NCBI GenBank assembly: GCA_937139365.1
Contig: CAKZPT010000019.1
Span: 1-59,956 of the forward strand
Source of the DNA: an uncultured bacterium
Lineage (GTDB): Bacteria; Verrucomicrobiota; Kiritimatiellia; PWTM01
Direction: 5' to 3'
DNA: 59,956 bases
Positions within the stretch are counted from its first letter, which is position 1, and every line of letters begins with the position of its first letter. Below the pieces are notes generated by a model. That model worked only from the letters and a program-made list of their open reading frames with translations, made no database searches and was not told where the DNA came from. Positions 1 to 59,956 of this stretch are shown here, in pieces. The translations under genes were made by a program, and so were the position numbers.

Positions 1-238
1 ATACCCTCGATGGGCTGCAGACCGGAAACTGGCAGTACGCGCGGTCGAAGCGGACCGCTCGCTCGGCGAGGCGGTCGAGGTTCGGCGCCTTCGTGAGCGG
101 GTGGCCATAGCACGGCAGCCGCCGGTTGAGATCGTCCGCGACCACGAACAGCACGTTCGTTGCGGCCCGCGCCAGCAGCGGGACAACACAGCCCGCCCAT
201 GCGGCTCGGCGAATCCACCTTCCCCAACGGCGAAGCAT
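1..238 (-). CDS. Sulfatase, N-terminal fragment (runs off the window)
   Basis: This is the first 79 codons of a type I sulfatase, an exported sulfate-ester hydrolase probably acting on sulfated glycans. It reads from ATG at 238 to the window edge. A basic start with a hydrophobic stretch (residues about 1-26, ending LLARAA) looks like a signal peptide. Next come the metal-binding strand [11 protein letters not shown] (D35, D36), the [14 protein letters not shown] block and the formylglycine motif C-S-P-S-R at residues 74-78, where Cys74 would be oxidised to formylglycine. The ADDLN and CSPSR forms resemble the iduronate-2-sulfatase/choline-sulfatase branch. The rest of the gene is outside the window, so substrate and integrity cannot be judged. 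Confidence 0.88.
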
Positions 239-517
239 GTTGCCTCCATTCGTTCGCGACCAGCCGGATTTAACCTTGCTGGCCCAGGATTGTCGAGCGC
301 GACCGGCACTAAGCACGCGCGTCGGACGACTCAGGGAGTTTGTCTGGCGCTCGCGTTTGTCGCGCACCGGCCCTGGTGAGAACCTGCTCCGCCTCCGATC
401 ACAGGATCTCGTGAGGGAAGCGGCCGGTTCGCGCCGCGGTCAGCCGACAAGAAGCTGACACCGGCCGCTGCGGGAGGCGAGCGGGCCTGCGGGGCTCGTC
501 CAGCCGGCGCAATTCAA

Positions 518-1079
518 TCAGGCACCGTACCAGGCAGCCGCCATCTTGCGAGCCTCCCGGAGGGCCGCGGAGAAGCCCATGAACTGGAATTCCTGTCGGG
601 CCAGGCTCATGCCGTGGTCCCAGCCGGCCATCGGCCCTTCGTACCGGCCGCCGGAGGTCATGAGGATTAGGGCTCGCCGCCCGGCCATCAGGCCCCTGAA
701 TCCCTCCGGCCCGAGATCCCCACGTCACGCCTTTCAGCATCACTGCATCGAACCACGCCTTCACAGTGGCCGGCAGGGAGAAGTTGTACATCGGCGTCGC
801 CAATACAACGTCGTCTGCGGCGGCAAGCTGCCGGGCCAGCCGGCGAAAGGGCTCGAGTGCGCGCGCTGGCTCGGGGCCGAGTACAGCCCCCGCGTGATGC
901 CCCTCGAAGTAGGCGCGCACGCTGTCGGGCATGAAGAGCAGCGGCGGATCTCTCGTCAGGTCGATCTCTTCAATGGCCGCGGAACCTGTCGCGGCCCGAA
1001 ACGCACCGTACAGCGTCCGGGTTGCCGACGCCTCGCCGCGGGGAAAGTAACAGACGGCCAGGACCTTTCGTTGGCTCAT
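518..1079 (-). pseudogene. FMN-dependent NADH azoreductase, frameshifted
   Basis: This is a flavodoxin-fold quinone/azo reductase of the AzoR family (FMN-dependent, NADH-using, cytoplasmic). From ATG 1079 it reads MSQRKVLAVCYFPRGEAS, the FMN phosphate loop, then TPMYNFSLPATVKAWFDAV and MLKGVTW, which are family hallmarks. After codon 120 or so the frame changes at a C4 run on the plus strand (718-721). In the other frame the protein continues GPEGFRGLMAGRRALILM, SGGRYEG and a normal C-terminus, stopping with TGA at 518-520. The total of 562 nt is one base over a codon multiple, so a single extra base explains the break. Either a recent pseudogene or a homopolymer error fits. The restored protein would be about 186 residues, near the usual 200. 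Confidence 0.75.
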
Positions 1080-1444
1080 TCCTGGTTGTTCTCCTGTGCA
1101 ACTGGGCAACTGACGGCGGAATCGGTCTGCGTCAACCCAATGGCTGGCATTTGTCCGGAGAACCGATCCATCGTCAAGCCCATCGGCATCCTCCCGCCTG
1201 CCCCGCCCAGAATGTGAGCCAAAATGGGGACAGGCACGATTTCGTTTTTGATGAAGAAGTGCTTGCGCCAATACGACCCCGGTGCGGACATTGGGGCGGA
1301 TCCGGATGTCAAGAACCACATCGGCCCTGCCAGCGTCCGGCACTGGGCAGAAGGTACTCCCGTGCGCCGGCGCCGTCGCGGCCTTCGGCCATCGCACCTT
1401 CACGGCCGACTAGACGAAGGGGCGGATGAACGGCCCGCAGCCTC
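1080..1444. other. Stretch with no gene recognised
   Basis: These 365 bases lie between the azoreductase start and the GH95 relic. Short open frames on both strands match no family I know and have no plausible ribosome binding site. The one notable word is GGGGACAGGCAC near 1228, a motif that from memory occurs as a repeated word in many bacterial genomes, sometimes near REP-associated transposases. A single copy here proves nothing. Confidence 0.4.
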
Positions 1445-2140
1445 AGCACCTCTCCGCAGGAAGCGTCAAGCCGAGTTCCGTCAGCCGTCCCTCACGCCAT
1501 GCCCGTCCACTTCAATCCCGCCGCGCGCCCGCAGGCCACGAAGCCGGCCTTCCCGCCAGCCGGGCGGCAGCGCCGGAAGCAGACGCAGGTCCCCAACGGT
1601 CCCCGACGCCTCGGGGAACCGCGACGGGACCAGCACCGCGCAGATCGCGGCGGTGATGCTGTTTCCAAGTCAAGAGGTTCCGAATCATCTCGTGGGCCTT
1701 GGCTCCTTCGCCCAACCGCGCCCAGAGGGCACATCGACATGCCCAGACCCACTCCCGGCGGCTGTCGCCGGTTGCGCCGCGGGCCTCGAGTGAGATACGA
1801 GCCGCACGCGCCCACTCCGGCGTCTCATCTTGCGAAATCCAGCTTTTCGGAAACCCCGCAAAAAGGTGGGAGATGTGACGATGGCGAGCGTCCGGCTTAT
1901 CCCGGTCCACCACCCATTCCTACAACTGCCCCCATAGGCCGACCTGCGGTCCCAACGACCTCTCCCTTGCCTGCTTCAGGCGTCTGCGAAACTCCTCCTC
2001 CCCGAGGATTCGTGCCCTCCGGATCGTGAAGGTGAACAATTTCCAGACGATCTGCTGATCGTGCGCGACGCCGTCCTCCACTGGCCCGTGTTCCGGCGAC
2101 CAGCCTTCATGACCACCACCGATCCCACCCAGAAGCTGCC
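1445..2140 (-). pseudogene. GH95 alpha-L-fucosidase C-terminal relic
   Basis: This is a decayed 3' part of a glycoside hydrolase family 95 gene (alpha-1,2-L-fucosidase/galactosidase type). Reading downwards on the minus strand, pieces in successive frames give SPEHGPVEDGVAHDQQIVWK and LFTFTIRRARILGEEEFR (about 2105-1960), then HRHISHLFAGFPKSWIS and WACRCALWARLGEGAKAHEM (about 1870-1700). A third frame gives [16 protein letters not shown] and [16 protein letters not shown], followed by [13 protein letters not shown] (about 1650-1500). These match, in order, the (alpha/alpha)6 barrel and C-terminal domain of GH95, including the HDQQ and HRHxSHL blocks. There are at least three frame changes and an in-frame stop, and the segment holding the usual HPPFQIDGNFGG block is missing. 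No functional enzyme can be made. The 5' side is fused to a symporter relic. Confidence 0.72.
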
Positions 2141-2144
2141 CAGC

Positions 2145-2440
2145 GTCCAACCGGCACCGTGACGACCCTCGAGCGCAGGTAAACATGCAGCTCGTAGTGC
2201 GCCATAGCCACACCGTCGGCGCATCCCGACCCGGCCAGGCCCACGAGATGTTCCGATCCGACGTTGGACGTAAAGATGGATGCCCCGACCACCCACCAGC
2301 CTAAATTGCGGCCAGCTAAAAAATACCAGCTAAAAAATAGTCGTCCGTCGTATCCCGTCTCCGGCGGATCACCGCACACGCTAGGAAAAGAAGGATTCCA
2401 AAATAAACCCCTATTACCAGCCCGTCGATGTTGTTCGTCG
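2145..2440 (-). pseudogene. Sodium:solute symporter N-terminal relic
   Basis: This is the decayed start of an SSS-family (SGLT-like) sodium/sugar symporter. From about 2435 downwards one frame gives [20 protein letters not shown] followed by TTDDYFLAG, the first membrane helix and the family's DYFLAGR signature. The frame is broken by a perfect 14-bp tandem duplication (CCAGCTAAAAAATA twice, 2312-2339). It then resumes as [34 protein letters not shown] and [11 protein letters not shown]. Everything after the first two or three helices is gone, and the sequence passes directly into the GH95 relic, so one deletion probably removed the join. No clear start codon or ribosome binding site is visible. 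In intact genomes such symporters often neighbour glycoside hydrolases and sulfatases. Confidence 0.72.
2312..2339. repeat. 14-bp perfect tandem duplication
   Basis: CCAGCTAAAAAATA occurs twice back to back (2312-2325 and 2326-2339) inside the symporter relic. One copy encodes the LAG of the FLAGR signature. The extra 14 bases shift the frame by two and add a stop, so this slippage event alone would have inactivated the gene. Confidence 0.9.
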
Positions 2441-2474
2441 TGTGGTTTTCTCCGATTGCGCCGTTGCGCGGCCT

Positions 2475-3566
2475 TCAGCCAAGCCGGACCGGCATCACCA
2501 CATACAAGAACGGCTCGTCGCCTTTAATCACCGCGGGGCTCGTCTCGTCCGTCAGTTCGAGCGTGATCTCGTCCGAAACCAGGTATTTGAGCGGATCCAT
2601 TAAATATGCCGGATTGAAAGAGATCACCATCTCGCGGCCCGAGTATTTCGCCGGCATCTGCTCCTGCGCCTCGCCGATGTCCGGGTCCGAAAGGGTCACT
2701 ATCAAGCCGTCTTTCGAAAGGTTAACTTTGGCCGACGTTCCCCGCTGGCCCATCACCAGCGACACGCGGCGCAGAACATTCAGGAACAGCTCCCGGGACA
2801 ACGTTGCGCCAATCTCCGATTTACCGGGAATCACCTGGCGATAGTTGGGATACTTCCCCTCGATCAGAGTGGTCATCACCGTCACGCTGCCCGCATCCAG
2901 CACCATCATCTTTGGGGTGGCGGATATCGTGGCGACGCCCTCCCCCTCCAAAATCGAGATGATCTCGTGTACCGCGCGACTCGGAACAACGAGGTTGAGG
3001 TTCTCCCGGGCGCCGTCCACCTCCTGCTCCACCAACGCCAGACGCCGCCCGTCGGTGGCCACGACGCTGAGCCGGTTATCCTGAAGCTCCAGGTAGACAC
3101 CCGTCAACACCTCGCGGGAAACGTCGCTCGATGTCGCATACGCCGTCTTCTCGAGCATGGAGCGGAGGACCTTTTTCTCTATCGTCAGCGTTTTCGGGTT
3201 GGCGATCTTCGGAGGCTCCGGGAAATCTTCGGCCGAAATTCCGTTCAACCGGAACAACGCAGCGCCGCACGCTAAATGGACCGATCCAGCCGAACGCGTT
3301 GTGATCTCGACCTCAACTTCTGGAAGTTCGCGGGCGATTGCCAGCAACCGTTTCGCGTCCAGCGTGATGGCACCTTCCTCTTCCACGGTGGCGGCCAGCA
3401 AGGCCCGCACGGTAATGCTGAGGTCGCTGGCGGTTACGTACAGCGATTGCCCCCGCGCCTCTAGTAACAGGTTGGAGAGGATCGGGAGCGTGGAGCGTGT
3501 GGCCACGGCCGGAGCCACGCTCGACAGAGCGCCCACAAGGTCATCCTTCAGAACCTTCAGCTTCAT
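2475..3566 (-). CDS. dnaN: DNA polymerase III beta sliding clamp
   Basis: DnaN is the ring-shaped processivity clamp that tethers replicative polymerase to DNA and binds MutS, ligase and Hda-type partners. The 363-residue protein has the normal length and the three repeated clamp domains. Recognisable blocks are [43 protein letters not shown] at about 165-176 and the C-terminal YVVMPVRL, which every beta clamp ends with. I chose ATG 3566 over a GTG nine bases upstream because GGAG lies 8 bases before the ATG. dnaA is not next door: upstream is a 255-bp spacer and then the 3' end of a giant exported protein. The spacer carries DnaA-box-like words, so clamp expression may be linked to DnaA. Confidence 0.97.
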
Positions 3567-3575
3567 GTCCGTCAC

Positions 3576-3830
3576 TCCGGGTGGTCCTTTTGGGGAAGAC
3601 TAACTATCACCACCGTTCCCGTCAGTATGCCTGTGGACAACGCGGCCGGCAAGACCCAGTCAAATCGATTCTCCGTGGAAAAGACCTGTGGGAGGTTGTG
3701 GAGGAGGTTGTGGAGGAACATGTGAACGGCCGCGCACGCAGTTCGTGTCCGGGTATGCACGACGCGTTGTTCTGCGGAGAACTGCGGGGCCGTCCACAGC
3801 CGGATGGCTGTAGTTGTGGACAACCGCGAA
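3576..3830. promoter_or_regulatory. DnaA-box cluster upstream of dnaN, candidate origin or DnaA-regulated promoter
   Basis: This spacer holds several words close to the DnaA box (TTATCCACA; TTGTCCACA is a common high-GC form). TGTGGACAA is at 3632-3640 and 3815-3823, CGTGGAAAA at 3674-3682, TGTGGGAGG at 3687-3695, TGTGGAGGA at 3697-3705 and 3709-3717, and CCGTCCACA in the opposite orientation at 3790-3798. Two are single-mismatch boxes and the rest are weaker. The bases just before dnaN (3596-3612) are relatively AT-rich, but no long unwinding element is obvious. Origins next to dnaN are common in bacteria, so this may be oriC or part of it. The alternative is a DnaA-titrating or autoregulatory region for dnaN. 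Confidence 0.5.
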
Positions 3831-6800
3831 CTATTTTTTGGGCGGGGTGACCTCGCGAATGACGGCGCCCAGGTCCTCGCTGAGAACGAGCACCGCAAGG
3901 CGCTCCGCGCGGGCGAGGGTCGGATCCTGGATAGACGCATAGTCGAAGCGCCCTCGCAGGTCCGTGTAGCCGTCTTTGTAAAACTTGACCTGTTTGTTGG
4001 GGAGGCGGGCGTAGACCTTTACGTAGGCGCCGGGGATGGGCGCCAGCGTGTCGGCGTGGGTGACGAGCAGCTGCCCGAAGGCTTCGATCAGGTGGACGCG
4101 AAGTGTGTTCGGGTAGTAGGCCTGCGTGCGGCGGAGGTTGTCGGCGACGGCTTCGACGATGAGGTTTTTCTTGAGGTCCTCGGGGAGATCTACGGTGATC
4201 GTCGTGCGTCCGGCCGGAAGGTCCACGGTCCTGGTGAAGGCAGGGCGAACGTAGACGAACGTGTCGGCGGTATCCTGGAGGAAGGGGTTGCGGGAGAAGA
4301 GAAATTCGATGTCGGTCGGGTAGAAGTTAAGAACGCAGGACTGGAGGTTGCGGTAGTCGATGCGGACGCGGCCGGCTTCGACGTGAATTTCGATCACGGG
4401 CTCCGTGGAGGCGAGCGCGTCCTGCTGGAGGGGGGCGCTGTCCACGGTGTCCGGACGGGCGGCGGGAGCGCCGCGAATCTCGTCGAGCTGAGCCAGCACC
4501 GCGGCGAACCTCGCGCGCCAGCGGGGGACCGGATGGTCGCGGTACGCCGCGGCGGTGGTCCGCGCGGTGGCGATGTCGCGCTGCCGGAGGGCGAGATGGC
4601 AGCGCAGGTAGTCGTACTGGATTTTCTCGGCGATGTTGTTTCGCTCGACGCGGCCGAACCATTTCAGGGCGTCCTCGACGCGGTCCTGGAGGGCCAGGTA
4701 GTAGGCAACGGCAAGGTGGTCCTCCGGGTTCAGCGAGGCCTTGTAGGCAAGCACGCGCAGGAACTCGTGGTACTGATGGCGGAATTCCGCATTGTGGATC
4801 CGGTGGCGTCCACCGACCGGGTGGGCGCGAGGCACGATCATCGGGTCGTATTCAAGGTGCTGGTAGGTGCGACGGCGGACTGGGTCGAGCGTGAGGAGCG
4901 GGCTATCGAGGACCGGGCCGCAGGCAGTGGCGAGGGGACTGTGGGCGAGGAAGGCGCGTATGCGCGGCGGGTCGTTGTGAAGAATCGCATAGGACCAGAG
5001 CGTGGGATCGAACGCCCGGCGGTCTTCGAGCAGCTCGATGGCCCGCACGTAAAAGTCCCTCTCGCGGCATCGCCAAGCGATCTCGGAAAGGGTGATGCGG
5101 TGAAGGTTGGCGTCGCGGAGGAAGGCCAGGACCTGGTCGGGAGTGCTGTTTTGGGAGATCCAGGCCCATGACGTGGTGTCCTGGCGTTCGGGACGGCTGA
5201 CCACGCGAAAGAAGGTGGGGAGGGCGCGCGAGGTGGCAACGCCGCCCTGCGCAAGGGCCGCCGGATGGTGAGTGAACTCGCCCGTCTCGGGGAAGTAGAA
5301 ATAGTATTCCATGGTGCGGGTTTCGTACGGCTCGAGCGCGAGGTGAACGCCGCGGGTGGGCAGGCCCGACTGGAGTGGAACGCTGCCCTGGGGGATCTGC
5401 AGGAGGACCTGGACGTACTGGCGGTTGCCGGTGGGATTGGTCAGGACGACTCGGGCTCCGTAGGGGACGCCTGGCTGGAAGTCGCCGGTGACGTACCTTT
5501 CGTAGCGCTCGTTGCCCTCATAGAGCCAGGGGTCGTCGGCGCGGAAGAAGTTTTGCGCGACGAGGACCGAGCCGGCCCGCTCGGCGGCGGCGGCCGGCGC
5601 GACCTGGCGGAGGAAGAGGAGCATGGGGCCGGCGGCCTCAATCGAGACCGATGGGGGTCGGGAGACGACCTTGTGCGGGGCGGCCTCGAACGGAAGATCG
5701 AGCGCGGCCACGGCGAAGATGATCTCCGTGAAGTTCCGATGCGCGGAGAGGAAGTTTGTGGAGAGGAACGACTCCGAACCTGCGTGCGCAGCGTAGTCGG
5801 CCCAGAATGGCGAGGGACGGACAAGAGTCGCGGTCTGCTGGGCGATGGGCAGCTTGTAGTAGTTGTTTTCGGCGAGTTCGCGGGGCATATCCGGGGCACG
5901 GAAGAAGGGTCGCGAAGCGGCACGCCGCTCGGAGATGTCAACGTCCGTGAGGAAGTCCCCGGCATCCTTGTCGGCGGGAGGCAAGGTGCCGTCGACATTC
6001 TGGCGCCGTTGTTTCGCAGCCCGATCCATTTTTTCCTGGTCTGGGGGTGGGGCGGCTAGGGCGTTGGCGGCCGCTTCGAATGCGGCCGCGGGGGAAGGTG
6101 CTGCTGCTGAACTGGGCGCCCCACCGCCGGCGCGGAGAGCGAGCGCCGAAACCTGGGGCGCAGCCGGCTCAGCCGTCGCGGCCAAGCCTCTGAGGGTCTC
6201 GCCGCCCTCCAATACCCCCGCCTGGAGCGCGGTGTCGAAGAGGCGATGGAATTCGACGACGTCGGTAGGGAGAAGGTCCGCTTGGTCGCGGATGTCGCGG
6301 ACAATGGCCTCACGGCGGTCGGGCAGGCGCTGGGCGAGTAGGATCTTTTCGACGACGTTGAGCTGTCGGTATTCCCACGGCTCCAGCCAGATGTCGGGGT
6401 TCTCCCCGAGGAGCCAGCAGTCGAGGAATGTCTTGTCGCGTTTGTTGGCCAAGTAGGGGGCGACGACCTCCTTGAAGAAGACAGGGTCCTTGCGGAAGAG
6501 GAAGAAGTTGAGTTCGTGGCAGGCGAACTTGGAGTAGAGGTCCAGCTTTTCGGTCGCCGGCAGGGAGGCCCATCGCGGGATGAACGAGAAATCCCGCAAG
6601 GCTGGCTGATTGGTGGCGAGGGTGGAGAGGAGTTGCCATGCCCTCGCGACCGTGTCCACGATTTCCATGCGGGCCATCGAGGCGTCAGGGATTTCGAGGG
6701 TTCGGCCGGCGGCGAGGGCGACGGCGGTTTTGACCTCGGCGAACGGCCGGTTGGGGTCGAGCGGCGCCGCGAGCCGGAGGTTGCGGAGGGCGGGTTTGGG

Positions 6801-9800
6801 GTCGCCTAGCGCAGCGGTAGCGCGAACGGCGTGGCAGGGATCTAGGGCGACGGCGACCAGGAAAGCGGCGTGGCCGAGTTGTGCGCGGGGGATGACGATG
6901 CGTCCGTCGGCGTCGGGACGCAGGTTGGGCAGGACGGCGGAGGGCGTGGCGAGGAAGTCGAGCGTCGGGAAATCAGCGACCGGTACGGCGACTCCCAAGG
7001 CGGCCCCCTCGACGGCCGCGACGGCGCCATGGGCGGCCTGGCGGCCAACGTAGGCGGTGCCCGCCTGCAGGACTTCGCTCTCCGGCCGTGTCTCCCGGAG
7101 GACCCACGGGTTCAGGAGCAGGCCAGGCCGCTCGAGGATGACGGCGGGGTACTTCTGCGCCGTACGGCGGTCGAGGATGTAGCGGTACTCGTCGCCGACC
7201 TTGCGTCCGGATTCGTAGAACGTTTGAGGGAGAGTCCAGCGCTGCTCGACGAGGGAAGGCCAGCCCGCGGGGGCGAGGACATCAGCCGGGTCGGCGGGCG
7301 GCAGGTACCGGAGGCCATAGACGTGGACGCGCGCGAAGGGCCCGGCATGCCGCAGACGTACAACGACCGTGTCGGGGCCGGGTTCGATCGCGGCGATCTG
7401 GAGGGGTTCCAGCCGCGGCCGCTCGAGCGCGCGGCGAGAGGAGACGACGATGTGGTCTATGGGCTCACCTCGGGTGACGCGGACCGGGATCTCGACCCCA
7501 CGAGAGCGGATCTGGAGAGAGTAGTCGCCCGGCTCGAGGTCACGGAGCTCCAGATCGCCGTCGGTCACGGACATCCGGTCGGCGCAGTCGCGGACGAAGA
7601 CCCCACCACGCACCTCGAGGAGGGAGAAGTCGTGTTTGGGGTCTCGGATCGAGGGATCGGGCAGCGGCAGGCGCAGCGGGCGGCCGGCCGGGCCGTGCAG
7701 AGCCGACGGCCACCAGCAGTCGGAACGCAGGACCGTCCAGGTGCGTTCAACGCCCGGCGGGGCATGGGCGGCACGCCATTCGGCGGACTTCGGATTGGGC
7801 GGTCCGTCGGTCGGCCAGTCGACCGGCCGGGGCTCGGGCGTGAGGGAGAATCGGACGATGTCCGTCAGCGGGCCCAGCGCAACGCGGCCGTGTTCGTCGG
7901 TGCGAAGCTGGACGTGGATCGGCTGCTGGAAATCGCGATGGTAGAAGGCGCCGGCCACTGTGGCGCCGGCGACCGGTTCGCCGTTTTTGCCGCGGAGTTC
8001 GACCACGTAACCTTCAGGGGTCAGAAGGGCATGCAGACAGCGGGTGGCGAGCGTGGTGTGCATCTGGTTGACGCGCCACACCCCGGTCGCGGAGAGGTCG
8101 TCGTGGCGGCGGCGTGAGACGTTGCGCACACGCCCCTCGAGTCGCGCCGTCACGGCGACAATCTGCTCGGGCACGGCGAACTCAACAACGGTTTCCTCGC
8201 GGTCGGTCAGCGTCAGTCCGGGGTACTCCCGCTCCGTGGAGATGCCGCGGATGTCGGTCACCGTGAGGACGAGGCGCGGCTGCTCGAGGAGTTTAAGGTC
8301 GACCGGGTGGCCGTTGATCCGGAGGATGGGTCGCAACAGCAGGCGGGCCGTGGCCTCAGGAAGGAGGGACTCGCGGTCGAGATGCATGTTGGCAGCCAGC
8401 TCGTAGACCTCCGCCTCGTGTCGAATTTGGGTTAGCGAGGCGAACGAGCCGGCGCGGAGAATGACGTTTTCGGTCTTCGGCTCGGTGGTGAACGGAATGA
8501 CGATGCGACCGTCCGGTCCGGCGGCGAACTCCCGTCCTCCAATCCAGGCGCGGGCATCCGGCAGGCGGCGGTTGGACTCGTCGAAGACCGTTAGCGCCTG
8601 GCCGGCGGCGGTCATGGACTGGACGGCGCCGAGGCGGCCCTTTTGCACGAGGGCGCGGCTGCTGCGGCCGTTGCCGATGAACTCGATCACCCATACGCCG
8701 CGACCGGTCAGGTTGGGGAACTCGAAGGTGCGCTGGATCCGCTGCTCCGCAGGTGCTTGGAGCCGGTGGCGTTGCTGGTCGGTGGGGACGAGCCCGTCGA
8801 GGTTGATGGCGAGGTTCAGTGAGCGCCCGGTGTCGCGGTAGTAGTTGAAGGTGTCGATCTCGTAGATGTTGATCTGGAGGTCCTCAACGTTCTTCACCCA
8901 GAGCGAGAGGCGAACGGGGTCCTCGGGGCGGAGAACATCCGGGTTGTGGGGAAGGAATTCGAGGTCCACACGCTCCCTCAGCGCCCGGTACTCGTCGGGG
9001 GTGAGAAGATTGGCCCATTGCGACGGTTCGCCGATGCCGTGGACGATTTTGGATTCGGCGAAGACCTTCTTCAGGTAATCGTCGCGTATCCACGTCTGAA
9101 ACTCGGAGTAGTCGGCCGCGTCCCGCAGAAAATAAAGGAGGTAATCGCGCACGAGGGGCTCGTCCATGCTGATCGGGGGCAAGGCGATCAGCTTCGGATC
9201 GGCGGCTAGGTCGGCGAGATGCTCGGGACGTGCGACGGACTCCAGGAGCGGACGTGCGACGTAGGGCACCCGCCGCGGTAGTTTGAGGTACTCGATGAAC
9301 CGCGCGCGGTTGCGGACGCCGACGCGCGTATCGTGCAAAAGTCGGTTATACAACACATTAGCCTTCAATGTGTTATGTGCATCATCCAGCTGGCTGACGA
9401 ACGCCCATACGCGCTCGTAGTAGGCCTCGCGGGCGGGCGCCTCGGTGGCCAGATCGGTCTCGTTGTCCGGTACGAGCCGGGCCAGGTAGGCCGACACGAA
9501 GGCCGCTTCGTTCCGGAGGGCTGGGCGTTTCTGCGCGAGGTCGTCGAGTTGCGCGAGGGTGAGCTGACGGTGGATCGGGAGGTGCCCGAACGGCGGACTG
9601 TCTTGGACGGCGAGGTCCGCGAGGATCATGTCGACCAGTCCGGGGATGTCGGGCCGGGTTGCGCGACGGAGGAAGTCCCGGCGTTGCTCGGGTGTCAACT
9701 CTCGACCCGCGAGGCGGAAGAGGCCGACGTCGGAGAATGGTTCGAGGGATCGCGGCGAGTTTTTCAGGCGTTCGGCGGCGACGGTGTCGAACGCGATGCG

Positions 9801-10205
9801 GGCGGGATCGAGTCGGGTGGGCAGGTCCGCCCTCTGCTCCGGGGTGCGGCGCGTGTGGGAGAAGTTGAGCCGGAGCTGCTCGCGGAGGTACTTGAGGGTT
9901 GCCTGGGGGTCGCGGCCGTAATCGAGGAGGGCCTGGCGGTTGAGGAGCTCGCGCGCGGCCGGCACCACTTGGCCGTTCCGAGCGCGGGCCCAGGCGTCGA
10001 GCGTTCGTTGAAAGCGTTCGCGCTGGCCGGTGTTCTGCGCATGGAGGGCGGTGTAGAAGAAGAAGTCGTCGGTGCCGGGCACGAGTTCCCTGAGCGCGGC
10101 CTCGCGGTCGTCGGCGAGGCTGAAGGTCTCGATGTAGCCGATCTCCTGCGCGGCGGCGGCGACGGCTGTGAAGGGGAGGACGAGCAGCACGAGGTTTCTG
10201 TTCAT
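3831..10205 (-). CDS. Giant exported macroglobulin-like protein (2124 aa)
   Basis: This very large exported protein has a signal peptide at residues 1-20 (hydrophobic, AVAAAA before QE). The central half is built from beta-rich repeats resembling alpha-2-macroglobulin MG domains. Examples are VRLSLWVKNVEDLQINIYEI (about 430-450), a carboxypeptidase-like ELRGKNGEPVAGATVAGAF and the C-terminal PIPGAYVKVYARLPNKQVKF followed by DGYTDLRGRFDYAS (about 2055-2095). No thioester motif (CGEQ or CLEQ) is visible, so it could not trap proteases by the classical mechanism. Residues about 1365-1400 form an Ala/Pro-rich linker, and a helical TPR-like region follows at about 1800-1930. A likely role is a periplasmic or surface structural protein or protease trap, but this is inference. 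The 160-bp gap to the sulfatase upstream suggests an independent promoter. Confidence 0.85.
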   Translation of the reverse strand: MNRNLVLLVLPFTAVAAAAQEIGYIETFSLADDREAALRELVPGTDDFFFYTALHAQNTGQRERFQRTLDAWARARNGQVVPAARELLNRQALLDYGRDPQATLKYLREQLRLNFSHTRRTPEQRADLPTRLDPARIAFDTVAAERLKNSPRSLEPFSDVGLFRLAGRELTPEQRRDFLRRATRPDIPGLVDMILADLAVQDSPPFGHLPIHRQLTLAQLDDLAQKRPALRNEAAFVSAYLARLVPDNETDLATEAPAREAYYERVWAFVSQLDDAHNTLKANVLYNRLLHDTRVGVRNRARFIEYLKLPRRVPYVARPLLESVARPEHLADLAADPKLIALPPISMDEPLVRDYLLYFLRDAADYSEFQTWIRDDYLKKVFAESKIVHGIGEPSQWANLLTPDEYRALRERVDLEFLPHNPDVLRPEDPVRLSLWVKNVEDLQINIYEIDTFNYYRDTGRSLNLAINLDGLVPTDQQRHRLQAPAEQRIQRTFEFPNLTGRGVWVIEFIGNGRSSRALVQKGRLGAVQSMTAAGQALTVFDESNRRLPDARAWIGGREFAAGPDGRIVIPFTTEPKTENVILRAGSFASLTQIRHEAEVYELAANMHLDRESLLPEATARLLLRPILRINGHPVDLKLLEQPRLVLTVTDIRGISTEREYPGLTLTDREETVVEFAVPEQIVAVTARLEGRVRNVSRRRHDDLSATGVWRVNQMHTTLATRCLHALLTPEGYVVELRGKNGEPVAGATVAGAFYHRDFQQPIHVQLRTDEHGRVALGPLTDIVRFSLTPEPRPVDWPTDGPPNPKSAEWRAAHAPPGVERTWTVLRSDCWWPSALHGPAGRPLRLPLPDPSIRDPKHDFSLLEVRGGVFVRDCADRMSVTDGDLELRDLEPGDYSLQIRSRGVEIPVRVTRGEPIDHIVVSSRRALERPRLEPLQIAAIEPGPDTVVVRLRHAGPFARVHVYGLRYLPPADPADVLAPAGWPSLVEQRWTLPQTFYESGRKVGDEYRYILDRRTAQKYPAVILERPGLLLNPWVLRETRPESEVLQAGTAYVGRQAAHGAVAAVEGAALGVAVPVADFPTLDFLATPSAVLPNLRPDADGRIVIPRAQLGHAAFLVAVALDPCHAVRATAALGDPKPALRNLRLAAPLDPNRPFAEVKTAVALAAGRTLEIPDASMARMEIVDTVARAWQLLSTLATNQPALRDFSFIPRWASLPATEKLDLYSKFACHELNFFLFRKDPVFFKEVVAPYLANKRDKTFLDCWLLGENPDIWLEPWEYRQLNVVEKILLAQRLPDRREAIVRDIRDQADLLPTDVVEFHRLFDTALQAGVLEGGETLRGLAATAEPAAPQVSALALRAGGGAPSSAAAPSPAAAFEAAANALAAPPPDQEKMDRAAKQRRQNVDGTLPPADKDAGDFLTDVDISERRAASRPFFRAPDMPRELAENNYYKLPIAQQTATLVRPSPFWADYAAHAGSESFLSTNFLSAHRNFTEIIFAVAALDLPFEAAPHKVVSRPPSVSIEAAGPMLLFLRQVAPAAAAERAGSVLVAQNFFRADDPWLYEGNERYERYVTGDFQPGVPYGARVVLTNPTGNRQYVQVLLQIPQGSVPLQSGLPTRGVHLALEPYETRTMEYYFYFPETGEFTHHPAALAQGGVATSRALPTFFRVVSRPERQDTTSWAWISQNSTPDQVLAFLRDANLHRITLSEIAWRCRERDFYVRAIELLEDRRAFDPTLWSYAILHNDPPRIRAFLAHSPLATACGPVLDSPLLTLDPVRRRTYQHLEYDPMIVPRAHPVGGRHRIHNAEFRHQYHEFLRVLAYKASLNPEDHLAVAYYLALQDRVEDALKWFGRVERNNIAEKIQYDYLRCHLALRQRDIATARTTAAAYRDHPVPRWRARFAAVLAQLDEIRGAPAARPDTVDSAPLQQDALASTEPVIEIHVEAGRVRIDYRNLQSCVLNFYPTDIEFLFSRNPFLQDTADTFVYVRPAFTRTVDLPAGRTTITVDLPEDLKKNLIVEAVADNLRRTQAYYPNTLRVHLIEAFGQLLVTHADTLAPIPGAYVKVYARLPNKQVKFYKDGYTDLRGRFDYASIQDPTLARAERLAVLVLSEDLGAVIREVTPPKK
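9352..9374. repeat. AT-rich inverted repeat inside the giant gene
   Basis: AACACATT (9352-9359) and AATGTGTT (9367-9374) are perfect 8-bp arms with a 7-base loop. They sit in an AT-rich patch (about 9334-9380) of an otherwise GC-rich reading frame. The encoded residues (AHNTLKANVLYNRLL) read normally, so this may be chance. Confidence 0.4.
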
Positions 10206-10365
10206 CGCATCGGTCTCCCGGCCGTTGCGAGGGCAGGCGGCCCCGGCCCGGCCATCCGCTTGGTAATACGTCAGCGGGAGCTCCGATCTTCAGCCTAGCT
10301 CTGCGGTGCGGCAGGCCGCAACCTGCCCGCCAACGCGGACGACGGCGTGGAGGAGAGGACCGCCG

Positions 10366-11676
10366 TCAGCGGCGGGGCGTGACCTCCTGTTCCCACGCCG
10401 TGAGAAGGGTCGTCAGTCGGCGGACGTCGTCGGGGCGATCCGCGGCCGGATCCCGGCGTTCGGCGGGATCGGCCACCAGATCGAAGAGCCGTTCGATCCT
10501 TTGCGTGCCGCGCTGTTCGACCAGGTATTTCGGCCGGCCGTTGCGGACGGCGCGCCACGTGACATCGCCGCGGCGACCGCGCCGGAAGAGACGGCGTTCG
10601 AACGGAACGCGGCCCGAGCGGATCGTCGCGATGACATCGACGCCGTCCAGCGAGACAGAGCTTGTGGCGGTGGGCGCCAGGAGGGCCAGAATGGACGCAG
10701 TGAGATCCATCGTCGCCGCGACCTGATCGCTAGTTGAGCCCGCGGGCAGCCGGCCAGGCCAGCGCAGGAGACAGGGAGCGCGGATTCCTCCTTCCCAAAG
10801 CGTCCCCTTGTGGCCCGAAAATGGCCCGTTGCGCGCCCATTTCGGGCCGCCGTTGTCGGACGTGAAGATGACCAGCGTGTTGGAGGTCTGGCCGGTGCGA
10901 TCCAGTTCCGCCAGCAGCCGGCCGACATTGTCGTCGAGCCGCCGGACCATCGCGGCGTAGGTCTCTGGCGTACCCCGATAGACTTCGGCCGTGGTCACGG
11001 GACTAGCGCGGCGGTCGTCCGGGCCCTGCATCGGCACGTGAGGAGCCGTGTACGGGACGTACAGGAACCTCGGCGGCGGGGCCGCACGCCAAGCCTCGAG
11101 GGCCTCGTCGGTGATCCAGTCGGTCAGGTATACGCCGGCGTTGGTGACCGGTTTGCCGTCGCGGTAGACGACGTGCAGGTCGATGTCCGGTTCGACGTGG
11201 TGGAAATAGTCGACACCTCCGCCCAGGATGGTGAACCACCGCTGAAAGCCGTGCCGGTCGGGCCAAAAATGCGGTTCGTATCCTAGGTGCCACTTGCCGG
11301 CCATCAGGATGGTGACGCCCGCGGCGGCCAGCCGATGTCCCAGCACGGAGTCCTCCGCTGGCAGGCCAAGCTGGTTGATGGTCCGCAGCCGGATCGCGTC
11401 GTTGTACCGGCCCACATTGCCGATGCCGATGGCGCACTCGAGGCCACCGGGACGCTGGGGATAGCGGCCGGTGAGGAGGGCCGTCCGCGTGGGAGTACAC
11501 TCCGCGGCGCTCGCGTAAAACGAGGTCAGGCGTATCCCTTCTGTGGCTAGACGGTCGATCTGCGGGGTGGGCACCAGCCCCCCATAACAGCCGAGATCGC
11601 CAATGCCCAAATCGTCAGCGAGGATCAGCATCACGTCCGGCCGCTCGACGGCTTGGGCGGAGACAACGGCTGCCAC
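10366..11676 (-). CDS. Sulfatase (arylsulfatase A-like)
   Basis: This type I sulfatase hydrolyses sulfate esters using formylglycine and calcium, probably in the periplasm. Visible motifs in order are MLILADDLGIGDLGCYGG (D21, D22), the formylglycine sequence C60-T-P-T-R followed by TALLTGRYP, GKWHLGYEPHFWPDRHGF with the catalytic Lys and His, and TSDNGGPKW. The conserved Lys of the active site appears in SGHKGTLWEGGIRAP. At 436 residues it is near the family norm. The chosen GTG at 11676 leaves only a truncated signal sequence. The codons just upstream (LLRVLVAV before AAVVSAQA) would complete a signal peptide but hold no ATG, GTG or TTG before a stop, so the true start may use CTG or be masked by an indel. 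A 514-bp gap lies upstream. Confidence 0.9.
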   Translation of the reverse strand: MAAVVSAQAVERPDVMLILADDLGIGDLGCYGGLVPTPQIDRLATEGIRLTSFYASAAECTPTRTALLTGRYPQRPGGLECAIGIGNVGRYNDAIRLRTINQLGLPAEDSVLGHRLAAAGVTILMAGKWHLGYEPHFWPDRHGFQRWFTILGGGVDYFHHVEPDIDLHVVYRDGKPVTNAGVYLTDWITDEALEAWRAAPPPRFLYVPYTAPHVPMQGPDDRRASPVTTAEVYRGTPETYAAMVRRLDDNVGRLLAELDRTGQTSNTLVIFTSDNGGPKWARNGPFSGHKGTLWEGGIRAPCLLRWPGRLPAGSTSDQVAATMDLTASILALLAPTATSSVSLDGVDVIATIRSGRVPFERRLFRRGRRGDVTWRAVRNGRPKYLVEQRGTQRIERLFDLVADPAERRDPAADRPDDVRRLTTLLTAWEQEVTPRR

Positions 11677-12190
11677 GGCGACCAGGACGCGAAGAAGGGG
11701 GAAAGGCCCTCAATGCGGGGGCCGTCTGCGCGGCACGGGATGGGATATCGAGGAACATGAAGAGTTTGGATCGGCGCCTCTGCGGGCGAAGAAAAGCCCA
11801 TTGGGGATCTCCAAGTAGTCCCAGTCTTCTAGGGGCGGGGAGACCGGATGTCAATATGGAATGCGGAAGACGACTGGATCGCGGAATGTCCCTCTAGATG
11901 GGAGAGAGACCCCGTACGGCGCGGGGTGGCGCACTTAATACAGTGCGCCGCCTGCCGTGCGGAGTGGCCGCATCCTGCGCTCAGGTACTGGGATGGGGAT
12001 GCGCCATGCGTTGGCGCGGCGTTCGGGATGGCCGCGCCCTGCACGACGCCGGACTTCCCAAAGGAAAGCTGCCGGTCGCGGATGTCACCAGCAGGCGTCC
12101 TGCCGCGCGGTGCAGCGAACTACGCGCACCGTGGGAAAGGTGGACGGGACCGGACGTGGGCCGGGCCCGTCCCTTTCTGGGCGAACGGCT
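11677..12190. other. Intergenic region with a run of strong inverted repeats
   Basis: No gene is convincing in these 514 bases between the ppdK stop and the sulfatase. They contain consecutive potential hairpins: CCCCG/CGGGG (11910-11926), GGCGCACT/AGTGCGCC with a 6-base loop (11928-11949), GCGCCA/TGGCGC (12001-12017) and GGCGCGGC/GCCGCGCC (12013-12038). A smaller one lies around CTTCCCAAAGGAAAG (12054-12068). These could be a structured RNA, a 5' leader of the sulfatase or ppdK termination signals. No U-tract follows any stem. A plus-strand frame from ATG 11848 with GGGGAG before it resembles no known family and runs into ppdK antisense. Confidence 0.4.
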
Positions 12191-14965
<2,775 letters not shown>

Positions 14966-15060
14966 GCGTGGACTCCTTATCGTGTTGGCGTTTCGCCCGA
15001 TGCGGGTTCCGCTCGCCGGTCCGGCCTTTCCGGCCGACCAGCCCGGACGAAAAAACCCCT

Positions 15061-15074
15061 TGACGGTACCGTCA
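15061..15074. promoter_or_regulatory. 14-bp perfect palindrome in the ppdK-der divergent spacer
   Basis: TGACGGTACCGTCA is a perfect palindrome in the middle of the 206-bp region between the ppdK and der starts, 96 bp from the ppdK ATG. The size and symmetry fit a dimeric repressor or activator operator. A TTGACG hexamer overlaps it on the plus strand, but no good -10 follows. Confidence 0.45.
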
Positions 15075-15171
15075 CCCCTCGTCCGCGTCAACCCGATCGG
15101 CGCCTTCCGAACCAGCTTGACCGCCGACGGCCCGTCGGCAAGGGTGGACGGCTGAACGAGGCGTCTTTTCG

Positions 15172-16581
15172 ATGTCGATGACGCGACCGCCCTCCACCGC
15201 TCCCGCGCCGCCCCGCGCGGTGGCAATCGTCGGCCGGCCGAACGTCGGGAAATCGGCGCTGTTCAACCGGTTGGCCGGCCGGCGCATTGCGATCGTCCAC
15301 GACGAGCCCGGCGTGACCCGCGACCGGATCGCGACGGAGGCGCGATGGGACGACCAGGTGTTTTCCCTCATCGACACCGGCGGCCTCGGTCTTCTCAGCC
15401 GGGCCCGGGCCGACGACGAACTGGCAGCCGCCATCGAGCGACAGGTCGAGGCCGCGATCGAGGAAGCCGCCGTAGTGGTCATGGTCGTCGACGTACGGAC
15501 CGGCCCGGCGCCGCTCGACGAGGAGGTGGCCGACCGCCTCCGTCGCTCCGGCCGGCCGGTCGTACTCGCGGCCAACAAGGCCGACCGATCGGCGGACGAC
15601 GCCGGCGCGTTCGAGTTCGAGCGGTTTGGGTTTCCCGTGATTCCCGTCTCGGCCGCACACGGCCGCGGCATGGACGAACTGATGGAGGAAGTGCTCGCGC
15701 GCCTGTCGCCTGCGTCGATCGCGGAAGACAACCTTCCTGCGCTGCGCATTGGCATCTTCGGCCGACCTAACGCGGGCAAATCCTCGTTCATCAACCGCCT
15801 GGTGGGGCGCGAACGCCTGGTCGTCTCATCCATCCCTGGGACCACCCGCGACTGCGTCGAGGTTCCGCTGGAGGTGGAGGGTGCCGCGGGCCGCCGGCGG
15901 TACCTGCTGGTGGACACCGCAGGCCTGCGCGCCTCCGGTCGGCTCGAGTCGGCGGTGGAGCGGTTCAGCCTGGCGCGCGTCGAATCGGCGATGCGGCGCG
16001 TGGACGTCGCGGTGCTGTTGTTCGACGGGCAGGTCGGACCGACGCGCCAGGATCAGCGTATCGCAAGGATGATCCTCGACGAGCACCGCGGGTGCGTGCT
16101 GGCTGTGAACAAGTGGGATCTGGCGGCCGGCGGCCTCGGCCCGGCGGCGGAACGGCGACGGCGGGCCGAGTACCGCGCGGCCCTCCGACGGGAGTTTCCG
16201 TTCCTCGATTTTGCCCCGCTGCTGTTCGTTTCGGCGCGAACGGGATCGGGCATGGACGAGGCGCCCCGCAGCTTTGAGCTGGTCGCGCGCAACGTCTCGG
16301 CCCGCCTGCCCACCGGCTTGCTCAACCGGCTCCTTCGCGAGGCATTCGAGCGCCAGTCGCCCCCATCGATCCGCGGTCGGCGGCTGAAGCTGTTGTATGC
16401 CACGCAGACGGGCGAACGGCCGTTGAGGGTGCGGTTGTTTGTCAACGATCCTGACCTGCTGACGCCGGCCTACGCGAACTACCTCGAAGGACGGCTGCGG
16501 GCGGCCCTCGGGCTGGAAGGAGCCCCCTTGGTTTTCCAGGCGGAGTCGCGCCCGCGTCGGGACGCCGCTACCCACGGCTGA
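15172..16581 (+). CDS. der: Ribosome biogenesis GTPase Der (EngA)
   Basis: Der is a double-GTPase needed for 50S subunit maturation. The first G domain has GRPNVGKS at 21-28, PGVTRD and DTGG, with AANKAD as the base-specificity motif. The second has GRPNAGKS at about 197-204, SIPGTTRD, DTAGLR and VNKWD. The C-terminal KH-like domain includes KLLYATQTGERPLRVRLFVN and PAYANYLEGRLRAALGLEGA, typical of Der. At 469 residues the length is normal. A short N-terminal extension (MSMTRPPSTAPAPP) precedes the first beta strand. The ATG at 15172 is the only start consistent with a full first G domain. The DoxX/LPTG gene follows after 28 bp on the same strand and may be cotranscribed. Confidence 0.97.
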   Translation: MSMTRPPSTAPAPPRAVAIVGRPNVGKSALFNRLAGRRIAIVHDEPGVTRDRIATEARWDDQVFSLIDTGGLGLLSRARADDELAAAIERQVEAAIEEAAVVVMVVDVRTGPAPLDEEVADRLRRSGRPVVLAANKADRSADDAGAFEFERFGFPVIPVSAAHGRGMDELMEEVLARLSPASIAEDNLPALRIGIFGRPNAGKSSFINRLVGRERLVVSSIPGTTRDCVEVPLEVEGAAGRRRYLLVDTAGLRASGRLESAVERFSLARVESAMRRVDVAVLLFDGQVGPTRQDQRIARMILDEHRGCVLAVNKWDLAAGGLGPAAERRRRAEYRAALRREFPFLDFAPLLFVSARTGSGMDEAPRSFELVARNVSARLPTGLLNRLLREAFERQSPPSIRGRRLKLLYATQTGERPLRVRLFVNDPDLLTPAYANYLEGRLRAALGLEGAPLVFQAESRPRRDAATHG

Positions 16582-16609
16582 TTGCGGCCACCAACTAGAA
16601 AGACCGATC

Positions 16610-17060
16610 ATGGCGAGGATCCTACCGCCGTTGGCCGCCCGTGCGGCGCTGGCCCTGCTGCGGGCCGCAACGGGTTGGCATCTGCTGCAGGAAGGAGTCA
16701 GCAAGCTTGCGGCCGGCGACTGGTCCGCTGCGGCCTACCTCGCCACCGCGCATGGCCTGCTGGGGCCGCTCTTTCGCGAGCTTTCCGCCCGGCCGGCATG
16801 GGAGAGGGCCAGCGCCTGGTCAATACGTGGGGGCCGACGATCATCGGCGTGGCCCTTGTTATCGGCCTCCGGACCCGTGTAGTGGCTGCGGCGGGCGCAG
16901 CCCTCGTGGCGCTCTATTACGCCGCGCGTCCCGCCATGATCGTCCTGCCGCCCGTCCCCGGCTTCGGTTCGGCGGGCGAGATGATCGTCGTCTTGGTCGA
17001 GGCAGCGCGCTGGCTGCGCTCGCGGCCTTGCCCGCCGGCTGGACGTTCGGCCTGAAGGGG
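16610..17060 (+). pseudogene. DoxX-like membrane module, frameshifted
   Basis: This is a four-helix DoxX-type integral membrane domain, of a family linked loosely to redox partners. ATG 16610 opens MARILPPLAARAALALLRAA and GWHLLQEGVSKLAAGDWSAA. Around 16815 the reading moves one frame down and continues NTWGPTIIGVALVIGL, VVAAAGAALVALYYAARPA and GEMIVVLVEAA. Around 17008 it moves again to LAALAALPAGWTFGLKG. Both changes are of the -1 type. After correction there is no stop before the following LPTG-type domain, so the two modules appear to be one fused protein. Whether the shifts are sequencing errors or real damage cannot be decided here. Confidence 0.6.
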
Positions 17061-18081
17061 ATGCGGGACCGGCTGCGATGGCGTCGGCGCACCGAGGCCC
17101 CGACTCCCGACGGCGCCGCGCCTGGCGGCGCCGTCGCCGCCGTGAACACCGCCGCCGGACTCGATCGGCGCGAGCTGCTGGGCCATCTCCTCGGTCTGCC
17201 GCTGCTCGGCGCATGGGCGCTGGCTTGGCTGCGGCGGCGCGGCCGGCGCATCGCTTCGCCCAGGCTCGCGAGCTGAAGGGACGCCTGCCGACCGGCCGCA
17301 TCGGGGGGCTCGAACTCAGCCGGGTCATCCTTGGAGGCAACTTGATCGGCGGATGGGCCCATGCCCGGGACCTCATCTACGTATCGAAACTGGTCAAGGC
17401 CTACCACCACGAGGGCAGGATCTACGAGACCTTCGCGCCGGCCGAGCAATGCGGCATCAACGCGATCCTGACCAACCCCGTCCTGTGCGGCGTGATCAAC
17501 CGCTACTGGAAATACGCGGGCGGCCGAATTCGGTTCATTTCCGACTGCGGCGGCAACGACCTGCTCGAACGGATCCGGCTCTCGATCGATCAGGGCGCGG
17601 CCGCCTGCTACGTGCAGGGCGGAACCGCCGACCAGCTGGTGGAGCGGGAACGATTCGACACGCTGGCCCACGCCCTCGATCTGATCCGCGCGGCGGGCCT
17701 GCCGGCGGGCATCGGCGGTCATTACCTGAAGACCGTCGTCCGATGTGCCGAGTGTGGACTGAAACCCGATTTCTGGATGAAAACCCTGCACCGGCTCGAC
17801 TACTGGAGCGCCCCCCCGGCGAGCCCGAGCACGACAACCGATTCTGCGACGACCCCGACGGCGTCATCGCCTGGATGGCGCAGCGCGAGGAGCCGTGGAT
17901 CGCTTTCAAGGTCCTGGCCGCCGGCGCCATAGCGCCGGCGAAGAGGTTCCGCCATGCCTTCGAAGGCGGGGCCGATTTCATCTGCGTCGGCATGTACGAT
18001 TTCCAGCTCGTCGAAAACGTCAACCTTGCGCTGGACGTTCTGGGAGATCTCCAGCGGCGGGTTCGTCCCTGGCGCGCATGA
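17061..18081 (+). pseudogene. Twin-arginine-like linker plus conserved LPTG-start domain, frameshifted
   Basis: This continues the DoxX reading. A linker with LDRRELLGHLLGLPLLGAWA resembles a twin-arginine signal or anchor. After a -1 shift near 17240 comes a conserved globular domain: LKGRLPTGRIGGLELSRVIL, GGNLIGGWAHARDLIYVSKL, CGINAILTNP, FISDCGGNDLLERI, AGLPAGIGGHYLKTV and GLKPDFWMKTLHRLDYWSA. Another -1 shift in a C7 run (about 17813-17819) is followed by HDNRFCDDPDGVIAWMAQ, WIAFKVLAAGAIAPAKRF and GADFICVGMYDFQLVENV. I recall this family from PVC bacteria without an assigned activity. The periodic beta-alpha pattern and the GADFI.VGM ending suggest a TIM-barrel enzyme. Substrate and reaction are unknown. 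Confidence 0.6.
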
Positions 18082-18142
18082 GCGGCCGGTGTCGGTTGAT
18101 CATGCGGACGGGACGCCGTAGAGTGAGCCCAGGGAATCGCGA

Positions 18143-18922
18143 ATGAAACCGCGCCCGGCATGGGCCGCGACGGTGCTGGTGCTCGCGATGGCCACGGCGG
18201 GGGCCGCGGTGAGCCCAGGCGATTCGCGCGAAGCGGTGCTGGCGGAGCTCGGCCTGCCGTCCGGACATATCCGCATCGGCGGGGAGGAACTGCTCTATTT
18301 CGAAGGCGCGACGGTCCGTCTTCGCAACGGTGTCGTCGTTGCCGCCGATGTACGTCCGCCCGAAGTGGTTCGGGCACGTCCTGGCGCCGGGAACGGAGCG
18401 CTCCAGCGGGCCCGGATGCCCGTTCCCGCGGCGGCCCTCCCCGACCCCAACGTCCGGCTGCGCGAGATGGTGGCGACGCCGGAGTTCCAATTGCTTTCGC
18501 CGGAGGAGCAAATTGCGGCGCTCGGCGATTTCGCCGCTCAAAATCCCGGTGCGAACATTCTCGGTTACGTACTGGCCGCCCGGCGCCGTCTCGACGAGCA
18601 AGAACGGCTGCGCCGCCGGATGCGCGAAATCGAGGAGGAGCTTAACCGCCTTGCCACCGAGGCCCGCCGCCGCCAGCGCGAGCCGATCTGGCCGGCGACT
18701 ACGGTCGTCGGTGGCACGCTGATCCATCGCGTTCGTCCGTGGACGGTCGGTTGGATGGCGGAGGCGGAAGGACCGGGATGGTCGTGGCGCGTGCACGACT
18801 GCCGCCATCCTGCGGGCCGCTCCGCCGGCGCTCCGTTGGGGACCTCCGGCTGGCCCTATAATTTCGGCATGGGCACGGCTCCCGTCCGCGCCGGACCCCG
18901 CCAGCCGGGCATGGGCTGGTGA
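18143..18922 (+). CDS. Exported protein of unknown function with a BamE-like N-terminus and coiled coil
   Basis: I do not recognise this gene as a named family. The 259-residue product has a signal peptide (residues 1-21, AWAATVLVLAMATAGAA). It then shows SPGDSREAVLAELGLPSGHI followed by EELLYFEGATVRLRNGVVV, a pattern like SmpA/BamE-type periplasmic domains (G-x-s...V...LG-P...v.l.nG.V). Residues about 145-180 are a charged helix (RRRLDEQERLRRRMREIEEE) likely to form a coiled coil. The C-terminal 80 residues are Gly/Pro/Trp-rich and low in complexity. It lies 61 bp after the LPTG module, before the rpsO leader. No strong Shine-Dalgarno precedes ATG 18143. Confidence 0.6.
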   Translation: MKPRPAWAATVLVLAMATAGAAVSPGDSREAVLAELGLPSGHIRIGGEELLYFEGATVRLRNGVVVAADVRPPEVVRARPGAGNGALQRARMPVPAAALPDPNVRLREMVATPEFQLLSPEEQIAALGDFAAQNPGANILGYVLAARRRLDEQERLRRRMREIEEELNRLATEARRRQREPIWPATTVVGGTLIHRVRPWTVGWMAEAEGPGWSWRVHDCRHPAGRSAGAPLGTSGWPYNFGMGTAPVRAGPRQPGMGW

Positions 18923-19182
18923 TTCGTTCCTGGCTTGCGCCGTCGGGGCTCGCTTTCGACTCCGGTGCGCATAATTTGAACGACGTGAGCCGCGAGCAGA
19001 TTTCCCAAGCGCGGACGCGTCTCTTCGGTGTGCCGGGCATCGCATGCGGCGGCCGCCGGTGACCACGACCACCGCGCGCCCCGCCGCGGATGCGGCGCGT
19101 GGGGCCGCTTTACTTTCGCGCCGCCGCGCCGTAAACTGGCCCGAAAAACAAACCAGAAGGAAGCAACGGAAGAAGGTTGTTC

Positions 19183-19446
19183 ATGCATAGTGCGGCGAGA
19201 GGGGATGTCCGGAAAGAGTTTCAGCGGCACGACAGGGACACAGGGTCCTCGGAGGTGCAGGTCGCGCTGCTAACCGCACGGATCAACTCCCTAACGGAAC
19301 ATCTGAAGAAGTTCCGCAAGGACCATGCATCGCGCCGCGGGCTGATCTTGATGGTCAGCAAGCGCCGGCGGCTGCTGGAGTACCTCCGGCGGACCGACGA
19401 GTCCCGCTACCGGCGGGTCGTCGAGAAGCTCGGCCTGCGCCATTGA
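19183..19446 (+). CDS. rpsO: Small ribosomal subunit protein uS15
   Basis: S15 binds the central domain of 16S rRNA early in 30S assembly. The 87-residue protein carries the family core [38 protein letters not shown] and [20 protein letters not shown], and ends [10 protein letters not shown] chose ATG 19183, with GAAGG about 6 bases upstream, rather than the in-frame TTG at 19177. The N-terminus ([13 protein letters not shown]) is a little shorter than usual. The 260-bp leader upstream could hold promoter and autoregulatory RNA, since S15 represses its own translation in several phyla, but I cannot point to a specific fold. The pair rpsO-pnp is a very common bacterial operon. Confidence 0.96.
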
Positions 19447-19584
19447 GGCGCTTCGGTGCCCTCTCCACGCCCGCATCCCTCGGCTGCCCCTTGTCGGGCG
19501 CGGCGGAGGGCTCCCCGTGTCTCCCCTCCTGTCGAGGGCCGGAAGGCGGGGTTCCGCCCCTGAACAACCGACGTTCCACGATCC

Positions 19585-21828
19585 ATGAACTCCACCACAT
19601 CCGTCCAGGTGCCCGTCGGCTCGGGCACGCTCACTCTTGAAACCGGCCTGCTGGCCCGCCAGGCGGCCGGGGCGGTCTCCGCCCGCATCGGCGACACCGT
19701 GGTCTTTTCCGCGGTCACCGCGACCTCGACCCCACGGGAGGGTGTTGATTACTTCCCGCTCCAGGTCGAGTACCGCGAGAAGTTCTACGCGGCCGGCAAG
19801 ATGCCGGGCGGCTATTTCAAACGCGAGTCCCGGCCGACGGAGCGGGAGATCCTCGTGGCCCGCATGACGGACCGTCCGCTCCGGCCGCTGTTCCCCCGCG
19901 CCTACCGCTGCGACGTCCAGGTGAACAATACCCTGCTCTGCGCCGACGGCGAGAACGAGTCGGACGTGCTCAGCATCGTCGCCGCCAGCGCCGCGCTGAC
20001 CATTTCCGACCTACCGTTTCTGGGGCCGATCGGGGCGGTGCGGGTCGGCCGCGTGGACGGTCGCTGGGTCCTCAATCCGGGCCACTCGACGCTGACCAAC
20101 AGCGACCTGGACCTGGTCTACGCCGGAACGCGCGAGAAGTTCATCATGATGGAAGGCTCGGCGCGGGAGATCTCCGAGGCGGACTTCCTCGCGGCGATGA
20201 AGGTCGCCCACGCGGAGGTGGTCAAGATCTGCGACGCCCAGCTCGAACTGCGCCGCCGTCTCGGGCTGCCCGACAAGGTCGTGGACGACCCCCCGGCGGT
20301 GCCGCCCGAGCGGCTGAGCCGCGCCCTCGAGTGGGGCGGCGCCGCGATGGAAGCCGCGATGGAGATCACCAGCAAACTGGAGCGCCAACAGCGGGTCGCC
20401 GCCATCGCTGCCGATCTCCAGGCCCGTTTTGCCGAGGCCGAGCCGGACCTGACGCCGGCGCAGTTCAAAGAGTTGCTCGACGCACTCGAGATCGCCGTCG
20501 TGCGGCGGATGGCGACCGAGCTGGACCGCCGCATCGGCGGGCGGGGCTGGGACGAGATCCGGCCGGTCCACTGCCAGGTCGGCCTGCTGCCCCGGACCCA
20601 CGGCTCGGGCCTCTTCGCGCGCGGCGAGACGCAGGCCCTGGCCACCGTCACCCTCGGGACCCACGACGACGCCCAGGACCTCGACGCGATCGCCGGCGGC
20701 CCTGAGGAGAAGCGCTTCCTGCTGCACTATAACTTTCCGCCCTACTCCGTCGGCGAGGTCGGCCGTCTCGGCGCCACTGGCCGCCGCGAGATCGGCCACG
20801 GGGCCCTCGCCGAGCGCAGCATCCGACCGCTGATGCCTCAGAACTACCCCTACACCGTTCGCGTCGTCGCGGAGATCATGGGTTCGAACGGCTCCTCCTC
20901 CATGGCCAGCGTCTGCGCCGGCACGCTTGCGCTGATGGATGCTGGCGTCCCGCTCGCCCGGCCCGTGGCCGGTATCTCGATCGGTTTGTTCACCGCCCCC
21001 GGCCGGCCCCCGCGCTTGGTGACGGACATCCTCGGTGCCGAGGACCATTGCGGCGATATGGACTTCAAGGTCGCCGGCACGCGCAACGGCATCACCGGCT
21101 TCCAGGTGGACCTGAAGCTGCTCGGGCTCGACTGGGACATCGTCGAGGCCGCCCTCGAAAAGGCCCGGGTGGGTCGTCTGCGCATCCTCGACGAGATGAC
21201 CGCCGTTATCCCCGCCCCCCGCCCGGACCTCTCGCCGTACGCGCCGCGAGTGCAGGTTGTGAAAATCCCTGTGGACAAAATCGGCGCGCTGATCGGCCCC
21301 GGGGGCAAGAACATCCGGCGCATCACCGAGACCTATAAGGTTGAAATCGATGTGGAAGACGATGGTACGGTTCACGTGTACAGCGTGACCAAGGAAGGCA
21401 TGAACGCCGCCCTTCGGGAAATCGGTTTGCTGACCGCCGAGGCCGAGGTCGGGAAGACCTACCAGGGCCGCGTGACGGGCATCAAGGATTTCGGCGCGTT
21501 CGTCGAGATCCTGCCGGGCCTCGAAGGCCTGGTCCATGTCAGCGAGCTGGCCAATTTCCGCGTCGGCAGCGTTGAGGACGTCTGCAAGGTCGGCGACCTG
21601 ATGTGGGTGAAGTGCATCCACGTGGACGAGAACGGCAAGATCCGGCTGAGCCGGCGCGCGGCCCTGGCCGAGCGGGACGGGGAGACCGGCGCCGAGCTAG
21701 CTGCCCCCGACACCGATCCGGCCTCCCGCCCTGGCGGTTCCCACGGCGGTGGCCGCCCCGGCGGCGGCCGGCGGCGAGACGAGCGGCACGGTGGCGGCCG
21801 CCGGCCGGGCGGCGGTCCCCGCCGCTGA
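19585..21828 (+). CDS. pnp: Polynucleotide phosphorylase
   Basis: PNPase is a phosphorolytic 3'-5' exoribonuclease of mRNA decay and the degradosome. Two RNase PH domains flank a helical domain. Seen are [20 protein letters not shown] and [10 protein letters not shown] in the first, and [34 protein letters not shown] and [20 protein letters not shown] in the second. The KH domain begins near residue 554 ([15 protein letters not shown]) and the S1 domain near 625 ([18 protein letters not shown]). At 747 residues it exceeds the usual 700-710 because of a Gly/Arg-rich tail, a likely extra RNA-binding element. The rpsO-pnp spacer is 138 bp and includes a GC stem (GGCGG/CCGCC) about 30 bp before the start. 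Confidence 0.97.
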
Positions 21829-21835
21829 CACATCC

Positions 21836-22483
21836 GTGAGCGTTACCGACGCCACCCGGGCCCGCGCTGCGAAGGTCCTGGCTGCGCTGCGCAGCGCCTA
21901 CCCCGACGCCCGCTGCGAACTCGACCACTGGTCCACTCCGTTCGAGTTGGCCGTCGCCGCTATCCTGTCGGCCCAATGCACGGACGAGCGGGTCAACAGC
22001 CTCACCCCCGAACTGTTCCGGAAATACCGCACGCCCGCCGACTGGGCCGCCGCGCCGCGCGAGGAGATTGAGAACGACATCCGCCCGACCGGCTTCTTCC
22101 GGAACAAGGCCCGCAGCATTCAGAAGCTGGCCCGGGTTGTGGTCGAGCAGTTTGAAGGACGGCTACCCGCGGACTTCGACACCCTTGTCGAGCTGCCGGG
22201 CATCGGCCGCAAAACCGCCAACCTGCTGGTGGCCACGGCCTTCGGCGGGCAGGGCATCATTGTGGACACCCACTGCTCGCGTGTGTCCCGCCGGCTCGGA
22301 TTCACGCGCCACGAAGATCCGGAAAAGATCGAGACGGACCTGCGGGAGACAGTCCCGCGGTCCGACTGGACGGTCTTCTCCCACGGCATGGTGATCCACG
22401 GCCGGCGGTGCTGCCGCGCCCGCAAGCCGGACTGCGCACATTGTCCGGTGGCCGCCCTCTGCCCCTCCGCGGGCCGGGTCTGA
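21836..22483 (+). CDS. nth: Endonuclease III (DNA glycosylase/AP lyase)
   Basis: Nth removes oxidised pyrimidines and cleaves the abasic site in base excision repair. From GTG 21836, 7 bp after the pnp stop, the protein has 215 residues, the usual size. [19 protein letters not shown] is the family start. The helix-hairpin-helix [12 protein letters not shown] carries the catalytic Lys, and [13 protein letters not shown] the catalytic Asp (usually VDTHV, here VDTHC). The C-terminal cysteines follow C-x6-C-x2-C-x5-C ([17 protein letters not shown]), the [4Fe-4S] cluster pattern. Earlier in-frame starts would overlap the pnp tail and add low-complexity sequence, so I reject them. It probably rides on the rpsO-pnp transcript. 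Confidence 0.95.
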
Positions 22484-22495
22484 TGCCTCGGTCGC

Positions 22496-22985
22496 TCAGC
22501 GCTCGAGACGGACGCGCCGCGCCGCGTGAAGCCGAATCGGCCCGAGCAATCCCGCCGGCCGCAGCGGATGTTCGCCGTGTTCAAACTTTATATCACCCGG
22601 CGCCGGAATAATGGCGGATCGCGTCATCCTGGGACGTCATCCATTCCATCAGCGTTTTCATCCGGATGAGTGGCGGCGCACCACGGCCGTCGACAAACTC
22701 CACCGTCCAAGGGGCCTTCAGTTCGCCCGGCTCCGGCGGCGGCGGGACCGTGACGACCGTCGAATGTCCGTCGGACCAGACAATTTCGAGTGCTCCGCCC
22801 TCCGTCGCCTCCAGCCAATGGGCACCGTACTCCGACAGGAGTCGTGCCGGGGCCCATGGGCCTGGGGCCGGATCGTCCGACGATGCCAGACGGCGTCCGG
22901 TTCGTCGCAACTCGACCGGTTGAGGAGCGCAGATGGGTCGCCGGAATACGACGAACACCGACTCCTCCGGCGCCGGTCTGGACGG
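22496..22985 (-). pseudogene. C-terminal relic of a GH106/GH2-like glycoside hydrolase
   Basis: This is a remnant of the last part of a large exported glycoside hydrolase of the GH106-like (alpha-L-rhamnosidase) type with a GH2-type sugar-binding domain. From about 22980 downwards it reads PEESVFVVFRRP, LLSEYGAHWLEATEGGALEI and LKAPWTVEFVDGRGAPP, then MEWMTSQDDAIRHYSGAG. These match the linker (ESVFVVF), the APWTV.F domain start and the YSGTATY strand of such enzymes. A frame change near 22605 follows. In another frame it ends GEHPLRPAGLLGPIRLHAAR, the typical terminal G-LLGPV-L block, stopping at 22496. More than 100 residues between these parts are missing. It abuts the 3' end of the GT39 gene with no start of its own. 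Confidence 0.65.
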
Positions 22986-22989
22986 AATG

Positions 22990-24501
22990 CTACCGCGGGA
23001 AGGCCGGCACGCGAGCCGGTCCGGCCGGGAATCGTTGGTCGACCGCCTCCGCCCCGTTGACCGGTGGCGCGCCGGATCCGGCCGGGGGAGGCGGCCTGAA
23101 TCGGGCCAGCCGCGAGGGGATGGCGCGGGTGGGAAGGGCACCACACAACTCGAAGTGGCGGCGCAGTTCCTCGGGGGCGGCGGTCCATTCGGACTCGGAA
23201 AAAACGTACCAGATCTCGCCGGTCCTTTGCGCCGTTTTCGCGGCCGGTTCCCAGACGGCGCGCCGGCGGGCGTAATGAAAGGTCTCCGGGTGGGTCCAAA
23301 GGACCATGTCCGATCCGCACAACGCATCCGGCGGAACTTGCCGTTGGAGTTCTGCGGCGGCGGGGATCGAAGACCGCCGCGTTCGCCGCGCCACGTCGTA
23401 GGGGACAAAGGCGATCGCGCCCGCCACCAGGGCCACCGCCACCAGCGCTCCGCCGACGTCCACCACCCTTCGCGCCCGTGGCGCCAGTTCCCTGCGACGC
23501 GTCCAAACGGCGGCGGCCGCCGGGGCGAGCAGCGGAAGGCAGGGATAGCCGTAGCGCGGGTTGGTCGCGCCCGCCGCGGCGGTGGCCAGAGAGCCCCACA
23601 GAAAAACGCGCCCGCTCCAGCGGGCGGCCACGAACGCCGGGTCGTCCTCTTCAGTCGCCTTCCGGTGAGCCAGCCACGGCGCCAACGAAAACGGCAGCGC
23701 GTACACGAACACTCGCACGGGCATCGCGAGCACCTCCAGCCACTTCGGCAAGCCGTGGCCGCGGACCATGTTTAGCACCTCGATCGCGCCGGAGAGGTCC
23801 GGCGCCTCGCCCCGCGCGTGGAACCTGGCGGCGGCCGCGAGTGCCCACATGGCGAATAGCGCGGCGGCCGCGCCGAAACCGAGCGTCGCGTTCCGGCCGA
23901 ATTCGCGCGGGTAGCCCTTGCGGCGCGCATGCGCCGCCGCCGCCGCCGCGGCCGCGCCCACCGCCGGCAGCCCCGCCGGCCCCTTGGCCAGCAGGGCGGC
24001 TCCGGCGGCGAGCGCCAGCAGCCACGCGCGAAGCCAGGCGCGCGCGGGCCGAAACGACAGGTCCAGCGTCAGCCATGCCGCCAACGCCGTGGCCAGGGTG
24101 TTCACGGCGTCGATGTCCGCTGATCGCGACTGCGACCAGAGCGGAACCATGGCCGCGCAGGCCAGACCTCCTGGCAGGGCCGCGGACGGACCGATCCAGC
24201 GTGCCGAGAATACGGCGGCCAGCAGCACCATCCCGGTGGCCGCGATCGCCGAGGGCGCCCTCCACACCCATTCGCCCGCCCGGCCGGCGATCGTCTCGGC
24301 GGCCGCAATCAGCCAATAGTGGAGTGGGGGTTTGCGCAGGTAGGGGCGTCCGTACAGCCGCGGCGCCAGCCACTCGCCCGATTCGATCATCTGGTGGGCG
24401 GTCAGGGCCCGGTGCCCCTCGGTGCCGGAGAGCGGGGCCTCGCCGAGACGGGCCCAAAACAACCAGACGCAAACAGCGGCGAGGACGAGGACGACGATCA
24501 G
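22990..24501 (-). CDS. GT39/ArnT-like membrane glycosyltransferase
   Basis: This is an integral membrane glycosyltransferase of the dolichyl-phosphate-mannose/ArnT type, using polyprenyl-linked sugars at the outer face of the inner membrane. After the first helix (LIVVLVLAAVCVWLFWARLG) comes the catalytic loop, with GTEGHRALTAHQMIESGEWL and GRPYLRKPPLHYWLIA. In this family the loop's acidic pair is usually D-E, here reduced to T-E-G. Many further hydrophobic helices follow (about 100-430), then a soluble C-terminal domain. No ATG, GTG or TTG lies near the expected start. CTG 24501 overlaps the phosphatase stop (CTGA), which suggests coupled translation, but the start remains uncertain by several tens of codons. 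The last 25 residues are low in complexity. Confidence 0.8.
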   Translation of the reverse strand: MIVVLVLAAVCVWLFWARLGEAPLSGTEGHRALTAHQMIESGEWLAPRLYGRPYLRKPPLHYWLIAAAETIAGRAGEWVWRAPSAIAATGMVLLAAVFSARWIGPSAALPGGLACAAMVPLWSQSRSADIDAVNTLATALAAWLTLDLSFRPARAWLRAWLLALAAGAALLAKGPAGLPAVGAAAAAAAAHARRKGYPREFGRNATLGFGAAAALFAMWALAAAARFHARGEAPDLSGAIEVLNMVRGHGLPKWLEVLAMPVRVFVYALPFSLAPWLAHRKATEEDDPAFVAARWSGRVFLWGSLATAAAGATNPRYGYPCLPLLAPAAAAVWTRRRELAPRARRVVDVGGALVAVALVAGAIAFVPYDVARRTRRSSIPAAAELQRQVPPDALCGSDMVLWTHPETFHYARRRAVWEPAAKTAQRTGEIWYVFSESEWTAAPEELRRHFELCGALPTRAIPSRLARFRPPPPAGSGAPPVNGAEAVDQRFPAGPARVPAFPR

Positions 24502-25157
24502 GGGATGGCTAGCGAGTGCCGGTCCGAAGCCGTCTTGGCAACCAATTGAAGGCGTCCCACCAGTTCCGGGCGGGCCATCGCGGGCACCCCCCCGGCCGCC
24601 AGCAGGTCCGGTAGCCGCTCCAAGGCCGCCTCCATGTAGGGCAGCAGTTTCCGATTCCGATGGGGCCGCATCCCGCACGATCGCATCTCCTGGACGGCGC
24701 GCCACGGTTCCACGCCCTCGAACAAAATTCGATAGAACGCTACGGCCGCGCCCGTGCGTTCCGATCCGGCGGCGCAGTGCACCAGGCAAGGCTCGCCCGA
24801 CAAGACGGCCGTCCGCATGGCCGTTAACGCCGAGGCGTAATGTTCGATTCGTCCCGTGCCCCAGCCGTCCAGCGGCAGCCGGACGTGCCGGATCCCGAGG
24901 CGGGCCGCGGCGGCCAGTTCCGCCTCCTGCGCGGCATCCCCCTCGCGCCGTTCTGTGAAATCTATGATGAGCCGGATGTTATGGCGTTTCAACACCGACT
25001 CCACCAAGGCCTGGTGAAGCTGGCCGCTCCGGTAGAGTCGTCCCGGCACGACCTCCCGCCAGCGCTTCGGCCGGATCGAGTCGATATCCACCGCCGCAAG
25101 CGCAACCGCCGCCAGGGCCGTCACGCCAACCGTAGCGGCCAAGACCCGCCGGCTCAT
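24498..25157 (-). CDS. Dual-specificity/tyrosine phosphatase-like protein, membrane-anchored
   Basis: This 219-residue protein has an N-terminal hydrophobic segment (residues 5-23, VLAATVGVTALAAVALAAV), a signal or anchor. A cysteine phosphatase domain follows: VVPGRLYRSGQL, IIDFTERREGD and the P-loop VHCAAGSERTGAAVAFYRI, with the Cys-x5-Arg motif at about 127-133. LYRSGQ and the general-acid region LPLDGWG fit the DSP/Siw14-like or atypical tyrosine phosphatase group. The ATG at 25157 precedes the hydrophobic segment. A GTG 15 bases upstream is the alternative, and neither has a strong ribosome binding site. It overlaps the GT39 gene by a few bases, so the pair probably forms one transcript and may tune a polysaccharide pathway. 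Confidence 0.85.
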   Translation of the reverse strand: MSRRVLAATVGVTALAAVALAAVDIDSIRPKRWREVVPGRLYRSGQLHQALVESVLKRHNIRLIIDFTERREGDAAQEAELAAAARLGIRHVRLPLDGWGTGRIEHYASALTAMRTAVLSGEPCLVHCAAGSERTGAAVAFYRILFEGVEPWRAVQEMRSCGMRPHRNRKLLPYMEAALERLPDLLAAGGVPAMARPELVGRLQLVAKTASDRHSLAIP

Positions 25158-25312
25158 GCGTACCGGGCTCACGTCGGAAAGCGAACCGTCTCTAGATAAG
25201 GAAACAGTTGGGCGCGCGCGAAAAAAACGTGCAGGCCGGCCGGACAATATATCCCCACTGGCGATCGTCCATAGGGAACGACGGATCCACGAAGGCGGGC
25301 GGGAGGGCCCAC

Positions 25313-26962
25313 ATGGCATGGAAATGGATTTTGGGAACCGGGTGTCTGGCCGTGACCGCCTCGGCCGCGCCACCGAACATCGTGTTCTTCCTCGTAGACG
25401 ACATGGGCTGGACCGACTGCGACGCCTACGGCTCGACCTACTATGAAACGTCAAACGTCGACCGTCTGGCCGCCGCCGGAATGCGGTTCACTCAGGCGTA
25501 CGCCCAGCCGCTATGTTCGCCGACCCGCGCCTCCATTCTGACGGGACAATATCCCTCCCGCCACGGCGTGACCTCCGCCGGCGGGCACCTGCCGCCGCAC
25601 CCGCCAGGGCACAAATTCCTTCCCGACAACGCTCCTCCGAATCGTTCGCTGCGGATGCCCGAGAGCAAGAACGACCTCGATCCGGAGCGGGTCACGCTGG
25701 CCGAGGCGTTGAAGGCGGCCGGCTACGTCACCGGCCGTTTCGGAAAGTGGCACCTCGGTTTGACGCCGCCGCACTGGCCGGACCGGCAGGGGTTCGACGT
25801 TGCGTTCCATGCACAGCCCAGCGCGAGCCCTCCCGGCGACTACTTCTCGCCCTATGGCGTTGCGCCCCCCGACGCGAAGCCGAACCGACGTACCGGCGTA
25901 CGGTTCGTCGGGGCGATCACCGACGGCCCGTCCGGCGAGTACATCACCGACCGGTTGACGGACGAGGCGATCCACTTCATCGAGGCGAACCGCGACCGTC
26001 CATTCTTTCTGAACCTCTGGCATGACGGAGTGCATGGCCCCTGGGGCCACAAGGAGGCCTACACCCGCGCATTCGCGGAGAGGCGCGACCCCCGCTGCGT
26101 CCACGGCAACCCGATTGTGGCTTCGATGTTGAAGAGCATCGATGAAAGCCTGGGCCGGATCCTCGAGCGCCTTGATGCCCTTGGCCTAGCGAGCAACACC
26201 GTGGTGTTCTTTTTCTCCGACAACGGCGGCAACGTGCACAGCAACACGCCCGAGGACGGTCACCGGAAACGGCGGGGACCGGACGATCCGCAGCTGAAGG
26301 ACTGGCTCCCGGTGGGCCGGCGACCTGCCGCCGACCAGCAACCATCCACTTCGCAGCGGCAAGGGCCGGCTCTACGAGGGCGGGGTCCGGGTGCCGCTGA
26401 TCGTCCGCTGGCTTGGCCGTGTCCGCGCCGGCGCCGTCAGCGACGCGGTCGTCGGCTGCATCGATTTTTTCCGACGATTCTCGAATTGGTCGGCGTCGCT
26501 CCGCCGGCGGGCCAGCCGGTGGAAGGCGTCTCCTTCCTTCCGGCCCTGTGCGAGACCGGTCCGGTCCGAAGGGAGGCCTACTTCATCTGGTTTCCCCATC
26601 TGGTCCCCGGGGTGGCGGTGCGGCAGGGTGGCTGGAAGCTCATCCGGCGGTTCGAGCCAAACTCCGGGGAGTACGAAGGGCTGTACGAGCTGTTCAGCCT
26701 CCGCGACGACATCGGCGAGTCCGTCAACCTCGCCGGCCGTCATCCGGACAAGGTGCGGGAACTGGATGCGCTGATCGACCGCTTTGTCCGAGAAACTGGC
26801 GCGTTGTACCCGCAGCCGAACCCCGCGTATCGCCCTCCCGATCCCGCCCGGGGGCTGGTGCCACGCCAGTGCCGCGTTTCGGTCACCGGCGACGTGCTGC
26901 AGGTCGAGGCGGACAGGCCTGCCCCACGCCCGATCGTGCGGGCCAGGCGGTGGCGAGCATGA
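25313..26962 (+). CDS. Sulfatase (arylsulfatase A-like), internal compensated frameshift
   Basis: This is a type I sulfatase with signal peptide (residues 1-19, WILGTGCLAVTASAA), metal site NIVFFLVDDMGWTDCDAYG (D29, D30), formylglycine motif C68-S-P-T-R and GRFGKWHLGLTPPHWPDRQ. It also has NLWHDGVHGPW and FFFSDNGGNVHSNT. ATG 25313 follows GGGAGG. Between about 26305 and 26465 the reading departs from the family and then returns at a T6 run. The neighbouring frame there gives the expected SGKGRLYEGGVRVPLIVRWL and AVVGCIDFFPTILEL. Two compensating one-base errors therefore explain the stretch, and the corrected active-site Lys (GKGRLYEGG) is restored. After position 26465 the original frame is normal (TILELVGVAPP to IRRFEPNSG). 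Total 549 residues. Confidence 0.85.
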   Translation: MAWKWILGTGCLAVTASAAPPNIVFFLVDDMGWTDCDAYGSTYYETSNVDRLAAAGMRFTQAYAQPLCSPTRASILTGQYPSRHGVTSAGGHLPPHPPGHKFLPDNAPPNRSLRMPESKNDLDPERVTLAEALKAAGYVTGRFGKWHLGLTPPHWPDRQGFDVAFHAQPSASPPGDYFSPYGVAPPDAKPNRRTGVRFVGAITDGPSGEYITDRLTDEAIHFIEANRDRPFFLNLWHDGVHGPWGHKEAYTRAFAERRDPRCVHGNPIVASMLKSIDESLGRILERLDALGLASNTVVFFFSDNGGNVHSNTPEDGHRKRRGPDDPQLKDWLPVGRRPAADQQPSTSQRQGPALRGRGPGAADRPLAWPCPRRRRQRRGRRLHRFFPTILELVGVAPPAGQPVEGVSFLPALCETGPVRREAYFIWFPHLVPGVAVRQGGWKLIRRFEPNSGEYEGLYELFSLRDDIGESVNLAGRHPDKVRELDALIDRFVRETGALYPQPNPAYRPPDPARGLVPRQCRVSVTGDVLQVEADRPAPRPIVRARRWRA

Positions 26963-27441
26963 CGCAGCTTGCACGCACGAATCCATCCCTGCGCCCCGCC
27001 GAAGGGCCGCCGCTGGCCCGACGGCAATCCCGGGCCGCGCTGAATGCGGCACTGCGGATCCATTCGTGATGTGTCGTGGAGGCTGGCCACATCGGTTTTC
27101 TCTGCCTGAGCCTCGGCGGTGAAAATGTTCCAAGGGTTGGACGGCGAAGGCCGCTTTGTTTCCAAGGCTTGGAACTCATGCGCCGGTTTTCCCGCTCCTC
27201 CCTTCACCGCCCCCACGGCGTGGGAGGATGAGACGGATGTGGGGCACGAACGGGATATGTCAGGCGCTGCTGTGGACGCTCGCGAAACACGATCCGCGGA
27301 TTCGCCGGCACCTTCGCCTCCGGGTGAAACGAGCCCCGTCCTCCTCGATGGCCGGCAGCGTACATCCTCATTCAGTCTGAGGCGCCGGCCGACCGTTGAA
27401 AGGTGGTCCGCGCTCCGCCTGAGGGTGGGGCGTCGCAGGGT
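26963..27441. other. Stretch with no gene, containing paired palindromes
   Basis: These 479 bases separate the sulfatase from the convergent Rsm22-type gene. I see no supported coding region. Short frames lack homology and ribosome binding sites. The region holds the pair of TTCCAA-type palindromes listed separately, and the rest shows nothing recognisable. Confidence 0.4.
27128..27174. repeat. Paired TTCCAA-N3-TTGGAA palindromes, copy 1
   Basis: TTCCAAGGGTTGGA begins at 27128 and the perfect palindrome TTCCAAGGCTTGGAA at 27160, 32 bp apart start to start. The same arrangement, with the same 32-bp spacing, recurs at 59079 and 59111. The intervening 17 bases differ between the copies, so the palindromes and their spacing are what is conserved. 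Confidence 0.75.
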
Positions 27442-28644
27442 TTACTCCGAATGGCCGGGCCCCGCCGCGGGAGCGAAACCCAGGAGACGCTCCATCCGGG
27501 CGCCGCGCAGAGCGCCGTTGCCCAGACGCGTCGGATCATCCAGGCGAACGCGGTCTCCGCGTTCCCATTCCTCCACGATGCGCCGCGCCTCCGCGCGGTC
27601 CAGATGCCGCGTCAGCACCTCGCAGGGACAGGTCGAGCCGTCGGACGCGCACAGATGCGAGGCGATGCGGCCGGCGGTTGGCCGGACCGCCCCCACCAGC
27701 CGCCCGCGGAAAGCGTCCGGCTCATCGGGCGGCGGCGGCGAACGCCGGACTGCGAGGAACGAGTAGGCCACCGCGGACAGGTCGCGGTGCAAACGACGGT
27801 TCATCCATCGCAGGGAGAGCGGCGCGTTCCAGCGCCGCACGTCGTGGCACCATGCGTTCGGCCGGCCCAAGGCGAGGAGGGGGCACGGCCGCCGATGGGG
27901 ACAGGGCGCGAGGAGACTCACGTCGTCACGGCCGAGCAGCCGGTCGCGCGCGCGCTCCAGACGCACGCTGGATGGCCGAGTCGCCGGTTCCACGACGACG
28001 AGCCAGCCGCCGTGCCGCACCATGCCGACGCAGCGATCCAGCCAACGGACGAACTCCTCCTCCGACGCGCCCTCGAATAGTTCGTTAACCACAAAGGCCG
28101 CCAGAACGAGATCGGCCGGTTTGTCCGGCCGCCAACTGCGGACGTCCGCGACCACGGTCTGGACGCGGACACGGCGTCCGCGGCCGGGGCGGCCCGCAAG
28201 GGTCGCCAGCTCGCCCAGCGCCGCGGCGTGTCGATCCACCGCGATCCACCGCAACGGGCGACGCACCCCTGCCTCCTGTAGCCAGTCGATCGCCGCGCGC
28301 CCGGCTGCTCCGGAGCCGGCGCCGAGGTCGGCCACCGTCACCGCGCCGTCATCCGGCAAAGGCGGCCCCCCGGCGATGGCGGCGCATTCGGCCAGGACGA
28401 ACCGGATGCGGACGTAGGTCTGCGGGAAGAAAAACAATCCGTACGCGGCCCAGTGTATCGGGTCGGCCGCATATTGCTCGAATCCGGACCGCCGCTCGAC
28501 GGTGAACAGGTCGGAGAGAGCCGCCACCCTCCGGGCGAGCCGGTCGCAGGCGGTTTCGGGCGAATCGCTGCCGGTCGCGTCCATGGCGCGGCGTAGCCAG
28601 GCCAGCTCGAGCGCCTCGGGATACACCGGCCGCGGCAGGTCCAC
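27442..28644 (-). CDS. Rsm22/METTL17-like ribosomal small-subunit methyltransferase
   Basis: This SAM-dependent methyltransferase-fold protein belongs to the Rsm22 group, which in mitochondria and some bacteria acts in small-subunit assembly. From GTG 28644 (GGAGG 6 bases upstream, 11 bp after dapL) the protein is 400 residues. PRPVYPEALELAWLRRAM opens a helical domain with YAAYGLFFFPQTYVRIRF-like sequence. The Rossmann core has VADLGAGSGAAG and LVLAAFVVNELF. The family cysteine/histidine motif APCPHRRPCPLLALG followed by NAWCHDVRRW (about 246-272) matches METTL17, where these residues bind an iron-sulfur cluster. A C-terminal extension has a CPC pair. Methylation activity is uncertain because METTL17 may act structurally. 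Confidence 0.85.
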   Translation of the reverse strand: MDLPRPVYPEALELAWLRRAMDATGSDSPETACDRLARRVAALSDLFTVERRSGFEQYAADPIHWAAYGLFFFPQTYVRIRFVLAECAAIAGGPPLPDDGAVTVADLGAGSGAAGRAAIDWLQEAGVRRPLRWIAVDRHAAALGELATLAGRPGRGRRVRVQTVVADVRSWRPDKPADLVLAAFVVNELFEGASEEEFVRWLDRCVGMVRHGGWLVVVEPATRPSSVRLERARDRLLGRDDVSLLAPCPHRRPCPLLALGRPNAWCHDVRRWNAPLSLRWMNRRLHRDLSAVAYSFLAVRRSPPPPDEPDAFRGRLVGAVRPTAGRIASHLCASDGSTCPCEVLTRHLDRAEARRIVEEWERGDRVRLDDPTRLGNGALRGARMERLLGFAPAAGPGHSE

Positions 28645-28655
28645 GGGTCTCCTCC

Positions 28656-29882
28656 TCAGAACCGCAGCCGGGCGGCCAGCAGGCGCCGGCGCAGCTCCTC
28701 GACGACGCGGTCTTCGTCGGCCTCGTCGCGGGCCTCGAACGTGGCGGAGAAACGTAGGTAGGCGCCGACGTCGTCCCAAGGCACGGTCGAAACGGAGTGC
28801 TCGCGGATGAGGAACTGGGAGGCCTCCTCCGCGCTGCGGAACTCGAGGTCCCCTGCGCCGGCCGGCGCCCGGGTGTAGAGGAAAAACGTGCCGCCGGGCA
28901 TGCGCGCGTCGAAACCGACCGAGCAAAGGACGTCCGCCAACTTAAGGAGGCGGCGATGGTAATGCGAGCGGATCGCCTCAGACAGCGACAAGTCGGCGAT
29001 GCCGGCACAGGCGGCGACCTGGATGGCCTTGAACTGGCCGCTGTCGGTGTTGTCCTTGACCTCGGCGAAGGCCTGGACGGCGCGGCGCGGGCCGGCGACG
29101 AAGCCCAGCCGCCAGCCGGTCATGTTGTAGGACTTGCTCATCGAGTGCAGCTCGATCGCGCGCTCGCGGCCGCCGGGGCGGGCGAGGATGGACAGGCGCG
29201 GCCGGTCGTAGACCAGGGTCGCGTAGGCGGCGTCGTGGACGATGAGGAGGTTGTGGCGGTCGGCGAACTCGAGAAGGCGATCGAACAGGTCCTCCGTCGC
29301 CGCCGCCCCGGTCGGGTTGTTGGGGTAGTTGACGTAGAACAGTTTGGCGCGCGCCGCCGCGGCGGGCGGAATCCCGTCCAGGTCGGGATGAAAGCCATGG
29401 GACTCGCGCAACGGCACCGGGACGACCTCCGCGCCGAGGTAGCGGGCGTGGGTGGCCAGCACCGGGTAGCCGGGGACGGTGACGAGCACCACGTCCCCCG
29501 GGTCCACAAAACAGAGCGGAAGGATGGCCAACGCCGACTTGGAGCCGATGCTGTGGTTGATCTCGGTGTCTGGGTCCAGGCCGCGCACGCCGAAGAACCC
29601 TTCCAGGTACCGGGCGGCCGCTACGCGGAACTCGCGGATGCCATTGTCGGCGTATCCTCGGTTGGCGGGGTCGTCCACGGCCCGCTTCAGCGCCGCGCGC
29701 ACGGCCTCGGGGGCCATCCGGTCCGGCTCGCCGACGCCGAAGTCGAGCAGTTCGACGTCCGGCCGACGGGCGCGGGCCTCGGCCTTCGCGCGCTTGATCC
29801 GTTCGAACTTGTAGATCTGGTTCGAGGCGCCGAACGCGGCGCCGCCGATCCGTTGCGCAAAACGGGACGGGAGGTCGAACAT
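28656..29882 (-). CDS. dapL: LL-diaminopimelate aminotransferase
   Basis: DapL makes LL-diaminopimelate directly from tetrahydrodipicolinate and glutamate, bypassing three steps of the acyl pathways, for lysine and peptidoglycan. It is a fold-type I PLP enzyme. From ATG 29882 the 408 residues begin MFDLPSRFAQRIGGAAFG, then YKFERIKRAKAEARARRPDV, LLDFGVGEPD and RGYADNGIREFR. YPNNPTGA and HDAAYATLVYD are PLP-contact motifs. The lysine that forms the Schiff base is in ELHSMSKSYNMTGWRLGF (about 250). The start sequence and the YADNGI block are specific to the DapL branch rather than general aspartate aminotransferases. Longer upstream starts would run through the lpoB promoter region. It is divergent from lpoB across 174 bp, so both flanking genes serve the cell wall. 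Confidence 0.92.
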   Translation of the reverse strand: MFDLPSRFAQRIGGAAFGASNQIYKFERIKRAKAEARARRPDVELLDFGVGEPDRMAPEAVRAALKRAVDDPANRGYADNGIREFRVAAARYLEGFFGVRGLDPDTEINHSIGSKSALAILPLCFVDPGDVVLVTVPGYPVLATHARYLGAEVVPVPLRESHGFHPDLDGIPPAAAARAKLFYVNYPNNPTGAAATEDLFDRLLEFADRHNLLIVHDAAYATLVYDRPRLSILARPGGRERAIELHSMSKSYNMTGWRLGFVAGPRRAVQAFAEVKDNTDSGQFKAIQVAACAGIADLSLSEAIRSHYHRRLLKLADVLCSVGFDARMPGGTFFLYTRAPAGAGDLEFRSAEEASQFLIREHSVSTVPWDDVGAYLRFSATFEARDEADEDRVVEELRRRLLAARLRF

Positions 29883-30056
29883 GACGACGGCTCCTGACCG
29901 CCCTCGCCGGGCGGGACGGACACAATAGCGTCCCCCGGGGTGGCGCGCGAGCCTGGCATCGGGCTGCGCATTGCGCCGCCGGGCCGGCCGTGGTAGTGAA
30001 TACGGAGGCCCCATGAGCGTCCATTCCGGTGGGGCGTGCCCTGGGGAGATTCGACG

Positions 30057-30665
30057 ATGAATCGATGGATCGGGTTGGCGGCCGTAGCGGTGATCGGCGT
30101 CGCGGGTGCCGGCTGCGCCGCGTTCCGCGCGAAGGTCAGCGAGGTCGACGTGCGCGAGACCCGCCACATGAGCAGCCGCTACGATTACAGCGACATGCGG
30201 CAGATCTCGCGCAACGTCGTCGCCGAAATGGAGTCGAAATTTCTGGCCGCGTTCCCGCAGCCGCCCGTAATGATGATCGCCGGCGTGCAGAACCGGACCA
30301 GCCAGTACGTGGACACCAAGAACCTGACCGACCGGGTCCGGACGATGTTGATCCAGGGGGGGAAGGCGAGGTTTGTCAACGAGGCGCGGCGGGAGGACCT
30401 GTTGAAGGAGCAGGGCTACACCGCGGCCAACGCGACGCCGGAGACTCAGGTGGCGATCGGCCGTCAGCTCGGCGCCAAGTTCATGATCAGCGGTTCGCTG
30501 ACCGAGATGAAGGACGAGTCTCCCCGCCAGGTCCGCGTCTCGAAGACGAAGGTCAACTACTACAAGCTGACCTTCGAGGTCACCGACCTTGAGACGGCGG
30601 AGATCAAGTGGATCCACGAAGAGGAGTTCGCGCGCGAGGCGCGGTTGCCTCTGATCGGCTGGTGA
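30057..30665 (+). CDS. lpoB: Penicillin-binding protein activator LpoB-like lipoprotein
   Basis: LpoB is an outer-membrane lipoprotein that reaches through peptidoglycan to activate the bifunctional synthase PBP1B. From ATG 30057 (GGGGAG 8 bases upstream) the 202 residues start with a lipoprotein signal, MNRWIGLAAVAVIGVAGAGC, with Cys20 as the lipidation site. The conserved domain includes DYSDMRQISRNVVAEME, PVMMIAGVQNRTSQYVDTKN, LLKEQGYTAANATPETQVAI and GRQLGAKFMISGSLTEM, all typical of LpoB. The protein is close to the usual 200 residues. It heads a probable three-gene run with a COG3014 lipoprotein and an RF-1-domain gene. Lgt, which would lipidate it, is encoded at 42.1-42.8 kb. Confidence 0.92.
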   Translation: MNRWIGLAAVAVIGVAGAGCAAFRAKVSEVDVRETRHMSSRYDYSDMRQISRNVVAEMESKFLAAFPQPPVMMIAGVQNRTSQYVDTKNLTDRVRTMLIQGGKARFVNEARREDLLKEQGYTAANATPETQVAIGRQLGAKFMISGSLTEMKDESPRQVRVSKTKVNYYKLTFEVTDLETAEIKWIHEEEFAREARLPLIGW

Positions 30666-30708
30666 ACGGCGGCCGGGAGTCCGCCGGGCCGGCCTCTCTC
30701 GCGGCGTG

Positions 30709-31920
30709 ATGCCAGGCGCCTTCCACCGCCTCTGTCCCGGCGGCTTGCTGGCGGCGGCCGCCCTGTCCGCGTCCGGCTGCGCCACGCATTCCTTCGAGGC
30801 GGCTCGCGCCAACTACCGTCTCGGACGCTACGACCGCGCCGAGGCGGCGTTGGCGGAGCGCGGGTCGCCGGGCGACGACCGGGACCGTGTGCTGTTCCTG
30901 ATGGAGCGGGGCATGGTGCGGCAGGCGCAGGGACGCCACGCGGACAGCAGCCGCGACTGGATCGAGGCCGCCGACCTCATCGGTGCGCTCGAGACCTATA
31001 GCGTCAGCCGGGGCGCCGCCAGCCTTTTGGTCAACGACACCGTCCAGGCTTATCGCGGCGTGCCCTTCGAGTGGTCCCTGCTGCACGCGCTCACCGCCCT
31101 GAACCATTTTGCACTGGCCCAATGGGAGGAGGCCGCCGTCGAGGCCCGCCGGACGATCGAGGTGTTGGAGTTCGCCGCCCGGGAGGGGTTTCCCGCCGAT
31201 GCGTTTTCCGCCTACGTCGCCGGGGTGGCGTTGGAATTGATCGACGATCCCTCCAACGCCGCGTTGATGTACCGTCGGGCCGCCTCGGCCGCGCCTCCCG
31301 GTGTGTGGATCGACGAGACCACCGGCCGGATCTCGCCCCGTGTACCGGGCGCCCCCCCGCCGTCCTTGTCCGCCGCAGGCGGCCATGGCGGTGGGGAGCT
31401 CATATGTTTCGTGCTATTGGGCCACCGATCGGAATGGTCTCCCGACGGGTCCATGCGGACGTTGGGACGGCCGGGTCCGGCGCGGATCCGTTTCGGGTCG
31501 GCCACGGCAGGCATCAGTTATCCATTGGCCAACTCGGCGGAGCTCTCGACGTTGACCGCGCGGCGGCTGGCCGCGATTCGGGCGGCCAAGACCGCGGCGA
31601 GGATCGCCGTAAAGGAGGCCGTGGCGCGAGCGGTGGACCAAAACACCAACGACTCCGGCCTGGGGTTTTTGGTGCGACTGTTGCTGATCGGGCTGCTGGA
31701 GCAGCCGGACCTGCGGCACTGGGGGACTTTGCCGCGGGAGTTTCACGTCGCGCGTGTGCCGTGGCCGGTGGGGGCGGAGCGGTTCGAGGTGGACCTGTGC
31801 ACCCCCGGCGGGCATGTGATCCGGACGGTCGCACCGGCGGCGGCGTCGCGTCGGAGGTCGGTCCGCGTGGCGATCGTGACGGACCGCGCGCCGGCGTGGG
31901 CGCAGGGCGGCCGGCAGTGA
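30709..31920 (+). CDS. COG3014-family TPR lipoprotein
   Basis: This is an uncharacterised lipoprotein of the COG3014 type, often encoded beside LpoB. From ATG 30709 (a GTG three bases earlier is the alternative) the signal ends in the lipobox ASGC at Cys24. A TPR-like helical domain follows, with ARANYRLGRYDRAEAALAER, RVLFLMERGMVRQAQGRHAD, YRGVPFEWSLLHALTALNHF and WEEAAVEARRTIEVLE. The C-terminal half (about 215-380) is beta-rich, with a helix of Ala/Arg and a membrane-like stretch GFLVRLLLIGLLEQ. Total 403 residues. Its last base pairs overlap the next gene (GTGA), showing translational coupling. A role in the PBP1B/LpoB wall-synthesis complex is plausible from position only. Confidence 0.8.
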   Translation: MPGAFHRLCPGGLLAAAALSASGCATHSFEAARANYRLGRYDRAEAALAERGSPGDDRDRVLFLMERGMVRQAQGRHADSSRDWIEAADLIGALETYSVSRGAASLLVNDTVQAYRGVPFEWSLLHALTALNHFALAQWEEAAVEARRTIEVLEFAAREGFPADAFSAYVAGVALELIDDPSNAALMYRRAASAAPPGVWIDETTGRISPRVPGAPPPSLSAAGGHGGGELICFVLLGHRSEWSPDGSMRTLGRPGPARIRFGSATAGISYPLANSAELSTLTARRLAAIRAAKTAARIAVKEAVARAVDQNTNDSGLGFLVRLLLIGLLEQPDLRHWGTLPREFHVARVPWPVGAERFEVDLCTPGGHVIRTVAPAAASRRRSVRVAIVTDRAPAWAQGGRQ

Positions 31921-32333
31921 GCGGCTGGGGAGCCCATCCGCGGAAGGAGGTTACGCTGCAGCGCCGCTTGGCGGCGCTGGGGATTTGCGAGTCCGACCTC
32001 GAGGAGCGGTTCCTTCGGGGTGGCGGGCCGGGCGGCCAGAAGATCAATAAGACATCGTCCTGCGTGGTGCTTCGGCACCGGTCGAGCGGGATCGAGGTGC
32101 GCTGCGGCCGAGAGCGTTCGCAGGCGATGAACCGCTTCCTCGCGCGGCGGGAGCTGTGCGACCGGCTGGAGGCGATGCGCAAGGGCGAGGCCGATCGGCG
32201 CCGCAGCGAGCAGGAAAGGATCCGCCGACAAAAGCGGCGGAGGTCGCGGCGCCAGCAGGCGCGACGGCTGGCCGAGAAGCGCGAGAGGTCCGAGACGAAG
32301 GCTGCGCGCGCCTGGCGGCCGGAGCCGGAGTGA
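31917..32333 (+). CDS. RF-1-domain peptidyl-tRNA hydrolase/ribosome rescue-like protein
   Basis: This 138-residue protein has only the catalytic domain of class I release factors, as in ArfB/ICT1 and mtRF-R (C12orf65). The GGQ motif lies at 39-41 in RGGGPGGQKINKTSSCVVL, and the IEVRCGRERSQAMNR block follows. A long, highly basic helical C-terminus (RIRRQKRRRSRRQQARRLAE) suits binding in the empty mRNA channel of stalled ribosomes. There are no codon-recognition domains. GTG 31917 overlaps the stop of the COG3014 gene by four bases (GTGA). It converges with the rhomboid gene, with stops 4 bp apart. Proteins of this size are often annotated as peptide chain release factor-like, and the rescue function is inferred. 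Confidence 0.88.
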   Translation: MSGWGAHPRKEVTLQRRLAALGICESDLEERFLRGGGPGGQKINKTSSCVVLRHRSSGIEVRCGRERSQAMNRFLARRELCDRLEAMRKGEADRRRSEQERIRRQKRRRSRRQQARRLAEKRERSETKAARAWRPEPE

Positions 32334-32337
32334 TTCC

Positions 32338-33087
32338 CTACCAGCGTGCCGGCCGCCAACGCAGATGCCGTCGCGAAGCCAGCCGTCGCGAGTCGGCGAA
32401 GACGCGCACCAGGGCGACGCCGGACAGAAACCCACCCACGTGGGCCCAGAACGCGACGCCGCCGGAGGCCGGCCCGCCACTCACAAGGCTACCGAGCAGT
32501 TGCAACAGAAACCAGTAGCCCAGCATCGCGATGGCCGGCAGCACCACCACGCGCGCCCAAAAACCGAAGAGAAACAGCGTCTCCACCGGATGCCACGGGA
32601 ACAGCACGGCGTACGCACCCATCACGCCTCCGATCGCGCCGGAAGCGCCGACCATCGGCACTGGGCTCCACGGGTTCGACGCGATCTGGGCCGCCGCTGC
32701 CCCGAGGCCGCAGAGCAGGTAGAACGCGAGGAACCGGACCGGCCCCATGGCGTCCTCGACGTTGTCGCCGAAGATCCACAAGAACCACATATTGCCGAGG
32801 ATGTGCAGCCATCCGCCGTGCAGGAACATCGAGGTCAGGAGCGTCCACCAGTTCGGCTCGGCTTCGAGCACGCAGAGGTACTGGCGGGAGATCGGAATGG
32901 CCGTGCCCGGCGGCAAGCGTTGGAGCAGCTCGGCGGGGATCAGACCCCACGTGCAGATCGAGCGGATCAGAGGCTCCGGCTCACCCCATCCCTGCACGAG
33001 CATCCAGACCGCCGCGTTGGCCGCCACCAGCGCCACGGTCATGACCGAGCGCCGGACGGTCGGGTTGATGTCGCGCAGCGGGAACAT
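32338..33087 (-). CDS. Rhomboid family intramembrane serine protease
   Basis: This polytopic membrane protease cleaves within transmembrane helices. The 249 residues open MFPLRDINPTVRRSVMTVAL, typical of this rhomboid subgroup. They include TLLTSMFLHGGWLHILGNMW, with the HxxxN-type oxyanion motif, the GASG catalytic serine in VGASGAIGGVMGAY (about 146) and the histidine in AFWAHVGGFLSG (about 216). Six hydrophobic segments are visible. A loop of about 40 residues with conserved Cys (ICTWGLIPAELL, QYLCVLEAEPNWW) precedes the second helix. Substrates are unknown. Confidence 0.93.
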   Translation of the reverse strand: MFPLRDINPTVRRSVMTVALVAANAAVWMLVQGWGEPEPLIRSICTWGLIPAELLQRLPPGTAIPISRQYLCVLEAEPNWWTLLTSMFLHGGWLHILGNMWFLWIFGDNVEDAMGPVRFLAFYLLCGLGAAAAQIASNPWSPVPMVGASGAIGGVMGAYAVLFPWHPVETLFLFGFWARVVVLPAIAMLGYWFLLQLLGSLVSGGPASGGVAFWAHVGGFLSGVALVRVFADSRRLASRRHLRWRPARW

Positions 33088-33200
33088 GCGACGCCGAGCC
33101 TATCGGGCGGGAGGGGGCGCGGCAAGGGGTTCCGGCGCCCCAAAATGGAGCGCGGCCCCGCCGTGTTGGCGGCGGCGCCGCGCCGGATTCGAGGCGGTCG

Positions 33201-34370
33201 TCAGACCGCGGGGATCTTGACCCACTTCGCGCCGAGCTTCGACGATTTCACGACGGCTTCGATAAAGAGCATGCCGCGCAACCCCTCGTCGACGCCGGGG
33301 AAGTCCAGCTCCAACTCCGACGGCTCACGCTTCTCCAGCCGCGCCTGCAGTGTCGCGGCGAAGTTGAGGTAGTGGTTGGCGAACGCCTCGATGAACGCCT
33401 CGGGGTGGCCGGAGGGCAGCCGCGTGGCCCGGCCGGCCGCGGGGCTCTTCTTGCCCACGTAGCCATTACCGCGCTTCCAGACCTCCTCCGGCGCGTCGAT
33501 CTTACGCACGTAGAGGTAGTTCGGATGTTCCTGGTGCCACTCGAGGCTGGCGTTTTCGCCGTGCACCCAAATGGCGAGGTTGTTTTCCTCGCCGATCGAG
33601 ACCTGGCTGGCGTGCAGCACGCCCTTCGCGCCGCCGCGGAAGCGGAGCAGCACGTTGCCGTCGTCGTCCAACCGGCGGCCCTCGACGAACGTCGTCAGAT
33701 CCGCGCAGACGGCCGCGATCCGAAGACCCGTGATGTATTCGGCGAGGTTGGCCGCGTGCGTGCCAATGTCGCCCATGCAGCCGGCCGCGCCGCTCTGCTT
33801 CGGATCGGTGCGCCACGAGGCCTGCATCTGGCCTTCGCGCTCGATCGGACGGGCCAGCCACCCCTGCGGGTACTGCACGACGATCTTCCGGATCGCGCCC
33901 AGGTCGCCCTGCCGCACCATGTCGCGCGCCAGTTTCACCATCGGGTAGCCGACGTAGTTGTGCATAAGCCCAAAGACGCGGCGGGTCTTCTTCACGACCG
34001 CCCGCAGCGCCTTCGCCTCGGCGACGTTGATCGTCATGGGCTTCTCGCACATCACGTCGAAGCCGGCCTCGAGGAACGCCTTGGCGATCGGGAAGTGCCA
34101 GTTGTTCGGCGTCGTGATCGCGACGAAGTCGATCCGCTGATCCGCCGACAGCGCACGCTCGCCGGCGATCATCGCCTTGTAGTCTGGATACACCCGCTTC
34201 GGATCGAGGTTCAGCGCCCGGCCCTGCTGCAGGCTCTTTTCGGGATCGATGTCGAACGCGCCCGCGACCAGCTCGATCTGGCCGTCCAGCCGAGCCGCCT
34301 TCCGGTGCACCTCTCCGATGAAGGCACCGGGCCCGCCGCCCACCATGCCCATCCGTACCTTCCGTGCCAT
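33201..34370 (-). CDS. Gfo/Idh/MocA family oxidoreductase
   Basis: This is an NAD(P)-dependent sugar or inositol dehydrogenase-like enzyme. ATG 34370 has AGGAGG 7 bases upstream, so I prefer it to the ATG two codons earlier. The Rossmann motif is MGMVGGGPGAFIGEVHRKAA. DFVAITTPNNWHFPIAKAFL and the CEKPMT motif (Lys at about 112) follow. The catalytic GGCMGDIGTHA-like block reads SGAAGCMGDIGTHAANLAEY. At 389 residues it fits the subgroup that is abundant in Planctomycetes and Verrucomicrobia. No signal peptide is present, so it is cytosolic. It is divergent from a BtuF-like gene across 63 bp containing an inverted repeat. The substrate cannot be inferred. Confidence 0.93.
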   Translation of the reverse strand: MARKVRMGMVGGGPGAFIGEVHRKAARLDGQIELVAGAFDIDPEKSLQQGRALNLDPKRVYPDYKAMIAGERALSADQRIDFVAITTPNNWHFPIAKAFLEAGFDVMCEKPMTINVAEAKALRAVVKKTRRVFGLMHNYVGYPMVKLARDMVRQGDLGAIRKIVVQYPQGWLARPIEREGQMQASWRTDPKQSGAAGCMGDIGTHAANLAEYITGLRIAAVCADLTTFVEGRRLDDDGNVLLRFRGGAKGVLHASQVSIGEENNLAIWVHGENASLEWHQEHPNYLYVRKIDAPEEVWKRGNGYVGKKSPAAGRATRLPSGHPEAFIEAFANHYLNFAATLQARLEKREPSELELDFPGVDEGLRGMLFIEAVVKSSKLGAKWVKIPAV

Positions 34371-34376
34371 GATCAT

Positions 34377-34433
34377 TCCTCCTGTCTGGCTGGGTTTGAC
34401 CGTACTAACTCATAATATATTCGGCTGCCGAAA
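34377..34433. promoter_or_regulatory. Short AT-rich divergent promoter region with an inverted repeat
   Basis: This AT-rich spacer lies between the dehydrogenase and the BtuF-like gene. TTCGGC-T-GCCGAA (34420-34432) is a perfect 6-bp-arm inverted repeat that ends immediately before the ATG at 34434. On the minus strand TATTAT with TTTTCA 17 bases upstream could be a promoter, with the repeat in its spacer. There is no Shine-Dalgarno before ATG 34434, so that message may be leaderless or nearly so. Confidence 0.4.
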
Positions 34434-35357
34434 ATGAAAAGGTTGTTCGTCGGCGTTGCTCTCGCCGGATTGGTGGCGGCTGCGGAACCGCCGGCCGCCC
34501 CCCGGCGGTGGGTTCCCTACTCCCCCGCGCTGGCCGAACTTGGGCGGGAACTGGGCCTGGAGAAGGCAGTCGTCGGCGTGACGCGCTGGACTCGCCGCCC
34601 GCCTGGCGACCGGACGCCGGTGGTCGGCGACGCGGTCTCCGTCGATCTCGAGGCCATGATGGCCGCACGGCCGGAGGTTGTGGTCCGTCAGGGCGGCGGA
34701 ACGGACGGGTTCGACGCGCTGGGGCGGCTGGCCCCCCACATCCGCATCGAGACGATCCGGCTGGAACGGCTGGCCGACATCCCAGCGGCCGCGCGGCGGC
34801 TGCTGGAGGTGATCGGGGGCCCGGCGGACGCATCGGCGATCCGCGACTTCGAGCTCGTGCTCAAGGCAACGACGGCCGCTCCGGCCATCCGGCCCCGCAC
34901 GCTGTTCCTCCTGGGCGGCGACCGGCCCCTGGCCGCCGGGCCGGACACGTACGTGGGAGACATGATCGAGCACGTCGGCGGAATCAACGCCGGCGCCGAT
35001 CTCCCGGGCCGCGGGGCATGGCGAGCAGCGGACGTCGAAGGCGTGGCCACGGCGCGCCCGGACCTATTGGTGTGCCACGACGACGGGTTGGCGGCGGCCG
35101 AGCACGCCGCGCAATGGTGGCGCCGGCGTCTGGCGGGAATCGCAAAAGCCGCGCCGCAAACGATCGCGGTCAGCGAACCCGAGTGGCGGCTGCCCTCGCT
35201 AGGCGTGGCGCGCCTTCTGCCCCGCCTCCGTGAGGCCGTGCTCGCGGCGGCTGCGCCGACTAGAGCCCCAGATCCCGAAACGCGCGATCCGCGTCCGCCA
35301 GATGCCGGCGTAGGTCGAACACCGAGTCCAGCTCCGCCGGCGTCAGCTTCGCCATGA
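34434..35357 (+). CDS. BtuF/FepB-like periplasmic substrate-binding protein
   Basis: This is a helical-backbone (cluster A-II type) periplasmic binding protein, of the kind that carries cobalamin or ferric siderophores to an ABC importer. The signal peptide covers residues 1-17 (KRLFVGVALAGLVAAA). The N-lobe has PYSPALAELGRELGLEKAVV and VGDAVSVDLEAMMAARPEVV, and the C-lobe has TYVGDMIEHVGGINAGADLP and PDLLVCHDDG, typical spacing for the family. No permease or ATPase is adjacent. The last 35 residues are Pro/Ala-rich and overlap purB by 98 bp antisense. A stop occurs in the next frame at about 35262, so the real protein may end near residue 276 if one base was miscalled. The ligand is unknown. 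Confidence 0.85.
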   Translation: MKRLFVGVALAGLVAAAEPPAAPRRWVPYSPALAELGRELGLEKAVVGVTRWTRRPPGDRTPVVGDAVSVDLEAMMAARPEVVVRQGGGTDGFDALGRLAPHIRIETIRLERLADIPAAARRLLEVIGGPADASAIRDFELVLKATTAAPAIRPRTLFLLGGDRPLAAGPDTYVGDMIEHVGGINAGADLPGRGAWRAADVEGVATARPDLLVCHDDGLAAAEHAAQWWRRRLAGIAKAAPQTIAVSEPEWRLPSLGVARLLPRLREAVLAAAAPTRAPDPETRDPRPPDAGVGRTPSPAPPASASP

Positions 35358-36552
35358 CGTCGGGATCGGCCGCCAGCAGGTCGCGGAACTCGCGGCCCTC
35401 CTCCATCGCGCGCAGCGCGTTCCGCTGAACCCAGCGGTAGGCCTCTTCGCGGGCAACGCCGGCGTCGGTGAGCTTCAGCAGGACCTGCTGCGAGTGGATG
35501 ATTCCGCGCAACGAGTTGAGGTTCCGCTCCATGGCCTGAGGGAACACCCGCAGGTTCGCGACGAAGTCCGCGAGTTTGGCCAACATGTAGTCGAGGGCGA
35601 TGGTCGCATCTGGCAGCAGCACGCGTTCCGCCGACGAATGGGAGATGTCCCGCTCGTGCCAGAGGGGGACGTTCTCCATCGCCGCAACCGCGTAACCGCG
35701 GATCAGGCGCGCCATACCGGAGAGCCGCTCGGCGATGATCGGATTCTTTTTATGGGGCATCGCCGACGACCCTTTCTGTTCCCGGCCGAAAAACTCCTCC
35801 ACCTCGTGCACCTCGGTGCGGTGCAGGTGGCGAAACTCCTGGGCCCACCGCTCGATCGAACAGGCAACGAGGGCGAGGTGGGCGACGTATTCGGCATGCC
35901 GGTCGCGCTGGACGATCTGGGTCGACAGGGGATCCGGGCGCAGCCCCAGCTTTTCGCAAACATATCGTTCCACGGAAGGATCGAGATGGGCGTGGGTGCC
36001 GACGGCGCCCGAGAGTTTCCCGACGCGGACGCATTCGCGGGCGCGCTCGAGCCGCTCCACCGCCCGTCCGAACTCGTCGTACATCAACGCCATCTTCAGG
36101 CCGAATGTGATCGGCTCGGCATGGACGCCGTGGGTCCGACCGATCATCGGGGTGTACTTGTGTTCGCGGGCCCGGGCAGCGGCGGCCTCGCGCACCTTCC
36201 GCGCGCCCGCGATCAGGAGGTCCGCGGCCTGCGTCATCTGCACCGCGAGCGTCGTGTCCAGCAGGTCGCTGCTGGTCAACCCTCGGTGGATGTGGCGTGC
36301 GGCGGGGCCGACGTATTCGGCGACGTTCTCCAGAAACGCGATCACGTCGTGGTTGACCCGGGCCTCGATCTCCTCGATGCGCCGGACGTCGAACGCGGCC
36401 CGCTGCCGGATGGTTTCCAAGTCGGCCGGCGGGATCAGACCGAGCTCGCACATTTTTTCGCAGGCCAAGATTTCGATCTTCAGCCAGATGGCGAACTTGT
36501 TTTCATCGGCCCAAATGGCCGCCATCTGGGGACGGGTGTAGCGCGGGATCAT
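35260..36552 (-). CDS. purB: Adenylosuccinate lyase
   Basis: PurB cleaves SAICAR to AICAR and adenylosuccinate to AMP, releasing fumarate, in purine synthesis. From ATG 36552 (AGGAGG 9 bases upstream) it has 430 residues, the usual size. Conserved blocks are MIPRYTRPQMAAIWADENKF, VNHDVIAFLENVAE, RGLTSSDLLDTTLA, MIGRTHGVHAEPITFG and the signature loop EQKGSSAMPHKKNPIIAERL with the catalytic serine. ENVPLWHERDISHSSAERVL is also seen. A longer start (MRRHTERRSNS) would lack a binding site. It converges with the BtuF-like gene, and a proline-rich protein gene lies 49 bp upstream on the same strand. Confidence 0.97.
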   Translation of the reverse strand: MIPRYTRPQMAAIWADENKFAIWLKIEILACEKMCELGLIPPADLETIRQRAAFDVRRIEEIEARVNHDVIAFLENVAEYVGPAARHIHRGLTSSDLLDTTLAVQMTQAADLLIAGARKVREAAAARAREHKYTPMIGRTHGVHAEPITFGLKMALMYDEFGRAVERLERARECVRVGKLSGAVGTHAHLDPSVERYVCEKLGLRPDPLSTQIVQRDRHAEYVAHLALVACSIERWAQEFRHLHRTEVHEVEEFFGREQKGSSAMPHKKNPIIAERLSGMARLIRGYAVAAMENVPLWHERDISHSSAERVLLPDATIALDYMLAKLADFVANLRVFPQAMERNLNSLRGIIHSQQVLLKLTDAGVAREEAYRWVQRNALRAMEEGREFRDLLAADPDVMAKLTPAELDSVFDLRRHLADADRAFRDLGL

Positions 36553-36601
36553 GGAGTTCGACCTCCTCTCAGTGTGGCGCCGCACGGGCGCGCGCCGCGG
36601 C

Positions 36602-37861
36602 TCATCGCCTCGGCGGGTTGGGTTCTGAAAACCGGCTCCCTAGACCGATTGTTCCGGGTGCCGGCGCGAGAAAAGGCGTACGAATCGGTTCGATGGCCGG
36701 GCGTCGTTCCGCCGGGGTTGCGGGAGCAAGCGTGGACGACGCGAAGGGCGAAAACGAAGGCGTCCGGCTTCCACCCCCCGACGCCGCCTCGGACGCCGCT
36801 GAAGGCGTCCAAGATCCCGGCGAGGACGGGCTCAGCGCCGGCGGAGGCCGGGGCAGGCCGGCGATCCGGGTTTGCGGCGATGGCGCGACGGACGATGGCA
36901 GCCCTGCATAACCGCCCCCGCGCGGTGACCAGTCGAACAGCGGCGGCGCGACCGACGGCGTGGGAGCGGGCGGATCGGGGCTCGCGCTCCAGGCGGGCGG
37001 GGCATCGGCCGACGGACGTGACGGCCCTCGCTCGCCGCCGGCCAGCGCCGCCGGGCCGGCGGCGGACCGCGAATCCGGTGCACCGCGGAGGGCGGCGGAT
37101 CCCGTCTCCTCGGGACGTTCGATCCGTGGCTCGTGTTTCGTGACGGTGGTTAGGGGCGGTTGGGACGCCACCTCGGGGGGCTCCCGAGACTGCTGCGACG
37201 GCGAAGCGTTGGTCGAAAAGGTGCGCAGGCCGGCCATGCCCGATTCGGTCGGATGACCTCCGAACCCAAACATGCGGGACGAGGTGGTATCGCTGCGCAG
37301 GGTAGCCAGCAGGTCGCGGCCCAGGATCGCGGCGATCTGCTCGGCCTCCTCCTCCTCCTCGCGGAGCCGCGCCTCTTCCTCGTGTTTTTTTCGACGTTGC
37401 TCCTCCAGGACTCTGATGTCCGACGCCAGCCAACCCGGCTCCTCCTCCGTGTCCGTTTTTTCCTCGGGCTCGATGCCGCTGATCCGAGCCAGCTCACGAG
37501 CCAGTCGCTGCTCGGGCGAGAGCAGCCAATCTTCCTCCCTGGTTTCTGGCCGACGGGCCGGTCGCCCCGGCCGCGCTGGCGTCAACGGACGGGAGCCCGG
37601 ATGCGGACGCGACAGATCGATCGCCGGAGAATCCGTGGCGGTGTCCGGTCCACCCGAGATGACCGGCGGCGCGGCCTCCGGCGCCGCCGGCAGGGCCACG
37701 GGCGCGGGGTCCACGATCACAACGGAATCGTAGCGGCGTCGTGTCCGTTTTTTAAACACGAGATCGTTGGTCGCTCCGGTATCGCCGGGCGCCGGACCCT
37801 CCGCTGTCAAAGCCGTCGAGGCCAACAGCGCCAACGCCGCCATAACCGCCCTCGCATTCAT
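36602..37861 (-). CDS. Exported proline-rich protein of unknown function
   Basis: I do not recognise this gene. ATG 37861 gives 419 residues with a signal peptide (1-19, ARAVMAALALLASTALTA). A segment with KKRTRRRYDSVVIVDPAPVA follows. Residues about 120-185 are strongly charged, with the ordered motif DWLLSPEQRLARELARISGI and a coiled-coil stretch EEQRRKKHEEEARLREEEEE. Residues 215-419 are low-complexity Pro/Ser/Ala with repeated RTP and PxPS elements. Such proteins often span the periplasm or bind pilus or secretion partners. Much longer upstream starts are excluded because they run through mnmE antisense. Base composition follows the high-GC neighbours. Confidence 0.65.
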   Translation of the reverse strand: MNARAVMAALALLASTALTAEGPAPGDTGATNDLVFKKRTRRRYDSVVIVDPAPVALPAAPEAAPPVISGGPDTATDSPAIDLSRPHPGSRPLTPARPGRPARRPETREEDWLLSPEQRLARELARISGIEPEEKTDTEEEPGWLASDIRVLEEQRRKKHEEEARLREEEEEAEQIAAILGRDLLATLRSDTTSSRMFGFGGHPTESGMAGLRTFSTNASPSQQSREPPEVASQPPLTTVTKHEPRIERPEETGSAALRGAPDSRSAAGPAALAGGERGPSRPSADAPPAWSASPDPPAPTPSVAPPLFDWSPRGGGYAGLPSSVAPSPQTRIAGLPRPPPALSPSSPGSWTPSAASEAASGGGSRTPSFSPFASSTLAPATPAERRPAIEPIRTPFLAPAPGTIGLGSRFSEPNPPRR

Positions 37862-37930
37862 GCCGCCGACGTTGCGAGTGTACCCTCCGCCCCCTTTGAT
37901 TACAAGCCGGAATTTGCTAGAGCAACGACG

Positions 37931-39301
37931 ATGAGCGATTGGACCATCGCGGCGATTGCGACGGCGCCGGGCGAAGGCGGAGTGGCGATCGTACGGCTCT
38001 CCGGTCCGGAGGCCTTGCAGATGGCGGACGCGATGTTCCGGTGTGCGGGTCGCCGGCCATCCGAGCGCCCCAGCCACACCGTCGTGCACGGGCATGTGGT
38101 CGACGCACACGGTGTCGACCTTGACGAGGCGCTGTTGCTCATCATGCGCGCGCCGCACACATACACGGGAGAGGACGTCGTCGAGTTCCAGTGCCACGGC
38201 GGGTCGCGACCCGCTGCCATGATCCTGGCCAGGGCGGTCGAGGTCGGCGCGCGCCCGGCGCAGCCTGGCGAATTCACGCGCAGGGCGTTCCTCAACGGAC
38301 GACTCGACCTCACGCAGGCCGAGGCCGTGTTGGATCTGGTCAAGGCCCAGACCGATCGGGCCGCCCTGGCGGCCCTTGCGCAGCTCGAGGGACGGCTTGG
38401 GCAAAGGATCGCGAAGATCTACGAAAAAATCCTTGACGCGGCCGCAATGCTTCAGGCCAGCCTCGATTTTCCCGAAGAGGATGACGTGCCCTCCGATGTC
38501 GCTGGAGCGGTCCGGGAAGTGTTCATGGAATGCCGCGAAGAGTGTCTTGGGCTGTTGAAATCGGCAAGGCGCGGCCGAATTCTCCGAAACGGCCTTCGCG
38601 TCGTCCTTTGCGGGCGGCCCAATTCCGGCAAGTCCACACTGTTTAACGTATTGGTGGGCAAGGAACGAGCCATCGTATCGCCCCACCCTGGCACAACCCG
38701 GGACAGCATCGAGGAATGGCTGAACTGGGACGGCATCCCTGTGTGCCTCGTCGACACTGCCGGCCTTCGCGAGTCGGACTGTGCGATCGAGCGGGAAGGA
38801 GTGCGAAGAGCGAAGGAATCCGGAAAAACAGCCGACGTAATTTTATATCTTATTGAGGGACAATCACTACCGAATATATCCGACGCTGATTTTCTTTCTG
38901 ACTGTGACCCTTCCGCAACGCTGGTCTTGGCAACGAAGGGCGACTTGGGTTGTGCCCCAGGCTGGGAGGAACAGATCCCAAACTTCAGGATCCTCAAGGT
39001 ATCTGCCTTCGATTCTGGGTGCGACGAACGCGTGGTGGAGGCTGTCTTGAGTCTCATTGGGCGTGGCGTGGCATTCGACACTGAATTTGCGGTCTCCGAG
39101 CGGCATTCATGGATGCTTAATTCGTGCGTTGAGGCGCTTGGGAATGCTATTTTGGCTCTGGATACCTGTGGCGAACAGGGTCCGAGCCTCGCCGCCTGCC
39201 ATGCTGAGGCGGCTGCGGAGTCCGTCGGCAGAATTGTAGGAAGGGTCTACGACCAGGATCTCCTTGACTCAATTTTCTCGAGGTTCTGCATCGGAAAATG
39301 A
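37931..39301 (+). CDS. mnmE: tRNA modification GTPase MnmE
   Basis: With MnmG, MnmE installs the carboxymethylaminomethyl group on wobble U34 of tRNAs. ATG 37931 begins [20 protein letters not shown]. Seen are the folate-binding N-domain ([36 protein letters not shown]), helices and the inserted G domain with GRPNSGKS at about 228, [19 protein letters not shown] and DTAGLRESD. The protein ends FCIGK (452-456), with the catalytic Cys. The base-specificity motif reads ATKGDLG rather than NKxD, an unusual change. From about 38830 the coding sequence becomes visibly less GC-rich than the first two thirds. The stop overlaps the mnmG start (ATGA). Confidence 0.96.
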
Positions 39302-41190
39302 ACGCTTGTGACGTTGCGGTAATTGGGGGCGGCCACGCGGGTATCGAGGCCGCTCTCGCATCTGCCAGGCTCGGGGCTGCGACAATTCTGATCACCATCG
39401 CTCGCTCGACCATCGGAAGAATGTCGTGCAACCCATCTATAGGTGGTATGGCGAAGTCGCATATCGTGCACGAACTCGAGGCGCTCGGCGGCGAAATGGC
39501 CAGAGCCGCGGATGCCACCGCGATCCACTACAAGACCCTCAACACGAGGAAGGGGCCGGCTGTCAGGGCAACGAGATGCCAATGCGACAAGCGGCTCTAT
39601 CCGAGGTACATGCAGTCGGTTCTGGCCTCGCAGGCGAATCTGAAAATCATCGAGGGAGAAGCAGTCGGTCTGGTATCTCCGCATGGAAGAATTCGCGGGG
39701 TCAGGCTGAGAGACAACCGCCTTGTGGAATGCCAATGCGTAGTCGTATGTGGTGGTACGTTTCTTAATTCGTCCGTCTATATCGGGAAACAATCCTTCCA
39801 ATGCGGACGGGCCGGCGAGTCGGCGTCAGTCGGGCTATCCGACGACCTAGTCTCTCTCGGCCATGTCAGGGGCAGGCTGAAGACCGGAACCCCGCCCAGA
39901 ATCCATCGTGACACAGTTGATTATACAAAGGTCGCGGTCCAGCCATCCGAGTTTCCTCCACCGTTCTTCTCGGAAATGGCGAGGGAAATATGGAAAGAGT
40001 TCCACGTGGAACACAAAGATTTCGCGGCCGCGCTGAGGTTCCACGTGGAACACTTGGTGGCGGATCTGATTCCGTGGCCGCCAGGCACTGCACCAATCCC
40101 GTGCTTTACTACACATACCACTGAGGAAACCGCTGCGATTGTGCGCGGCAACCTGGCCAATAGCTCGTTATATGGTGGGATGATCAAAGGGACTGGGGTC
40201 AGGTATTGCCCGTCCATAGAAGACAAATTCGTCAAGTTTCCAGACAAGGCATCCCATCATATTTTCCTAGAGCTAGAAAGTAGAAACGGAGTCAGGATAT
40301 ATCCGAACGGCACTTCGAATTCATTTCCGGCAGACGTACAGTTGGCGATGGTGCGAACCATTCCAGGATTGGGAAAAGCGGAGATCGTCAGGCCAGGCTA
40401 TGCGATCGAGTACGATTTCTTCGATCCCAGGGACCTTAAACCAAGTCTCGAATCTAAGCTCGTCGACGGCCTTTTTCTTGCAGGTCAGGTTAATGGAACA
40501 ACCGGATACGAAGAAGCTGCAGGGCAGGGATTCATAGCCGGAGTCAACGCCGCCAGAAAGATACGCGGAGAGGCTCCTCTCATTCTCAGAAGAGACCAAG
40601 CGTATATCGGGGTTCTGATCGACGATTTAGTGACGAAGGGCGTGGACGAGCCTTACCGCATGTTCACATCGAGGGCGGAGCACCGCCTTCTGCTTCGGCA
40701 GGACAATGCAGCATACCGTCTCATGGCGTCCGCCAGGGAAATTGGTCTGGTGCCGCAAAGCAGGCTGAGCCGGGTCGCTGAATCAGAACGCAGAATCGTC
40801 GCAGAAATATCGAGGCTCGCTCGGACAAAATCAGGGGATACTACCCTGTTTTCCATACTCTCGAGGCCCGGCGTTCGCTACCAGGACATATCCGGCATTG
40901 ATGCTGGACTGACCGCGGAAGAAATGGAGCAGGTGGAATTGGAAGCGAAATATTCAGGATACATAGGGATAGAGTCCAAGAGAGCGGAACGGATGCGCGA
41001 AATGGAGTCGGTCCAGATCCCTGCGAATATAGCGTACGAGTCCATCCGAGCTCTCCGACGGGAATCGATCGAAAAGCTCAGCAGGATACGGCCTTCAACT
41101 TTGGGTATGGCCGCCAGGATACCTGGAGTCAGTCCGGCGGACGTGGCCATTCTTGAGGTTTTTATAAGACGTTTGTCATCAAATACTTAG
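39298..41190 (+). CDS. mnmG: tRNA uridine-5-carboxymethylaminomethyl synthase MnmG (GidA)
   Basis: MnmG is the FAD- and NADH-dependent partner of MnmE. The 630 residues begin [20 protein letters not shown] (FAD site GGGHAG at 10-15). They contain [77 protein letters not shown] and the C-terminal [14 protein letters not shown]. Between FPPPFFSEM and PCFTTHT lies an insert (about 228-265) that has no match in the E. coli protein. It carries two FHVEH peptides (235-239 and 248-252), each encoded by a perfect parS-like palindrome. Base composition and codons (AGG, AGA, ATA) are less GC-rich than in surrounding genes. The downstream neighbour is rluD, convergent by 12 bp, not the usual rsmG-parA-parB. 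Confidence 0.97.
39999..40012. promoter_or_regulatory. parS-like ParB-binding site 1
   Basis: GTTCCACGTGGAAC is a perfect 14-bp palindrome matching the chromosomal parS consensus (TGTTTCACGTGAAACA in Bacillus; GTTCCACGTGGAAC-like in GC-rich groups). It lies inside mnmG in the frame that reads F-H-V-E-H. Such sites normally lie near the replication origin and load ParB for chromosome segregation. Confidence 0.85.
40038..40051. promoter_or_regulatory. parS-like ParB-binding site 2
   Basis: This is a second perfect GTTCCACGTGGAAC, 39 bp (13 codons) after the first and in the same reading frame, again encoding F-H-V-E-H. Identity extends two bases on the 3' side (AC), giving a shared 16-bp word. 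The bases between the sites differ from the flanks, so this is not a simple tandem duplication of a longer unit. Confidence 0.85.
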
Positions 41191-42102
41191 CCCAAGTTCT
41201 GACATGATTTTCCTCATGTCGTTCGGGATCTCGGCCTCTAACTCGATGGGTTCACCGTTGACCGGATGAAGAAACTTCAGCCGGTGGGCATGCAACATCG
41301 GGCGGGCAATACCCAGCCGTTCGCCCTCCTGTCTCCGTGAGCCGTAAATTGGATCGCCTAGGATCGGATGGCCAATGTGGGTCATATGAACCCGGATTTG
41401 ATGAGTTCGACCGGTGAGAATGAACACCCGGACGAGACTGGCCTCCTCGCGGCAGGAGACAACTTCGTAGCGCGTGACGGCGTACCGTCCGCGATGGGTT
41501 CGAGCGGTCATTTTCTGCCGGTGGGATGCGCTGCGGCCGATGAGCGTCTCGATCGTTCCGCTGGGCGGCTCCAGCCGGCCACGCACGATCGCCAAGTATT
41601 CCTTTTCGACCTGCCGGCCCTTGAATAGCTCCGTCATGCCCCGGTGCGCGCGTTCGGTTTTCGCCACCACCAGCAAGCCGCTGGTGCCCTTGTCGAGCCG
41701 GTGGACGATGCCTGGCCTGGATTCGCCGCCGATCCCGCGTACGTTGGGACGGTGATAGAGGAGCGCGTGAACCAGCGTCGCATCCTCATGTCCGGCGGCG
41801 GGATGAACGACCAGGCCCGCCGGCTTGTCGATCGCCATGAGTTCGGTGTCTTCGTAGATTATTTTGATGGGCAATGCAATGGGCGTCAGGCCCGGAGGGC
41901 GCGGCGAAGGCTCCTCCCACTCAATCAGGTCGCCGGCAGCTACCTCCGTCCGGCATTTCGACACTGAACGACCGTTCACGCGGACGTGGCCCGCCTCGAT
42001 TAAAGCCTGCCAGCGGCTTCGCGAATGTTCTGGCGCAAGCCGGGCCAGCGCCGCGTCGAGGCGTCCGCCGGCATCATCCGTTGGTACGGTCCGCTGGCCC
42101 AT
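41179..42102 (-). CDS. rluD: RluD-type 23S rRNA/tRNA pseudouridine synthase
   Basis: RluA-family synthase with an N-terminal S4 RNA-binding domain ([31 protein letters not shown]). The catalytic domain has [20 protein letters not shown], the catalytic-Asp motif [19 protein letters not shown] (about 139) and [20 protein letters not shown]. The S4 domain and the [11 protein letters not shown] form point to RluD, which modifies helix 69 of 23S rRNA, although RluB/RluC-like specificity cannot be excluded. ATG 42102 gives 307 residues. A GTG 12 bases upstream is possible. The start lies 29 bp inside lgt, so the two genes are translationally linked. The 3' end overlaps mnmG by 12 bp, convergent. 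Confidence 0.92.
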
Positions 42103-42823
42103 GGCGGTGCGCACGCCCTTTCATCCAGAACGCCACCCCCGCGGCGAGCAAGGCGAGGCTGATCCACTGGGCCGTCGTCAGACCTGCCCACTGCTGCCTC
42201 GGGTCGCCGCGCAGAAACTCCAGCGCAAATCGCAGCAATCCGTAACCGGCCGCATAGGCGGCCAAGAGCGCGCCTTCGAAGGGCATCCGACCCCGCAGCC
42301 GGATCAGCAGGGCGTAGAGCGCCAGATTGCCCGCGCTCTCGAACAGTTGTACGGGCAACCGTCCCGCGAACCACGGGCCGGAGAGCGCCGGAAACGGCAC
42401 GCCGTAGCAACAGCCGTTCAAAAAACACCCCACGCGCCCGAACGCATGGCCGAGCGGCAGACCGGTGAGGACGAAGTCCGCAAAGATTCTCCAGGGCACC
42501 CCGTGGCGCACCGCGTAGGCCCACAGCGCCAGTGCGCCGCCGGCCAACCCGCCGTAAAAAATCATTCCCCCGTGGTCGATCCGTGGGATCTCGCGCCAAT
42601 TACCTGTGAACTGCGGCCAGTTGGCGATCACATACGCCAGGCGCGCGCCGATCAATCCGCCCACCGCTGCCCAAAAAACGATCGCCGAGGGCCAGTCGGC
42701 GGGCCGCCCCTCGCGGCGAGCTAGCCGTCCATAGTGGACATACGCCGCCCACAGCCCCGCCGCCACAAGGACGCCATACCAGTAGATCGGACGTCCGCAG
42801 ACATGGAAACACACTCGGTCCAC
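42074..42823 (-). CDS. lgt: Prolipoprotein diacylglyceryl transferase
   Basis: Lgt transfers diacylglycerol from phosphatidylglycerol to the lipobox cysteine of prolipoproteins at the inner membrane. This explains how the LpoB and COG3014 lipoproteins in this window would be lipidated. From GTG 42823 the protein has 249 residues. It shows the family start VCGRPIYWYGVLVAAGLWAA, then RIDHGGMIFYGGLAGGALAL, and the signature GHAFGRVGCFLNGCCYGVPF with the essential Arg and Asn. It ends RGDPRQQWAGLTTAQWISLA. The start is uncertain: another GTG lies nine bases downstream, no clear binding site is visible, and the longer frame would cross into the divergent TlpA-like gene. Seven hydrophobic segments fit the fold. 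Confidence 0.92.
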   Translation of the reverse strand: MDRVCFHVCGRPIYWYGVLVAAGLWAAYVHYGRLARREGRPADWPSAIVFWAAVGGLIGARLAYVIANWPQFTGNWREIPRIDHGGMIFYGGLAGGALALWAYAVRHGVPWRIFADFVLTGLPLGHAFGRVGCFLNGCCYGVPFPALSGPWFAGRLPVQLFESAGNLALYALLIRLRGRMPFEGALLAAYAAGYGLLRFALEFLRGDPRQQWAGLTTAQWISLALLAAGVAFWMKGRAHRHGPADRTNG

Positions 42824-42906
42824 GAGACCATCGTAGGTGGAGCGCCCCTGGACCGCAATGTCGTGTCCGCCTTGCCCGGACCGGCCGGATTTGGGATGGT
42901 GGCGCC

Positions 42907-43989
42907 ATGCAAACCTCATTCCGCTTCTCGGTGGTCGTGGCGCTTGCGATCGCCTCGGTGGCCCTGGCGTTGGACCTCGGCGACCGCGCCCCATCCCTCG
43001 ACGGCGTAACCGTCTGGCTCAACGGAGACGCGGTGGATCCCTCCCGGCCAAGCAAGGGGACGCGGTACGTGGTCGAGCTCTGGGCCACCTGGTGTCCGCC
43101 GTGCCGCGCCACCGCGCCTCATCTGGCCGCCCTGCACAACGAATTCAAGGACCGCGGGGTGGTGATCATCGGCCTCACCGACGACGACGAAGCCAAGGTG
43201 CGGGCCTTCGTCGAGTCCGCGAAGTTGCCCTATCGGATCGCGATCGACTCAAAAAAAGCAACGGCCGGGACCTGGATGAAGGGCGTCGAGGGCATTCCGC
43301 ACGCGTTCGTCGTGGATACGAACGGCGTGGTGGCATGGTCCGGCCACCCGATGGACGGCCTGCGGGAGGTGTTGAGTGATCTGCTGGCCAGTGTGTACGA
43401 CCCCGCCCGGCGAAAGGCGCGCGAGGAGCTGCAAGAGCGGCTGGGCGCGGCCCTCCAGAATCAGGACCTCAAGGGCGCGCTGAAGATCGCCGACGAGATT
43501 CTGACCGCAGAGCCGCGCCGCATGGATGTCCATCAGCTTCGGATCGGCCTGCTGGCGCAGCTCGAGGACCACGAAGGCGCGAAGGCGCACCAGAGGAAAC
43601 TGCTGGAGATCTTCGACGACTCCGCGAAGGACCTCAACGACCTGGCGTGGGCGCTGGCCGCGCCGTCGCCGTTGCCGGTGGAGATGCGTGACCTCGAGGT
43701 GGCCGTGCTCGCGGCGCGGCGGGCCATGGAATTGACGGACCAGAAGGATCCTGCGGTCCTCGACACGTGGGCGATGGCCCTACACGCCGTCGGTTTGACG
43801 GAATGGGCCCTCGAGGTTCAGGAGAGGGCGATGGCGATCGCGAAGGACGACGAGAGCCGCAGGATGCTGTCGGCAAACCGGGATTATTTTCTGGGCGCGA
43901 TCCGCGCGAAAAAGATCGCGGCCAAAGCGCCGGCGCCGGCCATCGCGCCAAAGGCGGACCCCGCGCCGGCGCCGTCGGGAGATCCGTGA
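42907..43989 (+). CDS. TlpA/ResA-like thioredoxin-fold protein with TPR-like C-terminus
   Basis: This is an exported thiol-disulfide oxidoreductase-like protein. The signal peptide covers residues 1-21 ([13 protein letters not shown]). The thioredoxin domain contains [20 protein letters not shown] with the CPPC active site at Cys63 and Cys66. [20 protein letters not shown] and the cis-Pro loop [17 protein letters not shown] follow. The C-terminal half (about 165-330) is helical with TPR-like repeats ([40 protein letters not shown]), then an Ala/Pro/Lys-rich tail. The 360 residues exceed simple ResA proteins. Its stop overlaps the aroC start (TGATG). A role in periplasmic cytochrome or envelope thiol reduction is inferred. 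Confidence 0.88.
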
Positions 43990-45086
43990 TGTCGAGCTGG
44001 CTGGGCACGCTATTCCGGGTCGCCACGTTCGGAGAATCCCATGGGCGCGGCGTGGGATGCGTGGTGGATGGGTGTCCGCCAAGGCTGGGTTTGTCCGAGG
44101 CGGACATTCAGCCCCAGCTGGACCGCCGGCGTCCGGGCCAGAGCGAGCTAGCTACGCCTCGGGAGGAAGCCGACCGAGTCACGATCCTTACCGGGGTGGA
44201 GAACGGGGTCACGCTCGGCACGCCGATCGCGATGGTCGTGGCCAACCGTGACGCCCGTCCGGGCGATTACGCATGGGTGGCGCGCGCTCCGCGGCCTTCC
44301 CACGCCGATTTCACCTACCGCGCCAAATACGGCATCCATGCCTCCAGCGGCGGCGGCCGCTCCAGCGCGCGCGAGACGGTCGGCCGCGTCGCGGCCGGAG
44401 CGGTGGCGGACAAGTGGCTGCGCGAACGATTCGGCGTCGAGATCGTCGCCTGGGTCTCCGCGGTCGGCCCGGTGGAAGCGCCGATGCCGGACACGGACCG
44501 TATCCAGAGGGCCGATGTGGATCGCCACCCGACGCGCTGTCCGGATCCGGCGGCCGCGGAGGCGATGGCGGCGGCCGTCCGGGAGGTTCGCGAGCAGCGC
44601 GACTCACTCGGCGGGGTGATCGCCTGCGTGTGCCGGGGTGTGCCGCCCGGCTGGGGCGAGCCGGTGTTCGACAAACTGGAGGCCGTCCTGGCCCGCGCCA
44701 TGTTGTCGCTGCCGGCGACGAAGGGCTTCGAAATCGGATCGGGATTTGCCGGCGCGCGGATGCGCGGCTCGGACCACAACGACCCCTTCGTATGGAAGGA
44801 CGGCCGGCTGGGCACGGCGACCAACCATAGCGGAGGCGTGCAAGGCGGCATCTCGAACGGCGAGCCGATCCTGTTTCGCGTCGCCTTCAAACCTCCCGCG
44901 ACCATCGGACGGCCGCAGACGACCGCGGATTACGACGGCGAGCCAGCGATCCTGGAGGCCGGCGGCCGCCACGATCCGTGCGTCGTGCCCCGCGCTGTGC
45001 CGATCGTCGAGGCCATGACGGCCCTCGTGCTGGCCGACGCGGCGCTGATCCAACTGGCCCGCGAAGGGGCCTCGCCGACGCCCTGA
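43989..45086 (+). CDS. aroC: Chorismate synthase
   Basis: AroC converts 5-enolpyruvylshikimate-3-phosphate to chorismate, the branch point to aromatic amino acids and folate, with reduced FMN. From ATG 43989 the 365 residues show all three family signatures: [20 protein letters not shown] near the N-terminus, [20 protein letters not shown] in the middle (usually SGRGRSS or GGGRSSAR) and [12 protein letters not shown] with [20 protein letters not shown]. The ending [20 protein letters not shown] is also typical. Longer in-frame starts lie in the TlpA-like gene and are rejected. It converges with the phosphohexomutase, stops 8 bp apart. Confidence 0.97.
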
Positions 45087-45094
45087 CCCGCCGG

Positions 45095-46426
45095 CTATGC
45101 CCCCCCACTGCGGATCAGCGCCAGCACCTGGTCCCGCCGACGCTCCATCTCCTCCCTGGTCGCCGCCTCAAGGTTGAGGCGCACCAGCGGCTCGGTGTTC
45201 GACGCGCGGACGTTGAACCACCAGTCCGGATACTCGATCGTTAGGCCGTCCAGCCGGACCACGCGGCCGTCGGGAAACGCCGCCTCGAGCCGGCGGAACA
45301 CCGCCTCGACATCCGCCACGCGGGAGTTGATTTCGCCGCTGGCCGAGTAACGCTGAAACGGACGGATCAGCTCCGAGAGCGGAACGTCGGCGGCGCTGAC
45401 GAGGTTGGCCACGTGCACCACCGCCAGCGCGCTGCTCTCGGTGTAGAAGTTCTCGCGGAAATAGTAGTGGCCCGAGAGTTCGCCCGCGAAGGCGGCATCG
45501 AGTTCCCGCATCTGCGCCTTGATGAACGCGTGGCCGACGCGCGACATCATCGGCCGCCCGCCGCCGACCTCGATCGTCTCGCGGACCGCGCGGCTGCTGC
45601 GCAGATCGTAGAAGATCACTGCGCCGGGATGGCGTTCGAGCGTGGATTGGGCGATCAGGGCGGTGATCATGTCCATCGGGACGACCCGGCCCTGTTCGTC
45701 CACAAAACCGGCGCGATCGGCGTCGCCATCGAACGCCACGCCGAAATCGCACCGTTCCCGACGGACCGTCTCCTGAAGCGTCGCGAGGGTGCGCACGTCG
45801 AGCGGATTGGCCTCGTGGTTCGGAAACGCGCCGTCGGGCGTATCGAAGAGACGGACCTGCTCGAACAGCCCGTCGAACGCCTCGGCCTCCCAGATGCCCA
45901 TCGCGTTGGCGAAGTCGAGCGCCACGCGCAGCGGCCGCCGGATCCGCGCGGCGGAGCGGACGAAGCGGCGGTAGTCCTCCCGGATGTCGAGCGGCCGGGT
46001 CCGTCCCGGCCGGCCGGTGGGCGGGTCGAAGGCTTCCGACGCTACGATTCGTTCGATCTCCGCAATGCCGGTCACCCCGCTGACCGGCACCGCTGCGGCG
46101 CGGCAGAGTTTGAAGCCGTTCCACTCGCGGGGATTGTGCGAGGCAGTGATCATGATGCTGCCGTCGGCCTTGCAGGCGCCGTTGGCGTGGTAGGACATCG
46201 GCGTGCTGCACAGGCCCAGATCGAGGACCTCCACGCCGTGTTCGATCAAGCCGGCGGTGAGGGCTGCGGCCAGCGGATCGGAGTGCGGCCGGATGTCCCG
46301 ACCGAGCACGATCGTGCGCGGTTTGAGCCATGTCGCATAGGCCCGGCCGATGCGGTATGCGAGGTCGTCGGTCAGCGTTTCGTTGTAGATGCCCCGAATG
46401 TCGTAGGCCTTGAAGATGCCCGCCAT
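45095..46426 (-). CDS. Phosphomannomutase/phosphoglucomutase
   Basis: This alpha-D-phosphohexomutase interconverts hexose 1- and 6-phosphates and supplies GDP-mannose or UDP-glucose for polysaccharides. Opening AGIFKAYDIRGIYNETLTDD is diagnostic of the AlgC/ManB group. The active-site serine is Ser96 in TASHNP. The metal loop is DGDADRAGFVD (about 241-251), the sugar-binding loop GELSGHYYFRENFYTESS and the phosphate-binding loop RASNTEPLVRLNLEA. At 443 residues it has the normal size. Whether it prefers mannose or glucose cannot be read from sequence. An ATG at 46426 without longer alternatives fits the family start. Confidence 0.94.
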   Translation of the reverse strand: MAGIFKAYDIRGIYNETLTDDLAYRIGRAYATWLKPRTIVLGRDIRPHSDPLAAALTAGLIEHGVEVLDLGLCSTPMSYHANGACKADGSIMITASHNPREWNGFKLCRAAAVPVSGVTGIAEIERIVASEAFDPPTGRPGRTRPLDIREDYRRFVRSAARIRRPLRVALDFANAMGIWEAEAFDGLFEQVRLFDTPDGAFPNHEANPLDVRTLATLQETVRRERCDFGVAFDGDADRAGFVDEQGRVVPMDMITALIAQSTLERHPGAVIFYDLRSSRAVRETIEVGGGRPMMSRVGHAFIKAQMRELDAAFAGELSGHYYFRENFYTESSALAVVHVANLVSAADVPLSELIRPFQRYSASGEINSRVADVEAVFRRLEAAFPDGRVVRLDGLTIEYPDWWFNVRASNTEPLVRLNLEAATREEMERRRDQVLALIRSGGA

Positions 46427-46512
46427 CGCGCGTCTCCCGCTTGGTTTTGAACCGCGATAGGATAAGGTATTTGCGTGCGACGGTCACGCAACGCCGTCCC
46501 GCGCGCGTGCGC

Positions 46513-47172
46513 ATGAGCCGACGACAACCACGGGATTTGTCCGGTCATCTGATCTGGTTCGACGCCGAGTTCACGACGCTGGATCTCGAGCGGGCGAGGC
46601 TGATGCAGGTGGCGGTGATGGTGACCGACTCCGGCTTGCGGCCAGTGGGGCCGCCAAAGCCGCTGGTGATGGACATCCGTTTGCCGCCGCGTTGCGTCGT
46701 CAGCCCGTGGGTACGCCGCCACCTGGCCGACCGGCTGAAAGCGGGCCGAGGGCCAGCCGCCGTTCCGGTGGAGACAGCCGACCGGCGGCTGGCCGCCGAG
46801 CTGCGCCGCCGCCTCGGACCGATCCCCGCCTCAATCGAGCGCCGGCCGGTATTGGCCGGCAACAGCATCCATACCGACCGGTGGCTTGTACGCAAATTCC
46901 TCCCGCGGTTCCATCGCTGCCTGCACTATCGGCAGCTCGACGTCAGCAGCCTGAAGTTCGAATGGCGTCGCCTTTGCCCCGAGTTCGATTTCGAGAAGGC
47001 CGACCGCGCCCTGCTTCGGCGGTACTGGTCGGAGGAATGGGAGTGGGGACACGGCCGCCATGACGCGGCGTTCGACATCGCGGCCTCCGCCGCCGAGCTG
47101 GCGTTCTATCGGGCCCGCCTGCTGCGGCGCCGTGTGGCGCCCCCCTCGCCGTGGAAAGGAGCCGACGCATGA
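46513..47172 (+). CDS. Oligoribonuclease-like 3'-5' exonuclease
   Basis: DEDD-fold exonuclease resembling Orn, which degrades di- to penta-ribonucleotides at the end of RNA decay. ATG 46513 gives 219 residues, longer than Orn (about 180). Motif I is IWFDAEFTTLDLERARLMQV (Asp17, Glu19; Orn has DxEMTGL). LAGNSIHTDRWLVRKFLP is motif II with the conserved GNS and Asp. YRQLDVSSLKFEWRR corresponds to the RxxDVSTxK region. Motif III is GRHDAAFDIAASAAELAFYR (His-x4-Asp). All four acidic residues and the His seem present, though spacing differs from classical Orn. Its TGA overlaps the next ATG, so it heads a coupled four-gene set. Confidence 0.85.
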   Translation: MSRRQPRDLSGHLIWFDAEFTTLDLERARLMQVAVMVTDSGLRPVGPPKPLVMDIRLPPRCVVSPWVRRHLADRLKAGRGPAAVPVETADRRLAAELRRRLGPIPASIERRPVLAGNSIHTDRWLVRKFLPRFHRCLHYRQLDVSSLKFEWRRLCPEFDFEKADRALLRRYWSEEWEWGHGRHDAAFDIAASAAELAFYRARLLRRRVAPPSPWKGADA

Positions 47173-47597
47173 TCCATTGGTGGTTGTTGTGGGCGGCCGC
47201 CGCGGCGGCCGGCGCCGACGCACCGGCGCCGACCAACGCCCCGCCGCCGAACCTGGTGACCAACGCCGTGGAGTACTCCCGGCTGGAGTGGCGCGACGAG
47301 CGCTATTGCCTCGCGGGCCGTCCGTTCACGGGCGTCGCGGAACAGCGGGACAAGGCCGGCCGCCTCAAGGCCCGTTACAGCTACCTTGAAGGAGAGCTCC
47401 ACGGCCGGATCGAGGAGTGGCATCCCAACGGACAGCCCAGCACGGAAACCTGGTTCGAGCGCAACCAGCGTCACGGCACCAACACCTACTGGGACGCCGA
47501 CGGTCGTCTGTTGAAACGGCAGGGATGGGACCGCGACCGGTTGGTTTGGAGCACCGACCCGCACGACCTAGAACCGCCGCCATCAAGCTCGCCATGA
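47169..47597 (+). CDS. Exported MORN-repeat (YwqK-like) protein
   Basis: A 142-residue protein with a signal peptide (1-18, WWLLWAAAAAAGA) and a core of MORN-variant repeats: FTGVAEQRDKAGRLKARYSY, GELHGRIEEWHPNGQPSTET and QRHGTNTYWDADGRLLKRQG. The G-x-x-x-x-W/Y-pattern places it in the YwqK family, often called toxin-antitoxin antitoxin, but here it has a signal peptide and no adjacent toxin, so that label is probably not meaningful. ATG 47169 overlaps the upstream stop (ATGA), and its own stop overlaps the next start. Confidence 0.8.
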   Translation: MIHWWLLWAAAAAAGADAPAPTNAPPPNLVTNAVEYSRLEWRDERYCLAGRPFTGVAEQRDKAGRLKARYSYLEGELHGRIEEWHPNGQPSTETWFERNQRHGTNTYWDADGRLLKRQGWDRDRLVWSTDPHDLEPPPSSSP

Positions 47598-47812
47598 GAC
47601 CAGCCTACGGGACTTTCCGCGCCACCGAGCTGTTCTGCCCCCGCTGCCGTCAGGCGCGACCGGTGCGCGAACGCCTGTTACTGGTCCTGCCGGGGACCGA
47701 CCTGTTGGACTACCGTTGCCAGGTGTGCGGCGAGTCCTGCGGCACCCGCGAGGTGCCGCAGCGGCCTCCGGTCCCGCCCTCCGACCGGGGGACGTCCGGG
47801 CTTGCTCCGTGA
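47594..47812 (+). CDS. Small zinc-ribbon protein
   Basis: A 72-residue protein with two Cys pairs, C15-P-R-C18 and C42-Q-V-C45, separated by 23 residues (FCPRCRQARPVRERLLLVLP and LLDYRCQVCGESC). It has the size of a treble-clef or rubredoxin-like knuckle that binds one zinc. An extra Cys49 follows. The C-terminal 20 residues are Pro-rich and probably disordered. I know no named family. Overlaps of four bases with both the gene before (ATGA) and after (GTGA) argue that it is truly translated. Position between a MORN protein and a glycosyltransferase gives no function. Confidence 0.75.
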   Translation: MRPAYGTFRATELFCPRCRQARPVRERLLLVLPGTDLLDYRCQVCGESCGTREVPQRPPVPPSDRGTSGLAP

Positions 47813-49041
47813 GAATCCTCGTCCTGGCGCCGCGCCTGCCGCACTCGAGGGTGTTAAGCGGCCACCGCATTGTGTACCAGCGCCTGCGACGACTGATCGA
47901 CCGCGGCCACGAGATCGGCCTCGCGTGTTTCGCGCGGCCCGAGGAGCGCGCGGCGGCGGTCGAGTGGAGCGGCCGGCTGATCGAGCTGGAGATGCTGCCC
48001 CCGCCACGGCGACGGCCGTTTCCCTGGTGGAGAGGACCGGCGCCGTTCTGCGACTGGTCGTCGCCGGAGATGAGCCGGCGAGTCGGAGACATGGTCGAGC
48101 GCACCCGCTACCACGTCGCGCTGGCCGAGTTCTCGGTCATGGGCCGGTTTCTCCATCGCAATCCGTCACTCCCCGCGGTGCGCCGGGTGATCTCCGTGCA
48201 CGAGTGCGAGACCGTCGCCGCCGGGCGCAACGCGGAGCTGCTCGGCTACACCTGGGCCGGCCTGCTCGAACGCCACCGGCGCGACCGGCTCGCGCGGATG
48301 GAATTCGACATCTACCGGTCCGCCGACCTGACCCTCGTCCTCACGCCGCAGGAGCGCTATCACCTGCTGCGCCACGCCCCCGACCTCCACACGGTAGTGG
48401 TCCCCAGTGGCGTGGATACCCTCCATTTCCGCCCCGCCGAGCGGCCGTGCCCCCACGACGGCATTGTCTTCACGGGCCATTTCATGCACGAACAAAACCG
48501 GGATGCCGTGCGGTGGTTTCTCGCGGAGGTATGGCCCCGCGTCCGGAAACACCGCCCAGACCTCCTTTTCTATGTGATCGGTCCCGAACCGCCGCCGGAT
48601 ATTCGCGACAGTTCCTGGCGTGACCCCCACATCGTCGTCACCGGCGAGGTGGACGACATCCGCCCCTACCTGTACCGCTCCGCGGTCTATGTCTGTCCCA
48701 TCCGCAAAGGCTCCGGAATGCGCGGCCGTCTGCTGGAAGCGATGGCCTGTGGCGTGCCCGTCGTCGCGACCACCGCCGCCGTGGAGGGCATTCCGGTGCA
48801 GCCTGGAGCCACCTGCGTGCTGGCCGATGCGCCGGACATCATGGCCGAACAGATCGAGCTGCTGCTGGACGACGAGCCCCGGCGTCGGCAGCTGACCCAG
48901 CGGGCGCGGGAGATGGTGCGCACGCGATTCTCCTGGAACCACACGGTGGATGTGCTCGAGGACGTTCTCCGGGACCTCATCGGGCGGCGGACACCGCGCG
49001 CCGTTCCAACCGCGGCCGTACCGGCGCTCCAGCCTGGATAA
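47809..49041 (+). CDS. GT4-family glycosyltransferase
   Basis: This is a GT-B fold retaining glycosyltransferase. From GTG 47809, overlapping the upstream stop, it has 410 residues. The N-terminal Rossmann domain starts VRILVLAPRLPHSRVLSGHR and contains LAEFSVMGRFLHRNP and RVISVHECETVAAGRN. The C-terminal nucleotide-sugar domain has VVPSGVDTLHFRP, GIVFTGHFMHEQNRDAVRWF, HIVVTGEVDDIRPYLYRSAV and the KGSGMRGRLLEAMACGVPVV block with the phosphate-contacting Glu. FTGHFMHEQN resembles the FSGSMNWLPN segment of sugar-PEP-CTERM/exopolysaccharide GT4 enzymes. The donor and acceptor are unknown. The last 65 bp overlap the pseudopilin gene, convergent. Confidence 0.9.
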   Translation: MRILVLAPRLPHSRVLSGHRIVYQRLRRLIDRGHEIGLACFARPEERAAAVEWSGRLIELEMLPPPRRRPFPWWRGPAPFCDWSSPEMSRRVGDMVERTRYHVALAEFSVMGRFLHRNPSLPAVRRVISVHECETVAAGRNAELLGYTWAGLLERHRRDRLARMEFDIYRSADLTLVLTPQERYHLLRHAPDLHTVVVPSGVDTLHFRPAERPCPHDGIVFTGHFMHEQNRDAVRWFLAEVWPRVRKHRPDLLFYVIGPEPPPDIRDSSWRDPHIVVTGEVDDIRPYLYRSAVYVCPIRKGSGMRGRLLEAMACGVPVVATTAAVEGIPVQPGATCVLADAPDIMAEQIELLLDDEPRRRQLTQRAREMVRTRFSWNHTVDVLEDVLRDLIGRRTPRAVPTAAVPALQPG

Positions 49042-49618
49042 GCGCTTCGACCGACGAAGTCCAAGCCGCCGTGCCGGCCGGAAGGACCTGCATTCTCAGC
49101 GCAACGGGCAAATCGCGCCGACCCTCTGGCGGCCACACGGACATCCAATTGGTGCCGTCGCAGGCCTCGATCCCAACCCATGCCGCCCCCTGCAACGTCA
49201 CGTTGGTACGGGGCGGCAGCAGCGCACCCGGCCCCCGCAGCGGACGCCTCACGCGCGCCAAGTCCCATCCCCCCTCCGTGGAGAGCGCCACCCATGACAC
49301 CTCTTCCACCTCATGGGGTTCGCCGGGAGCTGCCGGCGGGATCAGGGTGGCCATCCGAAGCGTCGGCGGCTCGCTGTAGTTGGGGCGTGCCAACTCGAGG
49401 GCGCGCCCCTCACAAGGATCGAAGGCCGCCGCCACGTCGTCGGCGAATTGGAGAAGGGCATCGGAAGGAACCGCCCGCCGGATATGCAGGCGACCGGCCA
49501 CCGCCCGGTGAACCGATACCCCCACGGCCAGAATGACGGCGGCCAGAAGGGCGGTCAGCCCGATCGCCGCCACCGCCTCCACCAGGGTCCATCCCCGGCG
49601 GCGTACGGCGCACGTCAT
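48977..49618 (-). CDS. Type II secretion/type IV pilus-like pseudopilin
   Basis: This 213-residue protein has a class III prepilin signal: a short basic leader (MTCAVRRRG), cleavage after Gly9, then WTLVEAVAAIGLTALLAAVI with Glu at +5. Trp at +1 replaces the usual Phe/Met, which prepilin peptidases tolerate less often. A hydrophobic helix (10-35) is followed by a beta-rich globular domain (FDPCEGRALELARP, EVEEVSWVALSTEGGWDLAR, QGAAWVGIEACDGTNWMSVW). It probably assembles into a pseudopilus or transformation/secretion filament. Its ATG overlaps the FHA stop (ATGA), so the two are co-translated. No secretin or assembly ATPase is in the window. Confidence 0.82.
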   Translation of the reverse strand: MTCAVRRRGWTLVEAVAAIGLTALLAAVILAVGVSVHRAVAGRLHIRRAVPSDALLQFADDVAAAFDPCEGRALELARPNYSEPPTLRMATLIPPAAPGEPHEVEEVSWVALSTEGGWDLARVRRPLRGPGALLPPRTNVTLQGAAWVGIEACDGTNWMSVWPPEGRRDLPVALRMQVLPAGTAAWTSSVEALIQAGAPVRPRLERRAVSAAR

Positions 49619-50118
49619 TTTGTTTGAAGTAGGGAATAGACAAACCAGCCGAGACCGGCCAGCGCCAGCAGGCCGACCACGGCGGTCAGAGCCACCCACA
49701 GCGCTTCATTCTGTTTGCGGCGCGGGCCGAACGGCGAAATGCTGCCGAAGGTGATCGGCGCCGTCGCCGGCTCGGTGCTGACGACGACCTCGGGCTGGGG
49801 CAGTTCCTCCCGACGGGCGGCGACCTCGGCGCCTTCCGCATCGAACAAAAACTCCACCGCCCCGACTTGCACCAGGTCTTTAGGGTACAGGTCTTCCTCC
49901 TTGATTTCTCGCCCGTTGACGCGGGTGCCGTTGGTCGAGCCAAGGTCGGTCAGCGTGTAACGGTTTCCCAAGCGGCTGATGACGCAATGTCGCCCCGACA
50001 CCGTCGGATGATCCAAGACGATCATGTTGGTCGCGTTCCGGCCGATCGTGACCTTTTCCCGGTCTAGCTCGTAGTTTTTGCCCTTCACCTCGGGCGACAT
50101 TCCGATCAGGACTGCCAT
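49615..50118 (-). CDS. FHA-domain protein with C-terminal membrane anchor
   Basis: The forkhead-associated domain (about 20-90) binds phosphothreonine: VTIGRNATNMIVLDHPTVSG, RHCVISRLGNRYTLTDLGST and NGTRVNGREI cover the GR, SxxH-type and TNGT elements (here TVSGRHC). A linker of Pro/Glu/Val follows. One transmembrane helix at about 141-163 (ALWVALTAVVGLLALAGLGW) ends two residues before the charged C-terminus, so the FHA domain faces the cytoplasm. It probably reads the phosphorylation state of a Ser/Thr kinase substrate at the membrane. The coupled pseudopilin gene suggests control of a secretion or pilus machine. No kinase gene is in the window. Confidence 0.9.
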   Translation of the reverse strand: MAVLIGMSPEVKGKNYELDREKVTIGRNATNMIVLDHPTVSGRHCVISRLGNRYTLTDLGSTNGTRVNGREIKEEDLYPKDLVQVGAVEFLFDAEGAEVAARREELPQPEVVVSTEPATAPITFGSISPFGPRRKQNEALWVALTAVVGLLALAGLGWFVYSLLQTK

Positions 50119-50502
50119 GGCACGGCTCCCGCGACGCTGCGGCGTCTCGGAAGCCGAGGATGGGCTAGTGCGCCTGTATTGTCAACGCCGCGGCGGAGGT
50201 CGGCGAATGCGCTGGGCCGGCCTCCGCGGACGTGGGGATGCGCTTGGGCGCGTTCGTGCCCGGTCCGCGGGATTCGCTCGGTCGCTTGCAGCGCCCGCCG
50301 GTCGGCAACGTTCATCGTTCGTTCTTCCGGCGAACCGAAGATAGAAAAGCCTGATCCGAAACCGCAGGGGGATGGAATTTTTGGAAGGCCCCAAGCCGCC
50401 AACGCACTCCGCGCAGACGGGGATCGATGGTGTGGGGAAACGGCACCATGGATCGGGGGCTGGCGTGTATCCCCTCCGCCCTTGTGGTAGGTTCGCGGCG
50501 CG
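50119..50502. other. Divergent intergenic region, no gene seen
   Basis: These 384 bases separate the FHA gene from the PHP-like gene. Open frames on both strands have no homology I recognise and would overlap each other. The region must hold both divergent promoters, but I see no convincing -35/-10 pair, long palindrome or riboswitch-like fold. Confidence 0.4.
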
Positions 50503-51306
50503 ATGGCCACGCTCGTGGATTGTCACGTTCACCTCTACCCTTTCCACGACGTGGGCCGGCTGCTGGATCGGTTGTGGCGCAACGTCAACGTCGCAAGCGC
50601 TGATCGGCCGGAAACGCTGGTACTTGTGCTGACCGAAACCGCCGGCTGCGACGCGTTCGACGCTCTGGCCGGCGGCCGCCGGTCCGCGGGGGATTGGCGT
50701 GCGCAGCCGGGGGCCGACGGTCTTTCCCTCCGCTTCGATCGCGCCACGCCGGCGGCCGGCCCAATCTGGATGATCCGCGGACGCCAATGGAGCACCGCCG
50801 AACGAATCGAAGTTCACGCGGTCGGGTTTCACGAGAACGGCGGCGACGGCCTGCCGGCCGCCACGTTGATCCGACGCCTCACCGGACTTCGCGTCCCCGC
50901 CCTACTGCCTTGGGCGCCGGGCAAGTGGTTCGGCCGGCGTGGCCGATTGGTGCGTCGCCTGATGGACGAGTTCGGGCCGGAGCGACTCGCGCTATCGGAC
51001 TCCACGCTGCGGCCGAGCGAATGGCCGACGCCCCGCCTGTTCCGCGAGGCGCGCCGCCGCGGTTTTCGGGTGGTCGGGGGCTCGGACCCGCTTGCGTTCC
51101 CCGGCGAGGAGCGCTGGGTGGCGACGTACGCGACCGCGGTGGCCGCGGACCTCGATCCCGCGGCGCCGGCAACGTCGGTGCAACGCGTGCTGATGGATCC
51201 CTGCGCCACGGTCGTCCTCCGGGGCACACGGCCTTGCGCGGCGGAGGTCGCGCTGCGAATTGCCCGCCACCTGTGCGCCAAAAAAAGGCGGTCCTTGCGG
51301 TCGTGA
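50503..51306 (+). CDS. PHP/amidohydrolase-like protein of unknown function
   Basis: A 267-residue protein that opens TLVDCHVHLYPFHDVGRLLD. The D-x-H-x-H metal motif is typical of PHP-type or amidohydrolase phosphoesterases. Further along, VHAVGFHENGGDGLPAATLI, VPALLPWAPGKWFGRRG and RVVGGSDPLAFPGEE provide possible metal ligands (His, Asp) in the order expected for such a barrel. The final ELRLRI-like helix runs into a basic tail. I have seen no named family with this exact pattern, so the substrate is unknown. ATG 50503 is the natural start. It converges with the Fe-S oxidoreductase, stops 31 bp apart. Confidence 0.65.
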   Translation: MATLVDCHVHLYPFHDVGRLLDRLWRNVNVASADRPETLVLVLTETAGCDAFDALAGGRRSAGDWRAQPGADGLSLRFDRATPAAGPIWMIRGRQWSTAERIEVHAVGFHENGGDGLPAATLIRRLTGLRVPALLPWAPGKWFGRRGRLVRRLMDEFGPERLALSDSTLRPSEWPTPRLFREARRRGFRVVGGSDPLAFPGEERWVATYATAVAADLDPAAPATSVQRVLMDPCATVVLRGTRPCAAEVALRIARHLCAKKRRSLRS

Positions 51307-51337
51307 TCTACCGCTCGGCGGGGGAAGGACGGTCCGA

Positions 51338-52910
51338 TCAAGGAGGTGAGCTGGGCTCCCAGCGGTCGCGCCATGCAAGCGCGGCCGTGGGACAGGCCGC
51401 GACACATTCGGCCGCAACGCCGCCCAGTCCGGCCTCGAGACCGTCGGCGAACGCCGGTGCGATCCGTTCCTCGTAACCACGACGCTCGACGGACATCGTC
51501 GCGTCGCCGGCCCCGGCCGCAAGGCGAACGCAGATGGCGCATTTGATGCATTTGCCCGGCTCGTAGACGACCGCAGGATGGTCCCGTCGAATCTCGACGG
51601 TGAACCGCGACATGGCCCGGTATCGACCGGCATCGGCCTCATATTCGTCGGCGTACCGACGGAGCCGGCAGGTGGCAGCTTTGCGGCAGTCGCAGTCGAA
51701 ACAGCGCGCTGCCTCGGCGGACACTTCCCCGTCGAGCGGTGCGCCGACGGCGGCCGCCGGCAGTTCAGGCCGGTCCGACGCGGCACCAACAGCCCACTGC
51801 GCCAGCTCGGCGGGCTCGATTCGGCCGATGCGGCTGTCGAACCGCGGCCGCGGCGCGGCCGCCGGCTCGCCCCGCAGCATCCGCGCGATCGCCCGCGCCG
51901 CAGTGCGGCCGTCGGCGATGGCGCGTACCGCTAGGCGGCTGGTTTGGACGGCATCGCCGGCCGCGTACACGTTCGACCGGGACGTTTGCCGGGTGGCCGG
52001 ATCCACCACGATGCCGCGCTCCGTACCGCGCAGGCCCCAGGCCTCCGGCCGGCGGGCCGGAAGACGCCCGCAGGCGACCAGGACCGCGGCCGCGACGCCG
52101 GCCAGCGCATCGAAATCCGACGCCGTGACGATCTCGACTCCGCCATGGAATTCCAGGTCCGGCGGCAGCGCCGACGCAAGTTCGGCCTCCAACACGCCGC
52201 GCGGAAGGCGTTCCTTCGGGATGGCCGAGCGTAGCGCCCCGCTCGGCGAGGCGGCACGGTCATGGAGGACAGGCAGGACGCCGACCCGGCGGAGTTCGAC
52301 CGCCGTGGCCAGTCCGGCCGGTCCGGCTCCGATGATGGCCACCCGCCACGGGCCCGCTGGCGGCCAGACGCGCGGAACAACCGCCCGCTCGCCCAGCCGC
52401 CGGTGCGTCTCGCGGATCGCAAGCGCACAGTCGTGTTGGGCACGACGGCAGCTTTTCTGGCATGGTGCCGGACAGATCCACCCCAGCGTTGCCGGGAGGA
52501 TCAGGTCGTTCGCGGCCAACGCCGCGGCCCCCGGCCAGTCGGACCGCTCCGCATCGCGAAGCATTTCCGGTATCCGCAGGCCGGCGGGGCAAGCGCGGCG
52601 GCATGGGGCTTCGCAGTCGCCGACGTGTTCGCTGAACAGCAGTTCCAGAATGTCGCGGCGCGCCGCGCGGACCTCTGGGGAGGATGCGTCGATCTCCATG
52701 CCCTCCGCGGCAGGATGGGAACAGGCCGGCAACAGCCGGCCCGAGGGGATCTCGCGCACCGCGCAGACCATGCAGGAGGTGTAGTACGACAGGCCGGGGA
52801 GGGTGGCAGAGCGTGGGGATCTCGATGCCGAGCCGCGCCGCCGCGTCGAGAAGGGTCGAGCCTTCGGGCACCTCGACCCGCCGACCGTCGATGACCACGC
52901 CCACGCTCAC
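51338..52910 (-). pseudogene. GltD/NfnB-like FAD oxidoreductase with 2Fe-2S and ferredoxin domains, frameshifted
   Basis: This is a multidomain NAD(P)H:acceptor oxidoreductase. GTG 52910 starts a 2Fe-2S domain (VSVGVVIDGRRVEVPEGSTL, then PTLCH). At 52785-52805 the frame shifts in a G-rich run, after which SYYTSCMVCAVREIPSGRLL and PACSHPAAEGM complete the 2Fe-2S cysteines. The following 477 residues are intact. Cys-rich GDCEAPCRRACPAGLRIPEM and GWICPAPCQKSCRR are as in GltD. The FAD site is VAIIGAGPAGLATAVELRR, and NVYAAGDAVQ is the second FAD motif. A C-terminal CFDCDCRKAATC and a ferredoxin module KCIKCAICVRLA follow, with a single CVAACP group. Such enzymes pass electrons between NAD(P)H, ferredoxin and a partner reductase. 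If the shift is an error the protein has about 523 residues. Confidence 0.75.
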
Positions 52911-53001
52911 GGGAGCCTTGTACCACGCGATCGGCCGGGGCGAAACGCGCCGAGGTCGGGCCGCTCGACGGCAATGGCCCGCGCGATGATATAGTCGGCG
53001 C

Positions 53002-54180
53002 ATGGCCGCGGCCGACGAGATCGAGTTGAGCATCGTCCTGCCCTGCCTCAACGAGGAGGAGACCGTCGGCGCCTGCGTCGCCGTCGCCCGCCAAACGCTC
53101 GAGTCGGCGGGGATCGCGGGGGAGGTGATCGTCGCAGACAACGGCAGCGAGGACGGCTCGCGCGAGGCGGCCGCCGCCGCCGGCGCGCAGGTGGTGCGGG
53201 TGGCCGAACGCGGGTACGGGGCCGCGCTGATGGGCGGGATCGCCGGCGCGCGGGGCCGCTACATTCTGATGGCCGACGCGGACCTGAGCTACGATCTGGC
53301 CGAGGCCCCACGCTTTCTCGCGCGGCTGCGCGAAGGCTCGGAATTGGTTCAGGGCTGCCGACTGCCAGCCGGCGGAGGCCGGGTGTTGCCGGGCGCCATG
53401 CCGTGGCTGCACCGCCGCATCGGCAACCCCGGCCTTTCCTGGCTCGCCCGCTGCTGGTTCGGCTCGTCCATGCGAGACATTTACTGCGGCATGCGGGCGT
53501 TCCGGCGCGACCTCTACGACCGCCTCGCCCTCCGGTGCACCGGCATGGAGTTCGCGACCGAGATGATCCTCAAGGCGGCGCTCGCTGGCGCCCGCGTCTG
53601 CGAGCTGCCGATCACCCTCCATCCCGACGGACGGCGTACGCGGCGCCCCCATCTGAAGACGTTCCGCGACGGCTGGCGGACGCTGCGGTTGTTCCTGATC
53701 TGTTCCCCCCGTTGGCTGTTCGTCTATCCGGGGCTGGCGCTGATCGGCGCCGCGACGGCGCTGGCGGCGATCGTGTACGGCCGCGTCTCCGTCGGCGGGA
53801 TCCAGCCCGACGCCCACACGCTGCTCATCGCAGGGCTTCTGGCGATCCTCGGCTATCAGGCGATCCTCTTTTCCGCGATGACGCGCCTGTTCGCGATCCA
53901 GGAGCACCTGTTGCCGCCCGATCCCGTGCTCGAACGGTGGTTGCGCTGGATCAACCTCGAACGCGGCCTGCTGCTGGGCGCGGCCGCGATCGTTGCCGGA
54001 CTGACGATGATCGTGGCGGTCTTTCTGCGCTGGCGATCCGGCCAGTTCGGCCCGCTCGACTATTCCGAAACAATGCGGCTGGTCATTCCCGGCGTCGTGC
54101 TCGCGGCCCTCGGCGCCCAGACCATGTTTGGGGGGGCGTTTATCAGCGTGCTCGGAATGCGGCGCCGCTCCGTCCCATGA
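53002..54180 (+). CDS. GT2 glycosyltransferase with C-terminal membrane helices (Dpm1/GtrB-like)
   Basis: This GT-A enzyme probably transfers a sugar to a polyprenyl phosphate. EIELSIVLPCLNEEETVGAC is the family start, VIVADNGSEDGSREAA the first Asp region and YILMADADLSYDLAEAPRFL the DAD motif. Acceptor-loop sequence DIYCGMRAFRRDLYDRLAL and MEFATEMILKAALAGARVCE, then LPITLHPDGRRTRRPHLKTF, match dolichol-phosphate mannosyltransferase-like proteins. Four hydrophobic helices follow (about 235-385). The protein has 392 residues. Its TGA overlaps the ATG of the next gene. It heads a coupled set of four genes and is divergent from the Fe-S oxidoreductase by 91 bp. Confidence 0.92.
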   Translation: MAAADEIELSIVLPCLNEEETVGACVAVARQTLESAGIAGEVIVADNGSEDGSREAAAAAGAQVVRVAERGYGAALMGGIAGARGRYILMADADLSYDLAEAPRFLARLREGSELVQGCRLPAGGGRVLPGAMPWLHRRIGNPGLSWLARCWFGSSMRDIYCGMRAFRRDLYDRLALRCTGMEFATEMILKAALAGARVCELPITLHPDGRRTRRPHLKTFRDGWRTLRLFLICSPRWLFVYPGLALIGAATALAAIVYGRVSVGGIQPDAHTLLIAGLLAILGYQAILFSAMTRLFAIQEHLLPPDPVLERWLRWINLERGLLLGAAAIVAGLTMIVAVFLRWRSGQFGPLDYSETMRLVIPGVVLAALGAQTMFGGAFISVLGMRRRSVP

Positions 54181-55148
54181 GTTCGGCCCCCTGGCTGGCC
54201 GTCGCCCTGCCCGTTTGGCGCGGCGTACGTTACCTGCCCGACGCCCTCGCCTCGCTGGATCAACCCGGGCTGGACGGTGTGGAGATCGTCGCGGTGGACG
54301 ACGGTTCGGACGACGGCTCGGCCGATCTTCTCGAGGGCTGGCGCGGCCGGCTGCCGTTGCGCGTCGAGCGCCGCCCGCGTGGCGGCAACTGGGTGACCGC
54401 CACGATCGAAGCCATCCGCCTCAGTCGCGCCCCGTGGATCAGCCTGCTGCATCAGGACGACCGCTGGCGGCCGGGCCGGCTGGCCGCGCTTTCCGAGGTC
54501 CTGCGGCGCCATCCCGAGGCGGCGTTGATCGTCCACGCCGCGCGGTTCATCGACGACCGCGGCGCGGATCTGGGACCGTGGCGATGCTCGCTCCCCGTCG
54601 GCCGCCTGTTGTCCCCGGCCGATGTCCTGCCACGGCTACGCATCCAGAACGTCATCCCCCTGCCCGCCGCCTGTTTTCGCCGCGACGCCTTTGAGGAAGC
54701 CGGCGGCCTCGACCCGATGCTCTGGTACCTTGCCGATTGGGACTTGTGGCTGCGCCTCTCAGCCCGCGCCGGCCTCCTCTACCTCGATCGTCCGCTGTGC
54801 GACTTCCGCCTCCACCCCCAGTCGCAGACCGCCGTGCGGACGCGCGATGCGGCCGACGTGCTCGCGCAGTTCCGCCAGGTGCAACGCCGGGCCGCGGAGC
54901 TGGCCCGCCGTCTCGGCGTGGACGGTCCGGTGGCGGAGCGGCTCGACGCCCTGGCCTTGGCGGCCTATTCCCTCCTACTGGCGATCGCCCACGACCAACC
55001 GCGTCCCTGGGGCGCGCTCTGGCAAGCCGCCCTCCGGGCGGGACCGTGGGGCTGCTGGCGCTATGCGCGATGGTCGTGTCTGGTCGAGCGCGCGCTGCCG
55101 CGCTGGCGGCTCCGGCGGCGCATGCGCCGTGACGACGTGCGGCGATGA
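54177..55148 (+). CDS. GT2 family glycosyltransferase
   Basis: A 323-residue GT-A glycosyltransferase. The nucleotide-sugar site covers WLAVALPVWRGVRYLPDALA, VEIVAVDDGSDDGSADLLEG and the metal motif region APWISLLHQDDRWRPGRLAA (QDD). The acceptor part is NVIPLPAACFRRDAFEEAGG and LADWDLWLRLSARAGLLYLD, with the catalytic D-x-D/E-W type DWDLW. The C-terminus is a basic helix (RWRLRRRMRRDDVRR). It starts at an ATGA overlap and ends at another, so the three GT2 genes are translated in series. It likely extends a cell-surface glycan, but specificity is unknown. Confidence 0.92.
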   Translation: MSSAPWLAVALPVWRGVRYLPDALASLDQPGLDGVEIVAVDDGSDDGSADLLEGWRGRLPLRVERRPRGGNWVTATIEAIRLSRAPWISLLHQDDRWRPGRLAALSEVLRRHPEAALIVHAARFIDDRGADLGPWRCSLPVGRLLSPADVLPRLRIQNVIPLPAACFRRDAFEEAGGLDPMLWYLADWDLWLRLSARAGLLYLDRPLCDFRLHPQSQTAVRTRDAADVLAQFRQVQRRAAELARRLGVDGPVAERLDALALAAYSLLLAIAHDQPRPWGALWQAALRAGPWGCWRYARWSCLVERALPRWRLRRRMRRDDVRR

Positions 55149-56062
55149 CGGTCTCCGTGATCATTCCGACCCTGAATGCGGAGCCGTGGCTGCCGATGCT
55201 GTTCGACGCACTGGAGCGCCAGCGGCCCCGGCCGCCGAACGAGATCCTCGTCGTCGATTCGATGTCCGCCGATCGCACCCGAGAGCTGGCCGCCGCATGG
55301 CCGCGCGCGCGGGTTCTCATGATCGAACGGTTCACGCACGGCGGGGCCCGCAACCTCGGTGTCCGCGCCGCGACCTCGGAGCTGGTGGTGCTGATCACGC
55401 AGGACGCGCTGCCGGCCGACGAACGCTGGCTCGACCGGTTGATCGCCCCGTTCGTCGATCCGTCCGTCGCGGCGGTCTGTTCGCGTCAGATCCCGCGCAA
55501 GGACGCCGACGAAATCGAGCGGTTCTACCTCGCCCGGTCCTTCCCGCCGGGACCGCCCGAGGTCCGCCGTCTGGCGCCCGGCCGGCGCCCGGGGCCGGCC
55601 GACATTTTTTTCTCCAACGTCAGCGCGGCCTATCGGCGCGAGGTGCTGTTGCGTCATCCGTTCGACGAGCGGCTGATCATGTGCGAGGACCAGCAGGCGG
55701 CGCGCGACCTGTTGCTGGCCGGCCACGCGATCGTCTACGAGCCTGCGTCGGTCGTGATCCACTCCCACCGCTACACGGCCGCGCAGACGTTCCGGCGCTA
55801 CTTCGACAGCGCCGTCGCAATGCGGCAGCTGTTCGGGGACGGGGCGCTGGGCGGAACGGCTCGGACGCGGCTGCGCTTCCTGGCAGAGGAGGCCGCGCAT
55901 ATGCTCCGGCGGCCGGCGGCCTGGCCGCGCTACGTCGTCCACCAGCTCGTTAGGTCGACAGCGACCCTTCTGGGCCACCACGCGCCGTGCTTGCCGCGCC
56001 GGTGGGTGCGCCGGTGGAGCATGCACCGGGGCCATTGGGAACCAATCGGAGAATCCGGATGA
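55145..56062 (+). CDS. GT2 family glycosyltransferase (rhamnosyltransferase-like)
   Basis: A 305-residue GT-A enzyme. MTVSVIIPTLNAEPWLPMLF opens it, EILVVDSMSADRTRELAAAW gives the first Asp motif and ELVVLITQDALPADERWLDR the TQDA variant of the metal site common in rhamnosyltransferases. FSNVSAAYRREVLLRHPFDE and MCEDQQAARDLLLAGHAIVY (ED motif) cover the acceptor side. A helical C-terminus ends with HRGHWEPIGESG. It overlaps the upstream and downstream genes by ATGA. The similarity to rhamnosyltransferases is by motif, so the sugar is not certain. Confidence 0.92.
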   Translation: MTVSVIIPTLNAEPWLPMLFDALERQRPRPPNEILVVDSMSADRTRELAAAWPRARVLMIERFTHGGARNLGVRAATSELVVLITQDALPADERWLDRLIAPFVDPSVAAVCSRQIPRKDADEIERFYLARSFPPGPPEVRRLAPGRRPGPADIFFSNVSAAYRREVLLRHPFDERLIMCEDQQAARDLLLAGHAIVYEPASVVIHSHRYTAAQTFRRYFDSAVAMRQLFGDGALGGTARTRLRFLAEEAAHMLRRPAAWPRYVVHQLVRSTATLLGHHAPCLPRRWVRRWSMHRGHWEPIGESG

Positions 56063-57294
56063 GCGCGATCGGACGGTGGGTCTGGGCGACGGTCTTAGGC
56101 GGCCTGGTCTGGTCGCTGATTCCATGGCGGCGGGAGGGGCCGCTGGCGGCGGTACGGTGGGCGGCGGCGCTGGGGACCGTGGCGGCGGCCGCTGGATGGC
56201 TGGCCGCGGCGGCGGCGCATGCCGTCGCGCTCCTGCGCGGCGCCGGCGCGGCCGCCGGGGTCGCGCGTGGGTTGCGTGCGGTCGTGACGGTGGGCGTGCC
56301 GGTGGTTCTGACCGTCGGCGCTGTGGCGGCGTGGCGGCGCAACGGGAGGCCGGCGCCGGCGTTTCGGCCGACGCCGGAACAGTTGGCCTGCGCGGCGCGG
56401 CTGGAGTCGTCGGTGCAACGGCTGGCCGGTGACATCGGGGAACGGCACGCATGGGGCCGGCCCGAGGCCCTCGAGGCGGCCGCCAGGTGGATCGAGGACC
56501 AATTCCGCGCCGCCGGCCTCGAGCCATGGCGCGAGGTGTTCGAGTTTCCCTTCGAGGGCGCCCTCCTGCGGGCGGCGAACGTGGTGGCGGAGATTTCGGG
56601 GCGCAAGGGGCCCGGGGAGATCGTTCTCGTCGGCGCCCACTACGACACCGCCCCGGGCACGCCCGGCGCCAACGACAACGCCAGCGGCGTCGCCGTGCTG
56701 CTGGAGCTGGCGGCGCGGCTGGCCGGATCGGCGCCGTCGCGCACGATCCGACTGGCGGCGTTTGCGAACGAGGAGCCGCCCTTCTTCCTCACCCGCCATA
56801 TGGGCAGCGAGGTCCACGCCGAAGGCCTTGTTCGCCGCGGCGAGCGCGTCGCGCTGATGATCAGCCTCGAGACGATGGGCTGGTTTTCGGAGGCGCCGCG
56901 CTCCCAGACCTATCCGAGTCCGCTGCTGTACTTCGTTTATCCGCACCGGGGCGATTTTATCGCGCTGGTCGGCACGCCGCGGGCCGCGGGGGCGCTCGGC
57001 CGGGCGGCACGGCGCATGGCCGCCGCCTGCAATGTCCCGGCCCGCTGGGCAGCGCTGCCGCCGCTGGTGCCAGGCGTGGCGTGGTCGGACCACTGGCCCT
57101 TCGCGCGGCGCAGCATCCCGGCCTTCATGGTGACCGACACCGCGCCGTTCCGCTATCCGTGGTACCACCATCCGGACGACCTGCCGCCGCGCCTGCGGTA
57201 CGACCGGTTGGCGGCGGTGGCGGACGGCGTCGAGGCCATGGTGCGCGCGGAGGCGGGGGCCGGCGGGATTGAGGTCGGCGGACGATCCCCGTAG
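56059..57294 (+). CDS. M28-family metallopeptidase, membrane-anchored
   Basis: A 411-residue protein with two or three N-terminal hydrophobic segments (about 8-25, 35-60, 68-90). It then carries a zinc aminopeptidase domain of the M28 (Xaa-Xaa, glutaminyl-cyclase-like) type. Ligand motifs are VLVGAHYDTAPGTPGANDNA with His and Asp, SGVAVLLELAARL, LAAFANEEPPFFLTRHMGSE (Glu-Glu, catalytic and ligand), and SDHWPFARRSIPAFMVTDTA with the last His/Asp region, ending YPWYHHPDDLPPRLRY. HHPDD is typical of M28. The active site would face the periplasm. It overlaps the third GT2 gene by four bases, an unusual companion for glycosyltransferases. It may trim a peptide or act as a glutaminyl cyclase. Confidence 0.92.
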   Translation: MSAIGRWVWATVLGGLVWSLIPWRREGPLAAVRWAAALGTVAAAAGWLAAAAAHAVALLRGAGAAAGVARGLRAVVTVGVPVVLTVGAVAAWRRNGRPAPAFRPTPEQLACAARLESSVQRLAGDIGERHAWGRPEALEAAARWIEDQFRAAGLEPWREVFEFPFEGALLRAANVVAEISGRKGPGEIVLVGAHYDTAPGTPGANDNASGVAVLLELAARLAGSAPSRTIRLAAFANEEPPFFLTRHMGSEVHAEGLVRRGERVALMISLETMGWFSEAPRSQTYPSPLLYFVYPHRGDFIALVGTPRAAGALGRAARRMAAACNVPARWAALPPLVPGVAWSDHWPFARRSIPAFMVTDTAPFRYPWYHHPDDLPPRLRYDRLAAVADGVEAMVRAEAGAGGIEVGGRSP

Positions 57295-57344
57295 CTTCGC
57301 GGAAACGACGCGCGCCCGAACGGGTCGCGGGGAGGAACGGCAGG

Positions 57345-58505
57345 ATGCGAGGTGCCTGGACGAATGCGGCGGCCTGGATCGGCCGGCCGGTGGCAGCCGC
57401 CCTTCTTCTCGTGGCATGGGCGTACACCTCGGCGCGTGCCGGCTCGATCGCGGAGGCGGTCCGGCCGTTCATCGAGCGGGGCGAGGTGGCCGGCGCCGTG
57501 ACCCTTGTCGCCGACCGCGACCGCGTCCTCCACCTCGAGGCGCACGGACTGGCAGACCTGGAACGCGGCGCGCCGATGCGCTCGAACACGCTGTTCTGGA
57601 TCGCCTCCATGACCAAGCCGGTGACCGCCGCGCTGCTGTGGACGTTCGAGGAACGCTGGTCTCTCGACGATCCCCTCGACCGCCACCTGCCGGAGTTTGC
57701 GGGTCTGCCGTCGCGCGACGGTGCTCGCGAAATGCCGCTCCTCCGGCACCTGATGACGCACACGTCCGGGCTGGAGACAGTCCCGTCCGACGATCCCTGC
57801 GCGACGCTGGCCGACCTTGTTGCGGCCTCGGCGCGGCGGCCCCTGCGCTTCGCGCCGGGATCGAAGTGAGTATTCGAACGGCGGCATCAACGCGCTTGGA
57901 CGGATCGCGGAGACGCTCGGCGGACGTCCGTTCGCGGAGTTGTTGCGCGAGCGGTTGCTGGATCCGCTCGGCATGGCCGACACCACGTTCTGGCCGCGGG
58001 AGGAACAGTTGCAGCGGCTGGCGGCCTCCTACGCCCGCGACACCGACGGGCGGTTGAATCCGACGACGATCTACTTTCTGCGGGGCGCCCTAGACGACCC
58101 GCGCCGTACACCGTTTCCGGCCGGCGGGTTGTTCTTCACCGCGCCGGACTACGCGCGGTTCATGCAGATGCTGCTGCGCGGCGGTGAATGGGGGGCCGCC
58201 GGATCCTGTCCCGGCGCGCGGCGGAGGACATGACTCGCCTGCAGACCGGAGAGCTACCCACAGGGTTCGTCGAGGGGATGGGCTTTGGGCTAGCCTGTGG
58301 GGTGGTGCGCAAGCCGGGTGGCGTGACGGCGGCGCTGTCGGCCGGCTCGTTCGGCCACGGCGGCGCCTTCGGCACGCAGGCATGGGCCGACCCTGTTCGC
58401 GGCAGGATCTACATCCTCATGATCCAGCGAGCCGGGTTGCCCAACGCTGACCGCTCGGAAATCCGCCGCGCATTTCAGGAGGCGGCCGCCGCGGAGTTCC
58501 CCTGA
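57345..58505 (+). pseudogene. Serine hydrolase (beta-lactamase/esterase class C-like), frameshifted
   Basis: An exported penicillin-binding-like serine hydrolase. From ATG 57345 it has a signal sequence (AAALLLVAWAYTSARA), then HGLADLERGAPMRSNTLFWI and the SxxK motif at Ser88-Met-Thr-Lys91, followed by PLLRHLMTHTSGLE. At 57866 the frame is lost (stop TGA) where two G bases seem to be missing from the expected SKWEYSN. The next frame reads EYSNGGINALGRIAETLGGR (YxN motif) and MADTTFWP to FFTAPDYARFMQMLLRGGEW. A second change in a G6 run near 58195 returns to SRRAAEDMTRLQTGELPTGF and SFGHGGAFGT (HxG motif). All catalytic motifs survive, so this is probably one gene with sequencing errors. It may cleave D-amino acid peptides or small esters. 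Confidence 0.75.
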
Positions 58506-58524
58506 ACGGGCCCATCCGCGCCGG

Positions 58525-59956
58525 TCAGCGCGCCGGCGTCAGCGCCTCCCGAACGCGCCGGCGAAGGTCGCCGTCCGGCATCAGCGACTCCGCGCGCTTC
58601 AACAGCCGGGCCTCTTCTGCCGTCAACGTGCGTTTCGGGTCAGGTGTTTCCCCGAGCACGGCGCGGGCGACGGCCGTTGCCGCCTCCGACGCGACATCGG
58701 CGTCCCCCAACGCGGCTTCGATGAGGCGCAAGGCCGTCGGGTGGCGAAGTCCGGCGGCGGCGGAGATCAAATCGCGCCGAATGTCCGGCGGCGCTCCCAT
58801 GCCCATCGCGCGCTCGAGCCAGCGGGCCCGTTCCGCCGCGGCCGCGCCGGATTCGCGGGCCAGCCGGGCCACGCCCCGCAGGCAGAGGCCTCGGACGACC
58901 CCGTCGGCCGACGGCGCCGCCGCAAGATCCAGCAGCGCCAAAATGGCCGACTCGTCGGGCCAGGCAGCGAGGGCGCGGACGGCGTCGAGCCGCAGCGGAT
59001 GCGTCACTTCCTTCGCCAGCGCCGTAGTTTTCAAGCGGCCCCGTCCCCCCCAGCATCGGCCACAGCGGAAGCAGGCGCTTCCAACCCTTGGAATCTGCGC
59101 GGGCCCAGAGTTCCAAGGCTTGGAGGGCGCGTTCGGCCTGCGGCAGGTCGGCGGCCAGCGCGGCAACCGTTTTGCGGCCGGCCTCCGCGACCGGCTCGGT
59201 GTCGCGAAGGATCGCGTCGAGCACCGGCCGCAGGTCCGCCGGTTCGCCCGCGGAGGCCAGCGCCGTTACGGCGGCGACGCGGTTTTTTCGTTCGTGTCGG
59301 AGCGGACCGCTTCGAGGAGCATCCGGCGCACCGCCCCGCCGCGGTGGCCGGCGAGAGCGCGGATCAGATGCGAGCGCAGTCTGGCGGAGGCAGTGGGCCA
59401 GACCCGTGTCACCGCCGCCAGCACAGCATCGGTCGGGGTCCGTCCCAGGGCTGCGGTTAGGTTGCGGGCGGCGGTGGCGTCGTCCGCGCGGCCGAGTGCC
59501 TCCACCGACCCGACGGCCCGCCGGGACGGCTCGAGCCGGTCGACGAGGGCGGCCGCGGCGATCAGCACGGCGGCGTTGGTGTCGGCCAGGGCCGGCTCGA
59601 TCAGGTCGGCCGTGTCGGGGCCCGGGTGGTCGGCGAGGGCGCGAAGAATGGCCTCGCGAAGCTCGACCGGACCAGCCGCGTACATCCGGCGGACGTGTTC
59701 GCGCTCCGTGGGGAAGGCCACGAGAACGCGGAGCGCGCCCCGCCCCTCCGCGCCGATCCCGGCCGCCATGTCACGCAACCGAGCTGGTGCGCCGAGCTCA
59801 AACGTCGCCGTAGCCGCTGCCAGCCGTTCATGGGCCGGCCGGTCGGAGGCGCAGATGGCTTCCAGTGCCGCCAACGCCTCGTGTTTGCCGCTGCGCTCCG
59901 CGAGACGGCGCGCGTGGAGGATCGCTAGGGAAACGGGCGCATGGGTGGAGTGAAAG
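58525..59956 (-). pseudogene. HEAT-repeat protein, partial and frameshifted
   Basis: This is the C-terminal part of a helical-repeat protein that runs past the window edge; its start is not visible. Reading downwards, the first segment (59956-59290) contains STHAPVSLAILHARRLAERS, ELREAILRALADHPGPDTAD and LRSHLIRALAGHRGGAVRRM, typical HEAT helices. A T6 run near 59280 changes frame, and the reading continues as ALASAGEPADLRPVLDAILR and QALELWARADSKGWKRLLPL. At a G7 run near 59047 it changes again to VTHPLRLDAVRALAAWPDES and LDLAAAPSADGVVRGLCLRG, ending REALTPAR. HEAT repeats bind proteins. PVC genomes often place such repeats in PVC cytochrome-c/PSD-type exported proteins, so this may be one, but that is inference. 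A paired palindrome lies inside it (59079-59125). Confidence 0.72.
59079..59125. repeat. Paired TTCCAA-N3-TTGGAA palindromes, copy 2
   Basis: TTCCAACCCTTGGAA begins at 59079 and TTCCAAGGCTTGGAG at 59111, exactly 32 bp apart as in the copy at 27128. Here the element lies inside the frameshifted HEAT-repeat gene and is translated as QALELWARADSKGWKR on the minus strand. The central triplet differs between sites, while the arms are held. Confidence 0.75.

Follow-up and report, generated by a model that had tools for sequence, protein, structure and literature searches.

Chromosomal origins that lie beside dnaN while dnaA is encoded elsewhere have been described in the cyanobacteria. In Synechococcus elongatus PCC 7942 and Cyanothece ATCC 51142, oriC is located next to dnaN, dnaA is encoded apart from it, and there are few boxes; in S. 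elongatus, the GC-skew shift is also found at dnaN (PMC7198777, PMC4674748). A different arrangement is seen in Bacillus subtilis and in Clostridioides difficile (oriC2/incC), in which boxes, a GC linker, trio-like repeats, and AT-rich DNA reside between dnaA and dnaN (PMC6669920, PMC7561715). The DnaA-trio itself is 3'-GAT-5' and takes the form 5'-YTR-3' in Helicobacter pylori (PMC8287927, PMC8235120). A literature search on origins in the Kiritimatiellae found no described one.

The stretch of DNA analyzed here (the window; 59,956 nucleotides) comprises the initial 60 kb of contig C19 in the draft genome (2.82 Mb in 117 contigs) of an uncultured member of this class. A preliminary description had proposed a candidate origin in it and placed the window in the origin domain, a proposal that is now supported by GC skew, box density, and parS sites. 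The 255-bp spacer at 3576..3830 is likely, with a probability of roughly 0.8, to be the chromosomal oriC or to contain its core, having descended from a dnaA-dnaN intergenic origin and been left with dnaN when dnaA moved. It is very probably an ordinary kind of origin, notable for the departure of dnaA in this genus.

As had been described, the spacer directly precedes dnaN (2475..3575, minus strand), which encodes the beta clamp (TIGR00663, 291.7 bits against a cut-off of 137.65, E-value 7e-87; Pfam clamp domains) and whose closest named relatives are mostly Verrucomicrobia bins with 40-43% identity. On the other side of the spacer, a gene for a 2,124-aa protein (3831..10205, minus strand), with a strongly C-rich coding strand, takes the place of dnaA in all four genus members. 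This protein always adjoins the dnaN spacer and is 46-49% identical across the genus. A Pfam scan of it found no family at E <= 0.001 (the best was CarboxypepD_reg at 0.005), and an assignment as alpha-2-macroglobulin-like was dropped since it had no Pfam support. Beyond dnaN, about 2.4 kb (1-2474) hold no convincing intact genes as judged from translations, which show an apparently broken FMN-dependent reductase (399-1403, minus strand) and, where the contig ends, a sulfatase-like fragment. Scanning the window for Rfam families and tRNAs gave no matches.

The spacer holds a non-coding cluster of DnaA boxes that stands above background. A scan for TTRTCCACA with up to two mismatches gave matches at 3632 (exact), 3674, 3697, 3709, 3773, 3790, and 3814/3815 (exact). 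The last of these was counted on both strands, so the eight matches represent about seven separate sites. The eight are two exact copies of TTGTCCACA and six further matches, among which is the word that overlaps 3815 and reads it in reverse. The earlier count of at least seven DnaA-box-like words in 255 bp thus holds. The proximal exact box (3632..3640, minus strand) is 57-65 bp upstream of dnaN, at the place where the genus and its class relatives have a conserved dnaN-proximal box, and the second (3815..3823, minus strand) is at the distal end. Two copies of TGTGGACAA had been placed at the ends of the spacer; both are present, at 3632 and 3815, but they are set 57 bp and 7-8 bp in from those ends. 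Between the exact boxes are three box-like words with two mismatches each, TTTTCCACG (3674..3682, minus strand), TTCTCCGCA (3773..3781, minus strand), and CCGTCCACA (3790..3798, plus strand), along with tandem weak boxes, TCCTCCACA / TCCTCCACA, spaced 12 bp start to start (3697..3717, minus strand).

One could consider the cluster to be chance or low-complexity repetition (GGAGGTTGTGGA occurs twice) in an ordinary spacer, especially as the word at 3709 repeats the one at 3697 exactly, in a 12-bp tandem duplication, so that the two are not independent. The statistics make this extremely improbable. None of 1,000 dinucleotide shuffles of the spacer reached eight matches (the mean was 1.33), and boxes with at most one mismatch gave p = 0.008 in dinucleotide shuffles. 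The spacer has more matches than any other 255-bp stretch of the window (8 vs about 5 at best elsewhere). Its density of 8.0 per 255 bp, compared to a mean of 0.6, is the highest of the listed spacers (26 in the window and 16 on the dnaA contig), so the equal word density in other spacers that would have counted against an origin was not seen. Throughout the 2.82-Mb genome, the exact TTRTCCACA word occurs 15 times, compared to 10 for a reversed control pattern, and the sole close pair among the 15 is the one in the dnaN spacer, 183 bp apart. A head-to-tail exact double-box pattern had no match in this genome and is uninformative.

The enrichment extends across species. In 44 relatives compared for the architecture upstream of dnaN, the density of boxes with at most one mismatch is 4.47 per kb over the last 300 bp upstream of dnaN and 0.28 per kb further up (a 16-fold difference); the spacings they favor are 63-65 and 12 bp. 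A box pair at 12 or 13 bp is present at the matching place in congeners and other relatives, including the family. It is one of two conserved blocks in a four-way alignment of the genus, the other being CTTGCC...CACRNNCATACT. Congeners G001 and G002 have three boxes each in the spacer (shuffle p about 0.05-0.06). A close exact-box pair elsewhere in G001, on its contig C1, was set aside as chance since it is inside a dehydratase-like coding frame.

The preliminary description had also reported dnaA as missing. This is true of the window but not of the genome, in which contig C98 has a full-length, single-copy dnaA, flanked by murA and by a cpa/tad-like pilus cluster named from translations. In all five other genera of the family (G004-G008), dnaA is directly upstream of dnaN, and the two genes are neighbors in most tested class relatives as well, whereas they are on separate contigs in all four genomes of this genus (G000-G003). 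Within the family, the separation is specific to this genus. The exception among the class relatives is G037, in which dnaA and dnaN are also on different contigs (C3 and C31 of that assembly) and there is no skew switch at dnaN. Given G037, the separation may have happened more than once. In domain IV of DnaA, both in the protein encoded on C98 and in class relatives, the box-reading motif of most class members is FG(K/R)NHATV, which is one residue shorter than the FGGRDHTTV of B. subtilis DnaA and has D changed to N and T to A. These changes may be connected with the class having boxes of the TTATTCACA type.

The gene order in the relatives suggests how the separation could have come about. 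In G006, the order is dnaN-dnaA-murA-lgt-rluA-(mnmG)-mnmE, while in the genome studied here, mnmE-mnmG-rluA-lgt starts 34 kb from dnaN and is reversed relative to G006. The tad cluster is about 4 kb from dnaN in G003 and follows dnaA in G000-G002. The ancestral state would have been a dnaA-dnaN intergenic origin, as in the present sister genera. A rearrangement would then have parted dnaA, together with murA, from dnaN, with the chromosome breaking on the dnaA side of the boxes, so that dnaN retained the array of boxes, the putative site of unwinding, and the point at which the skew switches. As a presumed history, the gene orders would be accounted for by an inversion with one of its breakpoints in the dnaA-dnaN gap and by further breaks later on.

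GC skew places a switch at the same spacer. The cumulative minimum of the window is at 3674, and in all eight testable family genomes, with or without an adjacent dnaA, the minimum is within 200 bp of the dnaN 5' end. A minimum elsewhere had been named as evidence that would speak against the candidate, and it was not what was found. The stretches tested in the family ranged from 9 to 227 kb, being the 60-kb window alone for this genome and 119 and 227 kb for congeners. Outside the family, just 6 of 10 genomes have their minimum within 4 kb of dnaN, and in G018, a nearly closed class relative, a 20-point sampling of the skew was irregular and did not settle the origin.

The switch is not explained by gene direction, because dnaN and its same-strand upstream neighbor have opposite skew. 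The dnaN coding strand is G-rich at third positions in nine of nine genomes, and the neighbor is C-rich at third positions in seven of nine. The opposition is seen in 8/9 genomes over all positions and in 7/9 at third positions, where the exceptions are G004 and G008; G006 and G007 are weak on one side. Gene direction and skew are correlated (r = 0.49), with genes favoring the G-rich strand, which is thus taken to be the leading strand, and a minus-to-plus switch to be an origin. A search for 16S rRNA, intended for the direction of rRNA, found none in four drafts.

The best-assembled congener, G002, gives the widest view of the skew. On its dnaN contig (227 kb), the 165 kb to the left of dnaN are almost all negative, in genes and intergenic DNA. 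To the right, the total skew is positive, and that of third positions and intergenic DNA is about zero to positive (intergenic skew is -0.104 on the left and only +0.014 on the right). In G000 and G001, the skew on this side is positive for 10-20 kb and then fades. On the sampled contigs of G002, no clear minus-to-plus switch was found other than the one at dnaN. There is one strong plus-to-minus switch, at about 150-200 kb of contig C3, which is terminus-like, and the other sampled contigs are near-uniform except for weak sign changes on C4 and C14.

These data bear on the idea that the working origin went with dnaA, in which case the murA-dnaA spacer (contig C98, about 38206-38550) would be oriC and the dnaN spacer a relic. 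Upstream of dnaA, a box pair 11 bp apart and a third box are conserved in G001 and G002, the pair being reverse-oriented and the third box about 55 bp further on; the genome studied here has the pair, with one box exact, and there are related boxes in G006. However, no minus-to-plus switch was found at dnaA in G002, G001, or G000, and on the 552-kb G002 contig that carries dnaA, the skew is negative or near zero. The murA-dnaA spacer also has no trio-like repeat, and boxes are present there even where dnaA adjoins dnaN, as in G006; to account for them, autoregulation is enough, as is one half of a bipartite origin. A dnaA-side origin is therefore quite improbable, and the boxes there are probably involved in dnaA autoregulation or are the other half of an ancestral two-part origin.

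The neighbors of the spacer are those typical of an origin: dnaN, mnmE-mnmG, and parS. The parS sites reported earlier at a distance of 36 kb are indeed present, with TTCCACGTGGAA cores at 40000 and 40039. Both are inside an mnmG-like ORF (39298..41190, plus strand) that is located between mnmE and rluA; its name is based on the sequence and on the position following mnmE. The sites themselves, AGTTCCACGTGGAACA (39998..40013, plus strand) and GGTTCCACGTGGAACA (40037..40052, plus strand), are 39 bp apart. A pair is also found in G001 and in G002, where it is within mnmG, at the same 39-bp spacing and in G006 at 45 bp. The pair is 36 kb from the dnaN spacer here and 42 kb from the skew minimum in G002, and no further parS cores were found in the roughly 1.2 Mb of G002 scanned. 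The mnmE, mnmG, and rluA genes (37931-41964) have a G+C content of 55-61% in a window of 68%; that of mnmG is also low in G001 and G002 and less so in G006. A second origin in the AT-rich stretch at 39-41 kb was considered and rejected, since this is a coding frame at the mnmG position and the skew is unchanged there.

There is one parB in the genome. In G002, unusually, parB is on a different contig (C3, at 201 kb) than the parS sites (C23). The place of parB near the plus-to-minus switch prompted consideration of a reversed convention, with a C-rich leading strand, which was ruled out by the gene bias and by the presence of parS on the dnaN contig.

A recurrent pattern in the 44 relatives, about 50-90 bp upstream of dnaN, is a box, then a linker of 4 nt, and then ATAATA repeats resembling DnaA-trios. 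In 12 of the 44 loci, a short linker and at least three NTA units come after the box, a combination found in none of 42 control stretches and in 0.6% of shuffles; on the opposite strand, a box with at least three NTA units is found in 1 of 44. On sequence grounds, this pattern matches the published DnaA-trio idea (PMC8287927, PMC8235120). That the trio and the 5'-TTATCCACA-3' reading of the box are on opposite strands is our own interpretation of the 5'-tail scaffolds in those papers and is not stated there.

The equivalent site in the window is TTGTCCACA-GGC-ATACTG (3623-3640). Its GGC linker and ATACTG (3623..3631, minus strand) appear to be a remnant of a GC linker and trio array with two trios, and the block CACRNNCATACT is kept in four genus members. 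The published rule for a BUS calls for a box (at most two mismatches) and then at least three trios with a conserved middle base within 16 nt; on the dnaN-facing strand, this genome has two trios, and two congeners also fall short of three. A three-unit trio match on the opposite strand overlaps a box and is at chance level (14% of shuffles). Next to the site are the 50 bp with the highest AT content in the spacer (3585..3634). They lie just past the proximal box on the dnaN side and are a candidate unwinding element, with 50% AT, the 97.6th percentile of a window that is 32% AT. Across the class, the AT excess peaks at -60 to -20 of dnaN.

The same region has a possible dnaN promoter, TTGCCG-N17-CATACT (3624..3652, minus strand), with the proximal DnaA box in its spacer; CTTGCC and CATACT are kept in 4/4 congeners. 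The spacer may thus double as a DnaA-sensitive dnaN promoter. It could even be nothing but that, with DnaA acting as a transcription factor and replication beginning elsewhere. CTTGCC-N17-CATACT with the box inside it is the best conserved block among the four congeners, dnaN needs a promoter of its own once dnaA is gone, and the trio array is reduced. However, a promoter would account neither for the skew switch at dnaN in 8/8 family genomes nor for the nearby parS, and it would leave unexplained why there are distal boxes and a tandem pair here and an AT peak and trio-like repeats in the relatives. The promoter match is also below the threshold of a consensus promoter scan, which did not find it. 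On balance, a promoter without an origin is unlikely.

If the spacer is the origin, DnaA encoded elsewhere would bind the exact boxes and the 12-bp-spaced weak pair. The DnaA oligomer would grow towards dnaN and open the AT-richer stretch at about -60 to -10, after which helicases would be loaded and forks would leave in both directions. With the proximal box inside the likely promoter, DnaA would probably tune dnaN transcription too. A more specific and tentative version is that an inversion or a similar break split a two-sided origin, with the upstream boxes staying at dnaA and the opening site at dnaN, where it now works with about two trios and the 12-bp weak-box tandem under a distantly encoded DnaA. 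If true, this would be a recent, datable case of an origin uncoupling from its initiator gene.

A likely origin can now be placed in a lineage in which no described one was found. Within one genus, the origin and the initiator gene part, and the skew switch, the boxes, and parS remain at dnaN; the long-standing pairing of oriC and dnaA thereby becomes open to study over a short evolutionary time. For genomes of this genus, dnaN rather than dnaA is suggested as the right start point.

Compared to the known systems, the spacer resembles the dnaN-side oriC of cyanobacteria in adjoining dnaN, in having dnaA elsewhere, in its few boxes, and, as far as S. elongatus is concerned, in the skew shift at dnaN, but the phylum is unrelated and the cyanobacterial boxes are TTTTCCACA. 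The separation here is also recent and, within the family, confined to one genus, with the sister genera keeping the ancestral dnaA-dnaN order. The dnaA-dnaN intergenic origin of the Firmicutes has the same arrangement as that of the class relatives; the differences are that dnaA is gone in this genus and that the trio run is about two units. As for the BUS unwinding module (PMC8287927), the relatives share its box, short GC linker, and ATA repeats at a fixed place, whereas the genome studied here is under the three-trio minimum on the dnaN-facing strand.
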